Assembly (NCBI RefSeq): GCF_035917675.1
Contig: NZ_CP109104.1
Span: 5,828,001 to 5,892,000 of the forward strand
Direction: 5' to 3'
Source of the DNA: Streptomyces sp. NBC_01775
Lineage (GTDB): Bacteria; Actinomycetota; Actinomycetes; Streptomycetales; Streptomycetaceae
DNA length: 64,000 nucleotides
The notes beneath the pieces were generated by a model. The model saw only the letters and a program-made list of their open reading frames with translations. It had not been told where the DNA came from and searched no databases. Positions 1 through 64,000 of this stretch are shown here, one piece after another; position 1 is the stretch's first letter; every line of letters begins with the position of its first letter. The translations under genes and the position numbers were made by a program.

Positions 1-21
1 CACGCCCCGCACCTGAGCCGT

Positions 22-81
22 ACGGCCCTCCGCACGGCCTTCCGTACGGTCTCCCACACGGCCTCCCGCACAGCCTTCCGG
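22..81. repeat. five degenerate 12-bp tandem units
   Basis: Five consecutive 12-bp units of the form ACGGCCYTCCGY (the last begins ACAG) occupy the left edge. Read on the minus strand they give a basic amphipathic run with Val-Arg at regular spacing. This could be the start of a divergent gene that leaves the window, but no start or function can be fixed from so little sequence. Confidence 0.5.
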
Positions 82-157
82 GCCCGGTCCCGAAGGGGTG
101 ACGTAGGCCACCGCCCATGCCTGACGTGTCCCCGGCGCATGAGTACCCTTGGATTGC

Positions 158-460
158 ATGAGCACTCTTGAGCCCGAGCGCGGGGCGGGCACCGGCACAC
201 TCGTCGAGCCGACCCCGCAGACATCACACGGTGACGGCGACCACGAGCGGTTCGCCCACTACGTCCAGAAGGACAAGATCATGGCGAGCGCCATGGAGGG
301 TACGCCCGTGGTCGCGCTCTGCGGGAAGGTCTGGGTCCCGGGCCGCGACCCGAAGAAGTACCCGGTCTGTCCCATGTGCAAGGAGATCTACGAGACGATG
401 GGCGCCGACGGCGGCAAGAACAACGGCAAGGACGGCGGCAAGGGCGGCGACAAGAAGTAG
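158..460 (+). CDS. DUF3039 family protein
   Basis: Small soluble protein of 100 residues, recognised as the actinobacterial DUF3039 family, whose function is unknown. The central part is conserved (FAHYV near residue 34, then ALCGKVW and CPMCKEIYE). Three cysteines in the LCGK and CPMC motifs, with a nearby histidine, look like a small metal-binding knuckle; that is inference. The C-terminus is a Gly/Lys/Asn/Asp tail (GGKNNGKDGGKGGDKK) that is probably disordered. The ATG at 158 is preferred over an in-frame TTG at 149 because family members begin close to this point. The gene stands alone and is followed by a strong hairpin terminator. Confidence 0.85.
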   Translation: MSTLEPERGAGTGTLVEPTPQTSHGDGDHERFAHYVQKDKIMASAMEGTPVVALCGKVWVPGRDPKKYPVCPMCKEIYETMGADGGKNNGKDGGKGGDKK

Positions 461-527
461 CCCACGGGCTCCCGGGGCCCGCCCCACCGGGCCGCTCGCC
501 GCTCGCCGGCCCCGCGCGCTCATACAC

Positions 528-567
528 CGCGCCCCGGCCCGCCCCTGAGAGGGCGGGCCGGGGCGCG
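528..567. terminator. bidirectional hairpin terminator
   Basis: A perfect 17-bp inverted repeat (left arm CGCGCCCCGGCCCGCCC) with a 6-nt loop CTGAGA lies between two convergent genes. There is no U-tract, as is common in streptomycetes. It probably serves both the DUF3039 gene and the hydrolase. Confidence 0.8.
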
Positions 568-574
568 TCGTGCG

Positions 575-1426
575 TCACTGGCGCCCGGCCAGCTCCGCCA
601 GGATGGTGGCCGCCTGTTGGGGGCGGATCAGGAACCCGACGTGGCTGCTGTCGATCGAGTGCACGTCGAAGGGGTTGTCCGGGGTGAGGGCGTCGCCTTC
701 CTTGATGAAGCGGTCCTGAAGCGCAAGCGGTATGGACCTGTCCTGGGTCAGCCGGAGGTAGCTGCGAGGAATCCGGCCCCAGGTGTCGGCGTGGGCACGG
801 TCGGTCGCGGTTCCGGCATCCAGGCTCTCGTCGGGTTCGAGGGTGTTGAGATAGCTGAGGAACTCCTGGTCGGTGCCGTCCGCGTGTATCGCGGACTTCA
901 GCGCGGAGAGCAGTTCGGGATCGGCGGTGCGCCAGTTCATCCGGAGCACGCCGAGTTCGGCGGGGTTGCCGACCAGCACTCCCGCGGTCTCGTTGAGGGC
1001 GCTGGCCGCGTACTCGGGTGTCTGCATGTATTCGGCCGGGGTCAGGTCCACGCAGCACCAGGAGGATATGTAGACGATCCGGTCGATCAGGTCGGGGATC
1101 GCGTTGCCGACTCCAGTGAGGGTGAATCCGCCTCGGCTGTGCCCGACGAGGATCACCGGCCCGTGCTCGGCGGCTCGACGCACGATGCCGACCACGTGCT
1201 CGACGGCGTCGGAGAGCGTGACGCCGGTGAGCGCAGCCGGTGCGGCGGTCAGCGCGGCGAGGTCTTGAGGTGCTTGGTAAGAGGCGGAGAACGCCGCGCC
1301 GAAACCATGTCCGGGCAGATCGACGGCGAGCGTGCGATGCCCGAGCAGGGCGAGTTCGCGCTGGAGCGGTGCCCAGGTGAAAGAGTTGCTGTTCGAGCCG
1401 TGTACGAACACGAAGGTGGGAGTCAC
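575..1426 (-). CDS. alpha/beta fold hydrolase
   Basis: Cytoplasmic alpha/beta hydrolase of 283 residues. It starts at GTG directly before the first beta strand (TPTFVFVHG), which supplies the oxyanion-hole HG. The nucleophile elbow is VGHSRGG with Ser97, and a C-terminal DSSHVGF segment carries the likely catalytic His. The middle region (SWCCVDLTPAEYM) matches the group often annotated as EstB or salicylate-esterase-like hydrolases. Substrate unknown. A longer open frame runs upstream but has no homology-like sequence and no signal peptide, so the short start is chosen. It is convergent with the DUF3039 gene; the MerR-controlled operon starts about 240 bp away in the other direction. Confidence 0.82.
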   Translation of the reverse strand: MTPTFVFVHGSNSNSFTWAPLQRELALLGHRTLAVDLPGHGFGAAFSASYQAPQDLAALTAAPAALTGVTLSDAVEHVVGIVRRAAEHGPVILVGHSRGGFTLTGVGNAIPDLIDRIVYISSWCCVDLTPAEYMQTPEYAASALNETAGVLVGNPAELGVLRMNWRTADPELLSALKSAIHADGTDQEFLSYLNTLEPDESLDAGTATDRAHADTWGRIPRSYLRLTQDRSIPLALQDRFIKEGDALTPDNPFDVHSIDSSHVGFLIRPQQAATILAELAGRQ

Positions 1427-1629
1427 GTCGCCATCCTGGCACCGGCGTTGGGAATCCACGCGGAGTTTCCAGCTGTCGCCGGCAGCCGTCGGCCGGTCGG
1501 CCGTGGGCGGCCGGACCCTCTCAAGCTCCCGTTCCAGCTGCGCGAACCGGGCCCCGCTGAGCCTGGACAGCGACGCCGGGCCGCCGGGCAGGCCGTCCCG
1601 GACGGCCGCTCGCGCACACCCCTGCGGGC

Positions 1630-1654
1630 TTGACCCTGCACCACGGTGCAGGGT
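1630..1654 (+). promoter_or_regulatory. MerR-type operator/promoter
   Basis: A TTGACC -35-like hexamer (1630-1635) runs directly into a perfect inverted repeat, ACCCTGCAC-CACG-GTGCAGGGT (1633-1654). The translation start follows 15 bases later. A dyad filling the spacer just after the -35 is the typical arrangement for MerR-activated promoters, and a MerR gene is the second gene of this operon, so autoregulation is likely. No convincing -10 hexamer is visible, so the transcript may be leaderless or nearly so. Confidence 0.7.
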
Positions 1655-1668
1655 GCACCGTTGCCGCC

Positions 1669-2172
1669 ATGACGCACCCGACGCGCCTGACGCACCCGAC
1701 CCGGCCGACGTCCCCGACACGGGCGGCGCCCCCGAACCGCCGTCTGAGGACCGACCCCGTCCGGATCGGCGCCCTGTACGACCTCGCCGTCGCGCCCGTG
1801 TTCGCGACCCCCTGGACCGCCGGGCTCGCCATTGACGGGGTCCGCTCCCTGCACACCGCCCTTGGCCTGCCGGGGCGCGCCCCCGGCGAGTTCGCGCCTG
1901 AGCACCTGTTGTTCGTCACTTTCTTCGGCGTCCTGGTGACGATGTGGGCGGTGGTGCGCCTGATGCGTGGCGACGCGGTCACCGCCGCCGCCGACACCGC
2001 TGGACGGGCGGCCTTCGCCTTGCTGATGATGTGTGCCCTGGCCGCCGGTGCGACACCCGTGCTGGTGGTCTTCCTCGTGGTCGAGGTCGGCTTCCTGCTT
2101 GCGCAGGGATGGCAGCTGATCCGGGCACGGCGAGCAAGCGACCTCAGCCCCCGGGAGACTGTGACCTCATGA
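1669..2172 (+). CDS. small multipass membrane protein
   Basis: Protein of 167 residues with a Thr/Pro-rich N-terminus (repeated THPTR) followed by about four hydrophobic segments. The clearest are around LLFVTFFGVLVTMWAVV and the pair AFALLMMCALAAGA / VLVVFLVVEVGFLL. It is not a family I can name. The ATG at 1669 lies just downstream of the MerR-type palindrome. The stop overlaps the start of the MerR gene (ATGA), so the two are translationally coupled. The context suggests an inner-membrane protein whose level responds to the same signal as the regulator. Confidence 0.75.
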   Translation: MTHPTRLTHPTRPTSPTRAAPPNRRLRTDPVRIGALYDLAVAPVFATPWTAGLAIDGVRSLHTALGLPGRAPGEFAPEHLLFVTFFGVLVTMWAVVRLMRGDAVTAAADTAGRAAFALLMMCALAAGATPVLVVFLVVEVGFLLAQGWQLIRARRASDLSPRETVTS

Positions 2173-2612
2173 CACCGATCGAGGCCGCCCGCGCCGCCGG
2201 CGTGCCGGTGAGCACGCTGCGCTATTACGAGCGGCGTGGGTTTCTCTCCCCCGAGCGGGAGCCATGCTCCGGCTACCGCCGCTACGCGGAGGGCGACGTC
2301 CGCCGCGTCCGCTTTGTGCAGCGGGCGCAGCGGCTGGGGTTCGGCATGGGGGACGTCGCGGCCTTCCTGGCGCTTTCGGAGGAGGGCCTCGTCCCGTCCT
2401 CGCGCCTGCGCACCGTCGTCGACGCCAAGCTCGCGGACCTCGACGCGCGCATCGCCGGCCTTACGCGGATGCGCGCGGCCCTCGCGGCGCTGGCCGACGA
2501 GGACGCGGATGCCGCCGCGGACGGCGGCTGCGCATGCCCCGTCGAGGCGGCGCTGGTCGGGGCGGGACCGGGGACCGAGTCCGACCCGGCCGGTGACCAC
2601 GGCGTGCTGTGA
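2169..2612 (+). CDS. MerR family transcriptional regulator
   Basis: Regulator of 147 residues. The N-terminal winged HTH is clear (AARAAGVPVSTLRYYERRGFLSP, then SGYRRY), followed by a dimerisation coiled coil of about 50 residues. A C-terminal GGCACP motif places two cysteines where metal- or thiol-sensing MerR proteins hold their ligands, and another cysteine (Cys37) precedes the SGYRRY wing. The cysteine pattern is not that of SoxR, so the inducer is open: a metal or a reactive species is plausible. It is coupled by an ATGA overlap to the membrane protein and probably acts on the palindrome at 1633-1654. Confidence 0.85.
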   Translation: MTPIEAARAAGVPVSTLRYYERRGFLSPEREPCSGYRRYAEGDVRRVRFVQRAQRLGFGMGDVAAFLALSEEGLVPSSRLRTVVDAKLADLDARIAGLTRMRAALAALADEDADAAADGGCACPVEAALVGAGPGTESDPAGDHGVL

Positions 2613-2728
2613 GGCGGCCCCTGGGACGAACCGTTCGGGTAGGACGAACCGTTCGCGCCGAAGCCGCCCGCAGCGCGCGGCACGGCGCGAGCGGCCCCTG
2701 TGGCGTTGCCTGCCGGTACGGTCGTCGG

Positions 2729-3178
2729 GTGGAGCCGAAGAGGTCGAACGAGTGCCCGTTGCACGGTGCCGGTGAGCGTCCTGACCACTTGGTCGGGCGG
2801 CGCCTTGAGCGGGTGGTCGCTGCGTGGCATCGCCTTGGTACGGAGGCGCCGTCCGGGCCGCTGGACGTGTGGCTGATCGACAGCGAGGCGGTTGCCACGC
2901 ACGTCACAACCGGTTCGGACTGGTGCTTGATCGTGGAGACTTCGGCCCCCTTCGAGGGATACGACATGGCGGAGTCCGGCCGCGTCGAGGTGGCGCCGAT
3001 CAGCGGCGAGACGGCGTTCGCGGATCACCTCGGCGAGGCGATTCTGGCGGTCAGGGAAGAGGGAACCCCGGATACCCCGGGCAGCGGACGGCGCGCGCTG
3101 GAGATCACCTTCGAATCCGGACGCGTTCGATGTGAGACCTGGTCCGGAGACCTTTGCCTTTCGCCTTCCCCGGACTGA
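2729..3178 (+). CDS. conserved hypothetical protein
   Basis: Hydrophilic protein of 149 residues starting at GTG. Its composition is acidic with an alternating beta-like pattern (LDVWLIDSEAVATHV, WCLIVETSAPFEGYDM). No signal peptide, transmembrane segment or catalytic motif is visible. Codon use fits a real gene. It may be of the small immunity-protein type, but this is only an impression. It lies 116 bp downstream of the MerR gene on the same strand. Confidence 0.6.
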   Translation: MEPKRSNECPLHGAGERPDHLVGRRLERVVAAWHRLGTEAPSGPLDVWLIDSEAVATHVTTGSDWCLIVETSAPFEGYDMAESGRVEVAPISGETAFADHLGEAILAVREEGTPDTPGSGRRALEITFESGRVRCETWSGDLCLSPSPD

Positions 3179-3195
3179 CACCGTCGGCCGCGGCG

Positions 3196-3417
3196 TCAGC
3201 CGTGGGCCAGCAGCTCCCGTAGCGCCGTCCCGATGAAAGCGGCTGAATCCGGCTCGGCCCCGCTGTTGGCGACGTGGCCCCGGATGCCGGGGACGGTGCT
3301 CTCGCCCCATGGGGTCCACCCCGCGACCGGTTCCGCCGGCAGGTGACGGAGGTTCCAGCCGTGGAACTTCGACGCGGGCGGTCCTGGCATGGCGTGACGT
3401 CGGGCCGCCGCGGGCAC
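3196..3417 (-). CDS. short hypothetical protein or gene remnant
   Basis: A 73-codon minus-strand frame ends just after the preceding convergent gene. The C-terminal two thirds look protein-like (FHGWNL, GWTPWGESTVPG, AAFIGTALRELL). It could be the tail of a decayed larger gene, because no good ribosome binding site precedes the ATG. An internal ATG nine codons in is also possible. Confidence 0.35.
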   Translation of the reverse strand: MPAAARRHAMPGPPASKFHGWNLRHLPAEPVAGWTPWGESTVPGIRGHVANSGAEPDSAAFIGTALRELLAHG

Positions 3418-3590
3418 TTCCGGACCTGGTGCGGCATGAGCATGGCGCTAGCATGCCTCGTGCGTCCTGGTGCGTCTTGGCGCCTCTCAGCGCGGCTCGT
3501 GCGTCTCAGCGCGCCGCGCTACGTCTCGGCGTCTTCCGCGTGTCCGATGCCGTCCGATGCCCGTCCCCCTCTCTTGGAGAAAGCCGACTG

Positions 3591-3806
3591 ATGTCCAAAC
3601 TGCTGCGCCGTGCTCGTAGGCTGCCGGTTCCGCCGGCGAATCCCTATGGGGCGCATCCCGGCGCGGGGTGGGCTCCGCCACCGCCGTTGGCGGGTGCGCG
3701 GCCCCGCAAGGGGATGAGCACAGGAGGGCGGGTCTTCGGCACGCTCGCGCTCAGTTTTCTGGTCTATGCGTTCGTCGGCGCCCCGGTTCTCCGCTGGCTG
3801 TTTTGA
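3591..3806 (+). CDS. single-pass small membrane protein
   Basis: Protein of 71 residues with a strong Shine-Dalgarno (GGAGAAAG, 8 bases upstream of the ATG). The N-terminus is basic (KLLRRARR), the middle is Pro/Ala/Gly-rich, and one C-terminal hydrophobic segment (LALSFLVYAFVGAPVL) ends at residue 71, so it is tail-anchored. No family recognised. Confidence 0.6.
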   Translation: MSKLLRRARRLPVPPANPYGAHPGAGWAPPPPLAGARPRKGMSTGGRVFGTLALSFLVYAFVGAPVLRWLF

Positions 3807-3890
3807 GCCTTCCGCAGAACCGGCGGGCGGTCCGGCAGCACGAAATTCGCCATCACGAAATTCACATCACGAAAGGCGCGAGGTCAACGG

Positions 3891-5243
3891 ATGGGGCACG
3901 GGGCGGGGGCGGGCGAGCCTGTGACGACGGGTGAGACCGAGGGAGCGGACCCGGTGGAGGAGCAGGCGGCACCCGGACAGGCACCAGGACAAGGACCCGG
4001 ACAGGGGCCTGGGCAAGGGCCGAGGCAGGAGCCCTGGCAAGCGCCCAGCGAGGTCGAACAGCGGCTCTACGAGGCGAAGTCGCGCATGGACTGGGCCGCG
4101 TACATGGACGTGCTGGCCGGTGAATACCTCTACCACGCCGCCTCCCGCCCGTGGCTGGACGCCAACCCGGGCAGGGTCCGCCTCACCGCCGTCTGGCGCC
4201 CGGAGATACAGGCCCTGTGCGCGGCCGTGTTCACCACGGCCATGCTCCCGGCGCCGCTCGAAGACCCGGTGTTCTTCTCCGAGGACCTGGGCTGGTACGC
4301 CCGGCAGTGGCAGCCGTCCGACCCGCCGTGGCTGGCCGTCAATCCGGGCTCGCCGTGCGAGGCGTACTTCCCGGCGGGCCGCGTGTACTGCGACCTGTGG
4401 CGGCAGCACGCGGACCGTGTGTCCCTCAACAGCGACCTGATGTCGCTGCGCACCCTGCGGCTCGGCGGCCCGCGCACCGGCGCCGTCGCGCACGGGCTGG
4501 CCTGCGGCGCCCTGCTGCGCGTACGGAACGGCATGTACTGGAACGCCATGGCGTGCCACGCCATGGGCTATACAGACGCGAAGCAGTCCCTGGGCCGGTG
4601 GTGGAGCATCACCACCCGCGAGCAGTGGCGCGAGTCCCAGGAGGAGCTGCTGCGCAACGAGATGTCCAGCCCCGTATGGGACTTCGCGTTCCGTGTCCGC
4701 CGCGGCCTCTTCCACGACTTCGGCGGCCCGGTGCCCGCGGAGCACTGGCGGGAGGCCGCCGAACGGGTGCTGCGGCGCCAGGCCGCCACCACCATCACGC
4801 TCTCCCCCGACGGTGTGACCCGCTCCGAGGGAGCGGGCGAAGCCGAGCTGGAGCACCAGGTGGCGGGCGTGAAGCGGCTGATCGGGCGCGTGACCCGCTA
4901 CGAGGCCCGCTTCCGCGCCGACGGGCTGCTGGCTGAGGGCCGCTGCGTCACCTCGGTCGCGGCCTGGGACTACGGCCGCGCCCCGAACGTCGCCCGCTCC
5001 GCGCTCGGCGCGCGCCTGTGCACCCTGGAGGAGGCGGAAGCGGCCGTCGTCCGCGCGGGGCGGGTGAGCGCGGTCGAGTACAAGACATGGGAGGACTTCT
5101 CCGCCGCGCTCATCCTCGGACGCTGTCTCCACTTCGACGACGAGGAGTTCGGCTCCTGGTATCAGGAGGCACTCGAAGCGCACCGCATCCTCACGACGGA
5201 CCCCACGAGCCCCTGGCGCACCATCCCCTTCCGTGCCGCGTGA
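3891..5243 (+). CDS. DUF1266 domain protein
   Basis: Protein of 450 residues. The first 50 are a low-complexity linker rich in Gly/Pro/Gln (tandem GQGP). The rest is globular and Trp/Arg-rich. The C-terminal part (about 270-445) matches DUF1266 as found in streptomycetes: AWDYGRAPNVAR, YKTWEDFSAALILGR, SWYQEALEAHRILT and the terminal SPWRTIPF. DUF1266 proteins have no established role; some are neighbours of contact-dependent or toxin-like loci, which is not evident here. The start has no strong ribosome binding site, so an inner start cannot be excluded. Confidence 0.8.
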   Translation: MGHGAGAGEPVTTGETEGADPVEEQAAPGQAPGQGPGQGPGQGPRQEPWQAPSEVEQRLYEAKSRMDWAAYMDVLAGEYLYHAASRPWLDANPGRVRLTAVWRPEIQALCAAVFTTAMLPAPLEDPVFFSEDLGWYARQWQPSDPPWLAVNPGSPCEAYFPAGRVYCDLWRQHADRVSLNSDLMSLRTLRLGGPRTGAVAHGLACGALLRVRNGMYWNAMACHAMGYTDAKQSLGRWWSITTREQWRESQEELLRNEMSSPVWDFAFRVRRGLFHDFGGPVPAEHWREAAERVLRRQAATTITLSPDGVTRSEGAGEAELEHQVAGVKRLIGRVTRYEARFRADGLLAEGRCVTSVAAWDYGRAPNVARSALGARLCTLEEAEAAVVRAGRVSAVEYKTWEDFSAALILGRCLHFDDEEFGSWYQEALEAHRILTTDPTSPWRTIPFRAA

Positions 5244-5416
5244 CACGGAAGTGACCTTCAGAGCCAATTCAAGGCTGCCCTCTACCGGTGAGATCACGAA
5301 TCCGCACTTTGAGCATTAAGGCGCCCAAGGCACCCCGGACAAAAGCTCGTCTCTATCCGCAACCACGCTGCTACGGTCAGGTGTACGACAGTCACCTGCC
5401 CCACAGGGAGCGCGCC

Positions 5417-6121
5417 GTGCAACTCGCCCGCCATGCCGTCTCGTTGGCTGCCCTCGCGGCCGTCTCCTCACTGGTGCTCACCGGGTGCGGCGGAGGTGAC
5501 GACGGTGGCGGCAAGGACGACAAGATCGAGGGTGCGGGGTCCCCGAAGGGGAAGCAGAAGCCGAGCGACGGCGAGCAGGCGGGCGCCGGTTCCGGCGCCA
5601 AGGACAGGCCGGGTGACTTCCGCACCTCCGACATCAAGCTCCCGTCCGATCTCGACCTCGTCTTCGACTGGCAAAAGCCCTCCGATCCGGACAAGGCCGC
5701 CGCGCTGGACGGCGCCGCGGACTATATGCGGGCGCTGATGCACGGCACGGTGAAGCAGGACCCGAAGGATCCGGTGTTGGGGGAGCACACCGTGCCGTTG
5801 CAGAGTGCGCAGGAATACGCGAGCGGCATGGTTGAGGAGAGCAGTAAGCGCGGTTACTCCTTGACAGGGCAGGAGCGGTACTACAAAGAGCAGGTCGGTG
5901 AAGTGGCGAAGGGGAAGCTCGCCGAGGTCTCCTACTGTGCGAACCAGGCCAAGCTATTCAGTAAGAAAGTCAAAACGGGCAAGGTGGTGCGCAACAGTCC
6001 GTCGGACAACAGCTACCTGCTCTTCGAACTGGTCATGCAGAAACCGTCCACGCCGGGCGGACCGTGGAAAGCACGAACGGTCGAGGTGACAGAGGGGGCG
6101 GTGGAAAAGTGCGGAGGCTGA
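5417..6121 (+). CDS. secreted lipoprotein
   Basis: Lipoprotein of 234 residues. It starts at GTG behind AGGGAG. The signal peptide ends in the lipobox LTGC with the lipidated Cys at residue 24, followed by a Gly/Asp/Lys linker. The mature domain is unrecognised (FDWQKPSDPDKAAALDGAADYM, then SLTGQERYY and TVEVTEGAVEKC). It overlaps the next gene by 13 bases in another frame, so the two are probably co-translated and may act together outside the membrane. Confidence 0.8.
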   Translation: MQLARHAVSLAALAAVSSLVLTGCGGGDDGGGKDDKIEGAGSPKGKQKPSDGEQAGAGSGAKDRPGDFRTSDIKLPSDLDLVFDWQKPSDPDKAAALDGAADYMRALMHGTVKQDPKDPVLGEHTVPLQSAQEYASGMVEESSKRGYSLTGQERYYKEQVGEVAKGKLAEVSYCANQAKLFSKKVKTGKVVRNSPSDNSYLLFELVMQKPSTPGGPWKARTVEVTEGAVEKCGG

Positions 6122-7164
6122 AGGCCAGGGCACTCTTAATCTCCGGGGGCCTTGCAACGGCCATCGTGTCGGGGACAACGCCGATCGCGTACGCCGACGT
6201 CGACTTCGGCCGAGGCTCCCAGAAGGGTGAGCTGAAGGACCAGAAACTCGGTGCGGGCGCGTCGCAAGAAATCCGATTCTCCGGCGGCGCAAAAGCCAAA
6301 GGACCCCGTGGTGGCGGCAACCTCAGAGTCGGGGGCGGCGACTGGTCGCCGCCCCCGTGCTGGTACGCGCCCACGTACACCCCCAAGCAGCTCAAGAAGA
6401 AGGTCGCCGACTCCCCCTACTCGCTGACCGGGCGGGCCCCGGACAATGGGCGGAAGAAGCAGGAGATCGACGAGTCGATCAGGGATCGCTACACCTCCGG
6501 CGAGTACAAGGACTTCAACCTCAAGAAACAGGACGAGGGCACCTTCTGGGCCGCCGTGCCCAACCCCGACGAAAAGGACGCCGCGAAGCGCGAATCCTGC
6601 ACGGATCTGCCGTTCTGGGTCAAGAAAGGCGAAAGGCCCACGAGGCCGGACGCGATCAGCCCCAAAATCCTGGCAGGACTCGCCTACGAGGCGATCCGCG
6701 TACCCGACACCAGAGTCGAGCTGAACCCGAAACAGCGCCAGACGGTCAACCTGCCCACCTGGGCCTGGCTCGACAAAGGCACCTTCACTCCGCTGTCGGT
6801 CACCGCATCCGTCGACCTGGGTGCCGGAGAGGAAATCTCCGCGACGACAACGGCGAAACCCGACACGCTCCGCCTCCAGCCCGGCACCGACGACGCCACT
6901 CTCCACCCCGCATCAGGCGAATGCCCCCGCAACAGCAAAGGCGGCATCGGTACCCCTTACACCAAGGGCAATGCCAAAAACACCCCACCCTGCGGAGTGA
7001 CCTACCAACGCGCCACCCACGACAACGGCACCTACCCCCTCAAGGCCACGCTCTCCTGGAAAGCCTCCTGGCACGGTACCGACGACACCGGCGCCACCCT
7101 CCCCGACGGCGAATTCGGCACCCAGCGCAACATCACCGTCCACGAAGTCCAATCCATCAACTGA
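6109..7164 (+). CDS. secreted protein of unknown function
   Basis: Protein of 351 residues starting at GTG, inside the 3' end of the lipoprotein gene. A signal peptide (RRLKARALLISGG ... AYADVDF) has a likely Ala-Asp-type cleavage site near residue 30. The mature part has four regularly placed cysteines and a Trp/Pro-rich segment (GDWSPPPCWYAP), then a beta-rich C-terminal half. Homologues next to a lipoprotein recur in Streptomyces, sometimes with an unsupported ATP/GTP-binding label; no P-loop is visible here. Confidence 0.78.
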   Translation: MRRLKARALLISGGLATAIVSGTTPIAYADVDFGRGSQKGELKDQKLGAGASQEIRFSGGAKAKGPRGGGNLRVGGGDWSPPPCWYAPTYTPKQLKKKVADSPYSLTGRAPDNGRKKQEIDESIRDRYTSGEYKDFNLKKQDEGTFWAAVPNPDEKDAAKRESCTDLPFWVKKGERPTRPDAISPKILAGLAYEAIRVPDTRVELNPKQRQTVNLPTWAWLDKGTFTPLSVTASVDLGAGEEISATTTAKPDTLRLQPGTDDATLHPASGECPRNSKGGIGTPYTKGNAKNTPPCGVTYQRATHDNGTYPLKATLSWKASWHGTDDTGATLPDGEFGTQRNITVHEVQSIN

Positions 7165-7204
7165 GAAGCGGACAATCGCCGAGGCGCAGAGGTCTCGGCA
7201 CACA

Positions 7205-7228
7205 AGGCACAGGCACAGGCACAGGCGC
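7205..7228. repeat. AGGCAC hexamer tract
   Basis: Three perfect AGGCAC hexamers and one AGGCGC lie in the convergent gap after the secreted-protein gene. It is a simple-sequence tract with no coding sense, and a likely slippage site. Confidence 0.6.
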
Positions 7229-7374
7229 AGGATTCTTCCCGACGGCCAGGAGGGCGCGAAGTGCGCGGCGAGGTGATGTCCGGTAGCTCGGTGGGCGCCG
7301 GGCGCTGGGCCTTCATCGTCCACACCTATCCCGAGCCGTACGCGCCCTGAGCCGTAGGCGCCATGGCGCGGGGC

Positions 7375-8223
7375 TCAGCAGTACGGGGCCTGGCCTGTCA
7401 GGGCGTAGGCGACGCTCATGAAGACGCCGAAGAGGCGGAAGAGGGTGGGGAGGTCGGCCGTGGTCCGGATCGTGCGGTCGTCCTCGGCGGAGGGGGCGCG
7501 GGTGACGCCGGGGATGCCGGACAGCTGGGAGGCGACGGAGGCCGACTGCCAGCGGACGGCGAGGGTGTGGGGCGTGGTGTCGGTGGTCCTGGGGGAGTGG
7601 GGGGACACGGCGCGTACGCCCTCCGTCACCGCCTCCTCGATCGCGGCGCGGGCCTCCTCCGCCGGACGCAGTCGCGCGGCGAAGCGGTCCCGGGCGTATT
7701 TCACGGGGGCCGTACGCAGCTCCGGGTCCCACTCGCGGGCCTCGGCGCAGGCCACGTCGTCGCCGGTCAGCGCCACCACGGGGACGCCGAGTGCGGTGGC
7801 TGTCGCGTAGGCGAAGCCGATCTCGCCCATGGGGCGGTCATCGAGCCACATGTCCTCGATCTCGTGGCCCATGAAGCTGTGGCTGAGGACGCCGAGCGCG
7901 CCGGCGCGGGAGTGGTAGCCGACGAACGCGACAGCGTCGAAGCCGGCGTCGAGGTCCTGGAGCATGATCATCGGCTTGGGCCTGCCGCGCACCAGCTCGA
8001 CGCCGGGGTGGAGGTGTTCGACCAGGAGGTTGCGCATCGAGCTGTGCGTGTCGTTGACGACGACCTCGCTCGCACCGCCCGCGAACGCGCCGCGTACGGC
8101 GGCGTTGACGTCCTCGGTCATCATCACCCGGCCGCGCTCGTAGTCCCGGCCGCCCATCTGCACGTCGTCGGCGCCGACCAGACCGGTGACGCCCTCCATG
8201 TCCGCACTGACGTAAACGCGCAC
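7375..8223 (-). CDS. M55 family metallopeptidase (DppA-like D-aminopeptidase)
   Basis: Protein of 282 residues, matching zinc aminopeptidases of family M55, which include D-amino-acid-releasing DppA. The N-terminal SADMEG motif gives Asp8 and Glu10 as zinc ligands. NDTHSSM and GYHSRAG supply the conserved histidines, and a Glu follows in the HSFMGHEIEDMWLDD segment. Length and motif order are normal for the family. There is no signal peptide, so it acts in the cytoplasm, probably on D-Ala-containing or cell-wall-derived peptides. No peptide transporter is adjacent. Confidence 0.9.
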   Translation of the reverse strand: MRVYVSADMEGVTGLVGADDVQMGGRDYERGRVMMTEDVNAAVRGAFAGGASEVVVNDTHSSMRNLLVEHLHPGVELVRGRPKPMIMLQDLDAGFDAVAFVGYHSRAGALGVLSHSFMGHEIEDMWLDDRPMGEIGFAYATATALGVPVVALTGDDVACAEAREWDPELRTAPVKYARDRFAARLRPAEEARAAIEEAVTEGVRAVSPHSPRTTDTTPHTLAVRWQSASVASQLSGIPGVTRAPSAEDDRTIRTTADLPTLFRLFGVFMSVAYALTGQAPYC

Positions 8224-8311
8224 GCCACCCGCCTCCGTTCTCGCCCGTCGCGCCCCCTACGGACGCTTACGCCTTACGGGCATCACAGATAGCTTCTCAC
8301 CCCATCCATTT

Positions 8312-8407
8312 CGCCCTCCGTCCGGCAAGGGACTACGCCCTCCGTCCGGCAAGGGACTACGCCCTCCGTCCGGCAAGGGACTACGCCATCCGTCCGGCAA
8401 GGGGCTA
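8312..8407. repeat. four 24-bp tandem repeats
   Basis: Four head-to-tail 24-bp units begin CGCCCTCCGTCCGGCAAGGG. The first three are identical and the fourth differs at two positions. They lie between the 5' end of the M55 peptidase gene and the 3' end of the GlxA-type regulator gene. No unique spacers are present, so this is not CRISPR-like. The near identity means recent expansion. Confidence 0.9.
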
Positions 8408-8424
8408 CTGGGCACCGCGCCGCC

Positions 8425-9411
8425 TCAGTGGGGGCGGCTGCGGAGACGGCGCAGCATGCGGGGGTCCTCGAAGCCGACCTCGCGTGCCGCCGTCTCCGTG
8501 GTCGCGCCGTGGCCGATCAGGTGCTCGGCCCGCTCCAGGCGAAGGGTCTGCTGGTAGCGCAGCGGGGTGAGTCCGCTGGTGGCGCGGGCGAAGAGCCGGG
8601 TGAGGGTGCGGGGGCTGACGCCCGCGCCGGCGGCGAGGTGGGCGAGGGGAAGCGGCTCGGCGAAGCGGCTGTCGATGAGGTCCTGCACCCGGTGGACGGT
8701 GTCGTCCAGGTGCGAGCGGTGCCGCAGCATGGCGCTGGCCTGGGGCTCGTCGCCGTTGCGGCGGGCGTAGACGACCATGCTGCGCGCCACGCGCGCTGCC
8801 AGTGCCGGGCCGTGCCGTATGGCGAGCAGGTGCAGCGCGAGGTCGATGCCGCTGGCGATGCCTGCCGAGGTGACGACCCGGTCGTCGGTGGTGAACAGCA
8901 CGTCCCGTACGACGTGGGCACGCGGGTGGCGGGCCGCCAGCTCGTCCTGGAGCTCGTGGTGGGTGGTGAAGTGGCGCCCGTCCAGCAGTCCGGCCCGGCC
9001 CAGGGCCGCCGCGCCGGAGCACACGCTCGCGACGGTGCCGCCCGCGGCGTGGTGCGCGCGCAGCCGCTGTTCGGTCCGCGCGCCCAGCCGGGGGCCGCCT
9101 CCGCGCACCGCCGGGGTCCGCCAGCCGGGCACGATCACCAGGTCCTCGGCGGACGGATCCGGCCAGCGGGTGAGGGCCGTCAGGGGAAGGCCCTGGGCGC
9201 TGAGGATCTGCTCCTGCTCGGCGAAGTAGCTGAGCCGGTAGGGCCGCCCGAAACCCGCCGCGGTGCTGAAGACCTGTGCCGGTCCTGCCAGGTCGAGCAG
9301 GTGGATGCCGGGCAGCAGGACGAAGACGACGTGGTTCACGGGCGGCGCGTCGCCGCCGTTCACGGGTGCGTCGTCGTTCGCGGGCGTGCGGGTCTCGGGT
9401 ACGTGGTTCAC
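8425..9411 (-). CDS. GlxA family transcriptional regulator (DJ-1/PfpI-AraC)
   Basis: Protein of 328 residues. An N-terminal class-I glutamine amidotransferase-like/DJ-1 domain (about 25-190) contains VFVLLPGIHLLDLAGP and the nucleophile-elbow-like VCSGAAALG. It is followed by an AraC-type double HTH (about 225-325: LAHLAAGAGVSPRTLTRLF, LRLERAEHLI). These proteins are usually regulators whose amidotransferase domain senses a ligand rather than catalyses. The second AraC helix-turn-helix ends soon after AAREVGFEDPRMLRR, slightly short but complete. The GTG start overlaps the upstream isochorismatase-like gene by 4 bases (GTGA), indicating an operon. Confidence 0.9.
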   Translation of the reverse strand: MNHVPETRTPANDDAPVNGGDAPPVNHVVFVLLPGIHLLDLAGPAQVFSTAAGFGRPYRLSYFAEQEQILSAQGLPLTALTRWPDPSAEDLVIVPGWRTPAVRGGGPRLGARTEQRLRAHHAAGGTVASVCSGAAALGRAGLLDGRHFTTHHELQDELAARHPRAHVVRDVLFTTDDRVVTSAGIASGIDLALHLLAIRHGPALAARVARSMVVYARRNGDEPQASAMLRHRSHLDDTVHRVQDLIDSRFAEPLPLAHLAAGAGVSPRTLTRLFARATSGLTPLRYQQTLRLERAEHLIGHGATTETAAREVGFEDPRMLRRLRSRPH

Positions 9412-10046
9412 GGGTGCGCGGCCACCGCGGCTTCCGTGCCGGACCCCGGTCCGGCCTCCGCTGCCCTCTCGGCCTCCGCCGCCCCTTCCGCCTCGGCCTC
9501 CGCTTCCGCCTCCAGCTCCAGCTCCAGCTCCGCCACGCTCCCGATCCGCGCGAACCGGCCGCGCAGGACCGCCTCCGTGCGCTCGATGACCGCCTCGGGC
9601 GGCAGCCCCGTGGCGCGGTCGGTCGTCGTCGCGTCGGTGACGAAGACGATGCCGTAGCCCAGGTCACTGCCGACGCGGGCCGTCGTCTCGACGCACTGTT
9701 CGGTGCGGATGCCGCACAGCACCAGCTCGCGTACGCCCGCCCTGGTCAGCAGCTGCTGGAGGTGGGTGGTGGTGAAGGCGTTGTGGGCCGTCTTGCGGAG
9801 TACGGGCTCGCCGGGTACCGGCTGTTCGAGCTCTTCCAGCAGCCGGACGTGCCCCTGCTCGGGGTCGAACGCGTTCCCACTGCCCGGCTCGGTGTGCAGC
9901 ACCCAGATGACCTGGTCACCGCGTGAGCGGGCGAGGCGTACGAGGCGGCTGACGGGCTCGGCTATGCGCTGGTTGGCCATGTCCTCCCAGTGCGGGCGGG
10001 CACGGAAGGACTCTTGGACGTCGATCACAAGCAGGGCTCGGTTCAT
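9408..10046 (-). CDS. isochorismatase-like cysteine hydrolase
   Basis: Protein of 212 residues of the isochorismatase/nicotinamidase superfamily. The catalytic triad is visible as Asp9 (LLVIDVQESF), Lys85 (LRKTAHNAF) and Cys118 (RTEQCVETTA). The last 35-40 residues are a Glu/Ala-rich tail (repeated EAEA) not needed for the fold. The substrate is unknown; the motif context does not match true nicotinamidases, and a separate nicotinamidase gene lies at 53.9 kb. It is the first gene of a two-gene operon with the GlxA-type regulator and divergent from the hexosaminidase gene. Confidence 0.88.
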   Translation of the reverse strand: MNRALLVIDVQESFRARPHWEDMANQRIAEPVSRLVRLARSRGDQVIWVLHTEPGSGNAFDPEQGHVRLLEELEQPVPGEPVLRKTAHNAFTTTHLQQLLTRAGVRELVLCGIRTEQCVETTARVGSDLGYGIVFVTDATTTDRATGLPPEAVIERTEAVLRGRFARIGSVAELELELEAEAEAEAEGAAEAERAAEAGPGSGTEAAVAAHP

Positions 10047-10164
10047 GTGCCCAGTCTGTACGGGTCGGCGCCCGTGCGGCAGACACGGACCGGGCCACCA
10101 CCGGAACGATCTGGTCACAGGCAAGGCAGGGGAAGACGACCTGCCGTGCCCGCACGGCGACGGG

Positions 10165-10180
10165 ATTGGTCGAGACCTAT
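10165..10180. promoter_or_regulatory. possible DasR-responsive element (dre)
   Basis: ATTGGTCGAGACCTAT matches the dre consensus as I recall it (ACTGGTCTAGACCAGT) at 12 of 16 positions and keeps the TGGTCnAGACC core. It lies about 137 bp upstream of the hexosaminidase start, in the divergent promoter region. DasR represses chitin/GlcNAc catabolic genes in streptomycetes, so the location makes biological sense. The assignment is by eye. Confidence 0.5.
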
Positions 10181-10316
10181 TGCCGTGGACGGGGTGTGCT
10201 CGTAGCCTCCTGCGGAAGTTGTGCACCGCGAAACCACCGTTGTGCACCCTGCAACGCACGGCACGCTGCCCGTGCCCGTGCCCCGTGCCCGTGCCGGTTC
10301 CGGAGAGGAGCACCTG

Positions 10317-11990
10317 GTGAGCTGGTCCGGACTCGTTCCGCGCCCTTCCGACGTCCAAGAGCGCGCGGGTGCGCCGTTCGTGTGGGGGAGCGGCACCGCG
10401 CTCCTCGCCCGCCCCGGCACGCACTCCGTCGCGCGCTGGCTGCGCGGCCAGGCCGCCCTCCCTTTCCGGGAGGGCGCGGACAACGACGCCGACCCGCCCC
10501 GCCGTGAGGAGGACCGACCCCGCCGTGAGGAGGACCGACCCCGCAGCGAGGAGGACCGACCCCGCAACACCGTCGAGCTGCGCCTCGACCGCGAACTGCC
10601 CGCCGGGTCCTACCGGCTGGACGTCACCGCCGAGCGCGCCCTGATCGAGGGCGGCGACGAGGCCGGGGTCTTCTGGGGCGTCCAGACCCTGCGCCAGGCA
10701 CTCCCGCCCGGCGCGCTGCGCCGCGCGTCCACCGCGGCGGAATGGCACCTGGCCCCGGCCCGCGTCCAGGACGCGCCCCGCTTCGTCTGGCGCGGCCTCA
10801 TGCTGGATGTGGCGCGGCACTTCATGCCGAAGGACGGGGTGCTGAGCGTCCTCGACCTGCTCGCCGCGCACAAGCTGAACGTCCTCCACCTCCACCTGAC
10901 CGACGACCAGGGCTGGCGCGTCCAGATCCGCCGCTATCCGGCGCTGACCGAGGTCGGCGGCTGGCGGCCCCGCACGCGGGTGGGGCACCGCGCCTCCCCG
11001 CTGTGGGACGAGCGCCCGCACGGCGGCCACTACACCCAAGGCGACCTGCGCGAGATCGTCGCGTACGCCGCCGAGCGGCACATCACCGTCGTCCCCGAGA
11101 TCGAGCTGCCCGGCCACTCGCAGGCCGCCATCGCCGCCTACCCCGAACTGGGCAACACCGACGTGGTCGACACCGCCGCGCTCGGCGTGTGGACCGACTG
11201 GGGTGTCAGCCCCCATCTGCTGGCCCCCACCGACGACACCCTCCGCTTCTACGAACACGTCCTGGAAGAGGTCCTCGACCTCTTCCCCTCCCCCTTCATC
11301 CACATCGGCGGCGACGAGACCCCCAAGGAGCAGTGGCGCGCCTCCGCCGTCGCGCAGGCGCGCCTCGCACAGGAGGGGCTCGTCGACGAGGACGCCCTCC
11401 AGGCGTGGATGGTGCGGCACTTCGACCGCTGGCTCGCCGCGCGCGGACGCCGCCTCACCGGCTGGGACGAGATCCTGGAGGGCGGCACCCTGGCCGACGG
11501 GCTCACACCCGGCGCCGTCGTCTCCTCCTGGCGGGGCTACGAGGGCGGCATCACGGCCGCCAAGTCCGGCCACGACGTGGTGATGTGCCCCGAGCACCAG
11601 GTGTACCTCGACCGCCGCCAGGCGCCGGGCGAGAGCGAGCCGATGCCGCTTGGGTACGTCGCGACCCTGCGCGACGTCCACGGCTTCGAGCCGGTGCCGC
11701 CGGAGCTGGCCGGCACGGAGCACGCCCGGCATGTGCTCGGCATCCAGGCCAACATGTGGACGGAGTGCGCGGAGAGCGCGCAGCGCGTCGACTACCAGGT
11801 CTTTCCGCGGCTCGCCGCGCTGTCCGAGGTGGCGTGGTCGGCGGAGGCGGGGGAGTACGCGGACTTCGAGCGGCGTATGGACGAGGCCCACTACGCCCGC
11901 CTCGACGCCCTCGGCGTCAATTATCGCCCCCCGGCCGGTCCCCACCCCTGGCACCGCCGCCCGGGCATCCCCGGCAGGCCCCTGGAATGA
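10317..11990 (+). CDS. beta-N-acetylhexosaminidase, GH20
   Basis: Enzyme of 557 residues that removes terminal beta-GlcNAc/GalNAc from chito-oligosaccharides or glycans. It starts at GTG behind GGAGAGGAG. An N-terminal GH20b-type domain (to about 150) precedes the GH20 barrel (FVWRGLMLDVARHFMP, HLHLTDDQGWRVQI, PEIELPGHSQAA). The catalytic Asp-Glu pair is in HIGGDETPKEQW (Asp333, Glu334). No signal peptide is seen, so it is probably intracellular, acting on imported oligosaccharides. An Arg/Glu-rich triplicated segment (PRREEDR units) sits in the N-terminal domain. A GlcNAc-type PTS permease lies elsewhere in this window. Confidence 0.92.
   Translation: MSWSGLVPRPSDVQERAGAPFVWGSGTALLARPGTHSVARWLRGQAALPFREGADNDADPPRREEDRPRREEDRPRSEEDRPRNTVELRLDRELPAGSYRLDVTAERALIEGGDEAGVFWGVQTLRQALPPGALRRASTAAEWHLAPARVQDAPRFVWRGLMLDVARHFMPKDGVLSVLDLLAAHKLNVLHLHLTDDQGWRVQIRRYPALTEVGGWRPRTRVGHRASPLWDERPHGGHYTQGDLREIVAYAAERHITVVPEIELPGHSQAAIAAYPELGNTDVVDTAALGVWTDWGVSPHLLAPTDDTLRFYEHVLEEVLDLFPSPFIHIGGDETPKEQWRASAVAQARLAQEGLVDEDALQAWMVRHFDRWLAARGRRLTGWDEILEGGTLADGLTPGAVVSSWRGYEGGITAAKSGHDVVMCPEHQVYLDRRQAPGESEPMPLGYVATLRDVHGFEPVPPELAGTEHARHVLGIQANMWTECAESAQRVDYQVFPRLAALSEVAWSAEAGEYADFERRMDEAHYARLDALGVNYRPPAGPHPWHRRPGIPGRPLE
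10497..10559 (+). repeat. in-frame 21-bp repeat, three copies, in the hexosaminidase gene
   Basis: Three copies of a 21-bp unit (CCCCGCCGTGAGGAGGACCG plus A) are joined head to tail. The first two are identical and the third differs by a few bases. They encode a seven-residue PRREEDR unit repeated in a surface region of the N-terminal domain, so copy number can change without breaking the frame. Confidence 0.85.
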
Positions 11991-12233
11991 GCCCTTGCCC
12001 CTCCGCTGGATTGAGCCCCTGCCCCGCCGCCCGTCTCTCGCGGAGGCCGGTGGAGATCCCGGTCCCGGGCGCGTGGACCGAGCCCCTGTAATACAGCGGG
12101 CAAATGCGACGGGAGCCGCCCTCGTGTCGTGCCTCGGCCGAGATGTGCCAGAGTTGCCTAGTCCGGGCTGTGAGCACGTACCGTACGGCAGTGCAGCCGG
12201 GAGCCCGGGGATGTCGGGGAAGGGGCAGCTAGG

Positions 12234-13169
12234 TTGAGCACGCACGTACGGCACGCACCACACGGCGGCCAGGCCGCGCAGGCTGTGCCGTCTGTCATGC
12301 TGCCGACCACCCTCGACGAGGCCGTGTCGGCGCTCGCCACCGTGCCCGCCGCCGTTCCCGTGGCGGGCGGCACCGACCTGATGGCCGACGTCAACTCCGG
12401 CCAGCTCCGCCCCGCCGCGCTCGTCGGCCTCGGGCGGATCAGCGAGATCCGCGGCTGGTCGTACCAGGACGGGCACGGCGTGCTGGGCGCCGGACTGACC
12501 CACGCCCGCATGGGCCGCCCCGACTTCGCCGCGCTCATCCCCGCGCTGGCCGCCGCGGCCCGCGCCGCCGGGCCCCCGCAGATCCGGAACGCCGGGACCC
12601 TCGGCGGCAACATCGTCAGCGCCTCGCCCACCGGTGACACGCTGCCCGTGCTGGCCGCGCTGGAGGCCACGCTCTCCATCGCCGGGCCCGAGGGAGCGCG
12701 CCGCGAGCTGCCGGTGAGCCATCTGCTCGCGGGCATGGACATGCTTCAGCCCAGCGAGGTCGTCGGCTATGTGCGGGTGCCGCTGCTGCACGCGCCGCAG
12801 ACCTTCCTCAAGGCCACGAGCAGGACGGGGCCCAGCCGCGCGCTCGCCTCGGTCGCCGTCGTGCTCGACCCGATGCGGCGCGGGGTGCGCTGCGCGGTCG
12901 GCGCCGTCGCGCCGATGCCGCTGCGCCCGCTGGAGGCCGAGCGCTGGATCGCCTCGCTCATCGACTGGGACGGCGAACGGGGGCTCGCCCCCGAGGCGCT
13001 GACTGCTTTCGGGGAGTATGTCGCGATGGCGTGCATCCCCGACCCGGTGCCGGAGGAGGGGCCCGACGGTACCCCTGGGCCCGTATCCGAGCTTCCGCCC
13101 GCGGCGCTGCACTTGCGGCGTACCGTGGCGACACTGGCCCGCCGTGGACTCGGGAGGGCTCTCGCATGA
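12234..13169 (+). CDS. xanthine dehydrogenase family FAD-binding subunit
   Basis: Protein of 311 residues, the medium subunit of a molybdenum hydroxylase (CoxM/XdhB-like). It carries the FAD-binding PCMH fold (PVAGGTDLMADVNSG, near 45) and the second FAD motif RNAGTLGGNIVSASPTGDTLP (near 120), plus the CO-dehydrogenase flavoprotein C-terminal domain. It starts at TTG behind AGGGGCAG; an inner ATG at 12297 is a weaker alternative. The stop overlaps the ATG of the 2Fe-2S subunit, so the subunits are coupled. It should pass electrons from the 2Fe-2S clusters to FAD and an acceptor. Confidence 0.9.
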   Translation: MSTHVRHAPHGGQAAQAVPSVMLPTTLDEAVSALATVPAAVPVAGGTDLMADVNSGQLRPAALVGLGRISEIRGWSYQDGHGVLGAGLTHARMGRPDFAALIPALAAAARAAGPPQIRNAGTLGGNIVSASPTGDTLPVLAALEATLSIAGPEGARRELPVSHLLAGMDMLQPSEVVGYVRVPLLHAPQTFLKATSRTGPSRALASVAVVLDPMRRGVRCAVGAVAPMPLRPLEAERWIASLIDWDGERGLAPEALTAFGEYVAMACIPDPVPEEGPDGTPGPVSELPPAALHLRRTVATLARRGLGRALA

Positions 13170-16100
13170 GCGGCACACCACACGACAACGGGAACGGGAA
13201 CCGGAACGGGGGCGCGGACCCGCACTCAGGCGCGGGACCGCACGCGAACGTGAACGCGCACACGGACGAGAACGGATACCCGTACCCGGACGGGGACGGC
13301 TACCCGGGCGGGGGTGCGTACCCCGCCGGGGACGGTTACCAAAGCGGGGACGCGTACCAGGGCCAGGACGGCTACCCGGAGGCTCAGGGCGGCTACCCGG
13401 AGGCTTACGGGACGAACGCCGACCCTTATGCCCGGTATGACTCCTACGCGGAACAGGTCCCGTACGGGCAGCATGTGCCCAGGAGTTGGGGCGGCGGCGA
13501 GTACGACGCGGACGCGACCGGGTTCGTGCAGCTGCCCGCGGGCGGTTTCCCCGAGAGCGGCGTACCGCTCGCCGCGCCCGGCACGGGCCAGGGCGGCTAC
13601 ACCCCGCCGTCCATCGACCCCTCCGAACCGGGCGCGGGCAGTGCGCCCTTGACCCCGGCCGCGAGCACGGACCCCTCGGACACCGGCCAGTGGGTGATGC
13701 CTTTCGCGCCGGAGACGGCGCAGCCCGGTGCGGAGTTCGCCCAGAACTACGGCCAGAACCAGGGCCAGAACCAGGGCCAGAACCAGGGCTACGGCCAGGG
13801 CTATGGCGGGGACCCCGGTGCGGGCCGGCATGAACCGGAGGGCGAAGCGGAGCCCGGCCAGGGCGCCGGTCCCGGTCCCGGTCCGGATCCTGCCGCCGGT
13901 CTCGGCTCGGGCTCTTCGGCCGCCTCCGTGCTCGGGCAGGGCGCCGCGGCGGCGCTCGCCGGATCGCACGAGGCCCGCACCCAGCGCCGCCCGCTCGGTG
14001 CGGGCCCCGGCACGGGGGCGGGCGCCGCGCCAGGGACCGAGGGCACGGGCACGGGAACGGGCACGCCTGGTTCGGCCGCCGCGATCGGCGGGACCGACGG
14101 CGGACAGAGGCAAGGACAGGGACAGGGCGCCGCGCAGGGCCCGGGGGGCACGCTCGGCGCCGGCCGGCCGCTCGCCGAGGAGCCCGCCGTTGACGGGGGT
14201 TACACCCCGCCCTCGTCCGCCGCGCCGGTGCCCGCGCCAGGGCACCTGCCCGCCGCCAGCGAGTCGCCCGGACCCTGGAGCCCGACCCCGCCGCCCCCCG
14301 CGCCGCACTGGGGCGAGGCATCGGCGCACGCACCGCATCCGCACCCGGGGCCGGAAAGCCCCGACGCCTTCACCGGTCCTGGCCCGTTGCCGCCGCAACA
14401 GCCGGGCATGGTCTGGCCGTTCACGCCTTCGGAAGGCGGCCCCGCCGTCGGCTCCCTCGGCGCGCTCGACTCCACCGCACACCCTCAGACCCCCGGCGGG
14501 CCTGGCGTACCCGGAGCCTCCGGCGGGAACGCGCCCGCCCCGGCCGAGCTGCCGGAACAGCGCGACCGTTCGGCCGCCCCGCCCGAGCAGGACGTCCAGG
14601 GACCCTCGGGTGTCCAAGGCCCCCCGGAGGGACCTGGCTTCCCGGAGGGACCGGGATCCCCGGATGTCCAGCACCCCTCGGATGTCCAGCACTCCTCGGA
14701 CGCCGAGGCCACGGACGAGAAGCTCGGTGCGGCCCCCCGGCCCGCCGAGTCGGCGCCCGCCCCTTCGGCGCCCACCGGGCTGCCGCCCGAGCGCGAGCAG
14801 CCGACTGCGGAGCCGCAGCCGACGGCGCAGGCCGAGCCGGGTGCGGACGGCCCCGTGGGTGGGCGCGTGGACGGCCCGGTGGGCGGGCCCAGGCCGGGCC
14901 TGATTCCCACGACGGCCTCCACTCCCGGCAGCGCGCAGCCTGTCGCGCAGCCGCCCTCCCCGGAGCCCGAGCCCGCGCCCGAGCCCGCGCCTGTCTCCGT
15001 CCCGGCAGCGGACGCCACCGGATCGGACGCCACCGGGTCGGACGCCGCCGAGGGGGCAGCCGGGTCCGGGACGGACGTCGGCCCCCAGGCCCCTGACGGG
15101 CCCGCAGAGGCGGACGCGGCCACGGACACCGAGGCGGACGCCGACGCGCAGGAGGAGGGGAAACCCGACGTCCCCGATGCGAACGCCGTTGCCGACGCGG
15201 AGGCGGACGCCGACACCGGAGAGGCCGACGCAGAAGAGGCCGGCTCCCACGAGGCGGACTCCCAAGAGGAGGACGCGTCGGCCGGTGACGAACACCCCCA
15301 GGTCTCCTACGTCCTGCACGTCAACGGGGTCGACCGGCCGGTCACCGGCGCGTGGATCGGCGAGTCGCTGCTGTATGTGCTGCGGGAGCGGCTCGGGCTG
15401 GCGGGCGCCAAGGACGGGTGCGCGCAGGGCGAGTGCGGCGCGTGCTCGGTGCAGGTGGACGGCCGGCTCGTGGCCGCCTGCCTGGTGCCCGCGGCCACCG
15501 CGGCGGGCAGCGAGGTACGCACCGTCGAGGGCCTCGCGACGGACGGCGTGCCCTCCGACGTTCAGTGCGCGCTGGCCGAAAGCGGCTCCGTGCAGTGCGG
15601 GTTCTGCGTGCCCGGTCTGGCCATGACCGTGCACGATCTGCTGGAGGGCAACCACGCCCCCAGCGACCTGGAGACCCGCAAGGCGATCAGCGGCAACCTG
15701 TGCCGCTGCTCCGGATACCGGGGCGTGCTCGACGCCGTCCGCACCGTCGTCTCCGAACGCGCCGCGAAGGCCGAGCGGGAGACGGCCGAGGCCGAGGCGC
15801 AAGCCCAGACCCAGGCCCAGGGGGCGGCGGCCGGCACCCCCGGCGCACCCGGCCCGCATCCGGAACACGCCAACGGCGTGTTCGGCAACGGCAACGCCGA
15901 CAACGGCGGCAACGCCAACGGTGGTTACGAGACCGGCGCGTACCCCCGCGAGGCGTACCCGAACGGCGAGTACGGCGAGGCCCCGCACGAGGGCGGCCAG
16001 TACGGCACCGAGCAGTACGGCCAGGGCCAGTACGGCAACGAGCAGTACGGCGCCGACCAGTACGGCCAGGACCAGTACGGCCAGGACCAGTACGGCGGCA

Positions 16101-16207
16101 ACGAGCAGTACCGCGGCAACGACCAGTACGGCGGTGCCGAGTACGGCAACGGCACCTACGGGGCGGACATCCCCCAGCAGACACGCCACCCGGACAGGGG
16201 CGCGTGA
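13166..16207 (+). CDS. xanthine dehydrogenase family 2Fe-2S subunit with very long low-complexity flanks
   Basis: Protein of 1013 residues; the family is normally about 160-200. The ferredoxin-like core is only about residues 713-865. All eight cluster ligands are present: Cys752, Cys757, Cys760 and Cys772 (CAQGECGAC ... AAC), then CGFC and the LCRCSGY pair. Before it lie about 710 disordered residues in zones: a Tyr/Gly/Asp/Asn-rich stretch, a GQN repeat, Pro/Gly/Ala-rich sequence, and a strongly acidic Ala/Asp/Glu zone just before the core. After it come about 150 residues ending in many QYG units (EQYG, DQYGQ). The frame is continuous, coupled upstream by an ATGA overlap, and 146 bases ahead of the molybdopterin subunit. 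The core should function; the flanks have no known role. A start nearer the core cannot be excluded, but the frame is open throughout and the coupling favours the long form. Confidence 0.85.
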   Translation: MSGTPHDNGNGNRNGGADPHSGAGPHANVNAHTDENGYPYPDGDGYPGGGAYPAGDGYQSGDAYQGQDGYPEAQGGYPEAYGTNADPYARYDSYAEQVPYGQHVPRSWGGGEYDADATGFVQLPAGGFPESGVPLAAPGTGQGGYTPPSIDPSEPGAGSAPLTPAASTDPSDTGQWVMPFAPETAQPGAEFAQNYGQNQGQNQGQNQGYGQGYGGDPGAGRHEPEGEAEPGQGAGPGPGPDPAAGLGSGSSAASVLGQGAAAALAGSHEARTQRRPLGAGPGTGAGAAPGTEGTGTGTGTPGSAAAIGGTDGGQRQGQGQGAAQGPGGTLGAGRPLAEEPAVDGGYTPPSSAAPVPAPGHLPAASESPGPWSPTPPPPAPHWGEASAHAPHPHPGPESPDAFTGPGPLPPQQPGMVWPFTPSEGGPAVGSLGALDSTAHPQTPGGPGVPGASGGNAPAPAELPEQRDRSAAPPEQDVQGPSGVQGPPEGPGFPEGPGSPDVQHPSDVQHSSDAEATDEKLGAAPRPAESAPAPSAPTGLPPEREQPTAEPQPTAQAEPGADGPVGGRVDGPVGGPRPGLIPTTASTPGSAQPVAQPPSPEPEPAPEPAPVSVPAADATGSDATGSDAAEGAAGSGTDVGPQAPDGPAEADAATDTEADADAQEEGKPDVPDANAVADAEADADTGEADAEEAGSHEADSQEEDASAGDEHPQVSYVLHVNGVDRPVTGAWIGESLLYVLRERLGLAGAKDGCAQGECGACSVQVDGRLVAACLVPAATAAGSEVRTVEGLATDGVPSDVQCALAESGSVQCGFCVPGLAMTVHDLLEGNHAPSDLETRKAISGNLCRCSGYRGVLDAVRTVVSERAAKAERETAEAEAQAQTQAQGAAAGTPGAPGPHPEHANGVFGNGNADNGGNANGGYETGAYPREAYPNGEYGEAPHEGGQYGTEQYGQGQYGNEQYGADQYGQDQYGQDQYGGNEQYRGNDQYGGAEYGNGTYGADIPQQTRHPDRGA

Positions 16208-16352
16208 TGCCGGCCGGACCCCCTCACCCCGCACCCACCCGGGCAACCGGCGTCAGCCCGAGCCCCACCCGCGTGAACCAGCCCCGCCCGCGTGACCGCG
16301 CCACCGCGCGCGTCCGAAAGGGCGGCGGGCACCAGCACAGAAAGGCGGCGGT

Positions 16353-18716
16353 ATGACGGAGACGGCTGACGGCCACCCCGGCGCCGGCCCCGGCACGGGC
16401 TCCGGCGCCGCCTCGGCGACCCCCGCCGGAGGCGCCCCGCTGCCCCCGGGTTCGCGGAGCGCGCCCGAGCCGCACGGGCTCGGAGCCTCTGTCATGCCCA
16501 CCGACGTCTACGCCAAGGCGCAGGGCACCTTCCCCTACGCGGCCGACCTGTGGGCCGAGGGGCTGTTGTGGGCCGCGGTGCACCGCTCCTCGTACCCGCG
16601 CGCCCGGATCGTGTCCATCGACACCGAACAGGCCGCCGCCATGCCGGGCGTGCACGCCGTCGTGACGCACGAGGACGTGCCCGGGGACTCGTCGCACGGC
16701 CGGAAGGTCGCCGACCAGCCCGCCTTCGCGCGCGATGAGGTGCGCTACTTCGGCGAGCCGATCGCGGCCGTCGCCGCCGACCATCCGGACACCGCGCGGC
16801 TTGCCGCCGCCGCCATCGCCGTCGAGTACGAGGTGCTGGAGCCGGTCAGCGACCCGGAGAAGTCCTTCGAGTCCGAGCCGCTGCACCCCGACGGCAACCT
16901 GCTGCGCCACATCCCGCTGCGCTACGGCGACCCGGACGCCACCGGCGAGGTCGTCGTCGAGGGCCTGTACCGGGTCGGCCGCCAGGACCCCGCGCCGATC
17001 GGCGCCGAGGCCGCGCTCGCCGTACCCCGCCCGGACGGGGGCGTGGAGATCTACACCGCCTCCACCGACCCGCACACCGACCGCGACCTGGCCGCGGCCT
17101 GCTTCGGGCTGCCGCCCGAGCAGGTCAAGATCGTGGTGACCGGGGTGCCAGGGGCCATGGGCGACCGCGAGGACGCCGCGCTCCAGGTCCCGTTGGGGCT
17201 GCTCGCGATGCGCACCGGCTGCCCGGTCAAGATCGCGCTGACCCGCGAGGAGTCCTTCCTCGGCCACGCCCACCGCCACCCCACCCTGCTGCGCTACCGC
17301 CACCACGCGGACGGCGAGGGCACGCTGGTGAAGGTCGAGGCACAGATCCTGCTGGACGGCGGCGCCTACGCCGACACCTCCTACGACGCGCTGGCCGCCG
17401 CCGTCTCGTTCGCCGCCGGGCCGTACGTCGTGCCGCACGCGGTGATCGACGGCTGGGTGGTGCGCACCAACAACCCGCCCTCGGGCCATGTGCGCGGCGA
17501 GGGCGCGATGCAGGTGTGCGCCGCGTACGAGGGCCAGATGGACAAGCTCGCCGAGCGGCTCGGCCTCGACCCGGCCGAGGTGCGGATGCGCAACGTGCTG
17601 GCGACCGGCGACCTGCTGCCGACGGGCCAGACCGTCACCTGCCCGGCGCCGGTTGCCGAACTCCTCAGCGCCGTACGCGAGGCGCCGCTGCCCGCGCTGC
17701 CCAAGGACGCGCCCGAGTCCGACTGGCTGCTGCCCGGCGGACCGGAGGGCGCGGGCGACCCGGCCGCGGTGCGGCGCGGGGTCGGCTACGCGCTCGGCAT
17801 GGTGCACATGCTCGGTGCCGAGGGCACCGACGAGGTGTCCACGGCCACCGTCAAGGTCAGCGGGCCCGTCGCCACGGTGATGTGCGCGGCGGTCGAGGCC
17901 GGCCAGGGCTTCGACACGCTTGCCCGGCAGATCGTGCAGGAGACCCTCGGTATCGACGAGGTGCACATCGCCTCCGTCGACACCGACCAGCCGCCCTCCG
18001 GCGCGAGCGGGCGCGGCCGGCACACCTGGGTGTCGGGCGGCGCGGTCGAGCGCGCGGCGAAGATGGTGCGCACCCAGCTGCTCCAGCCGCTGGCGGCGAA
18101 GTTCGGGATGTCCACGGAGCTGCTGTCCATCGCGGACGGCAAGATCACCTCGTACGACGGGGTGCTGTCCACCACCGTCGTGGAGGCGCTGGAGGGCAAG
18201 GAGCTGTGGGCGACGGCGCAGTGCCGCCCGCATCCGACCGAGCCGCTGGACGAGTCGGGCCAGGGCGACGCCTTCGTCGGCCTCGCCTTCGCCGCCGTAC
18301 GCGCGGTGGTGGACGTCGACATCGAGCTGGGCTCCGTCCGCGTGGTCGAGGTCGCCCTCGCGCAGGACGTGGGCCGCGTCCTCAACCCCCGGCAGCTGCG
18401 GGCCCGCCTGGAGGCGGGCGTCACCCAGGGCATCGGCACGGCGCTCACGGAGCACCTGCGGGTCGCCAAGGGCGTGGTGCGCCACCCGGACCTGACGGCC
18501 TACGCGCTGCCGACCGCGCTGGACACCCCGGACATCCGCATCGTGGAGCTGATCGAAGAGCGCGACGTGGTGGCCCCGTTCGGCGCCAAGGCCGCCTCGT
18601 CGGCCCCGGTCGTCACCACCCCGTCGGCAGTGGCGGCAGCGGTGAGAGCCGCCACCGGCCGCCCCGTCAACCGTCTCCCCATCCGCCCCCAGGCGGCGGT
18701 GGGCGCGGCGCAATAG
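16353..18716 (+). CDS. xanthine dehydrogenase family molybdopterin-binding subunit, divergent active site
   Basis: Large subunit of 787 residues, with the Ald_Xan_dh_C domain near the start (about 50-170) and the two molybdopterin-binding domains after it. The family scaffold is clear (RPDGGVEIYTASTDPHTDRDL, TREESFLGHAHRHP, EAGQGFDTLARQIV). Hallmark active-site residues differ. The usual GGAFGGRED-type loop reads GVPGAMGDRED (264-274). The RGFG substrate loop reads RGEG (381-384). The GAKGVGEA motif with the catalytic Glu reads GAKAASSA (744-751), putting Ser at 750. The N-terminal 40 residues are Gly/Ala/Pro-rich. It could be a non-canonical enzyme or an inactive paralogue. Third gene of the operon. 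Confidence 0.85.
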   Translation: MTETADGHPGAGPGTGSGAASATPAGGAPLPPGSRSAPEPHGLGASVMPTDVYAKAQGTFPYAADLWAEGLLWAAVHRSSYPRARIVSIDTEQAAAMPGVHAVVTHEDVPGDSSHGRKVADQPAFARDEVRYFGEPIAAVAADHPDTARLAAAAIAVEYEVLEPVSDPEKSFESEPLHPDGNLLRHIPLRYGDPDATGEVVVEGLYRVGRQDPAPIGAEAALAVPRPDGGVEIYTASTDPHTDRDLAAACFGLPPEQVKIVVTGVPGAMGDREDAALQVPLGLLAMRTGCPVKIALTREESFLGHAHRHPTLLRYRHHADGEGTLVKVEAQILLDGGAYADTSYDALAAAVSFAAGPYVVPHAVIDGWVVRTNNPPSGHVRGEGAMQVCAAYEGQMDKLAERLGLDPAEVRMRNVLATGDLLPTGQTVTCPAPVAELLSAVREAPLPALPKDAPESDWLLPGGPEGAGDPAAVRRGVGYALGMVHMLGAEGTDEVSTATVKVSGPVATVMCAAVEAGQGFDTLARQIVQETLGIDEVHIASVDTDQPPSGASGRGRHTWVSGGAVERAAKMVRTQLLQPLAAKFGMSTELLSIADGKITSYDGVLSTTVVEALEGKELWATAQCRPHPTEPLDESGQGDAFVGLAFAAVRAVVDVDIELGSVRVVEVALAQDVGRVLNPRQLRARLEAGVTQGIGTALTEHLRVAKGVVRHPDLTAYALPTALDTPDIRIVELIEERDVVAPFGAKAASSAPVVTTPSAVAAAVRAATGRPVNRLPIRPQAAVGAAQ

Positions 18717-18796
18717 GTCCTGCGGGATCTTTCCGCCGCCGCGGCGCGCGACCACATCGGACAGGGCCCGGCGGGAGGCAGGAGCACCGGCCGGGC

Positions 18797-19693
18797 TCAC
18801 TCGCTCAGGAAGTCCTCCACGAGCGGGCGCAGCATCTCCGGCTCGTCGATCCACGGGTAGTGGCCCACGCCGTGCAGAGGGCGCAGCCGCGCGTGCGGGA
18901 AGCAGGCCGCCACCACCTCGCCCGACTTCATGCCGGTGATGGCGTCCAGGTCGCCCGTGACGACCAGCACGGGGGTGCGCACCGTGCGCAGCCTGCCCAG
19001 CAGCGCGAGCCGCTCGTCCTCGCCCACGCCCTGCCAGAACGCGGCGCGCGGCACCGGGTTGAGCTGTTCGCCCTCGTCCGCAGCGTGCTCCTGCTGCGGG
19101 AGCTCCCAGCGCCCGTACGCCATCGGTGCCGCGCGCAGCAGGAGCCCGCGGATCTCTGCCAGATCGGTGGCGTGGGTGAGGAGCTGGACGGCGACGTAGG
19201 CGTCCTCCCACCAGTCCTCGTCCGCGGCGCGTGACTCGAAGATCTGCCGTGCGTCGTCGGGGAGTTGGCCCTGGAGGCGGGAGCCGGGGTTGAGCAGCAC
19301 GAGGTGGCTGAGGCGGTCGGCGTAGCGGGCCGCGTACGCCTGCGCGGTGGCCGCCGCCGCGTCGTGCGCGAGGAGCGCGAAGCGGTCCAGGCCCAGGTGC
19401 GCGCGCAGCGCCTCGAGGTCCTCGGCGTGCCGGGTGAAGACGTAGGCGCCCAGATCGTCGGCGGGCGGCGAGTCTCCGGTGCCGCGCGCGTCGGGGATCA
19501 CCAGCGTCCGGTAGGCGCCGAGCCCGCCCAGGTCTCCCAGATAGGCGGCCTCGCGCGCCGGGCCGCCCGCCAGGCAGACCAGAGGCGGTTTGCCGGATGT
19601 GCGGTGGGCCCCGGAACCGGCGGTATCGGCGGTGTCGGCGTCCCGGACGCGGTAGGCGAGCTGTGCCCCGTCGTATGAGGTGAAGTGCGGCAT
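18797..19693 (-). CDS. alpha/beta hydrolase with Asp at the nucleophile position
   Basis: Protein of 298 residues resembling the proline iminopeptidase branch of alpha/beta hydrolases: an LAGGP oxyanion-hole segment (near 42), DARGTGDSPP, a lid rich in Trp/Tyr, an acid near TGDLDAIT and a C-terminal HGVGHYPW histidine. The nucleophile elbow reads LLAHDAAAA, with Asp111 where Ser of GHSAGG is expected. Asp nucleophiles occur in haloalkane dehalogenases and epoxide hydrolases, so activity is possible but of a different type. It is convergent with the molybdenum hydroxylase operon and divergent from the FG-GAP protein. The ATG at 19693 is chosen because the motif-bearing sequence starts there. 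Confidence 0.82.
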   Translation of the reverse strand: MPHFTSYDGAQLAYRVRDADTADTAGSGAHRTSGKPPLVCLAGGPAREAAYLGDLGGLGAYRTLVIPDARGTGDSPPADDLGAYVFTRHAEDLEALRAHLGLDRFALLAHDAAAATAQAYAARYADRLSHLVLLNPGSRLQGQLPDDARQIFESRAADEDWWEDAYVAVQLLTHATDLAEIRGLLLRAAPMAYGRWELPQQEHAADEGEQLNPVPRAAFWQGVGEDERLALLGRLRTVRTPVLVVTGDLDAITGMKSGEVVAACFPHARLRPLHGVGHYPWIDEPEMLRPLVEDFLSE

Positions 19694-19876
19694 AGGTGCA
19701 GTTTGCCGCCAGGGATCAGGTTGGTGTGCAACCAATGGTGGTTCTCGTGTGTCTGTTGTGTCGTACGTGCAGAGAGCAGTAGACGTACGCCCATCGCGCG
19801 CTCCGGGTTCCGCCGGACGGGCCGACCCCCCGTCACGCGCTGCCGGATTCCCGCGCGTCGACCAGCAGGAGGACAA

Positions 19877-21355
19877 GTGCGTCAACGGACCAACGCGTCA
19901 GCCATCCGCACCGTCGCACGCGCAATAGGCGTGTCGGCGCTGGTGGCGGGCACCACGTTCGCCGCCGTGGCACAGGCGGGCGCCGTGCAGCACGAGGGGA
20001 AGACCGCCGCACCCGCGGCGAAGGCTGCCAAGGCGCCCAAGGCCGACTTCAACGGTGACGGCTACGCCGACACCGTCAGCTCAGCGCCCAAGGCGACCGT
20101 CGGAGGGAAGGAGGAGGCCGGCTACGTCACCGTCTCCTACGGCTCCGCCAAGGGCGCCAGCACCACCCACCGCCAGCTCTTCAGCGCCAACACCGCGGGC
20201 GTGCCCGGCGACGCGTCGGTCAACGGCCGCTTCGGCGAGCAGAGCGCGGCCCGCGACTTCGACGGCGACGGCACCACCGACCTCGCCCTCACGGACGACG
20301 GCAAGGTCCTCATCCTGTGGGGCGCCAAGGGGCAGACCCTGAAGGCCGCCGCTGCCGACGACGGCGGCGCCGAGGTGCCCGGCGTCGACTCGGTGCGCAC
20401 CCTGGCCGCGGGCGACTTCAATGGTGACGGCAAGGCCGACCTGGCCGTCGACGGCAACGACAGCGGCGTGGACCTGCTGTACGGCGGCTTCGGCCGCGAC
20501 GGCAAGCCCGCCAAGACCGGCAAGGTCGAGCCCGGCCACGACTTCGGGCCGGACAAGGTGATCGCGGGCGACGTGACCGGCGACGGCATCGACGACCTGG
20601 TCACCACCCACTCCTTCGAGGAGATGTCCGAGAAGAGCGCCTTCTTCAAGGGCTCCAAGGACGGACTGGTCAGCAAGCCCAAGGCCATCGACGACGCGGA
20701 AACCGGCGTGATCGCCGACGTCAACAAGGACGGCTTCGGCGACATCGTCCTCCGTACCGTCCCCGGCGGCGTGGTGGAGAACCTGCCCTACGACCACGGC
20801 ACCCTGAAGGTCCTCTACGGCACTGCCGACGGGCCCGGCACCAAGACCTCCACGCTCACCCAGAACAGCGCGGGCGTACCCGGTGCCAACGAGGAGGGTG
20901 ACGAGTTCGGCAAGTCCCTCGCCGCCGGTGACGTCAACGGCGACGGCTACGCCGACATCGCCGTGGGCGCGCCCTACGAGGACATCGGCAGCGGCGCGGC
21001 GGGCAAGGACGCGGGCGCCGTCGTCCAGCTCCTGGGCGGCAAGGACGGTCTGACCGGCGCCGGTGCCAAGAACTGGGACCAGGGCTCGGAGGGCGTGCCC
21101 GGTGCCGTCGAGGCCGAGGACCGCTTCGGCTCGGCGGTCTCCCTCGGCGACACCGACAACGACGGCCACGACGACCTCGCGATCGGCGCGGACGGCGAGG
21201 ACGGCGCGGGTGCCGCGGCGAAGGACGCGGGTTCCGTGTGGGTCCTGCGCGGCACCACGAGCGGCCTGACGAGCAAGGGCGTCGTCTCCTACGGCCCCAA
21301 GACGCTCGGCGGCCCGGAGGGCAACGCCGCTCTGGGCACCTCCTTCGCCCGCTGA
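19877..21355 (+). CDS. secreted FG-GAP repeat protein
   Basis: Protein of 492 residues starting at GTG behind AGGAGG. A signal peptide of about 37 residues ends near VAQAGAVQ. The mature protein is made of about seven FG-GAP/integrin-alpha-like repeats, each with a calcium loop of the DxNxDGxxD type (DFNGDGYAD, DFDGDGTTD, DFNGDGKAD, DVTGDGIDD, DVNKDGFGD, DVNGDGYAD, DTDNDGHDD), consistent with a seven-bladed beta-propeller. Such proteins are exported binding or adhesive proteins; no catalytic domain is attached. A strong terminator follows. Confidence 0.9.
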   Translation: MRQRTNASAIRTVARAIGVSALVAGTTFAAVAQAGAVQHEGKTAAPAAKAAKAPKADFNGDGYADTVSSAPKATVGGKEEAGYVTVSYGSAKGASTTHRQLFSANTAGVPGDASVNGRFGEQSAARDFDGDGTTDLALTDDGKVLILWGAKGQTLKAAAADDGGAEVPGVDSVRTLAAGDFNGDGKADLAVDGNDSGVDLLYGGFGRDGKPAKTGKVEPGHDFGPDKVIAGDVTGDGIDDLVTTHSFEEMSEKSAFFKGSKDGLVSKPKAIDDAETGVIADVNKDGFGDIVLRTVPGGVVENLPYDHGTLKVLYGTADGPGTKTSTLTQNSAGVPGANEEGDEFGKSLAAGDVNGDGYADIAVGAPYEDIGSGAAGKDAGAVVQLLGGKDGLTGAGAKNWDQGSEGVPGAVEAEDRFGSAVSLGDTDNDGHDDLAIGADGEDGAGAAAKDAGSVWVLRGTTSGLTSKGVVSYGPKTLGGPEGNAALGTSFAR

Positions 21356-21455
21356 ATCTCTGCGTGGGCGGCCCGCTGATCCTTCCGAGGGCGGCATCGG
21401 CCGAACCCGCCACGGGCGGCATCCGCTGACCCGCCGTAGCACCGCGGGAAACCTC

Positions 21456-21495
21456 GTGCCCCCGCCCGCCCCCGAACCGGGGCGGGCGGGGGCAC
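21456..21495 (+). terminator. hairpin terminator after the FG-GAP gene
   Basis: A perfect 17-bp inverted repeat (left arm GTGCCCCCGCCCGCCCC, 6-nt loop CGAACC) lies 100 bp past the stop codon. No U-tract. Confidence 0.8.
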
Positions 21496-21502
21496 GCTCG
21501 TT

Positions 21503-21550
21503 GCGGGTGCGGGTGCGGGTGCGGGTGCGGGTGCGGGTGCGGGCGTGGGC
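21503..21550. repeat. GCGGGT hexamer microsatellite
   Basis: Six perfect GCGGGT units and two variants directly follow the terminator. The following 350 bp to the next gene are G-rich and then less GC-rich near GTTGAT ... ATCAAC (inverted 6-bp arms, about 21738-21760). A TATCAT -10-like hexamer lies at 21783-21788, possibly the promoter of the amidase gene. Confidence 0.7.
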
Positions 21551-21902
21551 GCGGGCCGGGGGCCGGGGGCCGGGGAGCGGCGGTGGGTGATCCGGTGCTT
21601 GGTGAACGGGTGGGGGTGGGCCGGTGGCCAAGGGGTTTTTCCGGGCGGGCAGTTGGGGTTTCGGCGGGTGGTTCGCGAGGTGTCGACCTGGGGTTCGAGG
21701 CCCCCTCGGGGCCGAAAGCCCCCTGGCGCGACTGGTGTTGATGTGGCGTCAGTTATCAACTGAGGGTTCGGACGCGCGTAGATATCATTGTCATGCCCCA
21801 ACCACATCGCTAGTCTGGCCGGGCTCGTGGCGCCCAGCTCCACCCCATCGGCCGTCGGTGTGCACTCGTCGGCCTGTCCCCCCACCACCCTCGGGAGCAG
21901 CC

Positions 21903-23009
21903 ATGTCCTCAGTCACCAGCAAGTGGAAGACCGGCCGGGTACCCGCCGTGGCGGCGGCGCTGGCCGTGCTCGCATCAGGTGCCCTCCTCGTCACCGGTAC
22001 CTCGGCGACGGCCGGACCGCCCGATTCCGACCCCACGATGAACGATTCCTTCGCCTCCGCGGCCAAGGAATTCGGCGTCCCGCGCGACGTGCTGGCCTCC
22101 CTCGGCTACAGCGAGACCCACTTCGACGGCCACGGCGGCAAGCCCAGCCAGGCGAACGGGTACGGAGTGATGCACCTGGTCAGCAACCCCGCACAGCACA
22201 CGCTGGAGAAGGCGGCGAAGCTCACAGGTGAGCCGGTGGCGCGGCTGCGCAAGAACACGGACGCCAACATCCACGGCGGCGCCGCCGTGCTGCGCGCCTA
22301 CGCCGACCAGCTCGGCATGGACGCGGCCGAGCGCAGAGACATCGACGCCTGGTACCCGGCCGTCGCGCGCTACAGCGGCGCCAAGGGATCGACGGCGCGG
22401 CTGTACGCCGACTCCGTCTACTCCTTCCTCGCGAAGGGCGTACGCGGTCGGGCCCCCGGCGGCGAGCGCGTCTCGGTGCCCGCGCGGCACGTCGCCCCCG
22501 ACAAGGCGAAGGTCGCGAAGTCCGGGCCCCGGGTGCAGAGCCCGGACTACCCCGACGCGAAGTGGGCCGCCGCCCACGGCAACAACTACGCCTCCGGCCG
22601 GAGCGCGAAGCTCAACAAGATCATCATCCATGTGACCCAGGGCTCCTACGCCGGCACCATCAGCTGGTTCCAGAACCCCGACGCGCAGGTCAGCTCCCAC
22701 TACGTGGTGCGCTCCAAGGACGGCCAGGTCACCCAGATGGTGCGCGACGGGAACACCGCGTACCACGCGCGCAGCGCCAATGCCTCCTCGCTGGGCATCG
22801 AGCACGAGGGCTTCGTCGACGACGCGTCCTGGTTCACCGACTCCATGTACCGCTCGTCGGCCAAGCTGACCCGGCACCTGGCCAAGAAGCACGGCATCCC
22901 GGTGGACCGCAAGCACATCATCGGTCACAGCGAGGCCCCCGGAAACGACCACACCGACCCCGGCAAGCACTGGAACTGGGACAAGTACATGAAGCTCGTC
23001 AAGGGCTGA
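21903..23009 (+). CDS. secreted N-acetylmuramoyl-L-alanine amidase (amidase_2)
   Basis: Protein of 368 residues with a signal peptide of about 38 residues ending at SATAGPP. Two domains follow. Residues 45-180 look like a lysozyme/transglycosylase-type helical module (AAKEFGVPRDVLASLGYSETHF, with a candidate Glu in SETHF). Residues 205-365 are a zinc amidase_2/PGRP-like domain (NKIIIHVTQG, SSHYVVRSKDG, GIEHEG, IIGHSEAPGNDHTDPG) with zinc-ligand histidines in IIHVTQ and the HTDPG motif. It should cleave the MurNAc-L-Ala amide bond in peptidoglycan. Monocistronic. Confidence 0.9.
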   Translation: MSSVTSKWKTGRVPAVAAALAVLASGALLVTGTSATAGPPDSDPTMNDSFASAAKEFGVPRDVLASLGYSETHFDGHGGKPSQANGYGVMHLVSNPAQHTLEKAAKLTGEPVARLRKNTDANIHGGAAVLRAYADQLGMDAAERRDIDAWYPAVARYSGAKGSTARLYADSVYSFLAKGVRGRAPGGERVSVPARHVAPDKAKVAKSGPRVQSPDYPDAKWAAAHGNNYASGRSAKLNKIIIHVTQGSYAGTISWFQNPDAQVSSHYVVRSKDGQVTQMVRDGNTAYHARSANASSLGIEHEGFVDDASWFTDSMYRSSAKLTRHLAKKHGIPVDRKHIIGHSEAPGNDHTDPGKHWNWDKYMKLVKG

Positions 23010-23235
23010 GGTCCGGTCCGGAACGGGTCGGCGGCGCAGAACCGCGAGAGCGCGGCCCGGGGGACGGACGGCGAGTGCGCCGGTCCGTCCGCCGGGCCGC
23101 GTCGCCGTTCCCGGGAGCGCGGTGGACGGTGAGCTGCCCGATCGCCGGAAAGCCCTGCCGGAAAAGCCTTGGTGGAAGGGCGCCCGGAGTGGTTACAGTC
23201 CGAGGCTGTCCGTACGGGAGTTCGGGAGGTCCAGG

Positions 23236-23928
23236 TTGCGGCGCAATGGTCAGGTGCTCGTCTTCGACGCGGACGACACGCTGTGGGAGAACAACGTGCT
23301 CTTCGAGCGGGTGATAGCCGACTTCCTGGACTGGCTGGAGCATCCCACCCTCGACAAGCTCCAACTGCGCGCCGTCCTCGACGACATCCAGAGAGCCAAC
23401 GCCGCCGCCCACGGCTACGGCACCCAGATGCTGTTGCGCAGCCTCGCCGACTGCGTCGAGCGGCTGCGCGACCGGCCCGCCACGGCTGAAGAGAGCGACG
23501 CGATAAGGGAATTGGCGGCGCTGCTCATCGACCATCAGGTGGAGCTGATCCCCGGAGTCGCCGAGACCCTCGCGGCGCTCGGCGAGCGCCACGAGCTGCT
23601 GATGCTCACCAAGGGGGATCCGGACGAGCAGCGGCGCAAGGTCGACGCCTCCGGGCTCGCGTCCCGTTTCCGGGCGATCGGCATCGTCCGGGAGAAGGAC
23701 GAGGAGACCTACCGCGCCTTCCTCCAGACCCACGCGCTCACGCCCGTCACCTGTTGGATGATCGGCAACTCGCCGAAGTCGGACATCCTTCCGGCCCGGC
23801 GCGCGGGAATGAACGCCGTCTTCGTTCCCCACCCCCACACCTGGGCCCTGGAGCACGGCGAACTCGACCCCGACGACGAGCGGGTGCTGCGGCTGCGGAC
23901 CTTCCGCGAGCTGCTGGACCACTTCTGA
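23236..23928 (+). CDS. HAD family hydrolase
   Basis: Phosphatase-like protein of 230 residues. Motif I is VFDADDTLWENN (nucleophile Asp11, acid Asp13), motif II is MLTKGD, motif III Lys lies in the ASRFRAIGIVREKDEETY region, and motif IV is GNSPKSDILPARRAG. Start TTG with GGGAGG seven bases upstream; a longer frame exists but lacks conserved sequence. Likely a small-molecule phosphatase. The Nudix gene follows 59 bp later on the same strand. Confidence 0.87.
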   Translation: MRRNGQVLVFDADDTLWENNVLFERVIADFLDWLEHPTLDKLQLRAVLDDIQRANAAAHGYGTQMLLRSLADCVERLRDRPATAEESDAIRELAALLIDHQVELIPGVAETLAALGERHELLMLTKGDPDEQRRKVDASGLASRFRAIGIVREKDEETYRAFLQTHALTPVTCWMIGNSPKSDILPARRAGMNAVFVPHPHTWALEHGELDPDDERVLRLRTFRELLDHF

Positions 23929-23987
23929 CCCCTCCCGGAGGGCGGCGGAGGAGAGCAGCACGTGAACAGCGCCGAGGAGAGCAACAC

Positions 23988-24506
23988 ATGAACAGCACCA
24001 GCACCAGCACCAGCAGCAGCACCAACACCACCAGCACCAGTCCCGGCACCGCGCCGTCCGAACGTCCCCGGGACCGGGCGCTGACGGCACCCACCGTCTC
24101 CTGCGTGTTCGTCTGCCACGACGGCGCGGGGCGGATCCTGCTGGCCCGCCGCAGCGCCGGTGCGCGGGACGAGCCGGGGAGCTGGGACACCGGGGCCGGT
24201 GCCCTCGAACACGGAGAGACGTTCGAGGAAGCGGTGCGGCGGGAGGTCCGCGAGGAGTACGCCACCGAGGCCCGCACCATCGAGACCCTCGGCGTCCGCA
24301 ACATCCTGCGCGGCACCCCCGTCTCCCACTGGGTCGCGGTGGTCTTCGCCGTCGAGGTCGACCCCGGCCGGGTCGCCATCGGCGAGCCTCACAAGTTCGA
24401 CGCGCTCGGCTGGTTCACCCCGGACGAGCTGCCCGAACCCCCGCATTCGCAGCTCGCGGAGACGCTCGCCCTGCTCCCCGCGCGCGGACGCTGGGCGGGA
24501 CGCTAG
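23988..24506 (+). CDS. Nudix hydrolase
   Basis: Protein of 172 residues. The N-terminus is a Ser/Thr/Asn repeat tract (STSTSTSSSTNTTSTS) encoded by a slippage-prone AGCACC repeat. The Nudix box is GALEHGETFEEAVRREVREE; the Gly usually found after EEx is Ala here. Overall it resembles NTP/ADP-sugar hydrolases of the MutT/ADP-ribose group. A nine-codon mini-frame starting at GTG 23962 ends at the TGA overlapping the start codon, which might couple translation. Confidence 0.87.
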   Translation: MNSTSTSTSSSTNTTSTSPGTAPSERPRDRALTAPTVSCVFVCHDGAGRILLARRSAGARDEPGSWDTGAGALEHGETFEEAVRREVREEYATEARTIETLGVRNILRGTPVSHWVAVVFAVEVDPGRVAIGEPHKFDALGWFTPDELPEPPHSQLAETLALLPARGRWAGR

Positions 24507-24691
24507 GCGCGGCTCGGAAGAGAGAGACGGGCAGCCCAGGGGCGGGTCCGGGGCCCAACTGGTCGGCCCCAGGCACCTCTTGCCCCCGCCCAACCCCTCG
24601 GGCAGGATCGCTGTCGGTGACGGCCCTGCCACGAAATGCCGATGGACGGTGGGGCAGGACGGCCTGGACGGCAAGCGGAGACGGGGGCGCC

Positions 24692-26509
24692 GTGGGGGAC
24701 AGGACGCAGGACGGCGCGCAGCCGGGTGACGTGATCGAGGGCCGCTGGCGATTGGTGCGGGTCCTCGGCGAGGGCGGCATGGGCCGTGTCTGGAAGGCGC
24801 ACGACGCGCGGCTGGACACCCATGTGGCGCTCAAGGAGCTGTGGCTGCCGTCCGGGCTGCCGCCCGGGGAGCGCGAAGAGCGGCTGCGGCGGGCGGAGTT
24901 CGAGGCGCTGAGCGCGGTCCGGCTGCGGGATCACCCGCACGTCGTCACGGTGCACGACGTGGTGGTGGTGGACGGGCGGCCGTGGATCGTGATGCAGCTC
25001 GTCACCGGCGGCACCCTGCACGAGCGGCTGGCCCGCGGCCCGCTGCCGCCGCGCGCGGCCCGGCGGCTCGCTGTGGCGCTGCTGGACGCGCTGGAGGCCG
25101 CGCACCGGCAGAACATCGTGCACCGCGACGTGAAACCGGCCAACGTCATGGTGACCGACGACAAGCGCGTCCTCCTCACGGACTTCGGCATCGCGGCCTC
25201 GGGCACGGAGAAGGGCGCGGCCGGGGCCGCGACCGCGGCGGGCGCCGTCCTCGGCTCGGCGCCCTACCTCGCACCCGAGCGTGTCCAGGGCCGAGGGGCG
25301 ACCGCGGCCAGCGACCTCTTCGCGCTCGGCGCGACGCTGTTCGAGACGGTGGAGGGCACCTCCCCCTTCGCCCGGGACACCTCGGCGGCCTCGCTGCACG
25401 CCGCCGCGTACGAGGACCCGCCGCCACTGCGCCGCGCGGGCGCGCTGGCCCCGCTGATCACGGCCCTGCTGGCCAAGGACCCGAAGGCCCGCCCGACGGT
25501 GGCGGGTGCCAGAGCGCTGCTCCCGGCGGACACCGCGGACACCGCGGGCCCCGGCGGCGAGGCCGCGGACGGCGAGGAGACGGCGGAGGAGGGCGGCGAG
25601 CGCCGCGTAACCCCCAACGGGACCCGGCTGTTGACCTCCGTCCACTCCCCGCCCCCGACAGTCGTCACCACTGCCGTCGTCAAGGTCCGCAACAAGGCGT
25701 CGGTGCCTGTCCGCGTGTTCATCGCCGGTCAGGACCGCGGCAAGGTGGCCCCCGAGACGACCGGCAGCTTCCGCGCCCCACCGGGCGTGCACACCGTCCG
25801 GACGCGTATCAAGGGCGACGAGTCGGCCCCCCGGACCTTCCGCATGGAGGCGGGCGTCACCCTCCGCCTGGTGGCCCGCCGCCTGGGCGGCAAGCCGGTA
25901 CTGGAGCGCGCGGACAAGGCGAAGGAGAGGAAGGAGCAGCAGCGGACGCGGGCGAAGCGGCCGGCGCAGGCGAAGCCGGCCCGGCCCAAGCCGCAGGCGC
26001 AGGGGAAGCAGCCAGGCGTCAAACAGTCCGCGGCCGTGCCGAAGCCACCGCCGTCCAAGGCGTCCGGCAGCAGCACGCCTGCCGGCAAACCCGCCGGAGC
26101 CGACAGTTCGTCCTCCGGGGGCGGCTGCGCCGTGCTCGTGGTGGGGGCCCTGATCCTGGGGCTGCTGCTCTACACCGAGAACGCGGAATTCTCCGGCGAC
26201 CTCAGCCAGTATCTGAACTCCCCCGCCGAGAAGGCGGACGTCGGCGACTGTCTGCACTACGGCTCCTGGAAGAAGGACGACAAGCCCTGGCACGAGTGGG
26301 TCGAGGTCCCCTGCTGGTCGGCGGCGGCCACCTACAAGGTGAGCAGCAGGCTCTACGGCCCGTCCCGCACCAGCACAGGCACCGGCACCAGTTCAGGCAC
26401 CAGCACCGGCACGGACCTCGGCTCCGGCACGCCGACGGGCTGCGCCCTCACCTCCCAGCGCGTCGAACTCTCCTCCGTCACCCTGTGCGCCACGCGCAAG
26501 GTGGGCTAG
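24692..26509 (+). CDS. transmembrane serine/threonine protein kinase
   Basis: Protein of 605 residues. The Hanks-type kinase domain (about 13-270) has the glycine loop LGEGGMGRVWKA, catalytic Lys48 (VALKEL), HRDVKPAN (Asp146) and DFG (Asp164). The activation segment lacks a clear Thr-rich stretch (GSAPYLAPERV). A PEGA-like beta segment (about 335-405: VRVFIAGQDRGKVAP) is followed by a Lys/Ala/Pro/Gln linker. One membrane helix lies at about 477-495 (CAVLVVGALILGLLLYT), with a short extracellular domain with several cysteines and a Thr/Gly/Ser repeat. A GTG start at 24617 is an alternative. The ligand is unknown. Confidence 0.88.
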   Translation: MGDRTQDGAQPGDVIEGRWRLVRVLGEGGMGRVWKAHDARLDTHVALKELWLPSGLPPGEREERLRRAEFEALSAVRLRDHPHVVTVHDVVVVDGRPWIVMQLVTGGTLHERLARGPLPPRAARRLAVALLDALEAAHRQNIVHRDVKPANVMVTDDKRVLLTDFGIAASGTEKGAAGAATAAGAVLGSAPYLAPERVQGRGATAASDLFALGATLFETVEGTSPFARDTSAASLHAAAYEDPPPLRRAGALAPLITALLAKDPKARPTVAGARALLPADTADTAGPGGEAADGEETAEEGGERRVTPNGTRLLTSVHSPPPTVVTTAVVKVRNKASVPVRVFIAGQDRGKVAPETTGSFRAPPGVHTVRTRIKGDESAPRTFRMEAGVTLRLVARRLGGKPVLERADKAKERKEQQRTRAKRPAQAKPARPKPQAQGKQPGVKQSAAVPKPPPSKASGSSTPAGKPAGADSSSSGGGCAVLVVGALILGLLLYTENAEFSGDLSQYLNSPAEKADVGDCLHYGSWKKDDKPWHEWVEVPCWSAAATYKVSSRLYGPSRTSTGTGTSSGTSTGTDLGSGTPTGCALTSQRVELSSVTLCATRKVG

Positions 26510-26536
26510 GCCCTTCTCAAAGAACGCCCCTGGGGA

Positions 26537-26579
26537 GTGTCGTCGAAGTCCCGCCGGGCAGACGGGACTTCGAAGACAC
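26537..26579. terminator. hairpin terminator after the kinase gene
   Basis: Arms GTGTC-g-TCGAAGTCCCG and CGGGACTTCGA-a-GACAC pair with one mismatch over 17 positions, around a 9-nt loop. It lies 30 bp after the kinase stop and ahead of the MFS gene. Confidence 0.75.
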
Positions 26580-26657
26580 GACCTAGGTCCAGCGGCGGAG
26601 GAATACCCCGCCCCCGGGTAGGAGCCAAAGGCGAGTTGTGCCTCTTACCTTGGGGGC

Positions 26658-28196
26658 ATGGCAGCGAACGAGGAGAGGGTCCCGGGGGACGCCCGGGTGG
26701 AGGCCGTACCGGTGCCGGGCGCACCACCCGGCCCGGGTGTCACGTCTGTAACGGGCAGCCCTCCCGCATCGGAGGTCACACCGACCGCACCGCCCACGGA
26801 GTCGGTGCTGAGCCGCCCCTACCGGGCGCTGACGCTCGGCATCGTCTCCGTCGTGCTGATGATCGCCTTCGAGGCGACGGCCGTGGGGACGGCCATGCCC
26901 GTCGCCGCCGACGAGCTGAACGGCATCTCCCTGTACGCGTACGCCTTCTCCGCGTTCTTCACCACCGCCATCGTCGGCATGGTCGGCTCGGGCCAGTGGT
27001 GCGACCGGCGCGGTCCGCTGCCGCCGCTGGCGACCGGCATCGTGGGGTTCGCGGCCGGGCTCGTGCTGTCCGGCACCGCCGTGACGATGTGGATCTTCGT
27101 ACTGGGCCGGGCCGTGCAGGGCGTCGGCGGCGGGCTGGTGATCGTCGCGCTGTACGTCACCGTCAGCCGGGCCTTCCCCGAACGGCTGCGCCCCACCGTC
27201 ATGGCCGCGTTCGCCGCCTCCTGGGTCGTGCCCTCCGTCATCGGTCCGCTCCTGTCCGGGACCGTCACCCAGCACCTGGGCTGGCGCTGGGTCTTCCTCG
27301 GCATACCCGTGCTCGTCCTCCTGCCGCTCGTGGTGATGCTGCCGCCGCTGCGGCGCAAGGCATCCGGGCCGCCCGAGGGCGCCGCGCCGGGGCCCGGTGA
27401 CGGCCGACGCATCCGGCTCGCCGTCGTCGTGGCGCTGGGCGCCGGGCTGCTCCAGTACGCCGGCCAGGATCTGCGCTGGATCGCCCTGCTGCCCGCCGCG
27501 CTCGGGATGGCGCTGCTCGTGCCGTCCGTACGGACGCTGCTGCCGCGCGGCACCGCGCGTGCCGCGCGCGGGCTGCCCGCCGTGATCCTGCTGCGCGGCA
27601 TGGCGGCCGGGGCGTTCATCGTCGCGGAGAGCTTCGTCCCGCTGATGCTGGTGACCCAGCGCGGGCTGTCGGTCACCATGGCGGGGCTCACGCTCGCGGC
27701 GGGGGGTGCCTTCTGGGCGCTGGGCTCCTTCGCGCAGTCGCGGCCCGGCCTGGAGCCGCACCGGGAGCGGCTGGTGCGCACCGGCATGGTGCTGGTCACC
27801 TTCGCCATCGCCTATTCGCCGCTGGTGCTGGTCCACTCCGTTCCGGTGTGGACGCTGGCCCTCGCCATGGCCGGCGGCTGCCTCGGGATGGGCCTGGTCA
27901 TCTCCTCGCTGAGCGTGCTGATGCTGCGGCTGTCGGCGCCCGAGGAGGCGGGCCGCAACTCCGCCGCGCTCCAGCTGTGCGACGGGCTGTCCAACGTGCT
28001 GCTGCTCGCCGTGACCGGTGCGCTGTTCGCCGCGCTCGGCGGGGGGTCGGTGAGCGTGGAGGAGGGCGCTCATGGGGCCGCCGTGGACGGCGCCCGGCCG
28101 GGCGCGTTCGTCGCTGTCTACGCGGTGTCCGCTGTCGTCGCTCTCATGGGGGTGGGGGTCGCGGGGCGCCTGCGTTCGGCACCGCCGGGAGGGTGA
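26658..28196 (+). CDS. MFS transporter
   Basis: Membrane protein of 512 residues. After a Pro/Val-rich cytoplasmic N-terminus of about 50 residues come about 12-14 hydrophobic helices. The A-type motif GSGQWCDRRGP follows the second helix, and GRAVQGVGGGLVIVALYVTVSR is typical of drug/H+ antiporters. The substrate is unknown; multidrug export is the usual guess for this group. The LysR gene follows after 59 bp on the same strand. Confidence 0.87.
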   Translation: MAANEERVPGDARVEAVPVPGAPPGPGVTSVTGSPPASEVTPTAPPTESVLSRPYRALTLGIVSVVLMIAFEATAVGTAMPVAADELNGISLYAYAFSAFFTTAIVGMVGSGQWCDRRGPLPPLATGIVGFAAGLVLSGTAVTMWIFVLGRAVQGVGGGLVIVALYVTVSRAFPERLRPTVMAAFAASWVVPSVIGPLLSGTVTQHLGWRWVFLGIPVLVLLPLVVMLPPLRRKASGPPEGAAPGPGDGRRIRLAVVVALGAGLLQYAGQDLRWIALLPAALGMALLVPSVRTLLPRGTARAARGLPAVILLRGMAAGAFIVAESFVPLMLVTQRGLSVTMAGLTLAAGGAFWALGSFAQSRPGLEPHRERLVRTGMVLVTFAIAYSPLVLVHSVPVWTLALAMAGGCLGMGLVISSLSVLMLRLSAPEEAGRNSAALQLCDGLSNVLLLAVTGALFAALGGGSVSVEEGAHGAAVDGARPGAFVAVYAVSAVVALMGVGVAGRLRSAPPGG

Positions 28197-28255
28197 TCCA
28201 AAAGCTGGGGGAGGGGGCATGTCGTGAGGAGCCAAAATCTGCTTATGGTTCGGGG

Positions 28256-29161
28256 ATGTTCGACTCGCGGCACATCAAGACCTTTCACGAAGTGGTGCGC
28301 GCAGGCTCGTACTCCGCCGCCGCGCGGGCCCTCGGCTACACCCAGCCGGCGATCACCCAGCAGATGAAGGCACTCGAACGGTCCGTGGGCTCGCCCCTGT
28401 TCGTGCGCGTCGGGCGGCAGATGCGGCTGACCGAGGCGGGCGAGACACTGGCCCGGCACTCGGAAGTGATCCTCGACAGCATCAGCACGGCCCAGCAGCA
28501 GATGGCCTCGCTCACCAGGCTGCGGGCGGGGAAGGTCAGCGTCTGCGCCTTTCCCAGCGCCGGCGCCACCCTCGTGCCCGAGGCCCTCGCCCGGCTCGCG
28601 GCCGGGCATCCGGGCGTGCGGGTCGAGCTCCAGGAGGGCGAGCCGCCCGAGTCGCTGCGCAAGGTGGTGCGCGGGGAGTGCGACATCACACTCGCCTTCA
28701 CCTATCCAGGGCTGCACGAACAGGTGCCGCCCGAGCTGGTGGAGTTCCCGCTGCTGGAGGACCAGCTCACCGTGCTGCTGCCGACCGGGCATCCGATGGC
28801 CCGGCGCCGCGCCGTCAAACTGGGCGAACTGGCCGACGAGCGCTGGATCGCGGGCTGTCTGCGCTGCCGCGCCAACTTCCTGCACGAGTGCGCCGAACTC
28901 GGCTTCGCGCCCGACATCGTCTTCACCACCGACGACAACCTCGTGGTGCAGAGCCTGGTCGCCGAGGGGCTGGGCATCGCGATGATGCCGGGCCTCGTGC
29001 TCTCCTTCCTCGTCCACCAGAAGGTCACGGGCCGCGCTCTGGACCCCGCCTCCCGGCGCCAGGTGTCCGCGTACGTCCTGCGCGAGCACCTGGAGATACC
29101 CGCGACCGCGCTGGTGCTGGACGCGCTGCGCGCGGTGGCCGAGCGCCGGATCGGCTGCTGA
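28256..29161 (+). CDS. LysR family transcriptional regulator
   Basis: Regulator of 301 residues. The N-terminal winged HTH (HIKTFHEVVRAGSYSAAARALGYTQPAITQQMKAL) is followed by a periplasmic-binding-like effector domain. Two close cysteines in GCLRCRANF (about 200) are unusual for the family and could report redox or thiol state; that is inference. It lies upstream of, and in the same direction as, the thiol dioxygenase and YeiH-type exporter genes, separated by the dispersed repeat. It may control them. Confidence 0.88.
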   Translation: MFDSRHIKTFHEVVRAGSYSAAARALGYTQPAITQQMKALERSVGSPLFVRVGRQMRLTEAGETLARHSEVILDSISTAQQQMASLTRLRAGKVSVCAFPSAGATLVPEALARLAAGHPGVRVELQEGEPPESLRKVVRGECDITLAFTYPGLHEQVPPELVEFPLLEDQLTVLLPTGHPMARRRAVKLGELADERWIAGCLRCRANFLHECAELGFAPDIVFTTDDNLVVQSLVAEGLGIAMMPGLVLSFLVHQKVTGRALDPASRRQVSAYVLREHLEIPATALVLDALRAVAERRIGC

Positions 29162-29189
29162 AGGCGGCACGCGGCCGGCCGCCTTCGGC

Positions 29190-29321
29190 GTGTCCGGCGG
29201 ATCTTTCTGTTGCCCTGCTTCCTGGTGTGCTGAGCGGGGGCTGCCCCTGGCTGTGTTGTGCAGGGTGCGGGTGGGTCTTGGGCTGGGCGCGCAGTTCCCC
29301 GCGCCCCTTCCGGGCGCCCGG
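29190..29321 (+). repeat. dispersed intergenic repeat, copy 1
   Basis: About 132 bp alignable over its length with 38524-38678. It begins GTGTCCGGCRGATC and includes TGCCCCTGGCTGTG and the segment GGGCTGGGCGCGCAGTTCCC, and ends GCGCCCGG. GGGCGCG and CGCGCCC can pair around the CAGTTCCC loop. It is an intergenic element of a type I associate with Streptomyces genomes, here following the LysR gene. It may act as a terminator or be a mobile-like module. Confidence 0.75.
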
Positions 29322-29422
29322 GTGCAGGGACGCCCTGGCACACGCAATCCATAAGCACGGGGCGCAGTCAGCCCAACAAACCGTCGTTGGACGTGATATG
29401 TGACCGGCGCCACGCTGCCGGT

Positions 29423-30007
29423 ATGGCTGCGACGACCGAGACCTCACCCGCCCCCACGGCGCCCACGACGGGGCGCCTGCGCACCCTCGTCGAGGACGTA
29501 CGCGAGGCCGTCGGCCGGGGGCTGCCCCCGGATGTGACCGCCTACCTGGTGGGCGAGAAGCTCGCGCCGCACCTGGGCGCCGAGGGGCTGCTCACCCCCG
29601 CCCAGCGCGAGCCCGACCCCGAGTGCTACCGCCAGCACCTGCTCCACGCCGAGAGCGACGGCAGCTTCTCCGTCGTGGCGCTGGTCTGGCTGCCGGGTCA
29701 GGGCACCTCGATCCACGACCACGTCTCCTGGTGTGTGACCGGCGTCCACCAGGGCGAGGAGCACGAGCGCCGCTACCGGCTGCTGCCCGCCGAGGCCGCC
29801 GGCGGGAGCGCGCGGCTCGTCGCCACCGAGGACGTGGTCAACCCGGCCGGCTCGGTATGCGGTTTCGCGCCGCCCGGCGACATCCACCGGGTGTGGAACG
29901 GCTGCTACGACGACACCGTCGCCGTCTCGCTGCACCTGTACGGCGCCGACATCTCACGGCTCGGCAGCAGCGTCCGCCGGGTCTACGACCTTCCCGCCGA
30001 CGCCTGA
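29423..30007 (+). CDS. cysteine dioxygenase family (thiol dioxygenase) cupin
   Basis: Cupin of 194 residues. The three-histidine iron site of thiol dioxygenases is visible: His98 and His100 (SIHDHVSW) and His155 (GDIHRVWN). GEEHERRY matches the first cupin motif. These enzymes add O2 to cysteine or 3-mercaptopropionate, giving the sulfinate, so excess thiol sulfur is oxidised. The stop codon overlaps the start of the sulfate/sulfite-exporter-like gene (TGATG), so product formation and export are probably coupled. Confidence 0.85.
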   Translation: MAATTETSPAPTAPTTGRLRTLVEDVREAVGRGLPPDVTAYLVGEKLAPHLGAEGLLTPAQREPDPECYRQHLLHAESDGSFSVVALVWLPGQGTSIHDHVSWCVTGVHQGEEHERRYRLLPAEAAGGSARLVATEDVVNPAGSVCGFAPPGDIHRVWNGCYDDTVAVSLHLYGADISRLGSSVRRVYDLPADA

Positions 30008-31122
30008 TGGCGCTGCTGGGGGAGCGTGTCCGGTCCTCCCGGGCCACGTCCTCCCGGGCCACGGCGCCCGGCACGGGGCCCGGCGGCGGGCGCGGTAGCG
30101 CGAACGGGCCCGTCGGCACGTCCGCGCGCAGACCCAGCAGGCTGCCGGGGCTGGCGCTGGCGGCGCTCGGCGTCGTCGCGGCCTCGGCCGTGCATCTGCT
30201 GGTGCCCGCCGTGCCGATGCTGACGGCCGCCGTCGTCCTGGGCATCGCCGCGGCCCATCTGCCCGGAATCCGGGGCCTGGTGCACGGCCTGGCACGCCCC
30301 GGGCTGACGCTCGCCGGGAAGCGGCTGATGCGGCTCGGCATCGTCCTGCTCGGCCTCAAGCTCGGCCTGAGCGACGTGCTCGGGCTCGGCTGGGCGACGG
30401 TCGCGATGGTGGCGGGCGTCGTCACCGCGACGTTCTTCGGCACCGTATGGCTGGGCCGCAAGCTCGGCCTCAGCGGCGACCAGCCCGTCCTCATCGCCAC
30501 CGGCTACTCGATCTGCGGGGCCTCCGCGATCGGCGCCGTCAGCGATGTACGCGGCAGCGAGGAGCGGGACGTCGCCACCTCCGTCGCCCTCGTCACCTTG
30601 TGCGGCACGCTCGCCATCGCCGCCTTGCCCCTGCTGCACCAGCCGCTGGGGCTGGACGACGGGCAGTTCGGGCGCTGGGTCGGCGCCGGTGTCCACGACG
30701 TGGGCCAGGTCGTGGCCACCGCGCAGACCGCGGGGCCCGACGCGCTCGGACAGGCCGTGCTGGTGAAGCTGGTCCGCGTGATGGCGCTCGCGCCGCTGGT
30801 CGCGGCGATGGTGGTGGCCGTACGCCGCCGGGGAAGCGCGGACGCCGTCCCCGGCCAGAAGCGACCCCCGCTGGTGCCGCTGTTCGTCCTCGGCTTCCTG
30901 GCGATGGTCGCCCTGCGCACGACCGGCCGACTGCCCGGCACCGCGCTGGACGGTGCGGCCTGGGTGCAGGAAGTGCTGCTCGCCGCCGCGCTGTTCGGCC
31001 TGGGCAGCGCCGTCCACCTGCCGTCCCTGGCGAGAACGGGCGGCCGGGTCGCCGCACTGGGCCTGTGCTCCTGGATCGTCATCGCGGCGGCGTCGTACGG
31101 CGGGGTACTGCTGACGACGTGA
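30007..31122 (+). CDS. YeiH-type putative sulfate exporter family transporter (UPF0324)
   Basis: Membrane protein of 371 residues. A Ser/Thr/Gly-rich cytoplasmic N-terminus of about 45 residues is followed by about ten helices. Family motifs include LMRLGIVLLGLKLGLSDV, ATGYSICGASAIGAVS and GAGVHDVGQVVATAQTAG. The family is assigned as putative sulfate/sulfonate exporters. Co-translation with a thiol dioxygenase supports a role in disposing of oxidised sulfur. A second, diverged copy of the last 75 bases, including the stop codon, lies at 33698-33772. Confidence 0.88.
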   Translation: MALLGERVRSSRATSSRATAPGTGPGGGRGSANGPVGTSARRPSRLPGLALAALGVVAASAVHLLVPAVPMLTAAVVLGIAAAHLPGIRGLVHGLARPGLTLAGKRLMRLGIVLLGLKLGLSDVLGLGWATVAMVAGVVTATFFGTVWLGRKLGLSGDQPVLIATGYSICGASAIGAVSDVRGSEERDVATSVALVTLCGTLAIAALPLLHQPLGLDDGQFGRWVGAGVHDVGQVVATAQTAGPDALGQAVLVKLVRVMALAPLVAAMVVAVRRRGSADAVPGQKRPPLVPLFVLGFLAMVALRTTGRLPGTALDGAAWVQEVLLAAALFGLGSAVHLPSLARTGGRVAALGLCSWIVIAAASYGGVLLTT

Positions 31123-31125
31123 CGG
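31051..31125 (+). repeat. direct repeat copy A: 3' end of the exporter gene
   Basis: These 75 bases align without gaps to 33698-33772 with 61 identities. They encode the last codons of the exporter (ending AAASYGGVLLTT and stop). With copy B they enclose the 2.6-kb accessory patch. Confidence 0.85.
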
Positions 31126-31158
31126 CGTGACGGCGTGACGACGTGACGGCGTGACGGC
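31119..31158. repeat. five 8-bp GTGACGGC tandem units
   Basis: GTGACGGC repeats five times in tandem (the third unit is GTGACGAC) across and just past the exporter stop codon. It is a slippage tract at the exact edge of the accessory patch. Confidence 0.85.
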
Positions 31159-31194
31159 ATCGCCACTTTCGGGCGCCGTACCGCGGTCACCGAT

Positions 31195-31290
31195 CTGAAT
31201 CAGCGCCACCCGCTGGACGTGATCGTCGTAGTAGCGCCGGCCGCTGGGGGACCTGGTGCTGACCAGCAAGCCCACGGAAGCAAGACCGGT
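31195..31290 (-). pseudogene. MerR-type regulator fragment
   Basis: A minus-strand stretch encodes a run typical of the MerR recognition wing (GLLVSTRSPSGRRYYDDHVQ, continuing RVALIQ). There is no HTH start before it and no dimerisation region after it. It is an isolated remnant within the accessory patch. Confidence 0.55.
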
Positions 31291-31334
31291 GGTCTTCCCC
31301 TGGATGTCTGCGGCGCATGCCATGATCCGGTCTC

Positions 31335-31865
31335 ATGAGTGACCGTTCGCTGTCGTCTGCCTGGCTGGCCTCGTGGATGAGCAGGGTCTCAGGCGTACTG
31401 ACGGCGATGACAGACGAGTTCGAGCGTCGGCACGGGTTTCCCCCGGGCACCAATCGGGTCAGGTCGGCCGACCACGGCGACCAGGTGGCGGCTCGTGCTC
31501 TGGCCCAAGTGGAGCGCGTCCCCGCTGACCTGCTCACTTTCTACGACAGCGTCGGTGACGTCACCTGGGAAGACGTCGGCAACGGCTACTTCGTCGAGCC
31601 GGTACGTGAGGTCCTCCTCCGGCTCAAGGAATACGGCACTGTCGGCATCGGCGCAGGCCAGGCGACTGGCGGCTTGGTCATCGGCTCAGACGGTGGCGGA
31701 CTGTGTTACGTCACGGGCCCCGACGGGGCGGTTCACCGGACGCGGACAGCGACGCTGGACGAACCCGAGCTCGACAAGGTGGCTGGTGACCTGCGGCAGT
31801 TTCTGGAGCGGCTGGAGAAATCCCTGACGCGGTTCGTGACCGACGGCGGGCCGGGGTACCTGTAG
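31335..31865 (+). CDS. SUKH/SMI1-KNR4-like protein
   Basis: Protein of 176 residues. The C-terminal two thirds resemble SMI1/KNR4 (SUKH) domains: RVPADLLTFYDSVGDVTWED, a Gly-rich turn near GLVIGSDGGGLCYVTGPDG, then an acidic helix ending DLRQFLERLEK. SUKH proteins are often immunity proteins against secreted toxins, but many are orphans. No toxin gene is adjacent, so it may be an orphan immunity gene carried on the patch. The frame is intact, unlike its neighbours. Confidence 0.65.
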   Translation: MSDRSLSSAWLASWMSRVSGVLTAMTDEFERRHGFPPGTNRVRSADHGDQVAARALAQVERVPADLLTFYDSVGDVTWEDVGNGYFVEPVREVLLRLKEYGTVGIGAGQATGGLVIGSDGGGLCYVTGPDGAVHRTRTATLDEPELDKVAGDLRQFLERLEKSLTRFVTDGGPGYL

Positions 31866-31899
31866 GAGCCGTTCCCGGCACCTCTTGTGTCAGTCGTTT

Positions 31900-32253
31900 T
31901 CACACGCGCTGCCGCTTGCTGAAGTCAACGAAATCCGACCAGGCGGTCGGCGGGAAGGCCAGGGTGCCGCCTGCCCGGTCCTTGGTGTAAAGCTCGATCT
32001 CGCGTGGCTGGGTGACGGAGAACTCCGCCGAGTAGGTTTCGACGAGCACGAACTTGTCGTCGAACATGGAGAATGAGTTGCCGGGCCAGATGGCGAGTCG
32101 AGCAGATCTCGGGATGGGGCCCAGGCTCAGCCTCGGGAGCCGCATCGCGGTCATGAGGCGGTCGAGCTGGCCTTTCATCACTTCCGGTCCGCCGAAGTTG
32201 GTGTAGAGAGCCTGCTCGGCGAGCAGCACATTGAAGATCAGGTTGCCCTGGTA
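31900..32253 (-). pseudogene. XRE/DUF5753-type regulator, C-terminal fragment
   Basis: About 118 codons match the C-terminal ligand-binding domain (DUF5753) of streptomycete XRE regulators: YQGNLIFNVLLAEQAL, LDRLMTAMRLPRLSLGPIP, VLVETYSAEFSV, PREIELYTKDRAGGTLAF. The N-terminal HTH is absent. Upstream sequence in this frame becomes nonsense at the point where another gene's 5' end begins (about 32250), so a deletion has joined two genes. The stop codon is intact. Confidence 0.75.
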
Positions 32254-32383
32254 CGTCGACCTGCATGAACAGGTCGTTGGCGAAGACCTTCCAGCCTTGG
32301 ATGACGTAGCTGTCCTGGTCGGTGGCGTACACGGTGGGGCTGTCTCCTGGGGTGGAGTTCTTACCAAGGAGCCGTGGCTTCAT
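32249..32383 (-). pseudogene. 5' fragment of a small XRE-associated protein
   Basis: ATG at 32383 begins a short frame (MKPRLLGKNSTPGDSPTVYA, then TDQDSYVIQGWKV and DLFMQVDVP). It resembles small streptomycete proteins with an ATD-x-YVVQGW signature that sit near XRE/DUF5753 regulators. I cannot give it a family name. After about 45 residues the frame is broken by fusion with the DUF5753 fragment. Confidence 0.6.
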
Positions 32384-32404
32384 GGCTGCTCTCCCGTCCG
32401 CTCC

Positions 32405-32482
32405 TTGCGCAGGTTTGCGCGACATAACGATGGCCGAGGCGACGTTCGAGGCGGTCAATCGACTTGCTGCAAACTCGCGCAA
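32405..32482. promoter_or_regulatory. inverted pair of 14-bp operator-like sites
   Basis: TTGCGCAGGTTTGC (32405-32418) on the plus strand and TTGCGCGAGTTTGC on the minus strand (32469-32482) face each other about 50 bp apart. They sit between the divergent remnants of the small protein gene and the HATPase gene. This arrangement suits a shared regulator such as the broken XRE protein. They appear to have survived the decay of both genes. Confidence 0.5.
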
Positions 32483-32544
32483 TCGCCTTGGGACTTGGAA
32501 CCGCGGCGGTCTACGTTCATCCCTGCGTCCTCGTGATGCCGCGC

Positions 32545-32765
32545 CGTCAGGCCTGGTCCACGCACTGAGCCTTGGCGGGTTGAGGAGAGTGCTCCGGTCT
32601 GGTCGTCTCCGAACTGGTCGGCAACGCGGTCCAGCACAGCGGAAGTCGAATGATCCGAGTCGGCATCGTCCGCCTCGGGTCAGACATCGTGCGGATCTCC
32701 GTGTCCGACAAGTCGACGGCAAACCCCCGTCCCCCAAATGGCTGCCGAGGAGGCTTGGGTGACCG
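32545..32765 (+). pseudogene. HATPase (anti-sigma-like ATP-binding protein) remnant
   Basis: One frame reads ALAG-stop-GECSGLVVSELVGNAVQHSG, then RMIRVGIVRLGSDIVRISVSD. This matches the N-box region of RsbW-like ATP-binding proteins (VVSELVTNAVRHG). Stops interrupt it upstream (one where Trp is expected), and the C-terminal ATP lid is missing. In streptomycetes these genes commonly sit divergent from XRE/DUF5753 operons, which fits the neighbours. Confidence 0.7.
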
Positions 32766-33082
32766 GGACGTGTGCCCTGCTGCCGCCGCGACGGCACCCC
32801 GGCCGTCTGCATCGGGCCGGCGGCCTCCAACGGGATGCATGCCCCCTTCATTCCTGTGAGGGAGGTATTGCCGAACTGGCTTACATGGTCTGGGAGTACT
32901 TCACCTCGGAGGGTCCCTACTCCCGTTTCACTCCCGCCTCTCCGGCATGCTGACCGGCTTTCCCGGACTTGCGTTATCGCCGCAGAGGCGGATTCACCCC
33001 CGCCCTGGTCGTTCCCCGATTCATGGACAGGTCGAGATGGCCTGGGCGGGTCCACTCGCGTCAACCTCGGGAAGGAATCACT
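32766..33082. other. decayed sequence without a recognisable gene
   Basis: About 320 bp between the HATPase and phosphotransferase remnants. All frames are short, and composition is slightly less GC-biased than in the flanking genes. A plausible ribosome binding site (GGGAAGGAAT) precedes GTG 33083. Nothing else could be identified. Confidence 0.5.
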
Positions 33083-33678
33083 GTGACAGCACTCAGCGAA
33101 GAGCGGTCAACCCGGCAGAACACCGAGTTCGAACATGGCTCGTCCTCGGATTCGAGGCCGTTCAGGCACGGTCGTCGGACTTCACACCTGGTTCACCGGA
33201 CCTGTCCTCAGTCCTGGGCGTACTCGACCAGCTCTGGGAACTTCCACTGCCTCCCGTGGCGCGCGACTGGCCGGAGACGCGATGGAACCGATTCGCCCGC
33301 GATGGCGAGTCCGAAGTGTTCCGTGGGAACACACTGCTGCATACCGACATCGCCCCGAGCAACGTGATCATCGGAGAGGGGCGTGCGTGGGCGGTTGACT
33401 GGGCCTGGCCGACACGCGGCGCGGCCTTCATCGACCCCGCCTGTCTCGTCGTGCAACTGGTGGCCGCCGGCCACTCGGTGGCGCGGGCCGAGGCATGGGC
33501 TGCTGAGTGCCAGGGTTGGGCGACTGCGGATTCTGCGGCAATCGACGCGTTCGCCCTCGCTGCCTTGCGCATGTACCAATGGCGGGCAGACAGGTCCCCC
33601 GAGGCGATCCGGGTCGGGGACAGGGCTCAGGCCGCGCGCCAATGGGCTGTTCACCGGAACGTAGCGCCCACGGACTGA
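33083..33678 (+). pseudogene. aminoglycoside-phosphotransferase-like protein, truncated and frameshifted
   Basis: GTG 33083 starts a frame (TALSEERSTRQNTEFEHG) that is soon lost. A second frame carries the C-terminal lobe of an APH-type kinase: FRGNTLLHTDIAPSNVIIGE with the HxDxxPSN catalytic loop, then AVDWAWPTRGAAFIDPACLV with the metal-binding Asp, ending DRAQAARQWAVHRN. The N-terminal ATP-binding lobe is missing, so kinase activity is not expected. Confidence 0.7.
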
Positions 33679-33697
33679 ACCAGCGCGGCCCCTTTCC

Positions 33698-33772
33698 GCC
33701 GCGCTGGGCTCCCGGTCCTGGACCGTCAGCGCGGCGGCGTCGTACGGCGGAGTGCTGCCGGTCACGTGACGG
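33698..33772 (+). repeat. direct repeat copy B: relic of an exporter gene 3' end
   Basis: It aligns gaplessly with 31051-31125 (61 of 75 identical). It still encodes a YeiH-like C-terminus in frame (AALGSRSWTVSAAASYGG, VLPVT, stop). No exporter body precedes it, so it is a stranded gene end at the right edge of the accessory patch. Confidence 0.85.
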
Positions 33773-33780
33773 ACCTGCGA

Positions 33781-33825
33781 CCGTGTGCATGCGCCCATTT
33801 CAGGCCGTGCGCATGCGCCCATTTC
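33781..33825. repeat. two 24-bp direct repeats
   Basis: CCGTGYGCATGCGCCCATTTC occurs twice with a 24-bp period just past copy B. About 200 bp of comparatively AT-rich sequence follows, up to the lipoprotein gene, and probably holds its promoter. No clear hexamers were assigned. Confidence 0.7.
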
Positions 33826-34035
33826 GTCCTTTTCTGATTCCTTGTTTCTCATCGGGAGTTCAGTCGAAATGATCCGGAGAGTATTTCGGGCCTCCATTGG
33901 AATCGGCGTACCTGGTTATGGCAGGCTCCGAGTGTTCAAGAACGTGCCGCACGCGCACGAAAGTTGAAGGTCGCCGGATGCCGCGCGACCTCCTTGCGTC
34001 CGCTTTTCCCGCGGTGCTGTCGGGATCCACCAGTC

Positions 34036-34656
34036 ATGACGGGATTTCTCGTGCGGAAAAACGCTTCACTTGTCGTCGGTGCCTCCGTGGTGCTCGCACT
34101 CACGCTGACCGGCTGCGGCGACGACGACGTCAAGGCTTCCAAGGCGCCGGAGAAGTCCGCGCAGGACAGCCACGCCAAGGACAAGGACAAGGCGAAGGAC
34201 CCGTCGCCCAGTCACAGCCCCAGCAAGTCCGCCAGTCCTTCCGCGCCCCCGAAGCCCAAGCCCACCAGGGCCGCCAAGTCCCCCGGCACCAGCGGTACGA
34301 GCGGAGGCAACTCCGGCGGCGGGCGCGCGAGCAAGCCCGGCACCACGCCGGGCGGCTCCTCGTCCACCGGCGGGAGCGGTGCCGGGGCGGCGAGCGCCCA
34401 GGGGAACTGGTACTACCCGTACCGCCTCAACGGGAAGACCCTCGCCCTTTCCGTCAGCGGCACCAGTTTCACCATCACGGTCTCCCCCTCCGGCAAGAGC
34501 TGTTCCGGGACGATAAGTTCCAGCCTGCGGATCGCCACCACGTGCAAGGGCGAACCCAGCAACGGCCAGGCAGTGATCACCGAAGGGGGTCAGAAGATCT
34601 CTCTCAACTGGGACAACGACAAGCCGGACCAGTTCGGCCGCGCCAAGCCCCAGTGA
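34036..34656 (+). CDS. lipoprotein with Ser/Pro/Lys linker
   Basis: Protein of 206 residues. A signal peptide with lipobox LTGC lies near residue 30. A long Lys/Asp then Ser/Pro/Gly/Thr-rich linker (about 30-125) follows, then a compact beta-rich C-terminal domain of about 75 residues with two cysteines (KSCSGTI ... TTCKGEP) that may form a disulfide. GTG 34051 is an alternative start. Function unknown. Confidence 0.75.
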   Translation: MTGFLVRKNASLVVGASVVLALTLTGCGDDDVKASKAPEKSAQDSHAKDKDKAKDPSPSHSPSKSASPSAPPKPKPTRAAKSPGTSGTSGGNSGGGRASKPGTTPGGSSSTGGSGAGAASAQGNWYYPYRLNGKTLALSVSGTSFTITVSPSGKSCSGTISSSLRIATTCKGEPSNGQAVITEGGQKISLNWDNDKPDQFGRAKPQ

Positions 34657-34758
34657 GGACGGGCTGACGGCGCTGGCCGTCGGCCCCGCTCCCGCCCCCG
34701 GTAAGGTTGCGGCGGCTGTGCCCGACCAGGGCAGTACCCGACCCGCGTACCGGAGACC

Positions 34759-36558
34759 GTGACTACCACCCCCACCACCCCCAGCAACAACACCCACCTG
34801 TCCCCCGCCTTCCCTGGCCGCGCCCCCTGGGGTACGGCCAGCAAGCTGCGGGCCTGGCAGCAGGCGGCGATGGACGCGTACCTGGAGAAGCAGCCGCGTG
34901 ACTTCCTCGCCGTCGCGACGCCGGGCGCGGGAAAGACGACGTTCGCGCTGACGCTCGCGAGCTGGCTGCTGCACCACCACGTCGTGCAGCAGATCACCGT
35001 CGTCGCGCCCACCGAGCATCTGAAGAAGCAGTGGGCCGAGGCGGCGGCGCGGGTGGGGATCAAGCTGGACCCGGACTACAGCGCGGGCCCGCTCAGCAAG
35101 GAATACCACGGCATCGCGATCACGTACGCGGGCGTCGGCGTCCGCCCGATGCTGCACCGCAACCGCGTCGAGCAGCGCAAGACCCTGGTCATCCTGGACG
35201 AGATCCACCACGCCGGGGACAGCCGCTCGTGGGGCGAGGCGTGCCAGGAGGCGTTCGAGCCCGCGACCCGGCGGCTGGCGCTGACGGGTACGCCGTTCCG
35301 CTCGGACACCAACCCGATCCCGTTCGTGGAGTACGCGGAGGACCGCGAGGGCATCCGGCGCTCGGTCGCCGACTACACCTACGGGTACGGCGACGCGCTC
35401 GCCAACGGCGTCGTGCGGCCCGTCATATTCCTCTCCTACAGCGGCAACATGCGCTGGCGCACCAAGGCGGGCGACGAGATCGAGGCGCGGCTCGGCGAGC
35501 CGATGACCAAGGACGCGATCTCCCAGGCGTGGCGCACCGCGCTGGACCCGCGCGGCGAGTGGATGCCCGCCGTGCTGCGCGCCGCCGACCGCAGGCTGGC
35601 CGAGGTGCGCAAGGCCGTACCCGACGCGGGCGGCCTCGTCATCGCCGCCGACCAGGACTCGGCCCGCGCCTACGCCAAGCTGCTGCGCGAGATCACCGGC
35701 AGCGGCCCCACCGTCGTCCTCTCCGACGACACCGGCGCCTCGCAGCGCATCGAGGACTTCCGCCACAGCGAGGATCGCTGGATGGTCGCGGTGCGCATGG
35801 TGTCGGAGGGCGTGGACGTGCCGCGCCTCGCGGTCGGCGTGTACGCGACGACCGTCTCCACGCCGCTGTTCTTCGCCCAGGCCGTCGGCCGCTTCGTCCG
35901 CTCCCGGCGGCGCGGCGAGACCGCCTCGGTCTTCGTGCCGACGATCCCCACGCTGCTGACCTTCGCCAACGAGATGGAGGTCGAGCGCGACCACGTCCTC
36001 GACAAGCCCAAGAAGGGCGACGAGGACGATCCGTACGCCGAAGAGGCGGATCTCCTCAAGGAGGCGGAGCAGGAGAAGGACGAGGACACGGGGGATCAGG
36101 ACCAACTCCCCTTCGAGGCGCTGGAGTCGGACGCCGTCTTCGACCGGGTGATGTACGACGGCGCCGAGTTCGGCATGCAGGCGCACCCGGGAAGCGAGGA
36201 GGAGCAGGACTACCTCGGCATCCCCGGGCTGCTGGAGCCCGACCAGGTGCAGATGCTGCTCCAGAAGCGGCAGGCCCGGCAGATCTCGCACAGCAGGAAG
36301 AAGCCCGACGACGAGGCCGACCTGCTGGAGGTGCCGGCCGACCGGCGTCCGGTCATCACGCACAAGGAGCTGCTGGAGAAGCGCAAGCAGCTCAACACCC
36401 TGGTCGGCGCCTATGTCCACCAGAGCGGCAAGCCGCACGGTGTGGTCCACACCGAGCTGCGCCGGGTGTGCGGGGGGCCGCCGAGCGCGGAGGCGACGGC
36501 GGGGCAGATCGAGGCGCGGATCGCCAAGGTCCGCGAGTGGGCCACGCGCATGAAGTGA
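34759..36558 (+). CDS. SF2 DEAD/DEAH-type helicase
   Basis: Protein of 599 residues starting at GTG. Domain 1 has Walker A ATPGAGKTT (near 53), VVAPTEHLKKQW (Ia), the DEIHHAGD box (II) and ALTGTPFRSD (III). Domain 2 has MVSEGVDVPRLAVGVYAT (V) and QAVGRFVRSRR (VI). The layout resembles XPB/RadD-like helicases. An acidic Glu/Asp-rich insertion (about 415-455) and a charged C-terminal region follow. It is a standalone DNA or RNA helicase; no nuclease or restriction partner is adjacent. Confidence 0.9.
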   Translation: MTTTPTTPSNNTHLSPAFPGRAPWGTASKLRAWQQAAMDAYLEKQPRDFLAVATPGAGKTTFALTLASWLLHHHVVQQITVVAPTEHLKKQWAEAAARVGIKLDPDYSAGPLSKEYHGIAITYAGVGVRPMLHRNRVEQRKTLVILDEIHHAGDSRSWGEACQEAFEPATRRLALTGTPFRSDTNPIPFVEYAEDREGIRRSVADYTYGYGDALANGVVRPVIFLSYSGNMRWRTKAGDEIEARLGEPMTKDAISQAWRTALDPRGEWMPAVLRAADRRLAEVRKAVPDAGGLVIAADQDSARAYAKLLREITGSGPTVVLSDDTGASQRIEDFRHSEDRWMVAVRMVSEGVDVPRLAVGVYATTVSTPLFFAQAVGRFVRSRRRGETASVFVPTIPTLLTFANEMEVERDHVLDKPKKGDEDDPYAEEADLLKEAEQEKDEDTGDQDQLPFEALESDAVFDRVMYDGAEFGMQAHPGSEEEQDYLGIPGLLEPDQVQMLLQKRQARQISHSRKKPDDEADLLEVPADRRPVITHKELLEKRKQLNTLVGAYVHQSGKPHGVVHTELRRVCGGPPSAEATAGQIEARIAKVREWATRMK

Positions 36559-36916
36559 GCTGCCGGTGTGGCCGCTCGCCGCGACGCCGCAACAGTCACC
36601 GATCCGCCGGACAGGCAACTGTTTCCGGGATGTTTCGGCTGACAAGGGGCGTCCGGCGACCGGATTCTGGACAAGCTCTTCCGGTCAGCGGTGCCGCTCG
36701 CTAAGTTTCCCGTCACACTCGCCCCGCGGCGTTCCTCGTCCCGGGCGGAGCCGGTTCCTCGTTAGCACGCAATGCCCCAGCTTTTGCCAGTGCCACCGCG
36801 ACCGGCGGCCTCCAGCGCTGAGCTCGGGGTTCCGACCCGGGCCCGGGCCCAGGGAGGCGACCCCCACCGCTCCCGCGTCCGCGGCTGCCGTCACTCACCC
36901 GAGGGAGGGGGGCGTC
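36559..36916. other. intergenic region upstream of the IclR gene
   Basis: About 360 bp with no convincing gene, no strong hairpin and no recognised RNA. It presumably holds the promoter and autoregulatory site of the IclR gene, which starts behind GAGGGAGGGG. No hexamers were assigned. Confidence 0.5.
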
Positions 36917-37597
36917 GTGACCGCGGAGACCTCTCAGACGCTCGATCGTGGACTGCGAGTCCTCAAATTACTGGCCGACACCGATCACGGGCTGACCGTC
37001 ACAGAGCTGTCCAACAAACTCGGCGTGAACCGCACTGTGGTCTACCGGCTGCTGGCCACCTTGGAGCAGCACTCGCTCGTGCGCCGCGACCTGGGCGGCC
37101 GGGCGCGGGTGGGGCTCGGGGTGCTGCGCCTGGGACGGCAGGTCCACCCGCTGGTGCGGGAGGCCGCGCTGCCCGCACTGCGCGCGCTGGCCGAGGACGT
37201 GGGGGCCACGGCGCACCTCACGCTCGTGGACGGCACCGAGGCGCTGGCCGTCGCGGTGGTCGAGCCGAGCTGGACCGACTACCACGTCGCCTACCGCACG
37301 GGCTTCCGGCATCCGCTGGACCGGGGCGCGGCGGGCCGGGCGATACTCGCCGGCCGCGGGGCGGGCCGGGGGCGGGAGCCGGGCCAGGAGAGCGGCCCCG
37401 AGGAGGAGAGCGGGCCCGGGTTCGTGCTCACCCACGGCGAGCTGGAGGCCGGAGCCAGCGGTGCGGCGGCACCCGTGCTGGGGGTGGGCGGAATCGAGGG
37501 CAGCGTCGGCGTGGTGATGCTGTCGGAGTCGGTGCCCGAACGCGTCGGCCACCGCGTGATGCGCGCGGCGAACGAGGTCGCCGAGGCGCTGCGCTGA
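36917..37597 (+). CDS. IclR family transcriptional regulator
   Basis: Regulator of 226 residues starting at GTG. An N-terminal winged HTH (TLDRGLRVLKLL, GLTVTELSNKLGVNRTVVYR) is followed by the IclR effector domain (HLTLVDGTEALAVAVVEPS, HPLDRGAAGRAILAG). A Gly/Glu/Arg-rich insertion (about 150-170) interrupts the effector domain and is unlike the family norm. Length is slightly short. The target is unknown. The S16 gene lies 105 bp downstream on the same strand. Confidence 0.85.
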   Translation: MTAETSQTLDRGLRVLKLLADTDHGLTVTELSNKLGVNRTVVYRLLATLEQHSLVRRDLGGRARVGLGVLRLGRQVHPLVREAALPALRALAEDVGATAHLTLVDGTEALAVAVVEPSWTDYHVAYRTGFRHPLDRGAAGRAILAGRGAGRGREPGQESGPEEESGPGFVLTHGELEAGASGAAAPVLGVGGIEGSVGVVMLSESVPERVGHRVMRAANEVAEALR

Positions 37598-37701
37598 CCT
37601 GAGCGGCGGGACGGACGGGACGTACGGCTCGTACGGGGCGGCGGATCTCTTGGCGGGCAGGGGATTCGTCCGCCCGACGGGCCAGTGGATAGATTGCCGG
37701 G

Positions 37702-38511
37702 GTGTCCGACTCCTCTCGCCCCCGCCTGTCCGCGCGCCGCCGCACGCTCGCGCTCTGCGCGCTGCCCGTGGTGCTGCTGTTCGCGCTGACGCTGTTCGCA
37801 CCGCTGCCGTACTCCCTGGCGCAGCCGGGCGAGACGGCCGACGTGCTGGGGGCCACGGGGGGCAAGCCGGTGATCTCGGTCAAGGGCGCGAAGCCGCGCG
37901 GCAAGGACGACGGCAAGCTGCTGTCGGTGACGATCGCGGCGACCAAGCCGGAGGCGACGGTGCGGGTTGGCGATGTGGCGCGGGCCTGGTTCCGCGAGGA
38001 CCGCGCCGTGATGCCCCGGGAGGCCGTCTACCCCGGCGGGGGCGACACCCGTCAGGCGGAGAAGCACATCGCCAAGGAGATGAAGGACTCCCAGGACACG
38101 GCGGTCACCGTCGCGCTGCGCCAGCTGCACAGGTCGCCGAAGGATGTGGACGTCTCCCTGCGCCTGGGCGATGTGGGCGGGCCCAGCGCCGGGCTCTTCT
38201 TCGCGCTCGGCATCATCGACAAGCTCGACGGCGACGGCACCGGCAAGGGCGGGCTCACCGGCGGGCACACCATCGCCGGCACCGGCACCATCGACGCCAA
38301 GGGCAAGGTCGGCGCGGTGGGCGGCGTGCCCCTCAAGACCCAGGCGGCGCGGCGCGACGGGGCCCGGATTTTCCTGGTGCCCAAGTCCCAGTGCGCCGAG
38401 GCGAGCACGGAGCGGCCCGCGGGGCTGCGGCTGGTGCCCGTCAGCACGCTCAAGGGCACGCTGGACGTGCTGAAGCGGGTCCGCACCGGCGGCGAACTCC
38501 CCAGCTGCTGA
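37702..38511 (+). CDS. S16 family (Lon-like) serine protease, membrane anchored
   Basis: Protein of 269 residues starting at GTG. One N-terminal membrane segment (LALCALPVVLLFALTLFAPL) precedes a domain lacking an obvious PDZ. A Lon-type protease domain follows: catalytic Ser162 in GGPSAGLFFALGIID and Lys212 in PLKTQAA, forming the Ser-Lys dyad. It resembles YlbL-like proteases of Gram-positives but is shorter than the PDZ-containing forms. The protease domain is predicted outside the membrane. The substrate is unknown. Confidence 0.88.
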   Translation: MSDSSRPRLSARRRTLALCALPVVLLFALTLFAPLPYSLAQPGETADVLGATGGKPVISVKGAKPRGKDDGKLLSVTIAATKPEATVRVGDVARAWFREDRAVMPREAVYPGGGDTRQAEKHIAKEMKDSQDTAVTVALRQLHRSPKDVDVSLRLGDVGGPSAGLFFALGIIDKLDGDGTGKGGLTGGHTIAGTGTIDAKGKVGAVGGVPLKTQAARRDGARIFLVPKSQCAEASTERPAGLRLVPVSTLKGTLDVLKRVRTGGELPSC

Positions 38512-38523
38512 CGCCTCTACGGT

Positions 38524-38678
38524 GTGTCCGGCAGATCCTTGTGTTGCCCTCTTTCCTGGTGCTGAGCAGGGGTTGCCCCTGGCTGTGCTGTGCGGAGTGC
38601 GGTGCCGTTCGGGCTGGGCGCGCAGTTCCCCGCGCCCCTTCCCCGCGCCCCTTCCCCGCGCCCCTTCGGGGCGCCCGG
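38524..38678 (+). repeat. dispersed intergenic repeat, copy 2, with 13-bp amplification
   Basis: It aligns with 29190-29321, in the same orientation. In this copy a 13-bp unit (CCCCGCGCCCCTT) near the 3' end is present three times rather than once, lengthening the element. It lies between the S16 gene and the convergent ABC-transporter operon, so it may terminate both. Confidence 0.75.
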
Positions 38679-38703
38679 TGGCTGCCGCGCGTGAAGGCCC
38701 CGC

Positions 38704-39717
38704 TCAGGACGCCTTGAGGAAGCCCTTCTCGACCATCCAGTCCTTGGCGACCTGGTGCGGATCCTGGCCCTCGACGTCGACCTTGGCGTTCAGCTCCCGC
38801 GCGACCTTGTTGTTCAGGGCCCTGGTGACCGGCGCCAGCACCTGGGCGATCCTCGGGTACTTCTTCATCGTGGCGGCGTTCATCTCGGGCGCCGCGTTGT
38901 AGTTGGGGAAGAAGTTCCGGTCGTCGCGCAGGACGTTCAGGCGCATGGCCTTGATGCGGCCGTCGGTGGTGAAGACCTCGCCGAACGCGCAGGGGGAGCC
39001 CTGGGACGCCTGGGTGTAGACGACGCCGCCGCTCATCTTGCTGACGTTGCCGGAGGGGATGTCCATGCCGTACTTCTTCTTCATGCCGGTCAGCCCGTCG
39101 TCGCGGGAGGCGAACTCGTTCTCCACGCACACGGTGGCCGCCGGCCGCTGCTTCTTGGAGAGCGCGGCGACGTCGGAGAGGGTGCGGACGCGGTACTTCT
39201 TCTGGAGCCGGTCGTTGACGGCCAGCGCGTAGGTGTTGTTGAGCCGGGAGGGTGCCAGCCAGGTGATCCCGTTGGCACGGTCCGCCTTCCGTACGGCCAG
39301 CCACTGCTTGTGGGGGTCGACCACCGGGGTCGTGTTGCCGAGGTAGGTGATCCAGCCGGTGCCGGTGTACTCGTACATCCCGTCCGCTGTGCCGCTGCGT
39401 ACGGCCTCGCGGGCGCCGATGGAGCCCTGGATGCTGGTGCGGTCCACGACCTGGGCGCCCGCCGCCTTGAAGGCCAGGCCCATGATCTGGCCGAGGATGA
39501 TCTGCTCGGTGAACTCCTTCGACGTCACGGTCAGCTTGGCGCCCTTGAGGGGTTGGCCCCTGCCGATGCTGCCGGGCTGGACGGCGTCGGTCATCGGGCT
39601 GCCGCTGACCAGCCCGCACCCGGCGGCCGGCGCCAGCAGCGCCACGCACAGGGCGGCCCGTCTCGTGGTGGCCCGTCTCGTGGTGGCCCGCCTCCCGGCG
39701 GTACGCGGGCGCCTCAT
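38704..39717 (-). CDS. osmoprotectant ABC transporter substrate-binding lipoprotein (OpuAC/ProX type)
   Basis: Protein of 337 residues. The N-terminus has tandem TTRRA units and a signal sequence with lipobox PAAGC. The mature part matches OpuAC/OpuCC binding proteins: LTVTSKEFTEQIILGQIMGL, GMYEYTGTGWITYLG, RLNNTYALAVND. It binds quaternary amines such as glycine betaine or choline outside the cell. Last gene of a four-gene operon; its start overlaps the permease stop by 4 bases. Confidence 0.9.
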   Translation of the reverse strand: MRRPRTAGRRATTRRATTRRAALCVALLAPAAGCGLVSGSPMTDAVQPGSIGRGQPLKGAKLTVTSKEFTEQIILGQIMGLAFKAAGAQVVDRTSIQGSIGAREAVRSGTADGMYEYTGTGWITYLGNTTPVVDPHKQWLAVRKADRANGITWLAPSRLNNTYALAVNDRLQKKYRVRTLSDVAALSKKQRPAATVCVENEFASRDDGLTGMKKKYGMDIPSGNVSKMSGGVVYTQASQGSPCAFGEVFTTDGRIKAMRLNVLRDDRNFFPNYNAAPEMNAATMKKYPRIAQVLAPVTRALNNKVARELNAKVDVEGQDPHQVAKDWMVEKGFLKAS

Positions 39718-40595
39718 GCCGGGCCCTCCAGTCCAAGGGGCCGCAGCAGCAGTTCGGCCAGCGAGGCGAGCCAGTCGACGAGCAGGGCGAGCGCGACGGT
39801 GAGGATCGAGCCGAGGTAGAGCACCGGCATGCGCTGGTTGGTGATGCCGTCCGAGATCAGGTCGCCCAGGCCGCCGCCCCCGCCGAAGGTGGCCAGCGTC
39901 GCCGTGCCGACGTTCAGCACGAGCGCGTTGCGCACCCCGGCGAGGATCAGCGGTACGGCCAGCGGCAGCTCGACCTTGCGCAGCACCCCGACCGGCGACA
40001 TCCCGACGCCCTTGGCGGCCTCCACCAGCGCCGGGTCGATGGCGCGCAGCCCGGCGATCGTGTTGGCGAGCACCGGCAGCACCGCGTAGATGACGATGCC
40101 GACGATCGCCGCGTGCGGACCCACGCCCAGCCAGATGACCAGCAGGATCAGCAGGCCCAGGGCGGGGACGGCCTGGCCGAGGTTGGCGAAGATCATCGCG
40201 ATGGGCGCCGCCTTGCGCAGCCGCTTGCGGGTCAGCACGATGCCGAGCGGGATCGCGATGATCAGCACGAAGAACGTGGAGATCACGGTGAGTTCGATGT
40301 GCTGCCGCAGCCGCAGCTCCACGTTGGCGCGGGTCAGGGAGTTGCGGGCGATCGAGTCCAGCTCCGCGCCCCGGAACCACAGCCAGGTCCCCAGCAGCCC
40401 CAGCGCGAGCACGAGGGGCAGCACCAGCAGCTTGGGCCAGGTCAGCCGCGAGAAGCGGCCCTCGGCCGGGGCCGGGGGAGGGGTGCGGTGATCCTCGGGG
40501 TTCGGGTCCTCGACGCCGTCCGCCTCGTGTTCGAGCGCCTGGAGCAGCGGGGGCTCGCTCTGCACGTCGGGTGCCCTGGGCCTCTCCCCGCTCAT
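39714..40595 (-). CDS. osmoprotectant ABC transporter permease (OpuCB/CD type)
   Basis: Protein of 293 residues. A Pro/Glu/Asp-rich cytoplasmic N-terminus of about 60 residues precedes about six helices. The permease coupling loop is present (VEAAKGVGMSPVGVLRKVELPLAVPLILAG, EAA-like). Long N-terminal extensions are not usual in OpuC permeases. It pairs with the shorter permease at 41916-42563. Confidence 0.9.
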   Translation of the reverse strand: MSGERPRAPDVQSEPPLLQALEHEADGVEDPNPEDHRTPPPAPAEGRFSRLTWPKLLVLPLVLALGLLGTWLWFRGAELDSIARNSLTRANVELRLRQHIELTVISTFFVLIIAIPLGIVLTRKRLRKAAPIAMIFANLGQAVPALGLLILLVIWLGVGPHAAIVGIVIYAVLPVLANTIAGLRAIDPALVEAAKGVGMSPVGVLRKVELPLAVPLILAGVRNALVLNVGTATLATFGGGGGLGDLISDGITNQRMPVLYLGSILTVALALLVDWLASLAELLLRPLGLEGPA

Positions 40596-41923
40596 GGCCT
40601 GGCCCCCTCGTCCTCGTCGTCCGCCCTTTCCCTGTCCTCGTCCCTGTCCGCGTCCGCGTCATCGGGACCGGGACCGGAACCGGGGCCGGAATCCGTGCCG
40701 GAGTGGGCGCCCGCGCCGGTCCGTCCGTGGCCGCCGAACTGCTGCTGGGTCTCCTCCAGCCGGTGCTGCTGGTCGATGGCCTCCATGCGGTCCTCGTCCA
40801 GGAGTTCGTGCACGGAGTTCATCAGCGTCTCCATGTCCACCACCCCGGTGTACTCGCCGCGCTTGCCGGTGACCGGGACGCGGCCCGCGTTGTCGGTGAG
40901 CACCGCCTCCAGCGCGTCGCGCAGCGTCGCGTCGCGGGTCACGGTGTCGTTGACGAGGGCGCCGGCGCGGGCCAGCGAGCCCTTGGCGCGCATCAGGTCG
41001 CCACGCCGCAGCCATTTGTAGGGGCGCCGGTGCCGGTCCAGGACCAGCACCTCCTTGGTGGTACCGGAGCTGAGCAGGTCGAAGATGTTGCTCAGCGGGT
41101 CGGCGACGGTCACGGTCGGGAAGTCGACGATGGCCACGTCCCGCACCCGGGTCAGATTGAGCCGCTTGAGCGCGGCGCCCGCGCCGACGAAGCCGGAGAC
41201 GAAGTCGTCGGCGGGGTTGGTGAGGATGGCCTCGGGGGTGTCGAACTGCGCGATGTGCGAGCGCTCGCGCAGCACCGCGATCCGGTCGCCGATCTTGATG
41301 GCCTCGTCGAAGTCGTGGGTGACGAAGACGATGGTCTTGCGCAGCTCGCGCTGGAGGCGGATCAGCTCGTCCTGGAGGTGGTCGCGGGTGATGGGGTCGA
41401 CGGCGCCGAACGGCTCGTCCATCAGCAGCACCGGCGGGTCGGCGGCCAGGGCGCGCGCCACCCCGACCCGCTGCTGCTGCCCGCCGGAGAGCTGGCGCGG
41501 GTATCGGCCGTGGAACTCGGCGGCCTCCAGGCCCACCAGGTCGAGCATCTCCTCCACCCGGCCTCGCACCCGCGTCTTGGACCAGCCGAGCATCCTGGGC
41601 ACCAGCGCGATGTTCTGCGCGACGGTCATGTGCGGGAAGAGGCCGGACGCCTGGATGGCATAGCCGATCTTGCGGCGCAACTTGACCGCGTCCATCCCGG
41701 TGACGTCCTCCTCGCCGATGCGGATACGGCCGGACGTGGGCTCGATCAGCCGGTTGATCATCTTGAGGAGGGTGGTCTTGCCGCCGCCGGAGGGGCCGAC
41801 GAGGATCACCGTCTCCCCGGCCTCGATCTCCATGCTCACGTTGTCGACGGCGGGCGCGGCGGCGCCCGGGTAGCGCTTGGTGAGCCCTTCGAGCTGGATG
41901 GGGGCGCCGGAGGCCTCAGACAC
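40592..41923 (-). CDS. osmoprotectant ABC transporter ATP-binding protein with CBS domains (OpuCA type)
   Basis: Protein of 443 residues. ATPase features are Walker A GPSGGGKTT (near 43), signature LSGGQQQRVGVARAL, Walker B VLLMDEPFGAVD and H-loop FVTHDFDEA. Tandem CBS domains (about 270-375: VTVADPLSNIFDLL, VTRDATLRDALEAVLTD) probably sense ionic strength or nucleotides, as in OpuA-type systems. A strongly acidic Asp/Glu tail ends the protein. It overlaps both permease genes. Confidence 0.92.
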   Translation of the reverse strand: MSEASGAPIQLEGLTKRYPGAAAPAVDNVSMEIEAGETVILVGPSGGGKTTLLKMINRLIEPTSGRIRIGEEDVTGMDAVKLRRKIGYAIQASGLFPHMTVAQNIALVPRMLGWSKTRVRGRVEEMLDLVGLEAAEFHGRYPRQLSGGQQQRVGVARALAADPPVLLMDEPFGAVDPITRDHLQDELIRLQRELRKTIVFVTHDFDEAIKIGDRIAVLRERSHIAQFDTPEAILTNPADDFVSGFVGAGAALKRLNLTRVRDVAIVDFPTVTVADPLSNIFDLLSSGTTKEVLVLDRHRRPYKWLRRGDLMRAKGSLARAGALVNDTVTRDATLRDALEAVLTDNAGRVPVTGKRGEYTGVVDMETLMNSVHELLDEDRMEAIDQQHRLEETQQQFGGHGRTGAGAHSGTDSGPGSGPGPDDADADRDEDRERADDEDEGARP

Positions 41924-42563
41924 GGATCCCCCTCGGAATGGTCAGCCGGCCGATGAGCACGTAGGCGGCGTCGAACAGCAGGGCGAGGACGACGATGCCG
42001 AGGGTGCCGGCGAGGACCTGGTTGAGCGCGTTGGCGCTGCCCAGCGAGGCGACGCCGCGGAAGATGAGGTTGCCGAGCCCCGGGCCCGAGGCGAACGCGG
42101 CGATGGCGGCGATGCCCATCAGCATCTGGGTGGCCACCCGGATGCCGGTGAGGATCGGCGGCCAGGCGAGCGGGAGTTCGACCTTGAGCAGCTGCATCGG
42201 CCGCGACATCCCGATGCCGCGCGCCGCGTCCACCAGTGAGGGGTCCACCCCGCGCAGCCCCACGATGGCGTTGCGCACGATCGGCAGCAGCCCGTAGAGG
42301 GTGAGCGCGATGACGGTGGGTGCCACCCCCAGGCCCACGATGGGGATGAGCAGGCCGATCATGGCGAGCGAGGGCACGGTGAGGAGGGTGGCCGTCGCGG
42401 TCGTCGCCAGGTTGCCCGCCCACTCGGAGCGGTAGGTGAACACGCCCAGCAGTACCCCGATGACGGTGGCGGCGACCATGCACTGGAAGACCGCGCTGGC
42501 GTGCTGGAACGAGTCGGCCAGCAATTGTGCGCGCCGGTCACTGAGGTATTCCCAGAAGCTCAC
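41916..42563 (-). CDS. osmoprotectant ABC transporter permease, short form
   Basis: Protein of 215 residues with about five to six helices and the EAA-like loop (VDAARGIGMSRPMQLLKVELPLAWPPIL). First gene of the operon; 8-base overlap with the ATPase gene. The 74 bp to the Lrp gene may hold the promoter. Confidence 0.9.
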   Translation of the reverse strand: MSFWEYLSDRRAQLLADSFQHASAVFQCMVAATVIGVLLGVFTYRSEWAGNLATTATATLLTVPSLAMIGLLIPIVGLGVAPTVIALTLYGLLPIVRNAIVGLRGVDPSLVDAARGIGMSRPMQLLKVELPLAWPPILTGIRVATQMLMGIAAIAAFASGPGLGNLIFRGVASLGSANALNQVLAGTLGIVVLALLFDAAYVLIGRLTIPRGIRV

Positions 42564-42637
42564 TCGGCGTCTCCTCCTGTTCCCTCGGTGTGCTGTTGTG
42601 ATGCCCTCCGCCCGCTCGTGGCCGGGCCCTCCGCCCG

Positions 42638-43147
42638 TCAGTGACCGGTTCGTTCCGTCCGTTCCGTCTGTGCCGTGTCGCTGTCCTGTGCCGCCTGCCG
42701 CACGAGCGGCACGATCCGCAGCGGCACCGGGTTCTCCATGACGATGGCCGTGGAGGCCCGGACGATCCCATCAAAGCCGACAACCCGGTCGATCACCCGC
42801 TGAAGATCGGCGTTCGAGCGTGCGACGAGCCGACACAGCATGTCACCCATTCCAGTTGTTGTGTGCAACTCAAGAACTTCCGGCACGGACGCCAAGTGCT
42901 CCCGCACATCGGCCCCCTGACCCTGCTTGATCTCCAGCGTCGCGAACGCCGTGACGGGATAGCCGAGCGCCGCCGGGTCGACCTCGGGGCCGAACCCGCG
43001 GATTACTCCGCCCGACGTAAGCCGGTCCAGCCGCGCCTGTGCGGTGCCTCGCGCGACTCCGAGGCGGCGCGAGGCTTCGAGTACTCCGATTCGGGGCTCC
43101 TCGGCGAGCAGTTCCAGCAGACGCCCGTCCAGGCGGTCGATGCCCAT
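42638..43147 (-). CDS. Lrp/AsnC family transcriptional regulator
   Basis: Regulator of 169 residues. An N-terminal HTH (DRLDGRLLELLAEEPRIGVLEASRRLGVARGTAQARLDRL) is followed by a RAM ligand-binding domain (VTAFATLEIKQG, LHTTTGMGDMLCRLVARSN). It is divergent from hppD. In streptomycetes an AsnC-type gene next to hppD is a typical arrangement, and tyrosine or phenylalanine catabolism is the likely target. Confidence 0.88.
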   Translation of the reverse strand: MGIDRLDGRLLELLAEEPRIGVLEASRRLGVARGTAQARLDRLTSGGVIRGFGPEVDPAALGYPVTAFATLEIKQGQGADVREHLASVPEVLELHTTTGMGDMLCRLVARSNADLQRVIDRVVGFDGIVRASTAIVMENPVPLRIVPLVRQAAQDSDTAQTERTERTGH

Positions 43148-43164
43148 GGCTTGCCTCTCAGTGG

Positions 43165-43250
43165 TGATGGGGGGTGGGGGGTGCGGGTTCGGGGGCGCGG
43201 GGGCGCGGAGGTGCGGGGGTGCGGGGGTTCGGGGGCGGAGCCCCTGGGGG
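43165..43250 (+). repeat. G-run-rich divergent promoter segment
   Basis: Plus strand with at least ten runs of three or more G separated by 1-4 bases (GGGGGTGGGG, GCGGGTTCGGGGGCGCGGGG and so on) between the Lrp and hppD genes. It meets the simple sequence rule for G-quadruplexes on the hppD-coding strand. Confidence 0.65.
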
Positions 43251-43253
43251 TGA

Positions 43254-44504
<1,251 letters not shown>

Positions 44505-44532
44505 GGGCTCGCCCCCTGGGTCCTCGCCGTTG

Positions 44533-44574
44533 TTGGGGGCTTCGCCCCCAAGCCCCTTTGAGGGCTTCGCCCTC
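44533..44574 (+). terminator. double hairpin after hppD
   Basis: Two adjacent stem-loops with TTC loops: TTGGGGGC-TTC-GCCCCCAA (44533-44551) and GAGGGC-TTC-GCCCTC (44560-44574). Further short G/C hairpins of the same style (GGGGGC-TCC-GCCCCC, near 44664) follow in the 313-bp gap before the flavoprotein gene. Confidence 0.75.
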
Positions 44575-44817
44575 TAACCGATGGCCTCGCCGGCCGGGCG
44601 TCGGGGCGGCTCCTCCCCCAGACTCCGACCGGGGGGGACCCCCCACCCAACTGCCCCCCGCTACGGGGGCTCCGCCCCCTAGGAGCCCCCCGCCGCGAAC
44701 TCCAGAGCCCCGTATGAAAGTGCTCCGCGGCGGGGTTGAGGCCTCCAGGCCAGCCGGTGGTTTCCCTGCGGGAGCGTTGGGGTTCCCTGCGGGAAATGGG
44801 CCTGCCAGGCTTGGGGG

Positions 44818-46185
44818 ATGAGCGAGCTGATCGAACGGCTGAGGTCAGGGCTGCCGGGCGATGGCGTCCTGACAGATCCCGATGTCCTGGGTACCTACGC
44901 GCACGACATGGCCAGCTTCTGTCCCGCCGGGGCGCCGGTCGCCGTCGTTCTTCCGCGCACCGTCGAACAGGTCCAGCACACCCTGCGTACGGCCAATGAG
45001 CTGCGCGTTCCGGTCGTACCACAGGGGGCCCGTACCGGGCTCTCGGGTGCTGCCAACGCCAGCGACGGCTGTGTGCTGCTCTCGCTCGTGAGAATGGACC
45101 GGATTCTGGAGATCAACCCGGTCGACCGGATCGCGGTCGTCGAGCCCGGCGTCGTCAACGCGACGCTCTCCCGCGCTGTGAACGAGCACGGTCTCTTCTA
45201 TCCGCCGGACCCCTCCAGTTGGGAGGAGTGCACCATCGGCGGCAACATCGGTACCGCCTCCGGCGGGCTGTGCTGTGTGAAATACGGTGTCACCGCCGAG
45301 TACGTCCTCGGTCTCGACGTCGTCCTCGCGGACGGGCGGCTGCTGTCCACCGGCCGTCGCACCGCCAAGGGCGTCGCCGGATACGACCTCACCCGGCTCA
45401 TCGTCGGCTCCGAGGGCAGTCTGGGCGTCGTCGTGCGCGCCACCCTCGCCCTCAAGGCCGAGCCGCCGCGGCAGCTCGCACTCGCCGCCGAGTTCCCCTC
45501 GGCCGCCGCCGCGTGCGACGCCGTCTGCCGGATCATGGAAGCGGGCCACACCCCCTCGCTGCTGGAGCTGATGGACCGCACGACGCTCCGCGCCGTCAAC
45601 GAGATGACCAAGATGGGCCTGCCCGAGACCACCGAGGCCCTGTTGCTCGCCGCCTTCGACACCCCCGACCCGGCGCCGCAGCTGCGGGCCGTCGGGGAGC
45701 TGTGCGCGGCGGCGGGGGCGGTGGAGGTGGTGCCCGCCGAGGACTACGCCGAGTCCGAACTGCTCCTCCAGGCGCGCCGCGCCGCGCTCGTCGCCCTGGA
45801 GGCGGTCAAGGGCACGACGATGATCGACGACGTGTGCGTCCCGCGCAGCAGGCTCGCCGCGATGCTGGAGGGCACCGCCCGGATCGCCGCCGAACACGGC
45901 CTGACCATCGGCGTCTGCGCCCACGCGGGTGACGGCAACACGCATCCGACGGTGTGCTTCGACGCGTCGGACGAGGAGGAGTCGCGCCGAGCGAGGGTCT
46001 CCTTCGACGAGATCATGGCCCTCGGCCTCAGCCTGGGCGGCACCATCACGGGGGAGCACGGTGTGGGCGTCCTGAAGAAGGGGTGGCTCGCCGAGGAGCT
46101 GGGCCCGGTCGGTCTGGAACTCCAGCGGGGCATCAAGAGCGTCTTCGACCCCAACGGCATCCTCAACCCGGGCAAGCTGTTCTAG
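44818..46185 (+). CDS. GlcD-type FAD-linked 2-hydroxyacid oxidoreductase
   Basis: Flavoprotein of 455 residues. The FAD_binding_4/PCMH domain (VVPQGARTGLSGAANAS near 65; ECTIGGNIGTASGG near 140; AGYDLTRLIVGSEGSLGVV near 185) is followed by the FAD-oxidase_C domain (AHAGDGNTHPTVCFD, LGGTITGEHGVGVLKK). This matches glycolate oxidase GlcD, D-lactate and D-2-hydroxyglutarate dehydrogenases; the substrate is not fixed by sequence. No GlcE/GlcF partner is adjacent, so it may work alone. Confidence 0.88.
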   Translation: MSELIERLRSGLPGDGVLTDPDVLGTYAHDMASFCPAGAPVAVVLPRTVEQVQHTLRTANELRVPVVPQGARTGLSGAANASDGCVLLSLVRMDRILEINPVDRIAVVEPGVVNATLSRAVNEHGLFYPPDPSSWEECTIGGNIGTASGGLCCVKYGVTAEYVLGLDVVLADGRLLSTGRRTAKGVAGYDLTRLIVGSEGSLGVVVRATLALKAEPPRQLALAAEFPSAAAACDAVCRIMEAGHTPSLLELMDRTTLRAVNEMTKMGLPETTEALLLAAFDTPDPAPQLRAVGELCAAAGAVEVVPAEDYAESELLLQARRAALVALEAVKGTTMIDDVCVPRSRLAAMLEGTARIAAEHGLTIGVCAHAGDGNTHPTVCFDASDEEESRRARVSFDEIMALGLSLGGTITGEHGVGVLKKGWLAEELGPVGLELQRGIKSVFDPNGILNPGKLF

Positions 46186-46260
46186 ACCGGGCCTGGCTCT
46201 CGAGCCACCTGTCAGCAGCAGCGTGTCCGCGTACTCGTACCGACGGAGCCGCACCCCGAT

Positions 46261-46815
46261 TCAGCGCGCGGCAGCCGCACCAGAGCCGGTCTCCAAGGGC
46301 GTCAGCAAGCGGTGCGGTGTCAGCAAGGCGCGGGTCACGGGGTCCTGCCGGCCAGGATCATCCGCGCCGGGGCCGGGGTGGATCTCGACGTCCTCGGGCG
46401 GCACAGAGGCGAGTCCGCACGCCTCACACCCGCCCCCCGTCCCCAGCCGGGCCCCACACCCGACGTGCACGTAGAAGCGCCGTACGGGCAAGTCTCCGGA
46501 CGCGTGCTCCTGGCCCCACGCGAGCAGCGCGAACAGCGCGGGCCACAGCTGGCGGCCCTTGTCCGTGAGGACGTACTCGTCGCGCGGCGGTGACACCTCG
46601 TAGCGCCGCTTGTCCAGCAGCCCTGACTCGGTCAGGGCGCGCAGCCGCGTGGAGAGGACGGCGCGCGGGAGGTCGAGATGGGCGAGGAAGTCGCTGTAGC
46701 GCCGTACTCCGTAGAACGCGTCGCGGATCACCAGCATCGTCCAGCGCTCGCCGACCAGCTCCAGGGTCCTGGCGAGCGAGCAGTCCTGCATCGCGTAGCC
46801 CTTTTTCAGCGCCAT
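46261..46815 (-). CDS. HxlR family transcriptional regulator
   Basis: Regulator of 184 residues. The HxlR winged HTH is clear (CSLARTLELVGERWTMLVIRDAFYGVRRYSDF, LPRAVLSTRLRALTESGLLDKRRY). The family's N-terminal redox-sensitive cysteine is present (MQDC, Cys12). The C-terminal part has additional cysteines (GCGARLGTGGGCEACG) resembling a zinc knuckle. Divergent from an MFS pump gene; two palindromes lie between them. The ATG at 46815 is preferred over an upstream one inside the operator. Confidence 0.9.
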   Translation of the reverse strand: MALKKGYAMQDCSLARTLELVGERWTMLVIRDAFYGVRRYSDFLAHLDLPRAVLSTRLRALTESGLLDKRRYEVSPPRDEYVLTDKGRQLWPALFALLAWGQEHASGDLPVRRFYVHVGCGARLGTGGGCEACGLASVPPEDVEIHPGPGADDPGRQDPVTRALLTPHRLLTPLETGSGAAAAR

Positions 46816-46836
46816 GCGGCCGAGCCTACCAAACAG

Positions 46837-46896
46837 GTTCATTCAATGAACTGAGAGTGCTAGCGTTCCTCTTCCCTGCTGGTTCATTCAACGAAC
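46837..46896. promoter_or_regulatory. twin operators in the HxlR/MFS divergent promoter
   Basis: GTTCATT-C-AATGAAC (46837-46851, perfect dyad) and GTTCATT-C-AACGAAC (46882-46896, one mismatch) lie 45 bp apart in direct orientation. Each is part of a 20-bp repeat ending in CTGAG. One site abuts the regulator start and the other precedes the pump start. Coordinate repression of both genes by the HxlR protein is the natural reading. Confidence 0.85.
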
Positions 46897-46910
46897 TGAG
46901 GAGTTCCGCA

Positions 46911-48398
46911 GTGCTGCCCACCGGAAGGTCAGCGGGCGCCGTCCTGGTGGCCACGAGCCTGGCCACCTTCGTCGCGCTCATGAACTACACCGCGCCCATG
47001 TTCGCCATCCCGGGCATGACCGCCGACTTCGGCACCTCCCTCGCCGGGCAGCCCTGGCTGCTGAACGGGACCCCGCTCGGCCTCGCCGCGCTGCTGCTCG
47101 TCGCCGGGAGCTTCGCCGACGACTACGGCCGCAAGCGCGTCTTCGTCGCCGGTATGGGCGCGCTCACCGTCACGATGGCCCTGGGCGCGCTCGCCACCAG
47201 CACCCTCACCTTCACCCTCGCCCGCGTCGCCCAGGGCGCCGCGAGCGCGGCCGTCATCGCCAGCAGCCTCGGGCTGCTCGCCCACGCCTACCCGCCGGGC
47301 CCGGCCCGGGTACGCGCCACCGGCGTGTGGGGCGCGACGCTCAGCGGCGGCATCGCCGTGGGCGGCCCTCTCTCCGCGAGCCTCGGTACCCTCGACTGGC
47401 GGCTGTGCTATGTCCCGCTGGCCGCCGCGATGCTCGTCCTCACCGTCGTAGCGGCCCGTACGCTCCCCGAGTCCCGCAGCCCGCGCGAGGGCAGGCCGGA
47501 CCTGGCAGGTGCGCTGCTGCTCGGCCTGGCGCTGACCGCGCTGCTCGCCGCGCTCACCCTCGGCAGGAACGGCTGGCTGCGGCCACAGGTCTACGGTCTG
47601 GCCGCCGTCGCGCTGGCGCTCGTCGCGGCGTTCGCCGTCGTGGAGCGCAAGGTCGGCGCGCCGCTGCTCGACCTCGGCCTCTTCCGCCGTCCCGCGTTCC
47701 TCGCCGCCACCAGCGGCGCGCTGTTCACCGGGCTCGGCGTCATCGGAATGTTCAGCTATCTGCCGGCGCTGCTCCAGCAGTCGCTCGGGATGAGCGGGCC
47801 GGCCACCGCCTGGCTCTTCCTGTTCTGGTCCGGCACCGGCCTGCTGTCCGCGCTCCAGGCCAGGCGGCTGGGTGGGCGGATGTCCGCCCGGCACCAACTC
47901 GCGCTGGGCTTCGTCCTGTCGGCCCTCGGCGCGCTGGCGATGCTGGGCGCGCTGGCCGCCGGCTCCTGGGAGCGCACCGTCCCCGGATTCCTCCTCGGGG
48001 GTATCGGCAGCGGCATGCTCAACGCCGCGCTGCCCCGGCTCGCCGTCGAGAGCGTCCCGGCGGACCGTGCCGCCATGGGCTCGGGCGCCAACAACACGGC
48101 GCGCTACATCGGCTCGTCCATGGGTCTCGCGCTCACCGTCGTCCTCGCCACGGCCCCGCACGGCGGCACTCCGGCGCACTCCATAGCCCTGGGCACCGAC
48201 ACCGCGCTGTACGCCGCCGCGGGGCTGATGCTCGCGGGCGCGCTGGCGGCGCTGCTCTTCCGCGAGCGGCGGGCACCCGCGCGGGCGGAGGTCCCGGCGG
48301 AGCGGGGCGCCGACGCCGGCGTCAGGGAACGTCCGGTGGTGGGCGGTCGTCCGTGTGCACCCGCTGACGCGGGAAGCTCGCCAACTCCAGCAGCCTGA
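46911..48398 (+). CDS. MFS transporter (DHA2-like multidrug efflux)
   Basis: Protein of 495 residues starting at GTG with GAGGAG upstream. Up to 14 helices; LAALLLVAGSFADDYGRKRV carries the A motif and ATGVWGATLSGGIAVGGPL the C motif of drug/H+ antiporters. Its 3' end overlaps by 77 bases the 3' end of a convergent gene. Control by the divergent HxlR regulator suggests a pump induced by a redox-active or electrophilic compound. Confidence 0.88.
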   Translation: MLPTGRSAGAVLVATSLATFVALMNYTAPMFAIPGMTADFGTSLAGQPWLLNGTPLGLAALLLVAGSFADDYGRKRVFVAGMGALTVTMALGALATSTLTFTLARVAQGAASAAVIASSLGLLAHAYPPGPARVRATGVWGATLSGGIAVGGPLSASLGTLDWRLCYVPLAAAMLVLTVVAARTLPESRSPREGRPDLAGALLLGLALTALLAALTLGRNGWLRPQVYGLAAVALALVAAFAVVERKVGAPLLDLGLFRRPAFLAATSGALFTGLGVIGMFSYLPALLQQSLGMSGPATAWLFLFWSGTGLLSALQARRLGGRMSARHQLALGFVLSALGALAMLGALAAGSWERTVPGFLLGGIGSGMLNAALPRLAVESVPADRAAMGSGANNTARYIGSSMGLALTVVLATAPHGGTPAHSIALGTDTALYAAAGLMLAGALAALLFRERRAPARAEVPAERGADAGVRERPVVGGRPCAPADAGSSPTPAA

Positions 48399-48696
48399 CC
48401 AGCTCCCGTTGTAACTCGGGTGTGTAGAGCGCCCGTTCCTCCGGCGTCATCTCCAGCTCGACATGCTCGTTCCGCCGGGTGAACGCGGTGTTCACCCCGC
48501 CGAGCACCCGTAAGAGCAGGTCGTAGGAGGGGCGGTCGAGCTGATGGGACAGCTCCCGCAGCCGCAGGCCGACCCGCACTCGCACCTCGTGTTCGCGCAC
48601 CTCCCGTTCGCGCCGCTCTCGCCCGCGCTGTTTCCCCTCGCGCTGCGCCCTGCGCTCGCTGTCGAGGCTCTCGCTGTGTGAATCTTCCGGTGGCAT
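48322..48696 (-). CDS. conserved hypothetical protein
   Basis: Protein of 124 residues. A strongly charged Arg/Glu helix at the N-terminus (RRAQREGKQRGRERREREVR) is followed by a short globular part (YDLLLRVLGGVNTAFTRRNE, EERALYTPELQRELVRLLEL). The latter half resembles small regulatory helical proteins. The last 77 bases overlap the 3' end of the convergent MFS gene. It lies 93 bp downstream of the SsgA-like gene on the same strand. Confidence 0.6.
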   Translation of the reverse strand: MPPEDSHSESLDSERRAQREGKQRGRERREREVREHEVRVRVGLRLRELSHQLDRPSYDLLLRVLGGVNTAFTRRNEHVELEMTPEERALYTPELQRELVRLLELASFPRQRVHTDDRPPPDVP

Positions 48697-48789
48697 GGGC
48701 GCGATGATGGCGGTTTTCCATTTCCTGTCGGTTGTATCCCGTCATTTCTTCAGCAGGATGAGTGCGGCGGCCCCGAGCGGGCGACATCT

Positions 48790-49278
48790 TCACGAGGCAC
48801 ACTCACCGCCTTCATCGCTCGCCCATGGTTCGGCTGATCCCGGCCGGGGGCGGGGGTCGTCGCCCGGGATCGGGCGCAGCAGTTCGCCGAGCCCCTCGTC
48901 GATCCCGAGCGCCTCCGCCTCGGTGCCCGGCGGCACCACCCGCAGCGTCCGCTCCAGCCAGGCGGAGAGCGCCGGCGCGGGCGACTCCAGCAGCGCGTCC
49001 CCCTCGGGCGAGCTGAGCGCCATGCAGATGACCTCACGCGAGTCGACCTTCGTCGGCCACACTCGCACATCGCCGTGCCCGCACGGCCTGAACACCCCCT
49101 CCACCAGCAGCTCGCGTGCGAACGTCCAGTGCACGGGGCACTCGGAGCCGAGGTGGAAGGTGACATGGACGGCGTACGGGTCGTCCGAGCGGAACCGCAC
49201 CCGCGCGGGCACGGGAACGCTGCGCTCCGGCGAGAGGATGAGCCTCATCTCCATCTCACGTTCGACGGCGGTGTGCAT
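48790..49278 (-). CDS. ssgG: SsgA-like sporulation/cell division protein (SALP)
   Basis: Protein of 162 residues. The SALP fold is clear (PVPARVRFRSDDPYAVHVTF, then CPVHWTFARELLVEG and SPEGDALLESPAPALSAWLE). SALPs position the septation and cell-wall machinery in sporulating aerial hyphae. The symbol ssgG is inferred from neighbourhood, since the pncB/hppD surroundings match where I recall ssgG in S. coelicolor; the family itself is certain. The C-terminal 35 residues are acidic and less conserved. Start ATG 49278; a longer frame begins at 49326. Confidence 0.8.
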   Translation of the reverse strand: MHTAVEREMEMRLILSPERSVPVPARVRFRSDDPYAVHVTFHLGSECPVHWTFARELLVEGVFRPCGHGDVRVWPTKVDSREVICMALSSPEGDALLESPAPALSAWLERTLRVVPPGTEAEALGIDEGLGELLRPIPGDDPRPRPGSAEPWASDEGGECAS

Positions 49279-49608
49279 ACGGCGCCCCTTTCTTGCTCTC
49301 CGTGTGACCGCCGAGCGGCGGCGCATACAGGAACAGAGAGCGTGGGACGCGGTTCGTTACACGGGTTCGCGGGGATTTCCCCGGAAGTTCCCCAACGTGG
49401 TCCCGGGGCCGGATTCGGCCGGAACGAGAGCCCGCGCGGGTCGCCCGATGGCGGACTTCCCCGCAGTCTGCTTCCTCCCCGCCGGGTCTTCTTCGTTACT
49501 GTCCTCTTGGACAGGCGGAGGTACTCGCCGCGCCGCAAGCGGGGCTCCGCGGAGCCCGCGACGCTGCGGACTGATCAAGTGTGTCGCACATGATGGGAGT
49601 TGGGGGCA
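49279..49608. other. divergent promoter region between the SALP and RDD genes
   Basis: About 330 bp without a gene. A small hairpin (CCGCC-GAGC-GGCGG, about 49308-49321) lies in the SALP leader. A 16-bp perfect palindrome GGGCTCCGCGGAGCCC (49542-49557) lies about 50 bp ahead of the RDD start and could be an operator or a hairpin. No promoter hexamers were assigned. Confidence 0.5.
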
Positions 49609-51315
49609 GTGGGACCCTCCGGTGCTAATGGTGAGGTACCCCGTTCAGGGTATTACCCGGATCCGTCCATTCCCGGGTATATCCGCTACTGGAACGGTTC
49701 GTCATGGGTGCCCGGCACCAGTCGCCCCGAGCCGCGCGAGGGCGAACCCATGCCCGCGCCTCCGCCCGTGGCCTCCTCCCCGTCGTCCCCGTCCACTCCC
49801 GCCAAGTCGGGCGGCCCCGCCACCCCGCCGCGCCGCGACACCTCCGACGAGACGGGGCCCGTCTTCCTGGACGAGGAGGACGGGGGCGACGGGCGGTCCG
49901 GCGGAGAGGCCGCTCAGGGCGGGGACGAGGAGAGCGGGCAGCGGCCCGCCGGAGCGAACGACGGCGCCGGCGCGCTCCCCGAACTGCCCTCGCGCACCTC
50001 GGAGCCGGCGTCCGCGCCCACCTGGCAGGCGGACCCCGCCCGTCAGGCCGGCTTCGGCCCGCCGGCGTCCGGCGACCCCCGCGGCGACTGGGGCAACGAC
50101 ACCCCCGCCGACCCGCCCTCCGCCCAGGGCGGACGTGAACACACGGTCGGCCTGCGCCGCTCCGAGGTCCTGCGCGACCTGGGACCGGCGGGCCCGGTCC
50201 CGGCCCAGGGCTCGCCCACGTCCCCGTCTCCCGGTGGCCAGGCGCAGCCCGGTCAGCGGGTGCCGGGGCAGGGCCGGCATGGTGCGGGTGCGGGGCCCGA
50301 GCAGGGTTCGGGTCAGCGGGTGCCGGGTCAGGGCCAGCCGGGTCAGGGCCAGCTGGGGTCGGGCAGCGGTCCGGCTCAGGGCTCGCCCGCGTCGGCCTCT
50401 CCGGTGCAGGGCCCGGCGCAGGGCACCGGGCAGGCGCCGCCCGGCCAGTTGGCGCCCGGCCATGGCCAGGCCGGGGCGAGCGGAGGCCCCCCGCAGGGCT
50501 CGCCCCTGCCGGCTGCGGGGCCCGGTCACGGCGCGCCCGCGCTGTCGCCCGCGCAAGCCTCACCCGCGCAGGCCCCGTCGTCACCGCCGTCATCACCTCC
50601 GTCATCACTCCCGGCGGCAGCACCCGGGCCCGCCCCTGACGGCGGTCTCCAGAGTGCGCAACCCTCGTGGTCGCAGCAGGGGGTCGTCGGGGCGGGGCAG
50701 CAGCCGCCCGCGGCGGGGCTGCCGGCGCAGGCGCATTCCGGGGGGCCGGACGCCGTCGTCCCCTGGCGGCCTCCGGCGAACGACCCGTTCGCACAGATGG
50801 CCGTCCAGCAGGCCCGCCCCGCGGGCCTGGGCAAGCGGTTCGGCGCGCGGCTCGTGGATCTCGTGCTGACGCTCGCGGTGGGTGGGGGCGTCGCGTTCCC
50901 GTTCGTGAGCAAGGTGACCGACCACATCGACGCCAAGGTCGACGCCGTCGAACAGGCGGGGGAGACCAAGAAGGTGTGGCTGCTGGACGGCACCACGGGC
51001 GGCTACCTCGCGCTGGTCGTCGGCGCGCTGCTGGTGTTCGGGATCCTCTACGAGGTGCTGCCGACAGCGCGTTGGGGCCGCACGCTCGGCAAGAAGCTGT
51101 TCGGGCTGTCCGTGGCCGACATCGAGAGCCACGACAAGCCTGGCTTCGGCAAGGCGTTCCTGCGCTGGCTCGTCTACGGGGTGCTGGGCGTCCTGGTGAT
51201 CGGTGTGGTCAATCTCGCGTGGTGCCTGTTCGACCGGCCGTGGCGCCAGTGCTGGCACGACAAGGTGGCGGGCACCTTCGTCGCCAAGAGGGGCGCGGGC
51301 GGCAGCGGGCTGTAA
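49609..51315 (+). CDS. RDD family membrane protein with long disordered N-terminus
   Basis: Protein of 568 residues. It begins with a DUF2510-like motif (SGYYPDPSIPGYIRYWNG, then WVPGTSRP). About 330 residues of Pro/Gly/Ala/Gln/Ser-rich low complexity follow (GQRVPGQG and QGSPASAS units). The RDD domain (about 400-560) has LGKRFGARLVDLVLTLAVGG, TLGKKLFGLSV and a final CWHDKVAGTFV. RDD proteins are multipass membrane proteins, some linked to ion exchange. TTG 49600 is an alternative start. Followed by a paralogue. Confidence 0.82.
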   Translation: MGPSGANGEVPRSGYYPDPSIPGYIRYWNGSSWVPGTSRPEPREGEPMPAPPPVASSPSSPSTPAKSGGPATPPRRDTSDETGPVFLDEEDGGDGRSGGEAAQGGDEESGQRPAGANDGAGALPELPSRTSEPASAPTWQADPARQAGFGPPASGDPRGDWGNDTPADPPSAQGGREHTVGLRRSEVLRDLGPAGPVPAQGSPTSPSPGGQAQPGQRVPGQGRHGAGAGPEQGSGQRVPGQGQPGQGQLGSGSGPAQGSPASASPVQGPAQGTGQAPPGQLAPGHGQAGASGGPPQGSPLPAAGPGHGAPALSPAQASPAQAPSSPPSSPPSSLPAAAPGPAPDGGLQSAQPSWSQQGVVGAGQQPPAAGLPAQAHSGGPDAVVPWRPPANDPFAQMAVQQARPAGLGKRFGARLVDLVLTLAVGGGVAFPFVSKVTDHIDAKVDAVEQAGETKKVWLLDGTTGGYLALVVGALLVFGILYEVLPTARWGRTLGKKLFGLSVADIESHDKPGFGKAFLRWLVYGVLGVLVIGVVNLAWCLFDRPWRQCWHDKVAGTFVAKRGAGGSGL

Positions 51316-51490
51316 GGCACTGGCAGCAGCGGGCTGTATGGCGCTGAGCGAAGGCATCCCGCACAGGGCACTCGGCAACGGGTGACCCGCGAGGCCCCTC
51401 GCAAAGGCCACTTCGCGAAGGGCACTCCGCGCTTCCCTCGAACGGGCCACCCCGGATGCGGCGCACCCGCCGGGGCGGTCCACTCGGGCC

Positions 51491-52210
51491 ATGAGTACGG
51501 AGCAGCCGGAGAACGATCCGTTCCGGAAGCCGGAGCCGGGCCAGGGGCAGGGCAGCGGTCAAGACCCGGGCCGGAGCCAAGACCCGGGCCGGAGCCAGAG
51601 CCAGGGACAAGGCGGCGGCCCCGGCCAGGCGCCGGGGTCCCCGAGTGACCCGGGCGCGCCGTACGGCAGCCCGCTGCCCCCGCCACCGCCCCCCGAGAGC
51701 GGCGGCGCCCCGGGCTACGGAAGTCCGTACGACAACCCCTACGGCGGCACGGCCGGTGCCGCCGACCCGCTGGCGGGGATGCCGCCGTTGGCCTCGCGCG
51801 GCAAGCGCCTGCTGGCGCGGATCGTCGACGCGCTGATCGTGGGCATCCCGCTGGGTGTGGTGATCGGCCTGGCGGAGTGGGGGGCGTCGGGCGACAACGG
51901 ATGGTCGTACTGGCCGCAGGCGGTCTACATCCTGGTGTATCTGGTCTACGAGGGCCTGATGCTGACGACTTCGGGCCAGACGCTCGGCAAGAAGCTGATG
52001 CGGATCCGGGTCGCCGTGCTGAAGGACGGCGCCATCCCGGCGGGCTCACCCGGCTGGTTCAGGGCGGCGGTCTACTCGCTGCCCATGCTGGTGCCCTGTC
52101 TGGGCTTTCTGTTCTGGCTGGTGAACGTGCTCTTCTGCACCTGGGACCAGCCGTATCACCAGTGCTTGCACGACAAGGCCGCACGGACGGTGGTGGTCGC
52201 GGCGGACTGA
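51491..52210 (+). CDS. RDD family membrane protein
   Basis: Protein of 239 residues. A Gly/Pro/Gln/Ser-rich N-terminus (about 1-95, with SQDPGRSQ repeats and GSPYDNPYGG) is followed by the RDD domain: LASRGKRLLARIVDALIVGI, TLGKKLMRIRVAV and CLHDKAARTVVV. It is a paralogue of the preceding gene, 175 bp downstream. Both share the XWHDK/CLHDK end motif. Function unknown. Confidence 0.85.
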   Translation: MSTEQPENDPFRKPEPGQGQGSGQDPGRSQDPGRSQSQGQGGGPGQAPGSPSDPGAPYGSPLPPPPPPESGGAPGYGSPYDNPYGGTAGAADPLAGMPPLASRGKRLLARIVDALIVGIPLGVVIGLAEWGASGDNGWSYWPQAVYILVYLVYEGLMLTTSGQTLGKKLMRIRVAVLKDGAIPAGSPGWFRAAVYSLPMLVPCLGFLFWLVNVLFCTWDQPYHQCLHDKAARTVVVAAD

Positions 52211-52295
52211 CCTGGCCGGGGCCGGGCCGCCGCCGCGTGCTTCGGGATATGGACCCAGCCCCGGAGGGCCGGGCTCGCGGCCGGGTACGGGGCGC

Positions 52296-52598
52296 TCAGC
52301 GGCGGGCTCCCACGCCCGCGGGGGTGGCGGGTGCGGAGGCGGGGTGCTGGGCCGTGAGGGTGCTGTGGTGAACTGCCGTAAGGGCCGGTTCCGCGCTCTC
52401 AACAACCTTGCGACGCTTGTGAGTTGTCCGCGCCGACGGCGCGGTGAGGGCCACAAGCAGGCCAAGTGCGAGCGCCGCGAGCGCGATCACTACGATCCCG
52501 GGCCCCGAACGGGTCTGGGAGAGCAGCAGCATGGCGAGCGACGAGCAAATGACGGTGGCCGATCCGTAAGCGATTTGTGCGGGGTTCGGACGCGGCAT
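52296..52598 (-). CDS. small two-helix membrane protein
   Basis: Protein of 100 residues. Two hydrophobic segments (AYGSATVICSSLAMLLLS; GIVVIALAALALGLLVALTA) are followed by a basic then polar C-terminal tail (TTHKRRKVVES). Codon usage is typical of real genes. No named family recognised. Convergent with the RDD gene. Confidence 0.7.
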   Translation of the reverse strand: MPRPNPAQIAYGSATVICSSLAMLLLSQTRSGPGIVVIALAALALGLLVALTAPSARTTHKRRKVVESAEPALTAVHHSTLTAQHPASAPATPAGVGARR

Positions 52599-53283
52599 GG
52601 CGGATCCGTCCTCGGGGGTGTGGTCAAGATCTGGACGTCGAACGGGTCGTTACGCACTACTCGTTGCCTCGGTACAAACGGGGCGCCATCGAACGACTCT
52701 ACGGTCCGGGATGCCCGGGCGGAAAGCGTGGCAAGCGTGAGCTGACCCACGCCTCCGTTGCACAGGGGGCGCACTGGCGCACACCGCACCGGCCGTCCCA
52801 ACTGGCGGACTCAGACCGGCTCTTGGGCGGTGCTCGGTGCTCCGGTCCGTGAGCGCCGCGCGCGGGGGGCGTACCGATGTTCGCATCCGCTATCTGACGG
52901 GGAGTTGGGATCCGGGGTCCGCGGGCGGGGGCGGGGAGGGGGTCAAGCGCCAGCGGTCCGCCCAATGGCGACAGAAAAAAATAGTCTTCAGTTCAACGAC
53001 CGCCAGGGAAAGCACGTGAAAAGGGAATAAAACGGACGCTTTGGCCGGGTGAGTACGGACGGTGAATCCGGCAAGAAGATCCACGAGAAGCCCCCTGAGC
53101 ATGCATGATTGAGGGGTGTGCAACCCAGGAATGAATTTATTTGCATCGTTGCAGGTCAAAACATGATCCCCCGTTACCCCCCTGGCGATCGGAGCGGGAT
53201 CGAGTTTGAATGCCAGGTGTGGGGTCGTCTCGGATGACCCCGCTGACCAACCCGAAACGAGTCTCACGGGGGAGATGGTGATC
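52599..53283. other. 685-bp intergenic region of mixed composition
   Basis: No convincing gene in either direction. The right part is much less GC-rich than the surroundings: a run of seven A's near 52976, the block GAATGAATTTATTTGCATCG near 53130, and two C-runs (CCCCC, CCCCCC) near 53168-53185. This looks regulatory or like a non-coding RNA locus upstream of the gene at 53284. No known RNA family was matched with confidence. Confidence 0.5.
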
Positions 53284-53766
53284 ATGTCTGGAGGCGGATT
53301 CGTCAGGCTGCCGGACGGCAGCGTGATCGTCGCGCTGACCTTGCCCGTACCGCGCCAGCACGGTGCGGCGCACGGTGCTGTGCCGCGGGCCCGGGGCGCG
53401 GGCGGAGCACATCGCTCCGCTTCCACCGGCGCGCCGGGCGCCACCGGGCTGCTGCCGCCTGCCCGCCGCTGGTCGGCGGTGGCCGATGAACCACATACGG
53501 TGCGCGAGGCCGTCCCACGCAGACCCGGCGATGAGCAGTGCGTCCGGGTCCTGGTGCACGCCGGGAACCGGGCCCGCGCTCTGACCAGACTGCGCAACCT
53601 CGGCCTGCGCGCCATCTATCTCAGGGGGAACGCCGAGCCGCCCTCGGCGGACGAGGTCACGGCGGTGCTCCACCACCCCGAGGGCCTGGTGTGGCGTGCC
53701 GTTCCCGACGACGACAGGGAGTCGTGGCGGCCTATCGCGGCGCTGCTGCGCGTCAGCCCCGCCTAG
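53284..53766 (+). CDS. conserved hypothetical protein
   Basis: Protein of 160 residues; ATG with GGGGGAG nine bases upstream. A Gly-rich N-terminus (SGGGFVRLPDGSVIVALTLP) is followed by a variable Arg/Ala linker and a conserved C-terminal domain (VRVLVHAGNRARALTRLRNL, LRAIYLRGNAEPPSADEV, LVWRAVPD). No named family recognised. An ATG nine bases upstream is possible. It ends just before a bidirectional terminator. Confidence 0.7.
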   Translation: MSGGGFVRLPDGSVIVALTLPVPRQHGAAHGAVPRARGAGGAHRSASTGAPGATGLLPPARRWSAVADEPHTVREAVPRRPGDEQCVRVLVHAGNRARALTRLRNLGLRAIYLRGNAEPPSADEVTAVLHHPEGLVWRAVPDDDRESWRPIAALLRVSPA

Positions 53767-53818
53767 ATCCGGGACCGCCCGGTCGCCCTGGCGCCCGGGG
53801 CGTAGGAAGCACCGCATC

Positions 53819-53853
53819 CGCTCGGCACGGCGGCCTGGCCGCCGTGCCGAGCG
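53819..53853. terminator. bidirectional hairpin terminator
   Basis: A perfect 16-bp inverted repeat (CGCTCGGCACGGCGGC) with a 3-nt loop CTG lies between convergent genes. The pncA stop codon is 4 bp to the right. Confidence 0.9.
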
Positions 53854-53857
53854 CGTG

Positions 53858-54451
53858 CTACGCCCCCGGCACGACGGGCTTGCCCGTCAGCTCGACCCCC
53901 GCGTCCCGCAGCTCGTCCAGTGCCCGCAGGACGGTGCCCTCGGACACCCCCGCGGTCAGGTCGAGCAGGACCTGGGTGCGGAAGCCCTCGCGGGCCGCGT
54001 CCAGCGCCGTCTCGCGTACGCAGTGGTCGGTGGCGAGGCCGACCACGTCCACCTCGGCCACCTCGCGCGCCCGCAGCCAGTCGCCGAGCGAGACGCCGTT
54101 CTCGTCCGCGCCCTCGAAGCCGCTGTAGGCCGCGGAGTAGGCCCCCTTGTCGAAGACCGCCTCGATCGAGCCGGAGGCGACTGCCGGGGCGAAGTTCGGG
54201 TGGAAGCCGACACCCTCCGTGCCCGCCACGCAGTGCGGCGGCCAGGAGTGCTCGTAATCCGGCTGCTCGGAGAAGTGGTCACCGGGGGAGATGTGCGCGT
54301 CACGTGTCGCGACGACATGGCGGTATCCGGCCGACGCGTCGCCGACCAGGTCGGTGATGGCCGCCGCCACGTCGGCGCCGCCCGCGACCGCGAGGCTGCC
54401 GCCCTCGCAGAAGTCGTTCTGGACATCAACGACGATCAGTGCCCGGTGCAT
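53858..54451 (-). CDS. pncA: nicotinamidase
   Basis: Enzyme of 197 residues. The Asp-Lys-Cys triad is Asp9 (VVDVQNDFC), Lys102 (VFDKGAYSAAYSGF) and Cys144 (LATDHCVRETAL). The metal site follows the PncA pattern (Asp51, His53, His59, His73). It deamidates nicotinamide to nicotinate. Downstream of pncB on the same strand with a 187-bp gap; together they form the nicotinamide salvage route to NaMN. Confidence 0.95.
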   Translation of the reverse strand: MHRALIVVDVQNDFCEGGSLAVAGGADVAAAITDLVGDASAGYRHVVATRDAHISPGDHFSEQPDYEHSWPPHCVAGTEGVGFHPNFAPAVASGSIEAVFDKGAYSAAYSGFEGADENGVSLGDWLRAREVAEVDVVGLATDHCVRETALDAAREGFRTQVLLDLTAGVSEGTVLRALDELRDAGVELTGKPVVPGA

Positions 54452-54638
54452 GGTGCACACCCTTCGGCTGGATAGGTCGGCTGGGTCGGCGGGCTGGGGG
54501 CGCTTGCCGGGGCTGTCGGCCGCACGGTCGCGAACCGCCGCCCCTCACTTCCGAGACTAGACACTCTCTGCCGGTTGCGGCAGTGCGTCCGGCCCGCCGT
54601 TCCCCCGCATCCCGCGCCCCTCCCCGCTGGGGCGCGGC

Positions 54639-56003
54639 TCACACGTGCTCCACCGGCAAAACCGGCTCTCCGCGCGAGAGCTGCATCGCCGACATGGGCA
54701 GCTGCGCCATCGTCGCCAGATGCCGCTCCCGGGCCGTCTCCAGCGGCTCCCGGGCCACGACCCTGCCTCCCTTGACCAGCTCCACCTGGAGCTGGTGGTC
54801 GGCCAGCTCGGGCGGTACCTGCCCGGTGCCCACCACCTCGGACTCGGCCACCCCGGCGGAATCCAGCGGCCGGGCCGCCCACTTGGCGCCGCCGACCGAG
54901 GACTTGCCGCCCATCGACCGCTTCGCCACCGGCCGCAGCGGCGCTCCCGGCTCGTCGGAGTCGGCCCGCGCCACCAGCTTGTAGACCATCGAGCAGGTCG
55001 GGTGCCCGCTGCCGGTGACCAGCTGGGTGCCCACGCCGTACGCGTCCACGGGCGCGGCGGCGAGCGACGCGATGGCGTACTCGTCCAGATCGCTGGTCAC
55101 CACGATGCGGGTCTTGTCCGCGCCCAGGTCGTCCAGCTGCTGGCGGACCCGGTGCGCGAGCAGCAGCAGGTCGCCCGAGTCGACCCGTACGGCCCCCAGC
55201 TCCGGGCCCGCGACCTCCACGGCGGTGCGGACCGCCTCGGCCACGTCGTAGGTGTCCACCAGGAGAGTCGTGCCGCTGCCCAGCGAGTCGACCTGTGCGG
55301 TGAAGGCGTCCCGCTCGGTGTCGTGCAGCAGGGTGAAGGCGTGTGCGCTGGTGCCGACGGTGGGGATGCCGTAGCGGAAGCCGGCGGCCAGGTCCGAGGT
55401 GGAGTTGAAGCCGCCCACATAGGCGGCGCGCGAGGCGGCGACGGCGGCCAGCTCATGGGTGCGGCGCGCGCCCATCTCGATGAGCGGGCGCCCGGCGGCG
55501 GCCACGGCCATGCGCGAGGCCGCGGCGGCCACGGCCGAGTCGTGGTTGAGGATGGAGAGGATCACCGTCTCCAGCAGGACGCACTCCGCGAAGGTGCCCT
55601 CGACGCGCACCAGCGGCGAGCCGGGGAAATACACCTCGCCCTCCGGATAGCCGAGGATGTCGCCCCGGAAGCGGTATCCGGCCAGCCACTCCAGGGTCGG
55701 CCCGTCGACCACGCGCTGCTCGCTCAAGAACGTGAGCATCCGGTCGTCGAAGCGGAAGTTCTCCACCGCGTCCAGCACCCGGCCGGTGCCCGCGACCACG
55801 CCGTAGCGGCGGCCCTCGGGGAGCCTGCGGGTGAAGACCTCGAAGGCCGAGCGCCGCTCGGCCGTCCCCGAGCGCAGCGCTGCCTGGAGCATCGTCAGCT
55901 CGTACTGGTCGGTGAACAGCGCCGTCGACGGCACCGCCACCGGCAGTCCCGTTTCCGGCTGCCGGGGATCTTCTGGGGGCAGTGCCCCGGGGGAATCCAG
56001 CAC
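54639..56003 (-). CDS. pncB: nicotinate phosphoribosyltransferase
   Basis: Enzyme of 454 residues. It is recognised by TALFTDQYELTMLQAALRSG, RYGVVAGTGRVLDAVENF, the SAHAFTLLHDTERDAF segment with the likely phosphorylated His, and DVAEAVRTAVEV. It joins nicotinate to PRPP to give NaMN. Start GTG with GAGGTGA seven bases upstream. Divergent from clpS. The intergenic palindrome at 56054-56074 overlaps the expected promoter and may be an NAD-responsive operator. Confidence 0.94.
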   Translation of the reverse strand: MLDSPGALPPEDPRQPETGLPVAVPSTALFTDQYELTMLQAALRSGTAERRSAFEVFTRRLPEGRRYGVVAGTGRVLDAVENFRFDDRMLTFLSEQRVVDGPTLEWLAGYRFRGDILGYPEGEVYFPGSPLVRVEGTFAECVLLETVILSILNHDSAVAAAASRMAVAAAGRPLIEMGARRTHELAAVAASRAAYVGGFNSTSDLAAGFRYGIPTVGTSAHAFTLLHDTERDAFTAQVDSLGSGTTLLVDTYDVAEAVRTAVEVAGPELGAVRVDSGDLLLLAHRVRQQLDDLGADKTRIVVTSDLDEYAIASLAAAPVDAYGVGTQLVTGSGHPTCSMVYKLVARADSDEPGAPLRPVAKRSMGGKSSVGGAKWAARPLDSAGVAESEVVGTGQVPPELADHQLQVELVKGGRVVAREPLETARERHLATMAQLPMSAMQLSRGEPVLPVEHV

Positions 56004-56053
56004 TGGTGGCTCACCTCATGGTGTTCGGGTCGGTCGCTGTGAGCGTACCCCGC

Positions 56054-56074
56054 ATCTCGTCATCTTGACGATAT
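56054..56074. promoter_or_regulatory. possible NrtR-type operator of pncB/pncA
   Basis: A 21-bp dyad with core TCGTCA-TCT-TGACGA extends to nine-base arms with one mismatch, 51 bp upstream of the pncB start. On the minus strand a TACGCT -10-like hexamer lies just downstream and the dyad covers the -35 area. Spacing and half-site resemble NrtR boxes of other actinobacteria as I recall them. No NrtR gene is in the window. Confidence 0.55.
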
Positions 56075-56158
56075 GCGCCCTCCCCGGCAACCTCACGCCG
56101 GCCGCCGTGACCGCTCCGGCCGTCCGTATTTCGGCGTCCGGGCCCGCAGGGTGGCAGC

Positions 56159-56470
56159 ATGGGGACTGTGAGTGTCGCCCCAACCGAGATCGAGCGCCCC
56201 GAATCCAGCGAGGAGCCCGTCGAGCTTCCCGAGCCCGACGTCCCCTGGGTCACCGTCGTACACAACGACCCGGTCAATCTCATGAGCTATGTGACCTATG
56301 TGTTCCAGGCGTACTTCGGCTATTCGAAGGAGAAGGCGAAGAAGCTGATGCTCGACGTGCATCACAAGGGCCGCGCCATCGTCTCCAGCGGGAGCCGCGA
56401 GGAGATGGAGCGCGACGTGCAGGCCATGCACGGCTACGGCCTGTGGGCCACGCTTACGCAGGAGCGCTGA
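56159..56470 (+). CDS. clpS: ATP-dependent Clp protease adaptor ClpS
   Basis: Adaptor of 103 residues that delivers N-degron substrates to a Clp ATPase. The N-terminus is acidic and flexible. The ClpS fold is clear: [20 protein letters not shown] with the HND substrate-binding turn, then [20 protein letters not shown] and [13 protein letters not shown] 56168 is an alternative start. Its stop overlaps the start of the next gene (TGATG). Confidence 0.95.
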
Positions 56471-57159
56471 TGGCGGGGCACTTCGAGCCGACGTCCGACG
56501 GCGGAGCGGCCATCGCGCTGGACGAGGTGGAGATCTCCATCCTGCGCAGCCTCGCCGCGCAGCTCGTGGAGCTGATCGGGCCGGGCAGCGAGCCCGCCCC
56601 CGGCCCTGGCGCCGAGGAGAGCCCCGAGAGCGCCCCTGGCGGTCTCGACGAGGAGCTGGCGGGCATCGAGGGCGTCTCCTGGCCCCCGTTCGGCGAGGGC
56701 CCCACGGAGCCCCCCGCCGACCCCGCGCTGGCGCGGCTCTTCCCCGACGCCTACGGGCCCGGTCCCGACGAGAAGCCCGACGGCAGCATGTCGGCCGACG
56801 ACGAGGGCGCCGCGCACGCCGAGGAGGCCCGGTCCGCCGCCGCCGAGTTCCGCCGCTACACCGAGAACGACCTGCGCGCCCGCAAGCGCGAGGACGGTCT
56901 CGCCATGGTCCGGGCCCTGGACGGGCTCGCGCCGGGGGAGCGGGGCGCCGTGCTCACCCTGGCGCCGGACGACTCCCGGCAGTGGCTGGGGGCGATCAAC
57001 GACCTTCGGCTGGCCATCGGCACCCGCCTGGAGGTGACGGACGACAGCGACAGTGAGCTGTACCGCCTTCCGGACTCGGACCCCCGCAAGCCCATGGTCA
57101 TGGCCTATCTGTGGCTCGGCGGGCTCCAGGAGACGCTCATCGAGACGCTGATGGCCTGA
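56470..57159 (+). CDS. DUF2017 domain protein
   Basis: Protein of 229 residues of the DUF2017 family that accompanies clpS in actinobacteria. Conserved ends are present (ALDEVEISILRSLAAQLVEL; REDGLAMVRALDGLA; ALYRLPDSDP-like ELYRLPDSDPRKPMVMAYLW). The middle (about 45-115) is a variable acidic Pro/Gly/Glu region. Function unproven; coupled translation with clpS suggests a link to Clp-dependent degradation. Confidence 0.9.
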   Translation: MAGHFEPTSDGGAAIALDEVEISILRSLAAQLVELIGPGSEPAPGPGAEESPESAPGGLDEELAGIEGVSWPPFGEGPTEPPADPALARLFPDAYGPGPDEKPDGSMSADDEGAAHAEEARSAAAEFRRYTENDLRARKREDGLAMVRALDGLAPGERGAVLTLAPDDSRQWLGAINDLRLAIGTRLEVTDDSDSELYRLPDSDPRKPMVMAYLWLGGLQETLIETLMA

Positions 57160-57203
57160 CCTCGCGAGGGGTGGAGCAGGGTTGCTTTTCCGCCACCTCA
57201 CCG

Positions 57204-57243
57204 TCCGTTAAACGGAAGGCAAAGATCGCTTAACGAACGGATC
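57204..57243. promoter_or_regulatory. palindrome upstream of the permease gene
   Basis: TCCGTT-A-AACGGA (57204-57216) is a perfect dyad. A related half-site lies in CGCTTAACGAACGGATC (about 57227-57243). They are in the 312-bp leader region (57160-57471) between DUF2017 and the permease, which also has a GGAGG...CCTCC hairpin near 57311-57326. The palindrome is probably an operator for a local or distant regulator; no regulator gene is adjacent. Confidence 0.5.
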
Positions 57244-57471
57244 ACGGCGCCGGTTTCTACGGGAATCATGTCCGCTCCTGTCCCTTCTGGGTGTGGCGTG
57301 CGCCATAAAGGAGGGGTGGACCTCCGTGGTAAACCTTCACGATCCGCTTCCCGGCACCACCCCTGCCCGGACGCGGAGCGACGCCGGCGGACCGCCGGTA
57401 CGCACAACTCCATCCGGGGGAACGGGACCTGATCCGGGCAGGCCGGATCGGTATGGAGAAAGGCGCACCAC

Positions 57472-58992
57472 ATGACCTCCGAGCAGGTCGCGGACGGCGG
57501 GGGGAACCCCCCATCCGCAAGCACGGACGGAAGCAGCGGCGGGGCCGGGCCTTCCGACGAGGGCTACCAGCGAGGGCTGGGGAGCCGCCAGGTCCAGATG
57601 ATCGCCATCGGCGGTGCCATCGGGGTAGGCCTGTTCATGGGAGCCGGGGCGAACATCGCCAAGGCCGGCCCCAGCATCATCCTGATGTACGCCCTGGCGG
57701 GCGTCGTCATCTTCTTCATCATGCGGGCGCTCGGCGAGCTGCTGATGTACCGCCCGGTCTCCGGCAGCTTCGCGGAGTACGCCCGGGAGTTCCTGGGGCC
57801 GTTCTTCGGCTTCGTGACGGGCTGGACCTACTGGCTGCTGTGGATCGTCACCGGCATGGCCGAGCTGACCGCGGCGGCGATCTACATCCATTTCTGGTTC
57901 CCGGACATCCCGCAGTGGGTCAGCGCGCTGGTCTTCCTGGTGGTGCTGTTCGGTGTGAACCTGATCTCGGTGAAGGTCTTCGGCGAGGTCGAGTTCTGGT
58001 TCTCGATGATCAAGGTCACCGCGATCATCGGCATGATCGTGATCGGTCTCGGCGTGCTCACCCTGGGCTTCTCGCAGGCCGGTGACACCGCGGCCGTCAG
58101 CAACCTGTGGGCCCATGAGGGCTTCTTCCCCACCGGCATCGGCTCCAGCCTGATGACGCTCCAGGGCGTGATGTTCGCCTACATCGCGGTGGAGCTCGTC
58201 GGTATCACCGCGGGCGAGAGCCAGGACCCGGAGAAGACGCTGCCCAAGGCGATCAACACGCTGCCGTGGCGCATCATCATCTTCTACGTCGGCTCGCTCG
58301 TCGTGATCCTGTCCGTGGTCAAGTGGACCGAGTTCGCCGAGGGCGTCAGCCCCTTCGTGGAGGCGTTCGGCAAGATCGGCATTCCGCTCGGCGCCGGCAT
58401 CGTCAACTTCGTCGTGCTGACCGCCGCGCTCTCCTCCTGCAACTCCGGGATGTACTCCACGGGCCGTATGCTGCGCGACCTGGCGGAGAACAAGGAGGCC
58501 CCCGGCTACTTCGAGCGCCTGAACTCACGGCAGTCCCCGGCCGTGGGCATCGCCGTCTCGGTGGCGCTCATGGGTATCGGCGTGGTGCTCAACTACGTGG
58601 TGCCGGAGAAGGCGTTCGCCTATGTGACCTCGGTGGCCACCGCGTGCGGCATCTGGACCTGGATGATGATCCTCATCAGCCACCTGAAGTACCGGCGCGC
58701 CGTCGTCGCGGGGCGGCTGCCGAAGTCCTCGTTCCCCGCGCCGGGCGGCAGCGTCTTCTCCTGGGTCGCGCTGCTCTTCCTGACCATGGTCCTGGTGATC
58801 GTGGCGATCGACGAGACGGCGCGGATCTCGCTGTACGTCGGCGCCGGCTGGGCCGTGGTGCTGGGCGCGTACTGGGTGCTGCACGCCCGCAACAGCGCGC
58901 ACGCGCACCGCTCCTCGCTGCCCTCCATCGGGGCGCCGGCGACCGTGGGCGCCGGCAAGCTCGAGGCTGAGGCCGTCACCGGCCAGGACTGA
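57472..58992 (+). CDS. APC superfamily amino acid permease
   Basis: Membrane protein of 506 residues with about 12 helices. Motifs of the amino acid transporter family are clear: RQVQMIAIGGAIGVGLFMGA, MRALGELLMYRPVSGSFAEY, VELVGITAGESQDPEKTLPK and LSSCNSGMYSTGRMLRDLA. It resembles the AnsP/CycA/AroP group; which amino acid is carried is not fixed. It separates clpS-DUF2017 from mec-cysO-cysM, and its own leader region and terminator make it an independent unit. Confidence 0.9.
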   Translation: MTSEQVADGGGNPPSASTDGSSGGAGPSDEGYQRGLGSRQVQMIAIGGAIGVGLFMGAGANIAKAGPSIILMYALAGVVIFFIMRALGELLMYRPVSGSFAEYAREFLGPFFGFVTGWTYWLLWIVTGMAELTAAAIYIHFWFPDIPQWVSALVFLVVLFGVNLISVKVFGEVEFWFSMIKVTAIIGMIVIGLGVLTLGFSQAGDTAAVSNLWAHEGFFPTGIGSSLMTLQGVMFAYIAVELVGITAGESQDPEKTLPKAINTLPWRIIIFYVGSLVVILSVVKWTEFAEGVSPFVEAFGKIGIPLGAGIVNFVVLTAALSSCNSGMYSTGRMLRDLAENKEAPGYFERLNSRQSPAVGIAVSVALMGIGVVLNYVVPEKAFAYVTSVATACGIWTWMMILISHLKYRRAVVAGRLPKSSFPAPGGSVFSWVALLFLTMVLVIVAIDETARISLYVGAGWAVVLGAYWVLHARNSAHAHRSSLPSIGAPATVGAGKLEAEAVTGQD

Positions 58993-59018
58993 GGCGCCGC
59001 CGCCGGCCAGGACTGAGG
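58979..59018. repeat. 24-bp duplication across the permease stop codon
   Basis: CCGGCCAGGACTGAGG occurs at 58979-58994 and again at 59003-59018. The first copy contains the permease stop codon, so the second is a silent duplicate of the gene end. Confidence 0.75.
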
Positions 59019-59038
59019 ACCCGGCCGGGCACCGGCTC

Positions 59039-59079
59039 AAGGGCCGGACCGTACCGCTCATGCGTACGGTCCGGCCCTT
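59039..59079 (+). terminator. hairpin terminator after the permease gene
   Basis: A perfect 16-bp inverted repeat (AAGGGCCGGACCGTAC) with a 9-nt loop is followed by T residues, so the downstream mec gene is transcribed separately. Confidence 0.9.
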
Positions 59080-59155
59080 TCGCGTGCCCCCGCGGCGGCG
59101 GGGTGGCGGGTGGGGGCGCGGACCGGTGTGCGGGGGCACGCATATCCTGGCGGTC

Positions 59156-59581
59156 ATGCTGACCATCACCCAGGAGCTGCACGACAAGATCGTCGCCCAC
59201 GCCCGCCAGGATCACCCCGACGAGGCGTGCGGCGTGATCGCGGGCCCGGCGGGGGAGGGCCGCGCCGAGCGCTTCATCCCGATGCTGAACGCCGCGCGCT
59301 CCCCTACCTTCTACGAGTTCGACTCGACCGACCTGCTCAAGCTCTACCGCGAGATGGACGACCGCGACGAGGAACCCGTCGTGATCTACCACTCGCACAC
59401 CGCGACCGAGGCGTACCCCTCGCGCACCGACATCAGCTACGCCAACGAGCCCGGCGCGCACTACGTCCTCGTCTCCACCGCCGAGTGCGGCAACGACGAA
59501 GGCCCCTTCTCCTTCCGCTCGTTCCGGATCGTGGACGGCGAGGTCACCGAGGAGGAAGTGAAGCTCGTCGAGGCGTACTGA
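59156..59581 (+). CDS. mec: JAMM/MPN+ metallopeptidase Mec (CysO-processing)
   Basis: Enzyme of 141 residues of family M67. The JAMM motif is complete: Glu23 (HPDEACG), His79-x-His81 (IYHSHTATEAYPSRTD), Ser89, Asp92. In actinobacteria this enzyme (Mec+, Rv1334 type) hydrolyses the CysO-cysteine adduct or trims CysO, releasing cysteine. A TATCCT -10-like hexamer at 59143-59148, seven bases before the ATG, suggests leaderless transcription. The cysO and cysM genes follow. Confidence 0.92.
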   Translation: MLTITQELHDKIVAHARQDHPDEACGVIAGPAGEGRAERFIPMLNAARSPTFYEFDSTDLLKLYREMDDRDEEPVVIYHSHTATEAYPSRTDISYANEPGAHYVLVSTAECGNDEGPFSFRSFRIVDGEVTEEEVKLVEAY

Positions 59582-59625
59582 TCCGCGTTCGTGAGACGGA
59601 ATGGCCCACATGCTGAAACTGGTAT

Positions 59626-59654
59626 CCGGACCCGGGTCCGGGAATCGTTACGAT
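59626..59654 (+). promoter_or_regulatory. palindrome and -10 of the leader/cysO/cysM transcript
   Basis: CCGGACCCGGGTCCGG (59626-59641) is a perfect 16-bp palindrome covering the -35 area. TACGAT (59649-59654) is a good -10, six bases before the ATG at 59661, so the leader peptide mRNA is probably leaderless. The palindrome is positioned for a repressor or could fold as a hairpin. Confidence 0.6.
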
Positions 59655-59660
59655 GAGCCC

Positions 59661-59795
59661 ATGGTTGTCCACGACGTGAGCGCATTCGACAAGACCCCGG
59701 GCACGCTGCTCGTGGCGCGCCTGCACGTCGACCTGTGCCGGCTCGCCAGCGCGATCTGTCCGCGCGGTGCCCGGCAGGGCGCAGCCGTCGCCTGA
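59661..59795 (+). CDS. putative cysteine-type leader peptide
   Basis: Peptide of 44 residues ending upstream of cysO. The segment LVARLHVDLCRLASAICPR matches the actinobacterial leader peptide family upstream of sulfur-assimilation genes (consensus RxHVDLxRxxSAIC). Two cysteines lie in the conserved core. It probably acts as a cysteine-sensing attenuator: slow translation over the Cys/Arg codons would alter expression of cysO-cysM. The N-terminus (MVVHDVSAFDKTPGT) is longer than usual for this family, so an inner start is possible. Confidence 0.75.
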   Translation: MVVHDVSAFDKTPGTLLVARLHVDLCRLASAICPRGARQGAAVA

Positions 59796-59904
59796 GCACG
59801 CTCGCACTCCTGAGCGCACCCCCGGGCCGCCCCGCGCCCCGGGCACGCGGCGCGGGCCCCGCACAGCCAGCACTCTTCTCCTCCTCCGACGGGAGCACAC
59901 ACTC

Positions 59905-61142
<1,238 letters not shown>

Positions 61143-61198
61143 CCCGGGCCCGCCCCCGGCTCACTCCCGGGCCGGACGCCGGGCGTGACCCTGGTGCT

Positions 61199-61252
61199 CC
61201 CGGCTCACCCGGTGCACCCGGCTGACCCGGTGCACCGGATCCACCCGGCTCA
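61199..61252. repeat. 18-bp tandem repeats, three units
   Basis: Three units of an 18-bp sequence (CCCGGCTSACCCGGTGCA; the third is variant) lie between cysM and the convergent membrane-protein gene, whose stop codon is at the last unit. Confidence 0.7.
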
Positions 61253-61663
61253 TTCGGCCAGGTGCCTGACGCGCTCCCACGTCCGCGCGTCCACCTCGCC
61301 CGTACGGCCCAGCAGCCGGGCGAGGCCCGCCTCGACCAGGCCGTCCTCCTCCAGATAGGCGGGCCCGTCCGGGTCCTGGGGCGGCAGCACCGGCACCGGC
61401 GAGGGCTCGCGCGTCAGCCGGGCGAGCCGCGCCCCGTCGGTGCGCACGGCCAGCACGAGGAAGAGCTGCTCCTCGCCGTCGGGCAGGCTCGTACGCCAGA
61501 TCTCACCGGGGCGGGGCAGGGGCGCGCCGTGCGCCCTGGCGGCGCGTGCCGCGTCCGCCGCGCCTCTGCGCCGGGGCCCCAGCCGCCCCCGCCCGTCCAC
61601 GAGCGCCGCCACGAAGGCGAGCAGTACGACCGCGCCCAGCGCCAGCCACCACGTCGTATCCAT
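61250..61663 (-). CDS. single-pass membrane protein of unknown function
   Basis: Protein of 137 residues. One N-terminal hydrophobic anchor (WWLALGAVVLLAFVAALV) is followed by a soluble domain with a beta-strand-rich pattern (RPGEIWRTSLPDGEEQLFLV, LAVRTDGARLARLTRE) and an alpha-helical C-terminus (TWERVRHLAE). PGEIW at the start of the soluble part recalls PemK/MazF-like or beta-barrel folds, but evidence is weak. Convergent with cysM; divergent from the MBL gene. Confidence 0.7.
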   Translation of the reverse strand: MDTTWWLALGAVVLLAFVAALVDGRGRLGPRRRGAADAARAARAHGAPLPRPGEIWRTSLPDGEEQLFLVLAVRTDGARLARLTREPSPVPVLPPQDPDGPAYLEEDGLVEAGLARLLGRTGEVDARTWERVRHLAE

Positions 61664-61868
61664 CCGAGCCCCGCCTTCACCGTCTCTTCCGGGATTCACG
61701 GCCCTTCCAAGATCCACAGGTAGCACGACGCTACCCCGGGCTGGTGATTCCGCCCACACCAGCGCCCTACCGAGGAGCCAGCGGGACCCGCGCGGCTTAC
61801 GCTCGGAATTCCCCCTCGTCCACGACATGGGGACCACCCCGCAGGCCGCCAACGGAGGTTCCCGCTCA

Positions 61869-62630
61869 ATGAAGCTCACCGTCGTCGGCTGTTCCGGGTC
61901 GTTTCCGTCAACGGAATCGGCCTGTTCGAGCTATCTCGTCGAGGCCGACGGCTTCCGGCTGCTCCTGGACATGGGCAACGGCGCGCTCGGCGAGCTCCAG
62001 CGCCACATCGGCCTGTACGACTTGGACGCCATCGCGCTCAGCCACCTTCACGCGGACCACTGCATCGACATGTGCGGCTACTTCGTCGCGCGCTACTACC
62101 GTCACGAGGGCGGCCGTTGCGCGCCCCTGCCGGTCTACGGGCCGCCCGGTACCGAGGAGCGCCTCACCACGGCCTACGCCGACACCCCCTCCGACTCGTC
62201 GATGAGCGAGGTCTTCGCCTTCCGCGCGCTCACCCCGCGGGGCGGCTTCGAGCTGGGGCCCTTCCGTGTCACCTCGGAGCTGGTCGACCATCCGGTGGAG
62301 TCCTACGCGTTCCGTATCGAACACAAGGACAGTGGGAAGGTTCTCACGTACTCGGGCGACACGGGACCCTGCGCCTCGCTCGAACTCGCCGCGCGGGACG
62401 CCTCGCTGTTCCTGTGCGAGGCGTCCTTCACCGACGGGAAAGAGCACATCCCAGGGCTGCACCTCAACGGGCGTGAGGCGGGGGAGGCGGCGGCGCGGGC
62501 CGGGGCCGCGCGGCTCGTGCTCACGCACGTGCCGCCGTGGACGGATCCGCAGATCAACCTGCGCGACGCGAAGGCCGCCTTCGGCGGGTCGGTGGAGATG
62601 GCGCGGGCCGGCGCGGTTTACGAACTGTGA
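61869..62630 (+). CDS. MBL-fold metallohydrolase (RNase Z/PDE-like)
   Basis: Enzyme of 253 residues with GGAGG upstream. The metallo-beta-lactamase motif HxHxDH is SHLHADHC (His59, His61, Asp63, His64), with later ligands in VDHPVESYA, YSGDTG and THVPPW. In mycobacteria the homologue near cysM (Rv1339) is an atypical cyclic-nucleotide phosphodiesterase; a similar role here is inference. RNase PH is usually next to it, but here the PTS gene follows. Confidence 0.88.
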   Translation: MKLTVVGCSGSFPSTESACSSYLVEADGFRLLLDMGNGALGELQRHIGLYDLDAIALSHLHADHCIDMCGYFVARYYRHEGGRCAPLPVYGPPGTEERLTTAYADTPSDSSMSEVFAFRALTPRGGFELGPFRVTSELVDHPVESYAFRIEHKDSGKVLTYSGDTGPCASLELAARDASLFLCEASFTDGKEHIPGLHLNGREAGEAAARAGAARLVLTHVPPWTDPQINLRDAKAAFGGSVEMARAGAVYEL

Positions 62631-62664
62631 CGGAGCTTCCGTAGGAACGGGCGGGTCCGTCCGC

Positions 62665-62734
62665 AGTGAACCCTTCCCGCCTTCCCCGGCCTTCGGCCGG
62701 GGAAGGCCCGGCCCCCCAGGCGGGCGGGTTCACT
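62665..62734. terminator. nested bidirectional terminator
   Basis: An inner hairpin has a 13-bp arm (GCCTTCCCCGGCC) with a TTC loop (62679-62707), framed by outer arms AGTGAACCC and GGGTTCACT (62665-62673, 62726-62734). It lies between two convergent genes. Strong. Confidence 0.88.
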
Positions 62735-63974
62735 ACTTGGTCAAATCCTCGACCTCTTCGTCGGGCTCGCGGCCCGGGGTCTTGATGTCGAATCTGACGA
62801 TCAGGAAGCGGAAGAGCGCGTAGTAGACCACCGCGAAACAGAGGCCGATCGGGATGATCAGCCATGGCTTGGTCGCGAGGCTCCAGTTGATGGCGTAGTC
62901 GATGAAGCCCGCCGAGAAGCTGAAGCCGTCGTGCACCCCCAGCGCCCAGGTCACCGCCATGGAGACGGCCGTCAGTACCGCGTGCACCACGTACAGCACC
63001 GGCGCGATGAACATGAAGGAGAACTCGATCGGTTCGGTGATGCCGGTCACGAACGAGGTCAGCGCCAGCGAGACCATCATGCCCGTCACGGCCTTGCGGC
63101 GGTGCGGCTTGGCGCAGTGGGCGATGGCGATCGCCGCGGCGGGCAGGCCGAACATCATGATCGGGAAGAAGCCGGACATGAACTGCCCCGCTGTCGGGTC
63201 GCCCGCGAAGAACCGCGCGATGTCGCCGTGTACGACGTCGCCCGAGGCGTTCTTGAAGTCGCCGAGCTGGAACCAGGAAACCGTGTTGAGGAACTGGTGC
63301 ATGCCGACGGGGATCAGCGCGCGGTTGATCAGGCCGAAGATGCCGGCGCCGGTCGCGCCCAGGCCCGTCATCCACTCGCCGAACGAGGTGATCGCCTCGC
63401 CGATGGGACCCCAGATGAGGGTGAAGAGCACGCCGACGGCCAGGCCCACGAACGCCATGATGATCGGCACCAGCCGGCGCCCGTTGAAGAAGCCGAGCCA
63501 GTCCACCAGCTTGGTGCGGTGGAAGCGCTGCCAGACGATCGCGGATATCAGCCCCATGAGCACGCCGCCCAGGACGCCCGGGTCGTTGTAGACGGCCGGG
63601 GTGTCCTCGCCCGCCTTGACGACGGCCTCGTGCACGGGGAACGCCTCAAGGACGTTCTTGTAGACCAGGAAGCCGACGAGTGCGGCGAGCGCCGTGGAGC
63701 CGTCGGACTTCTTGGCGAAGCCGATCGCGACGCCGATGCAGAACAGCAGCGGCAGGTTGTCGAAGATCGCGCCGCCCGCACCCGCGAAAGCGGCTGCGAC
63801 GTCGTGCCACTTCAGGCCCTTGTCGCCGAAGACATCGGGCTGCCCCAGCCGGTTCAGAATGCCGGCGGCGGGCAGGACGGCGATCGGCAGCTGAAGGCTG
63901 CGGCCGACCTTTTGCAGTCCCTGGAACAGGCCGGAGCCCCGCCTCTTCGCGGGAGCGGCGGTGTCCGTGCTCAT
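62733..63974 (-). CDS. nagE2: PTS N-acetylglucosamine transporter EIIC
   Basis: Protein of 413 residues of the glucose/GlcNAc EIIC family: LQLPIAVLPAAGILNRLGQP, DNLPLLFCIGVAIGFAKK, LINRALIPVGMHQFLNTVSW with the His implicated in transport, and FVTGITEPIEFSFMFIAPVL with the conserved Glu. No EIIA or EIIB domain is attached, so it needs a separate EIIB (NagF in S. coelicolor). GGAGGAA precedes the ATG. The symbol is inferred from family and location. The likely dre and promoter lie beyond the right edge. Confidence 0.88.
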   Translation of the reverse strand: MSTDTAAPAKRRGSGLFQGLQKVGRSLQLPIAVLPAAGILNRLGQPDVFGDKGLKWHDVAAAFAGAGGAIFDNLPLLFCIGVAIGFAKKSDGSTALAALVGFLVYKNVLEAFPVHEAVVKAGEDTPAVYNDPGVLGGVLMGLISAIVWQRFHRTKLVDWLGFFNGRRLVPIIMAFVGLAVGVLFTLIWGPIGEAITSFGEWMTGLGATGAGIFGLINRALIPVGMHQFLNTVSWFQLGDFKNASGDVVHGDIARFFAGDPTAGQFMSGFFPIMMFGLPAAAIAIAHCAKPHRRKAVTGMMVSLALTSFVTGITEPIEFSFMFIAPVLYVVHAVLTAVSMAVTWALGVHDGFSFSAGFIDYAINWSLATKPWLIIPIGLCFAVVYYALFRFLIVRFDIKTPGREPDEEVEDLTK

Positions 63975-64000
63975 TGCGGTTTCCTCCAGGTGAAGCGGGC

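What the first reader, a model, noticed from the sequence alone, without database searches (positions are those of the whole stretch)
13166..16207. Molybdenum-hydroxylase 2Fe-2S subunit embedded in about 860 residues of low-complexity, prion-like sequence
Seen: an intact ferredoxin/2Fe-2S core with all eight cysteines spans only about residues 713-865 of a 1013-codon open frame. About 710 disordered residues precede it (Tyr/Gly/Asp, GQN repeats, Pro/Gly, then strongly acidic) and about 150 with many QYG units follow it. Known: this subunit is normally 160-200 residues. Inference: composition with Tyr/Gln/Gly repeats resembles sequences that drive phase separation or multivalent assembly, so the complex might be organised into a condensate or scaffold. 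The acidic zone adjoining the core could control cluster access.
Basis: partly seen in the sequence, partly recalled or inferred. Interest (0 to 1): 0.8.

Follow-up and report, generated by a model that had tools for sequence, protein, structure and literature searches.

The report
Tailed subunit of a degenerate molybdenum enzyme
In Streptomyces and its relatives the iron-sulfur subunit of a molybdenum-enzyme complex carries a long floppy tail studded with short conserved motifs, while its catalytic partner has lost the key catalytic residue, which hints that the complex now does something other than ordinary catalysis.

Summary
Window 13166-16207 encodes 1013 aa: an intact eight-cysteine 2Fe-2S core (residues 711-870) between 710 and 143 low-complexity residues. 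It is not a one-off. In named Streptomyces/Actinacidiphila loci the N flank is 146-853 aa, and its start codon overlaps the FAD-subunit stop (70 of 75 readable loci). Streptacidiphilus and Kitasatospora homologues carry the long tail after the core instead. The N flank is translated (dN/dS 0.28-0.59 in 15 pairs), fast-evolving, and disordered by AlphaFold2. It holds conserved islands: an acidic motif with Thr at 181 of 181 sites found (188 flanks), GYxPP, TG[QE][WF], a GQGAAAALAGSHEAR..RRPLG block in the window's clade; near the C end there is [IV]P[HQ]Q. The QYG array was seen only in the window's own protein. Unexpectedly, the Mo subunit of the operon lacks the catalytic Glu of the xanthine-oxidase family (kept in 0 of 76 named orthologues and 0 of 7 Streptacidiphilus loci) and the GGAFG loop; two own-genome paralogues and two relatives in the order keep both. 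Best reading: a multi-motif tether on a conserved but catalytically degenerate complex. A condensate is neither excluded nor specifically supported. Partners and activity are unknown.

The parts
13166..16207 (+). 2Fe-2S subunit with long flanks, 1013 aa
13487..13537 (+). Flank motif 1, residues 108-124 WGGGEYDADATGFVQLP; Thr118 at the centre, hydrophobic residue at +3
   Evidence: island in A2; Thr in 181 of 181 sites found among 188 distinct (partly near-identical) flanks, shuffled flanks give a site in 3.5%
13565..13609 (+). Flank motif 2, residues 134-148 PLAAPGTGQGGYTPP
   Evidence: APG..GYxPP in 49 of 69 named flanks, shuffles 0.1%
13685..13705 (+). Flank motif 3, residues 174-180 GQWVMPF (TGQWxxP type)
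   Evidence: TG[QEHS][WFYL] in 64 of 69 named flanks, shuffles 5.4%; only site of the strict DNA pattern in the own genome
13741..13789 (+). GQN-type tandem repeat
13934..14005 (+). Flank motif 4, residues 257-280 GQGAAAALAGSHEARTQRRPLGAG
   Evidence: island in A2; strict form in 8 of 69 named loci
15059..15295 (+). Acidic stretch before the core (about residues 632-710)
15296..15775 (+). 2Fe-2S core, residues 711-870, all eight cysteines
15776..16204 (+). C-terminal flank, 143 aa; predicted helix to residue 888, then no structure
15997..16151 (+). QYG-type tandem repeat
16169..16180 (+). C-terminal motif IPQQ (residues 1002-1005; [IV]PHQ in most orthologues)
   Evidence: [ILV]P[HQ]Q in 67 of 69 named C flanks, shuffles 0.6%; 114 of 120 long database homologues
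12234..13169 (+). FAD subunit frame; motifs AGGTDL and GGNIVSASP present
16353..18716 (+). Mo subunit (best model PucD, below its cut-off), active site degenerate
17148..17162 (+). Mo subunit residues 266-270 PGAMG where the four controls have GGAFG
18600..18602 (+). Mo subunit Ser750, aligned with Glu869 of D. gigas aldehyde oxidoreductase
10221..11990 (+). GH20 beta-N-acetylhexosaminidase frame, conserved neighbour
   Evidence: in 69 of 80 named loci, within 1.5 kb upstream of the FAD gene in 67 of the 68 loci that hold both; directly upstream in 7 of 7 Streptacidiphilus loci

Best explanation
The protein is the 2Fe-2S subunit of a Streptomycetaceae relative of the PucCDE/xanthine-dehydrogenase complexes, turned into a tether. 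SHOWN (sequence level): the N flank is translated, genus-wide and hypervariable, with conserved short motifs; the core cysteines are kept; in the same operon the Mo subunit has lost the catalytic Glu and the GGAFG loop yet stays conserved (median 81% identity to the window's over 76 named loci). INFERRED: the disordered flank is a multi-motif tether that docks partner proteins through short linear motifs (the Thr-centred acidic motif, TG[QE][W/F] units, C-terminal [IV]PHQ). The complex keeps its 2Fe-2S and FAD electron chain but no longer performs ordinary Mo hydroxylation, so the tether may deliver electrons to, or place the complex beside, another enzyme. The Thr motif would be a regulated docking site (for example phospho-Thr read by an FHA-domain protein).
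For: Start codon at -4 of the FAD stop in 70 of 75 readable named loci. N-flank dN/dS 0.28-0.59 in 15 of 15 pairs. Motif counts far above shuffles. Thr in 181 of 181 motif-1 sites with that position left free; the genome has 7 FHA matches, none inside the window. The motif stretch has no significant relative elsewhere in the own genome (best other E 0.2; strict pattern one match). AlphaFold2 gives the window's N flank no secondary structure and mostly pLDDT under 50; L138 similar. Catalytic Glu absent in 76 of 76 named and 7 of 7 Streptacidiphilus Mo subunits; present in own-genome paralogues L184 and L185 and in order relatives L179 and L183. The matching E1265Q change made mouse AOX1 inactive (PMC2671166, passages). 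FAD motifs kept.
Against: No partner is known. The C tails of Streptacidiphilus lack motifs 1 and 2 (0 of 14), and 69 of 120 hits of the Streptacidiphilus query end in a PEDD type instead, so no single motif is universal; 25 of those 69 also hold [ILV]P[HQ]Q inside the tail. In L152 and L157 that motif is internal, not terminal. Relative L179 has an N tail but keeps the catalytic Glu, so tail and degeneration are not strictly coupled. Other Moco-loop residues are partly kept: the GQG Gln in 60 of 76 named loci, though in 0 of 7 Streptacidiphilus loci; control L185 has Pro there too. The C-terminal motif has pLDDT about 54 in the L138 monomer and no contact analysis was made. Loss of Moco or of activity is inferred from sequence only.
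Confidence: 0.45

Rival explanations
1. Condensate driver: Tyr/Gln/Gly-rich, acidic tails give multivalent weak contacts that concentrate the complex; the motifs are stickers.
For: Window C flank has 20% Q+N and 11% aromatic residues; other long C flanks (L085-L088, L152, L157, 11 database proteins) have 8-13% aromatics; Streptacidiphilus tails have 7-11% aromatics and up to 12 TGx[WFYL] units; the side and sequence of the tail change while its presence stays.
Against: N flanks have a median of 4.9% aromatic and 2.1% basic residues; the median Streptomyces C flank is 37 aa without aromatics; the QYG array is the window's alone in the sets examined; island-like conservation suits specific docking better.
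Confidence: 0.2
2. Neutral expansion: GC-rich repeat slippage lengthens a tolerated linker and the sequence has little function.
For: N-flank length varies from 146 to 853 aa and tandem repeats are frequent; C-flank dN/dS is near 1 in several pairs; third-position GC is lower in the N flank than in the core.
Against: Conserved islands, Thr in 181 of 181 sites, TGQW-type motif and [IV]PHQ kept across the genus; N-flank dN/dS below 0.6 in 15 of 15 pairs, though only well-aligned blocks were counted.
Confidence: 0.15
3. Gate or entropic bristle: the acidic, disordered flank covers the 2Fe-2S face and controls which electron acceptor reaches the clusters in an otherwise working enzyme.
For: An acidic stretch next to the core is general (orthologue median 24% D/E in the last 80 residues); in Streptacidiphilus the 60 residues after the core hold 7-30% D/E.
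Against: Would need no conserved distal motifs; the partner active site looks degenerate.
Confidence: 0.1
4. Annotation artefact: translation starts near residue 700 and the flank is not made.
For: Databases hold versions of 184-287 aa. Many are marked partial, but of 18 looked at several unmarked ones begin just before or inside the core; the DNA above those was not checked.
Against: Overlapping start in 70 of 75 named loci, dN/dS and motifs of the flank.
Confidence: 0.03

Closest known systems
2Fe-2S subunit of three-subunit Mo hydroxylases (PucE/XdhC/CutS/CoxS/nicotinate dehydrogenase type)
   Same: Fer2 plus Fer2_2 core, eight cysteines, operon with FAD and Mo subunits
   Different: 710 + 143 flanking residues; below the cut-off of each of the 11 NCBIfam models it matches; degenerate Mo partner
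PucCDE / XdhABC purine hydroxylases (Streptomyces xdhABC is reviewed in PMC6627660, passages)
   Same: Sequence relationship; PucD is the best model for the Mo subunit (666 bits, cut-off 784)
   Different: Catalytic Glu replaced by A/S/T and GGAFG by PGA[TMLS][GA]; the own genome has separate paralogues L184 and L185 that keep both
RNase E C-terminal disordered scaffold with microdomains (PMC4435900, abstract)
   Same: Works like: disorder, tandem repeats and short conserved microdomains in variable filler on an enzyme subunit
   Different: No homology; there partners are known, here none
GarA and other FHA regulators of actinobacterial metabolism (PMC12321487, abstract)
   Same: Possible reader of the Thr-centred motif
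   Different: No FHA match in the window; phosphorylation of the motif is not shown

Membership tests
Mo-hydroxylase 2Fe-2S subunit | Fer2 and Fer2_2 domains with eight cysteines | tested here: met
   Fer2 scores 20.7, just under its cut-off of 21
Mo-hydroxylase 2Fe-2S subunit | Operon with FAD and Mo subunits | tested here: met
   FAD in 74 and Mo in 78 of 80 named loci (some contigs end nearby)
PucE / XdhC equivalogs | Score above curated cut-off | tested here: not met
   140.1 vs 217 (XdhC), 131.3 vs 254.3 (PucE)
Catalytically competent xanthine-oxidase-family enzyme | Catalytic Glu in the Mo subunit | tested here: not met
   Ser750 aligned with Glu869 of 1sij; kept in 0 of 76 named and 0 of 7 Streptacidiphilus loci
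Catalytically competent xanthine-oxidase-family enzyme | Moco bound, hydroxylase activity | not testable with these tools
   needs purified protein
Disordered multi-motif scaffold (RNase E-like in mode) | Disordered region with conserved short motifs | tested here: met
   disorder judged from AlphaFold2 and composition, no dedicated predictor
Disordered multi-motif scaffold (RNase E-like in mode) | Known motif-partner pairs | not testable with these tools
   no partner found
Prion-like condensate driver | Prion-like composition conserved across orthologues | tested here: not met
   C flank median 37 aa with aromatic fraction 0, QYG array in the window only; composition counts, no phase-separation predictor run
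FHA-binding phospho-site | Invariant Thr, hydrophobic +3 | tested here: inconclusive
   Thr 181 of 181; +3 is hydrophobic by the search rule; phosphorylation untested. FHA is described as phospho-Thr specific with +3 preferences in PMC4037201 (passages); the wider +3 I/L/V rule is recalled

The most novel reading that the evidence does not exclude
Streptomycetaceae have retired a whole molybdenum hydroxylase: a conserved pseudo-hydroxylase complex that keeps its 2Fe-2S and FAD wiring, has lost the catalytic base and a Moco loop, and has evolved a phospho-Thr-regulated disordered tether on the iron-sulfur subunit, so that it acts as an electron-delivering or positioning scaffold, possibly linked to amino-sugar metabolism through the neighbouring GH20 enzyme.
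Probability: 0.25. Interest if true: 0.85.

Novelty: new variant of a known kind. Interest (0 to 1): 0.6.

Why it matters
Mo hydroxylases are well-studied enzymes with compact iron-sulfur subunits and a highly conserved catalytic glutamate (family-wide conservation is recalled; PMC2671166 passages call it highly conserved). A genus-wide complex that breaks both rules is a clean system for asking how disordered tails and loss of catalysis go together. The motifs are short, conserved and easily deleted, and the tail sits on opposite sides of the core in sister lineages, so tether, condensate and neutral-drift models can be told apart in laboratory strains. It also warns that database names such as 'CO dehydrogenase small subunit' or 'aldehyde oxidoreductase' for this protein may mislead.

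Tried and rejected
Searching for the motif stretch elsewhere in the own genome gave nothing significant. The idea that TGQW is a generic motif was rejected for this genome only: one match to the strict DNA pattern. Docking of the C-terminal motif on the core was not seen in the AlphaFold2 monomer; the shallow alignments (31 and 28 rows) also gave modest core confidence, so this is weak evidence. A universal [IV]PHQ was rejected: 66 of 119 hits of the Streptacidiphilus query hold [ILV]P[HQ]Q. 'QYG tail typical of the clade', which I first assumed, was rejected on recount: window only. Literature: no described case among the listings; only the passages and abstracts named in this report were read, and subscription journals are mostly missing from the library. 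One passage looked up in PMC9739823 did not bear on the gene. Kitasatospora Mo subunits were not examined. No disorder or phase-separation predictor was available.

Rows dropped: searches use 69 of the 80 named loci (start at -4 and complete C end); left out are 5 with the N side cut, 5 with the start elsewhere or not found (L103, L110, L152, L157, L162) and L146 (C end cut). Two of these, L152 and L157, have C flanks of 286 and 315 aa, so the median C flank of 37 aa leaves them out. Of 14 Streptacidiphilus loci, the 2 without the C-terminal motif are cut by the locus end. In one search a strict pattern found 134 of 188 sites, each with Thr; the looser rule, with the central residue free, found 181 of 188; of the other 7, 3 show the motif with Thr by eye, 1 has a variant, and 3 have an annotated protein that starts late or lacks it. 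Two database entries labelled Streptomyces (P0286, P0349) are of the C-tail type, and one N-tail locus is labelled Streptosporangium (L094); labels were taken as given.
Full report
Observation. The frame 13166-16207 (+) encodes 1013 aa. Its start codon overlaps the stop of the FAD-subunit frame. The 2Fe-2S core fills residues 711-870; Fer2_2 scores 82 bits, Fer2 20.7 (cut-off 21). The closest solved relatives are small subunits of nicotinate dehydrogenase, aldehyde oxidase, 4-hydroxybenzoyl-CoA reductase and CO dehydrogenase. N and C flanks are 710 and 143 aa. Third-position GC is 0.85-0.88 in the N flank and 0.95 in core and C flank, and 0.64 in the same frame above the ATG.

Distribution. 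A search with the core region gave 2158 proteins, of which the best 120 are listed: 557-999 aa, and every organism name given is Streptomyces (only proteins of 0.55-1.75 times the query length are candidates). With the 161-aa core, 199 of 199 genomes of the genus gave a match at E <= 1e-20; by my count of the rows 189 of 199 have one better than 1e-75, and 9 of the other 10 are drafts of 460 or more contigs. Of 80 named loci (the best 80 of 496), mostly Streptomyces with three Actinacidiphila, 75 have an N side not cut by the locus, and 70 of these 75 have the start codon at -4 of the FAD stop. In the 69 complete ones the N flank has a median of 381 aa (5-95%: 225-736; extremes 146 and 853) and the C flank a median of 37 aa. 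Of 119 listed hits of a Streptacidiphilus query with a readable core, mostly Streptacidiphilus and Kitasatospora where named, 1 has an N flank over 100 aa (P0279, with an FAD domain); the C tail median is 217 aa. In the order, L179 (core 55% identical) has a long N flank, with start codons 19-61 bases after the FAD stop, while L183 is a plain 157-aa subunit. In a tree of 47 chosen cores the C-tail group is one side of a branch (91/86) and the Streptomyces/Actinacidiphila N-tail rows stand together (89/88); neither reaches the tool's mark of 95/80, and long branches make the outgroup order unsure.

Flank anatomy. Shuffled-flank controls (69 flanks): D.[DE][AQG]T[AMG][FH][VIL] 48 of 69 (shuffles 0), APG..GYxPP 49 (0.1%), TG[QEHS][WFYL] 64 (5.4%), W.[IMFVL]P 68 (10.7%), [DE][ST]GE[FYV] 53 (0.6%), TLPGGAPAPW 34 (0), SHEAR..RRPLG 8 (0), and in the C flank [ILV]P[HQ]Q 67 (0.6%). 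In the window-led alignment A2 (28 sequences) conserved islands lie at residues 105-124, 134-148, 174-180 and 257-280, between long gapped stretches. In A1 (31 other sequences) W15, D25, T29, P47, L48 and the C-terminal R314, P316, H317, Q318 are invariant. With the central residue left free, the motif-1 rule found a site in 181 of 188 distinct flanks and the residue was Thr in 181 of 181; shuffles gave a site in 3.5%. The flanks come from related species and are not independent. Streptacidiphilus C tails carry TGx[WFYL] in 9 of 14 loci (shuffles 8.9%) and [ILV]P[HQ]Q in 12 of 14 (shuffles 6.1%), the other two being cut. Composition: the window's C flank is high in Q+N (0.20) and aromatics (0.11); its QYG array is not seen in the other sequences counted, but long C flanks with 8-13% aromatics occur in L085-L088, L152, L157 and 11 of 120 database proteins.

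Constraint and structure. N-flank dN/dS is 0.28-0.59 (15 pairs), core 0.04-0.26 (15 pairs), C flank 0.23-0.99 in 13 of 14 pairs and 2.16 in one of 15 codons (only gap-free blocks of at least 6 codons and 40% identity were counted, which favours conserved stretches). AlphaFold2 gives the window's protein no secondary structure before residue 715 and pLDDT under 50 for 819 of 1013 residues; a helix runs from 850 to 888. For the compact orthologue L138 the first 120 residues are about 40-51. Alignments were shallow, so the core itself is only partly confident.

The partner subunit. The Mo subunit aligns to D. gigas aldehyde oxidoreductase 1sij over 49-783; its Ser750 stands at Glu869, and also at a Glu of 1rm6. 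Glu869 lies at the Mo site in that enzyme (PMC3877041 and PMC10223205, one passage each). Among 76 named full-length Mo subunits the column is A 70, S 5, T 1; in 7 Streptacidiphilus loci A 7; L182 (window's clade) S. L179, L183 and the own-genome paralogues L184 (42% identical) and L185 (26%) have E. The GGAFG loop: first Gly is P in 75 of 76 and 7 of 7, Phe is T, M, L or S in 76 of 76 and T in 7 of 7; all four controls read GGAFG. The Gln of GQG is kept in 60 of 76 and 0 of 7; controls Q, Q, Q, P. Named Mo subunits are 79-94% identical to the window's (median 81%), so the gene is not decaying. In mouse AOX1 the E1265Q change abolishes activity (PMC2671166, passages). FAD motifs are present in the window, and in 7 of 7 Streptacidiphilus loci with small changes. 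A GH20 gene is found in 69 of 80 named loci, within 1.5 kb upstream of the FAD gene in 67 of the 68 that hold both, and directly upstream in 7 of 7 Streptacidiphilus loci; none was found in the about 2-6 kb held upstream of L179, L183 and L184.

Reading. Translation, predicted disorder and motif conservation of the flank rest on sequence. That the motifs dock partners, that motif 1 is phosphorylated, and that the complex no longer hydroxylates are inferences. RNase E is the closest model for the mode of action (PMC4435900, abstract). Five further matches to the core exist in the own genome at 41-54% identity.

Noticed in passing
16353-18716 (Ser750 at 18600-18602; residues 266-270 at 17148-17162): Mo subunit lacks the catalytic Glu and the GGAFG loop of its family in the 76 named and 7 Streptacidiphilus loci tested.
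   Followed up: partly
10221-11990: GH20 hexosaminidase frame is a conserved neighbour in Streptomyces and Streptacidiphilus; functional link unknown.
   Followed up: partly
L179 (reverse strand): A 5.1-Mb genome of another family in the order has a long N flank on this subunit but keeps the catalytic Glu, a possible intermediate.
   Followed up: partly
database proteins P0276-P0361: Many Kitasatospora C tails carry TPAHG repeats and a PEDD-type end (69 of 120 hits of the Streptacidiphilus query).
   Followed up: partly
P0279: Kitasatospora cheerisanensis entry carries FAD and 2Fe-2S domains in one protein; could be a frameshift.
   Followed up: no
L152 and L157: Two Streptomyces outside the window's clade have long N flanks and C flanks of 286 and 315 aa with DSYGRDAL-type repeats; [IV]PHQ is internal there.
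   Followed up: partly
13226-16246 (-) and 9408-14333 (-): Very long antisense open frames over the gene, taken as a by-product of high G+C; not tested.
   Followed up: no
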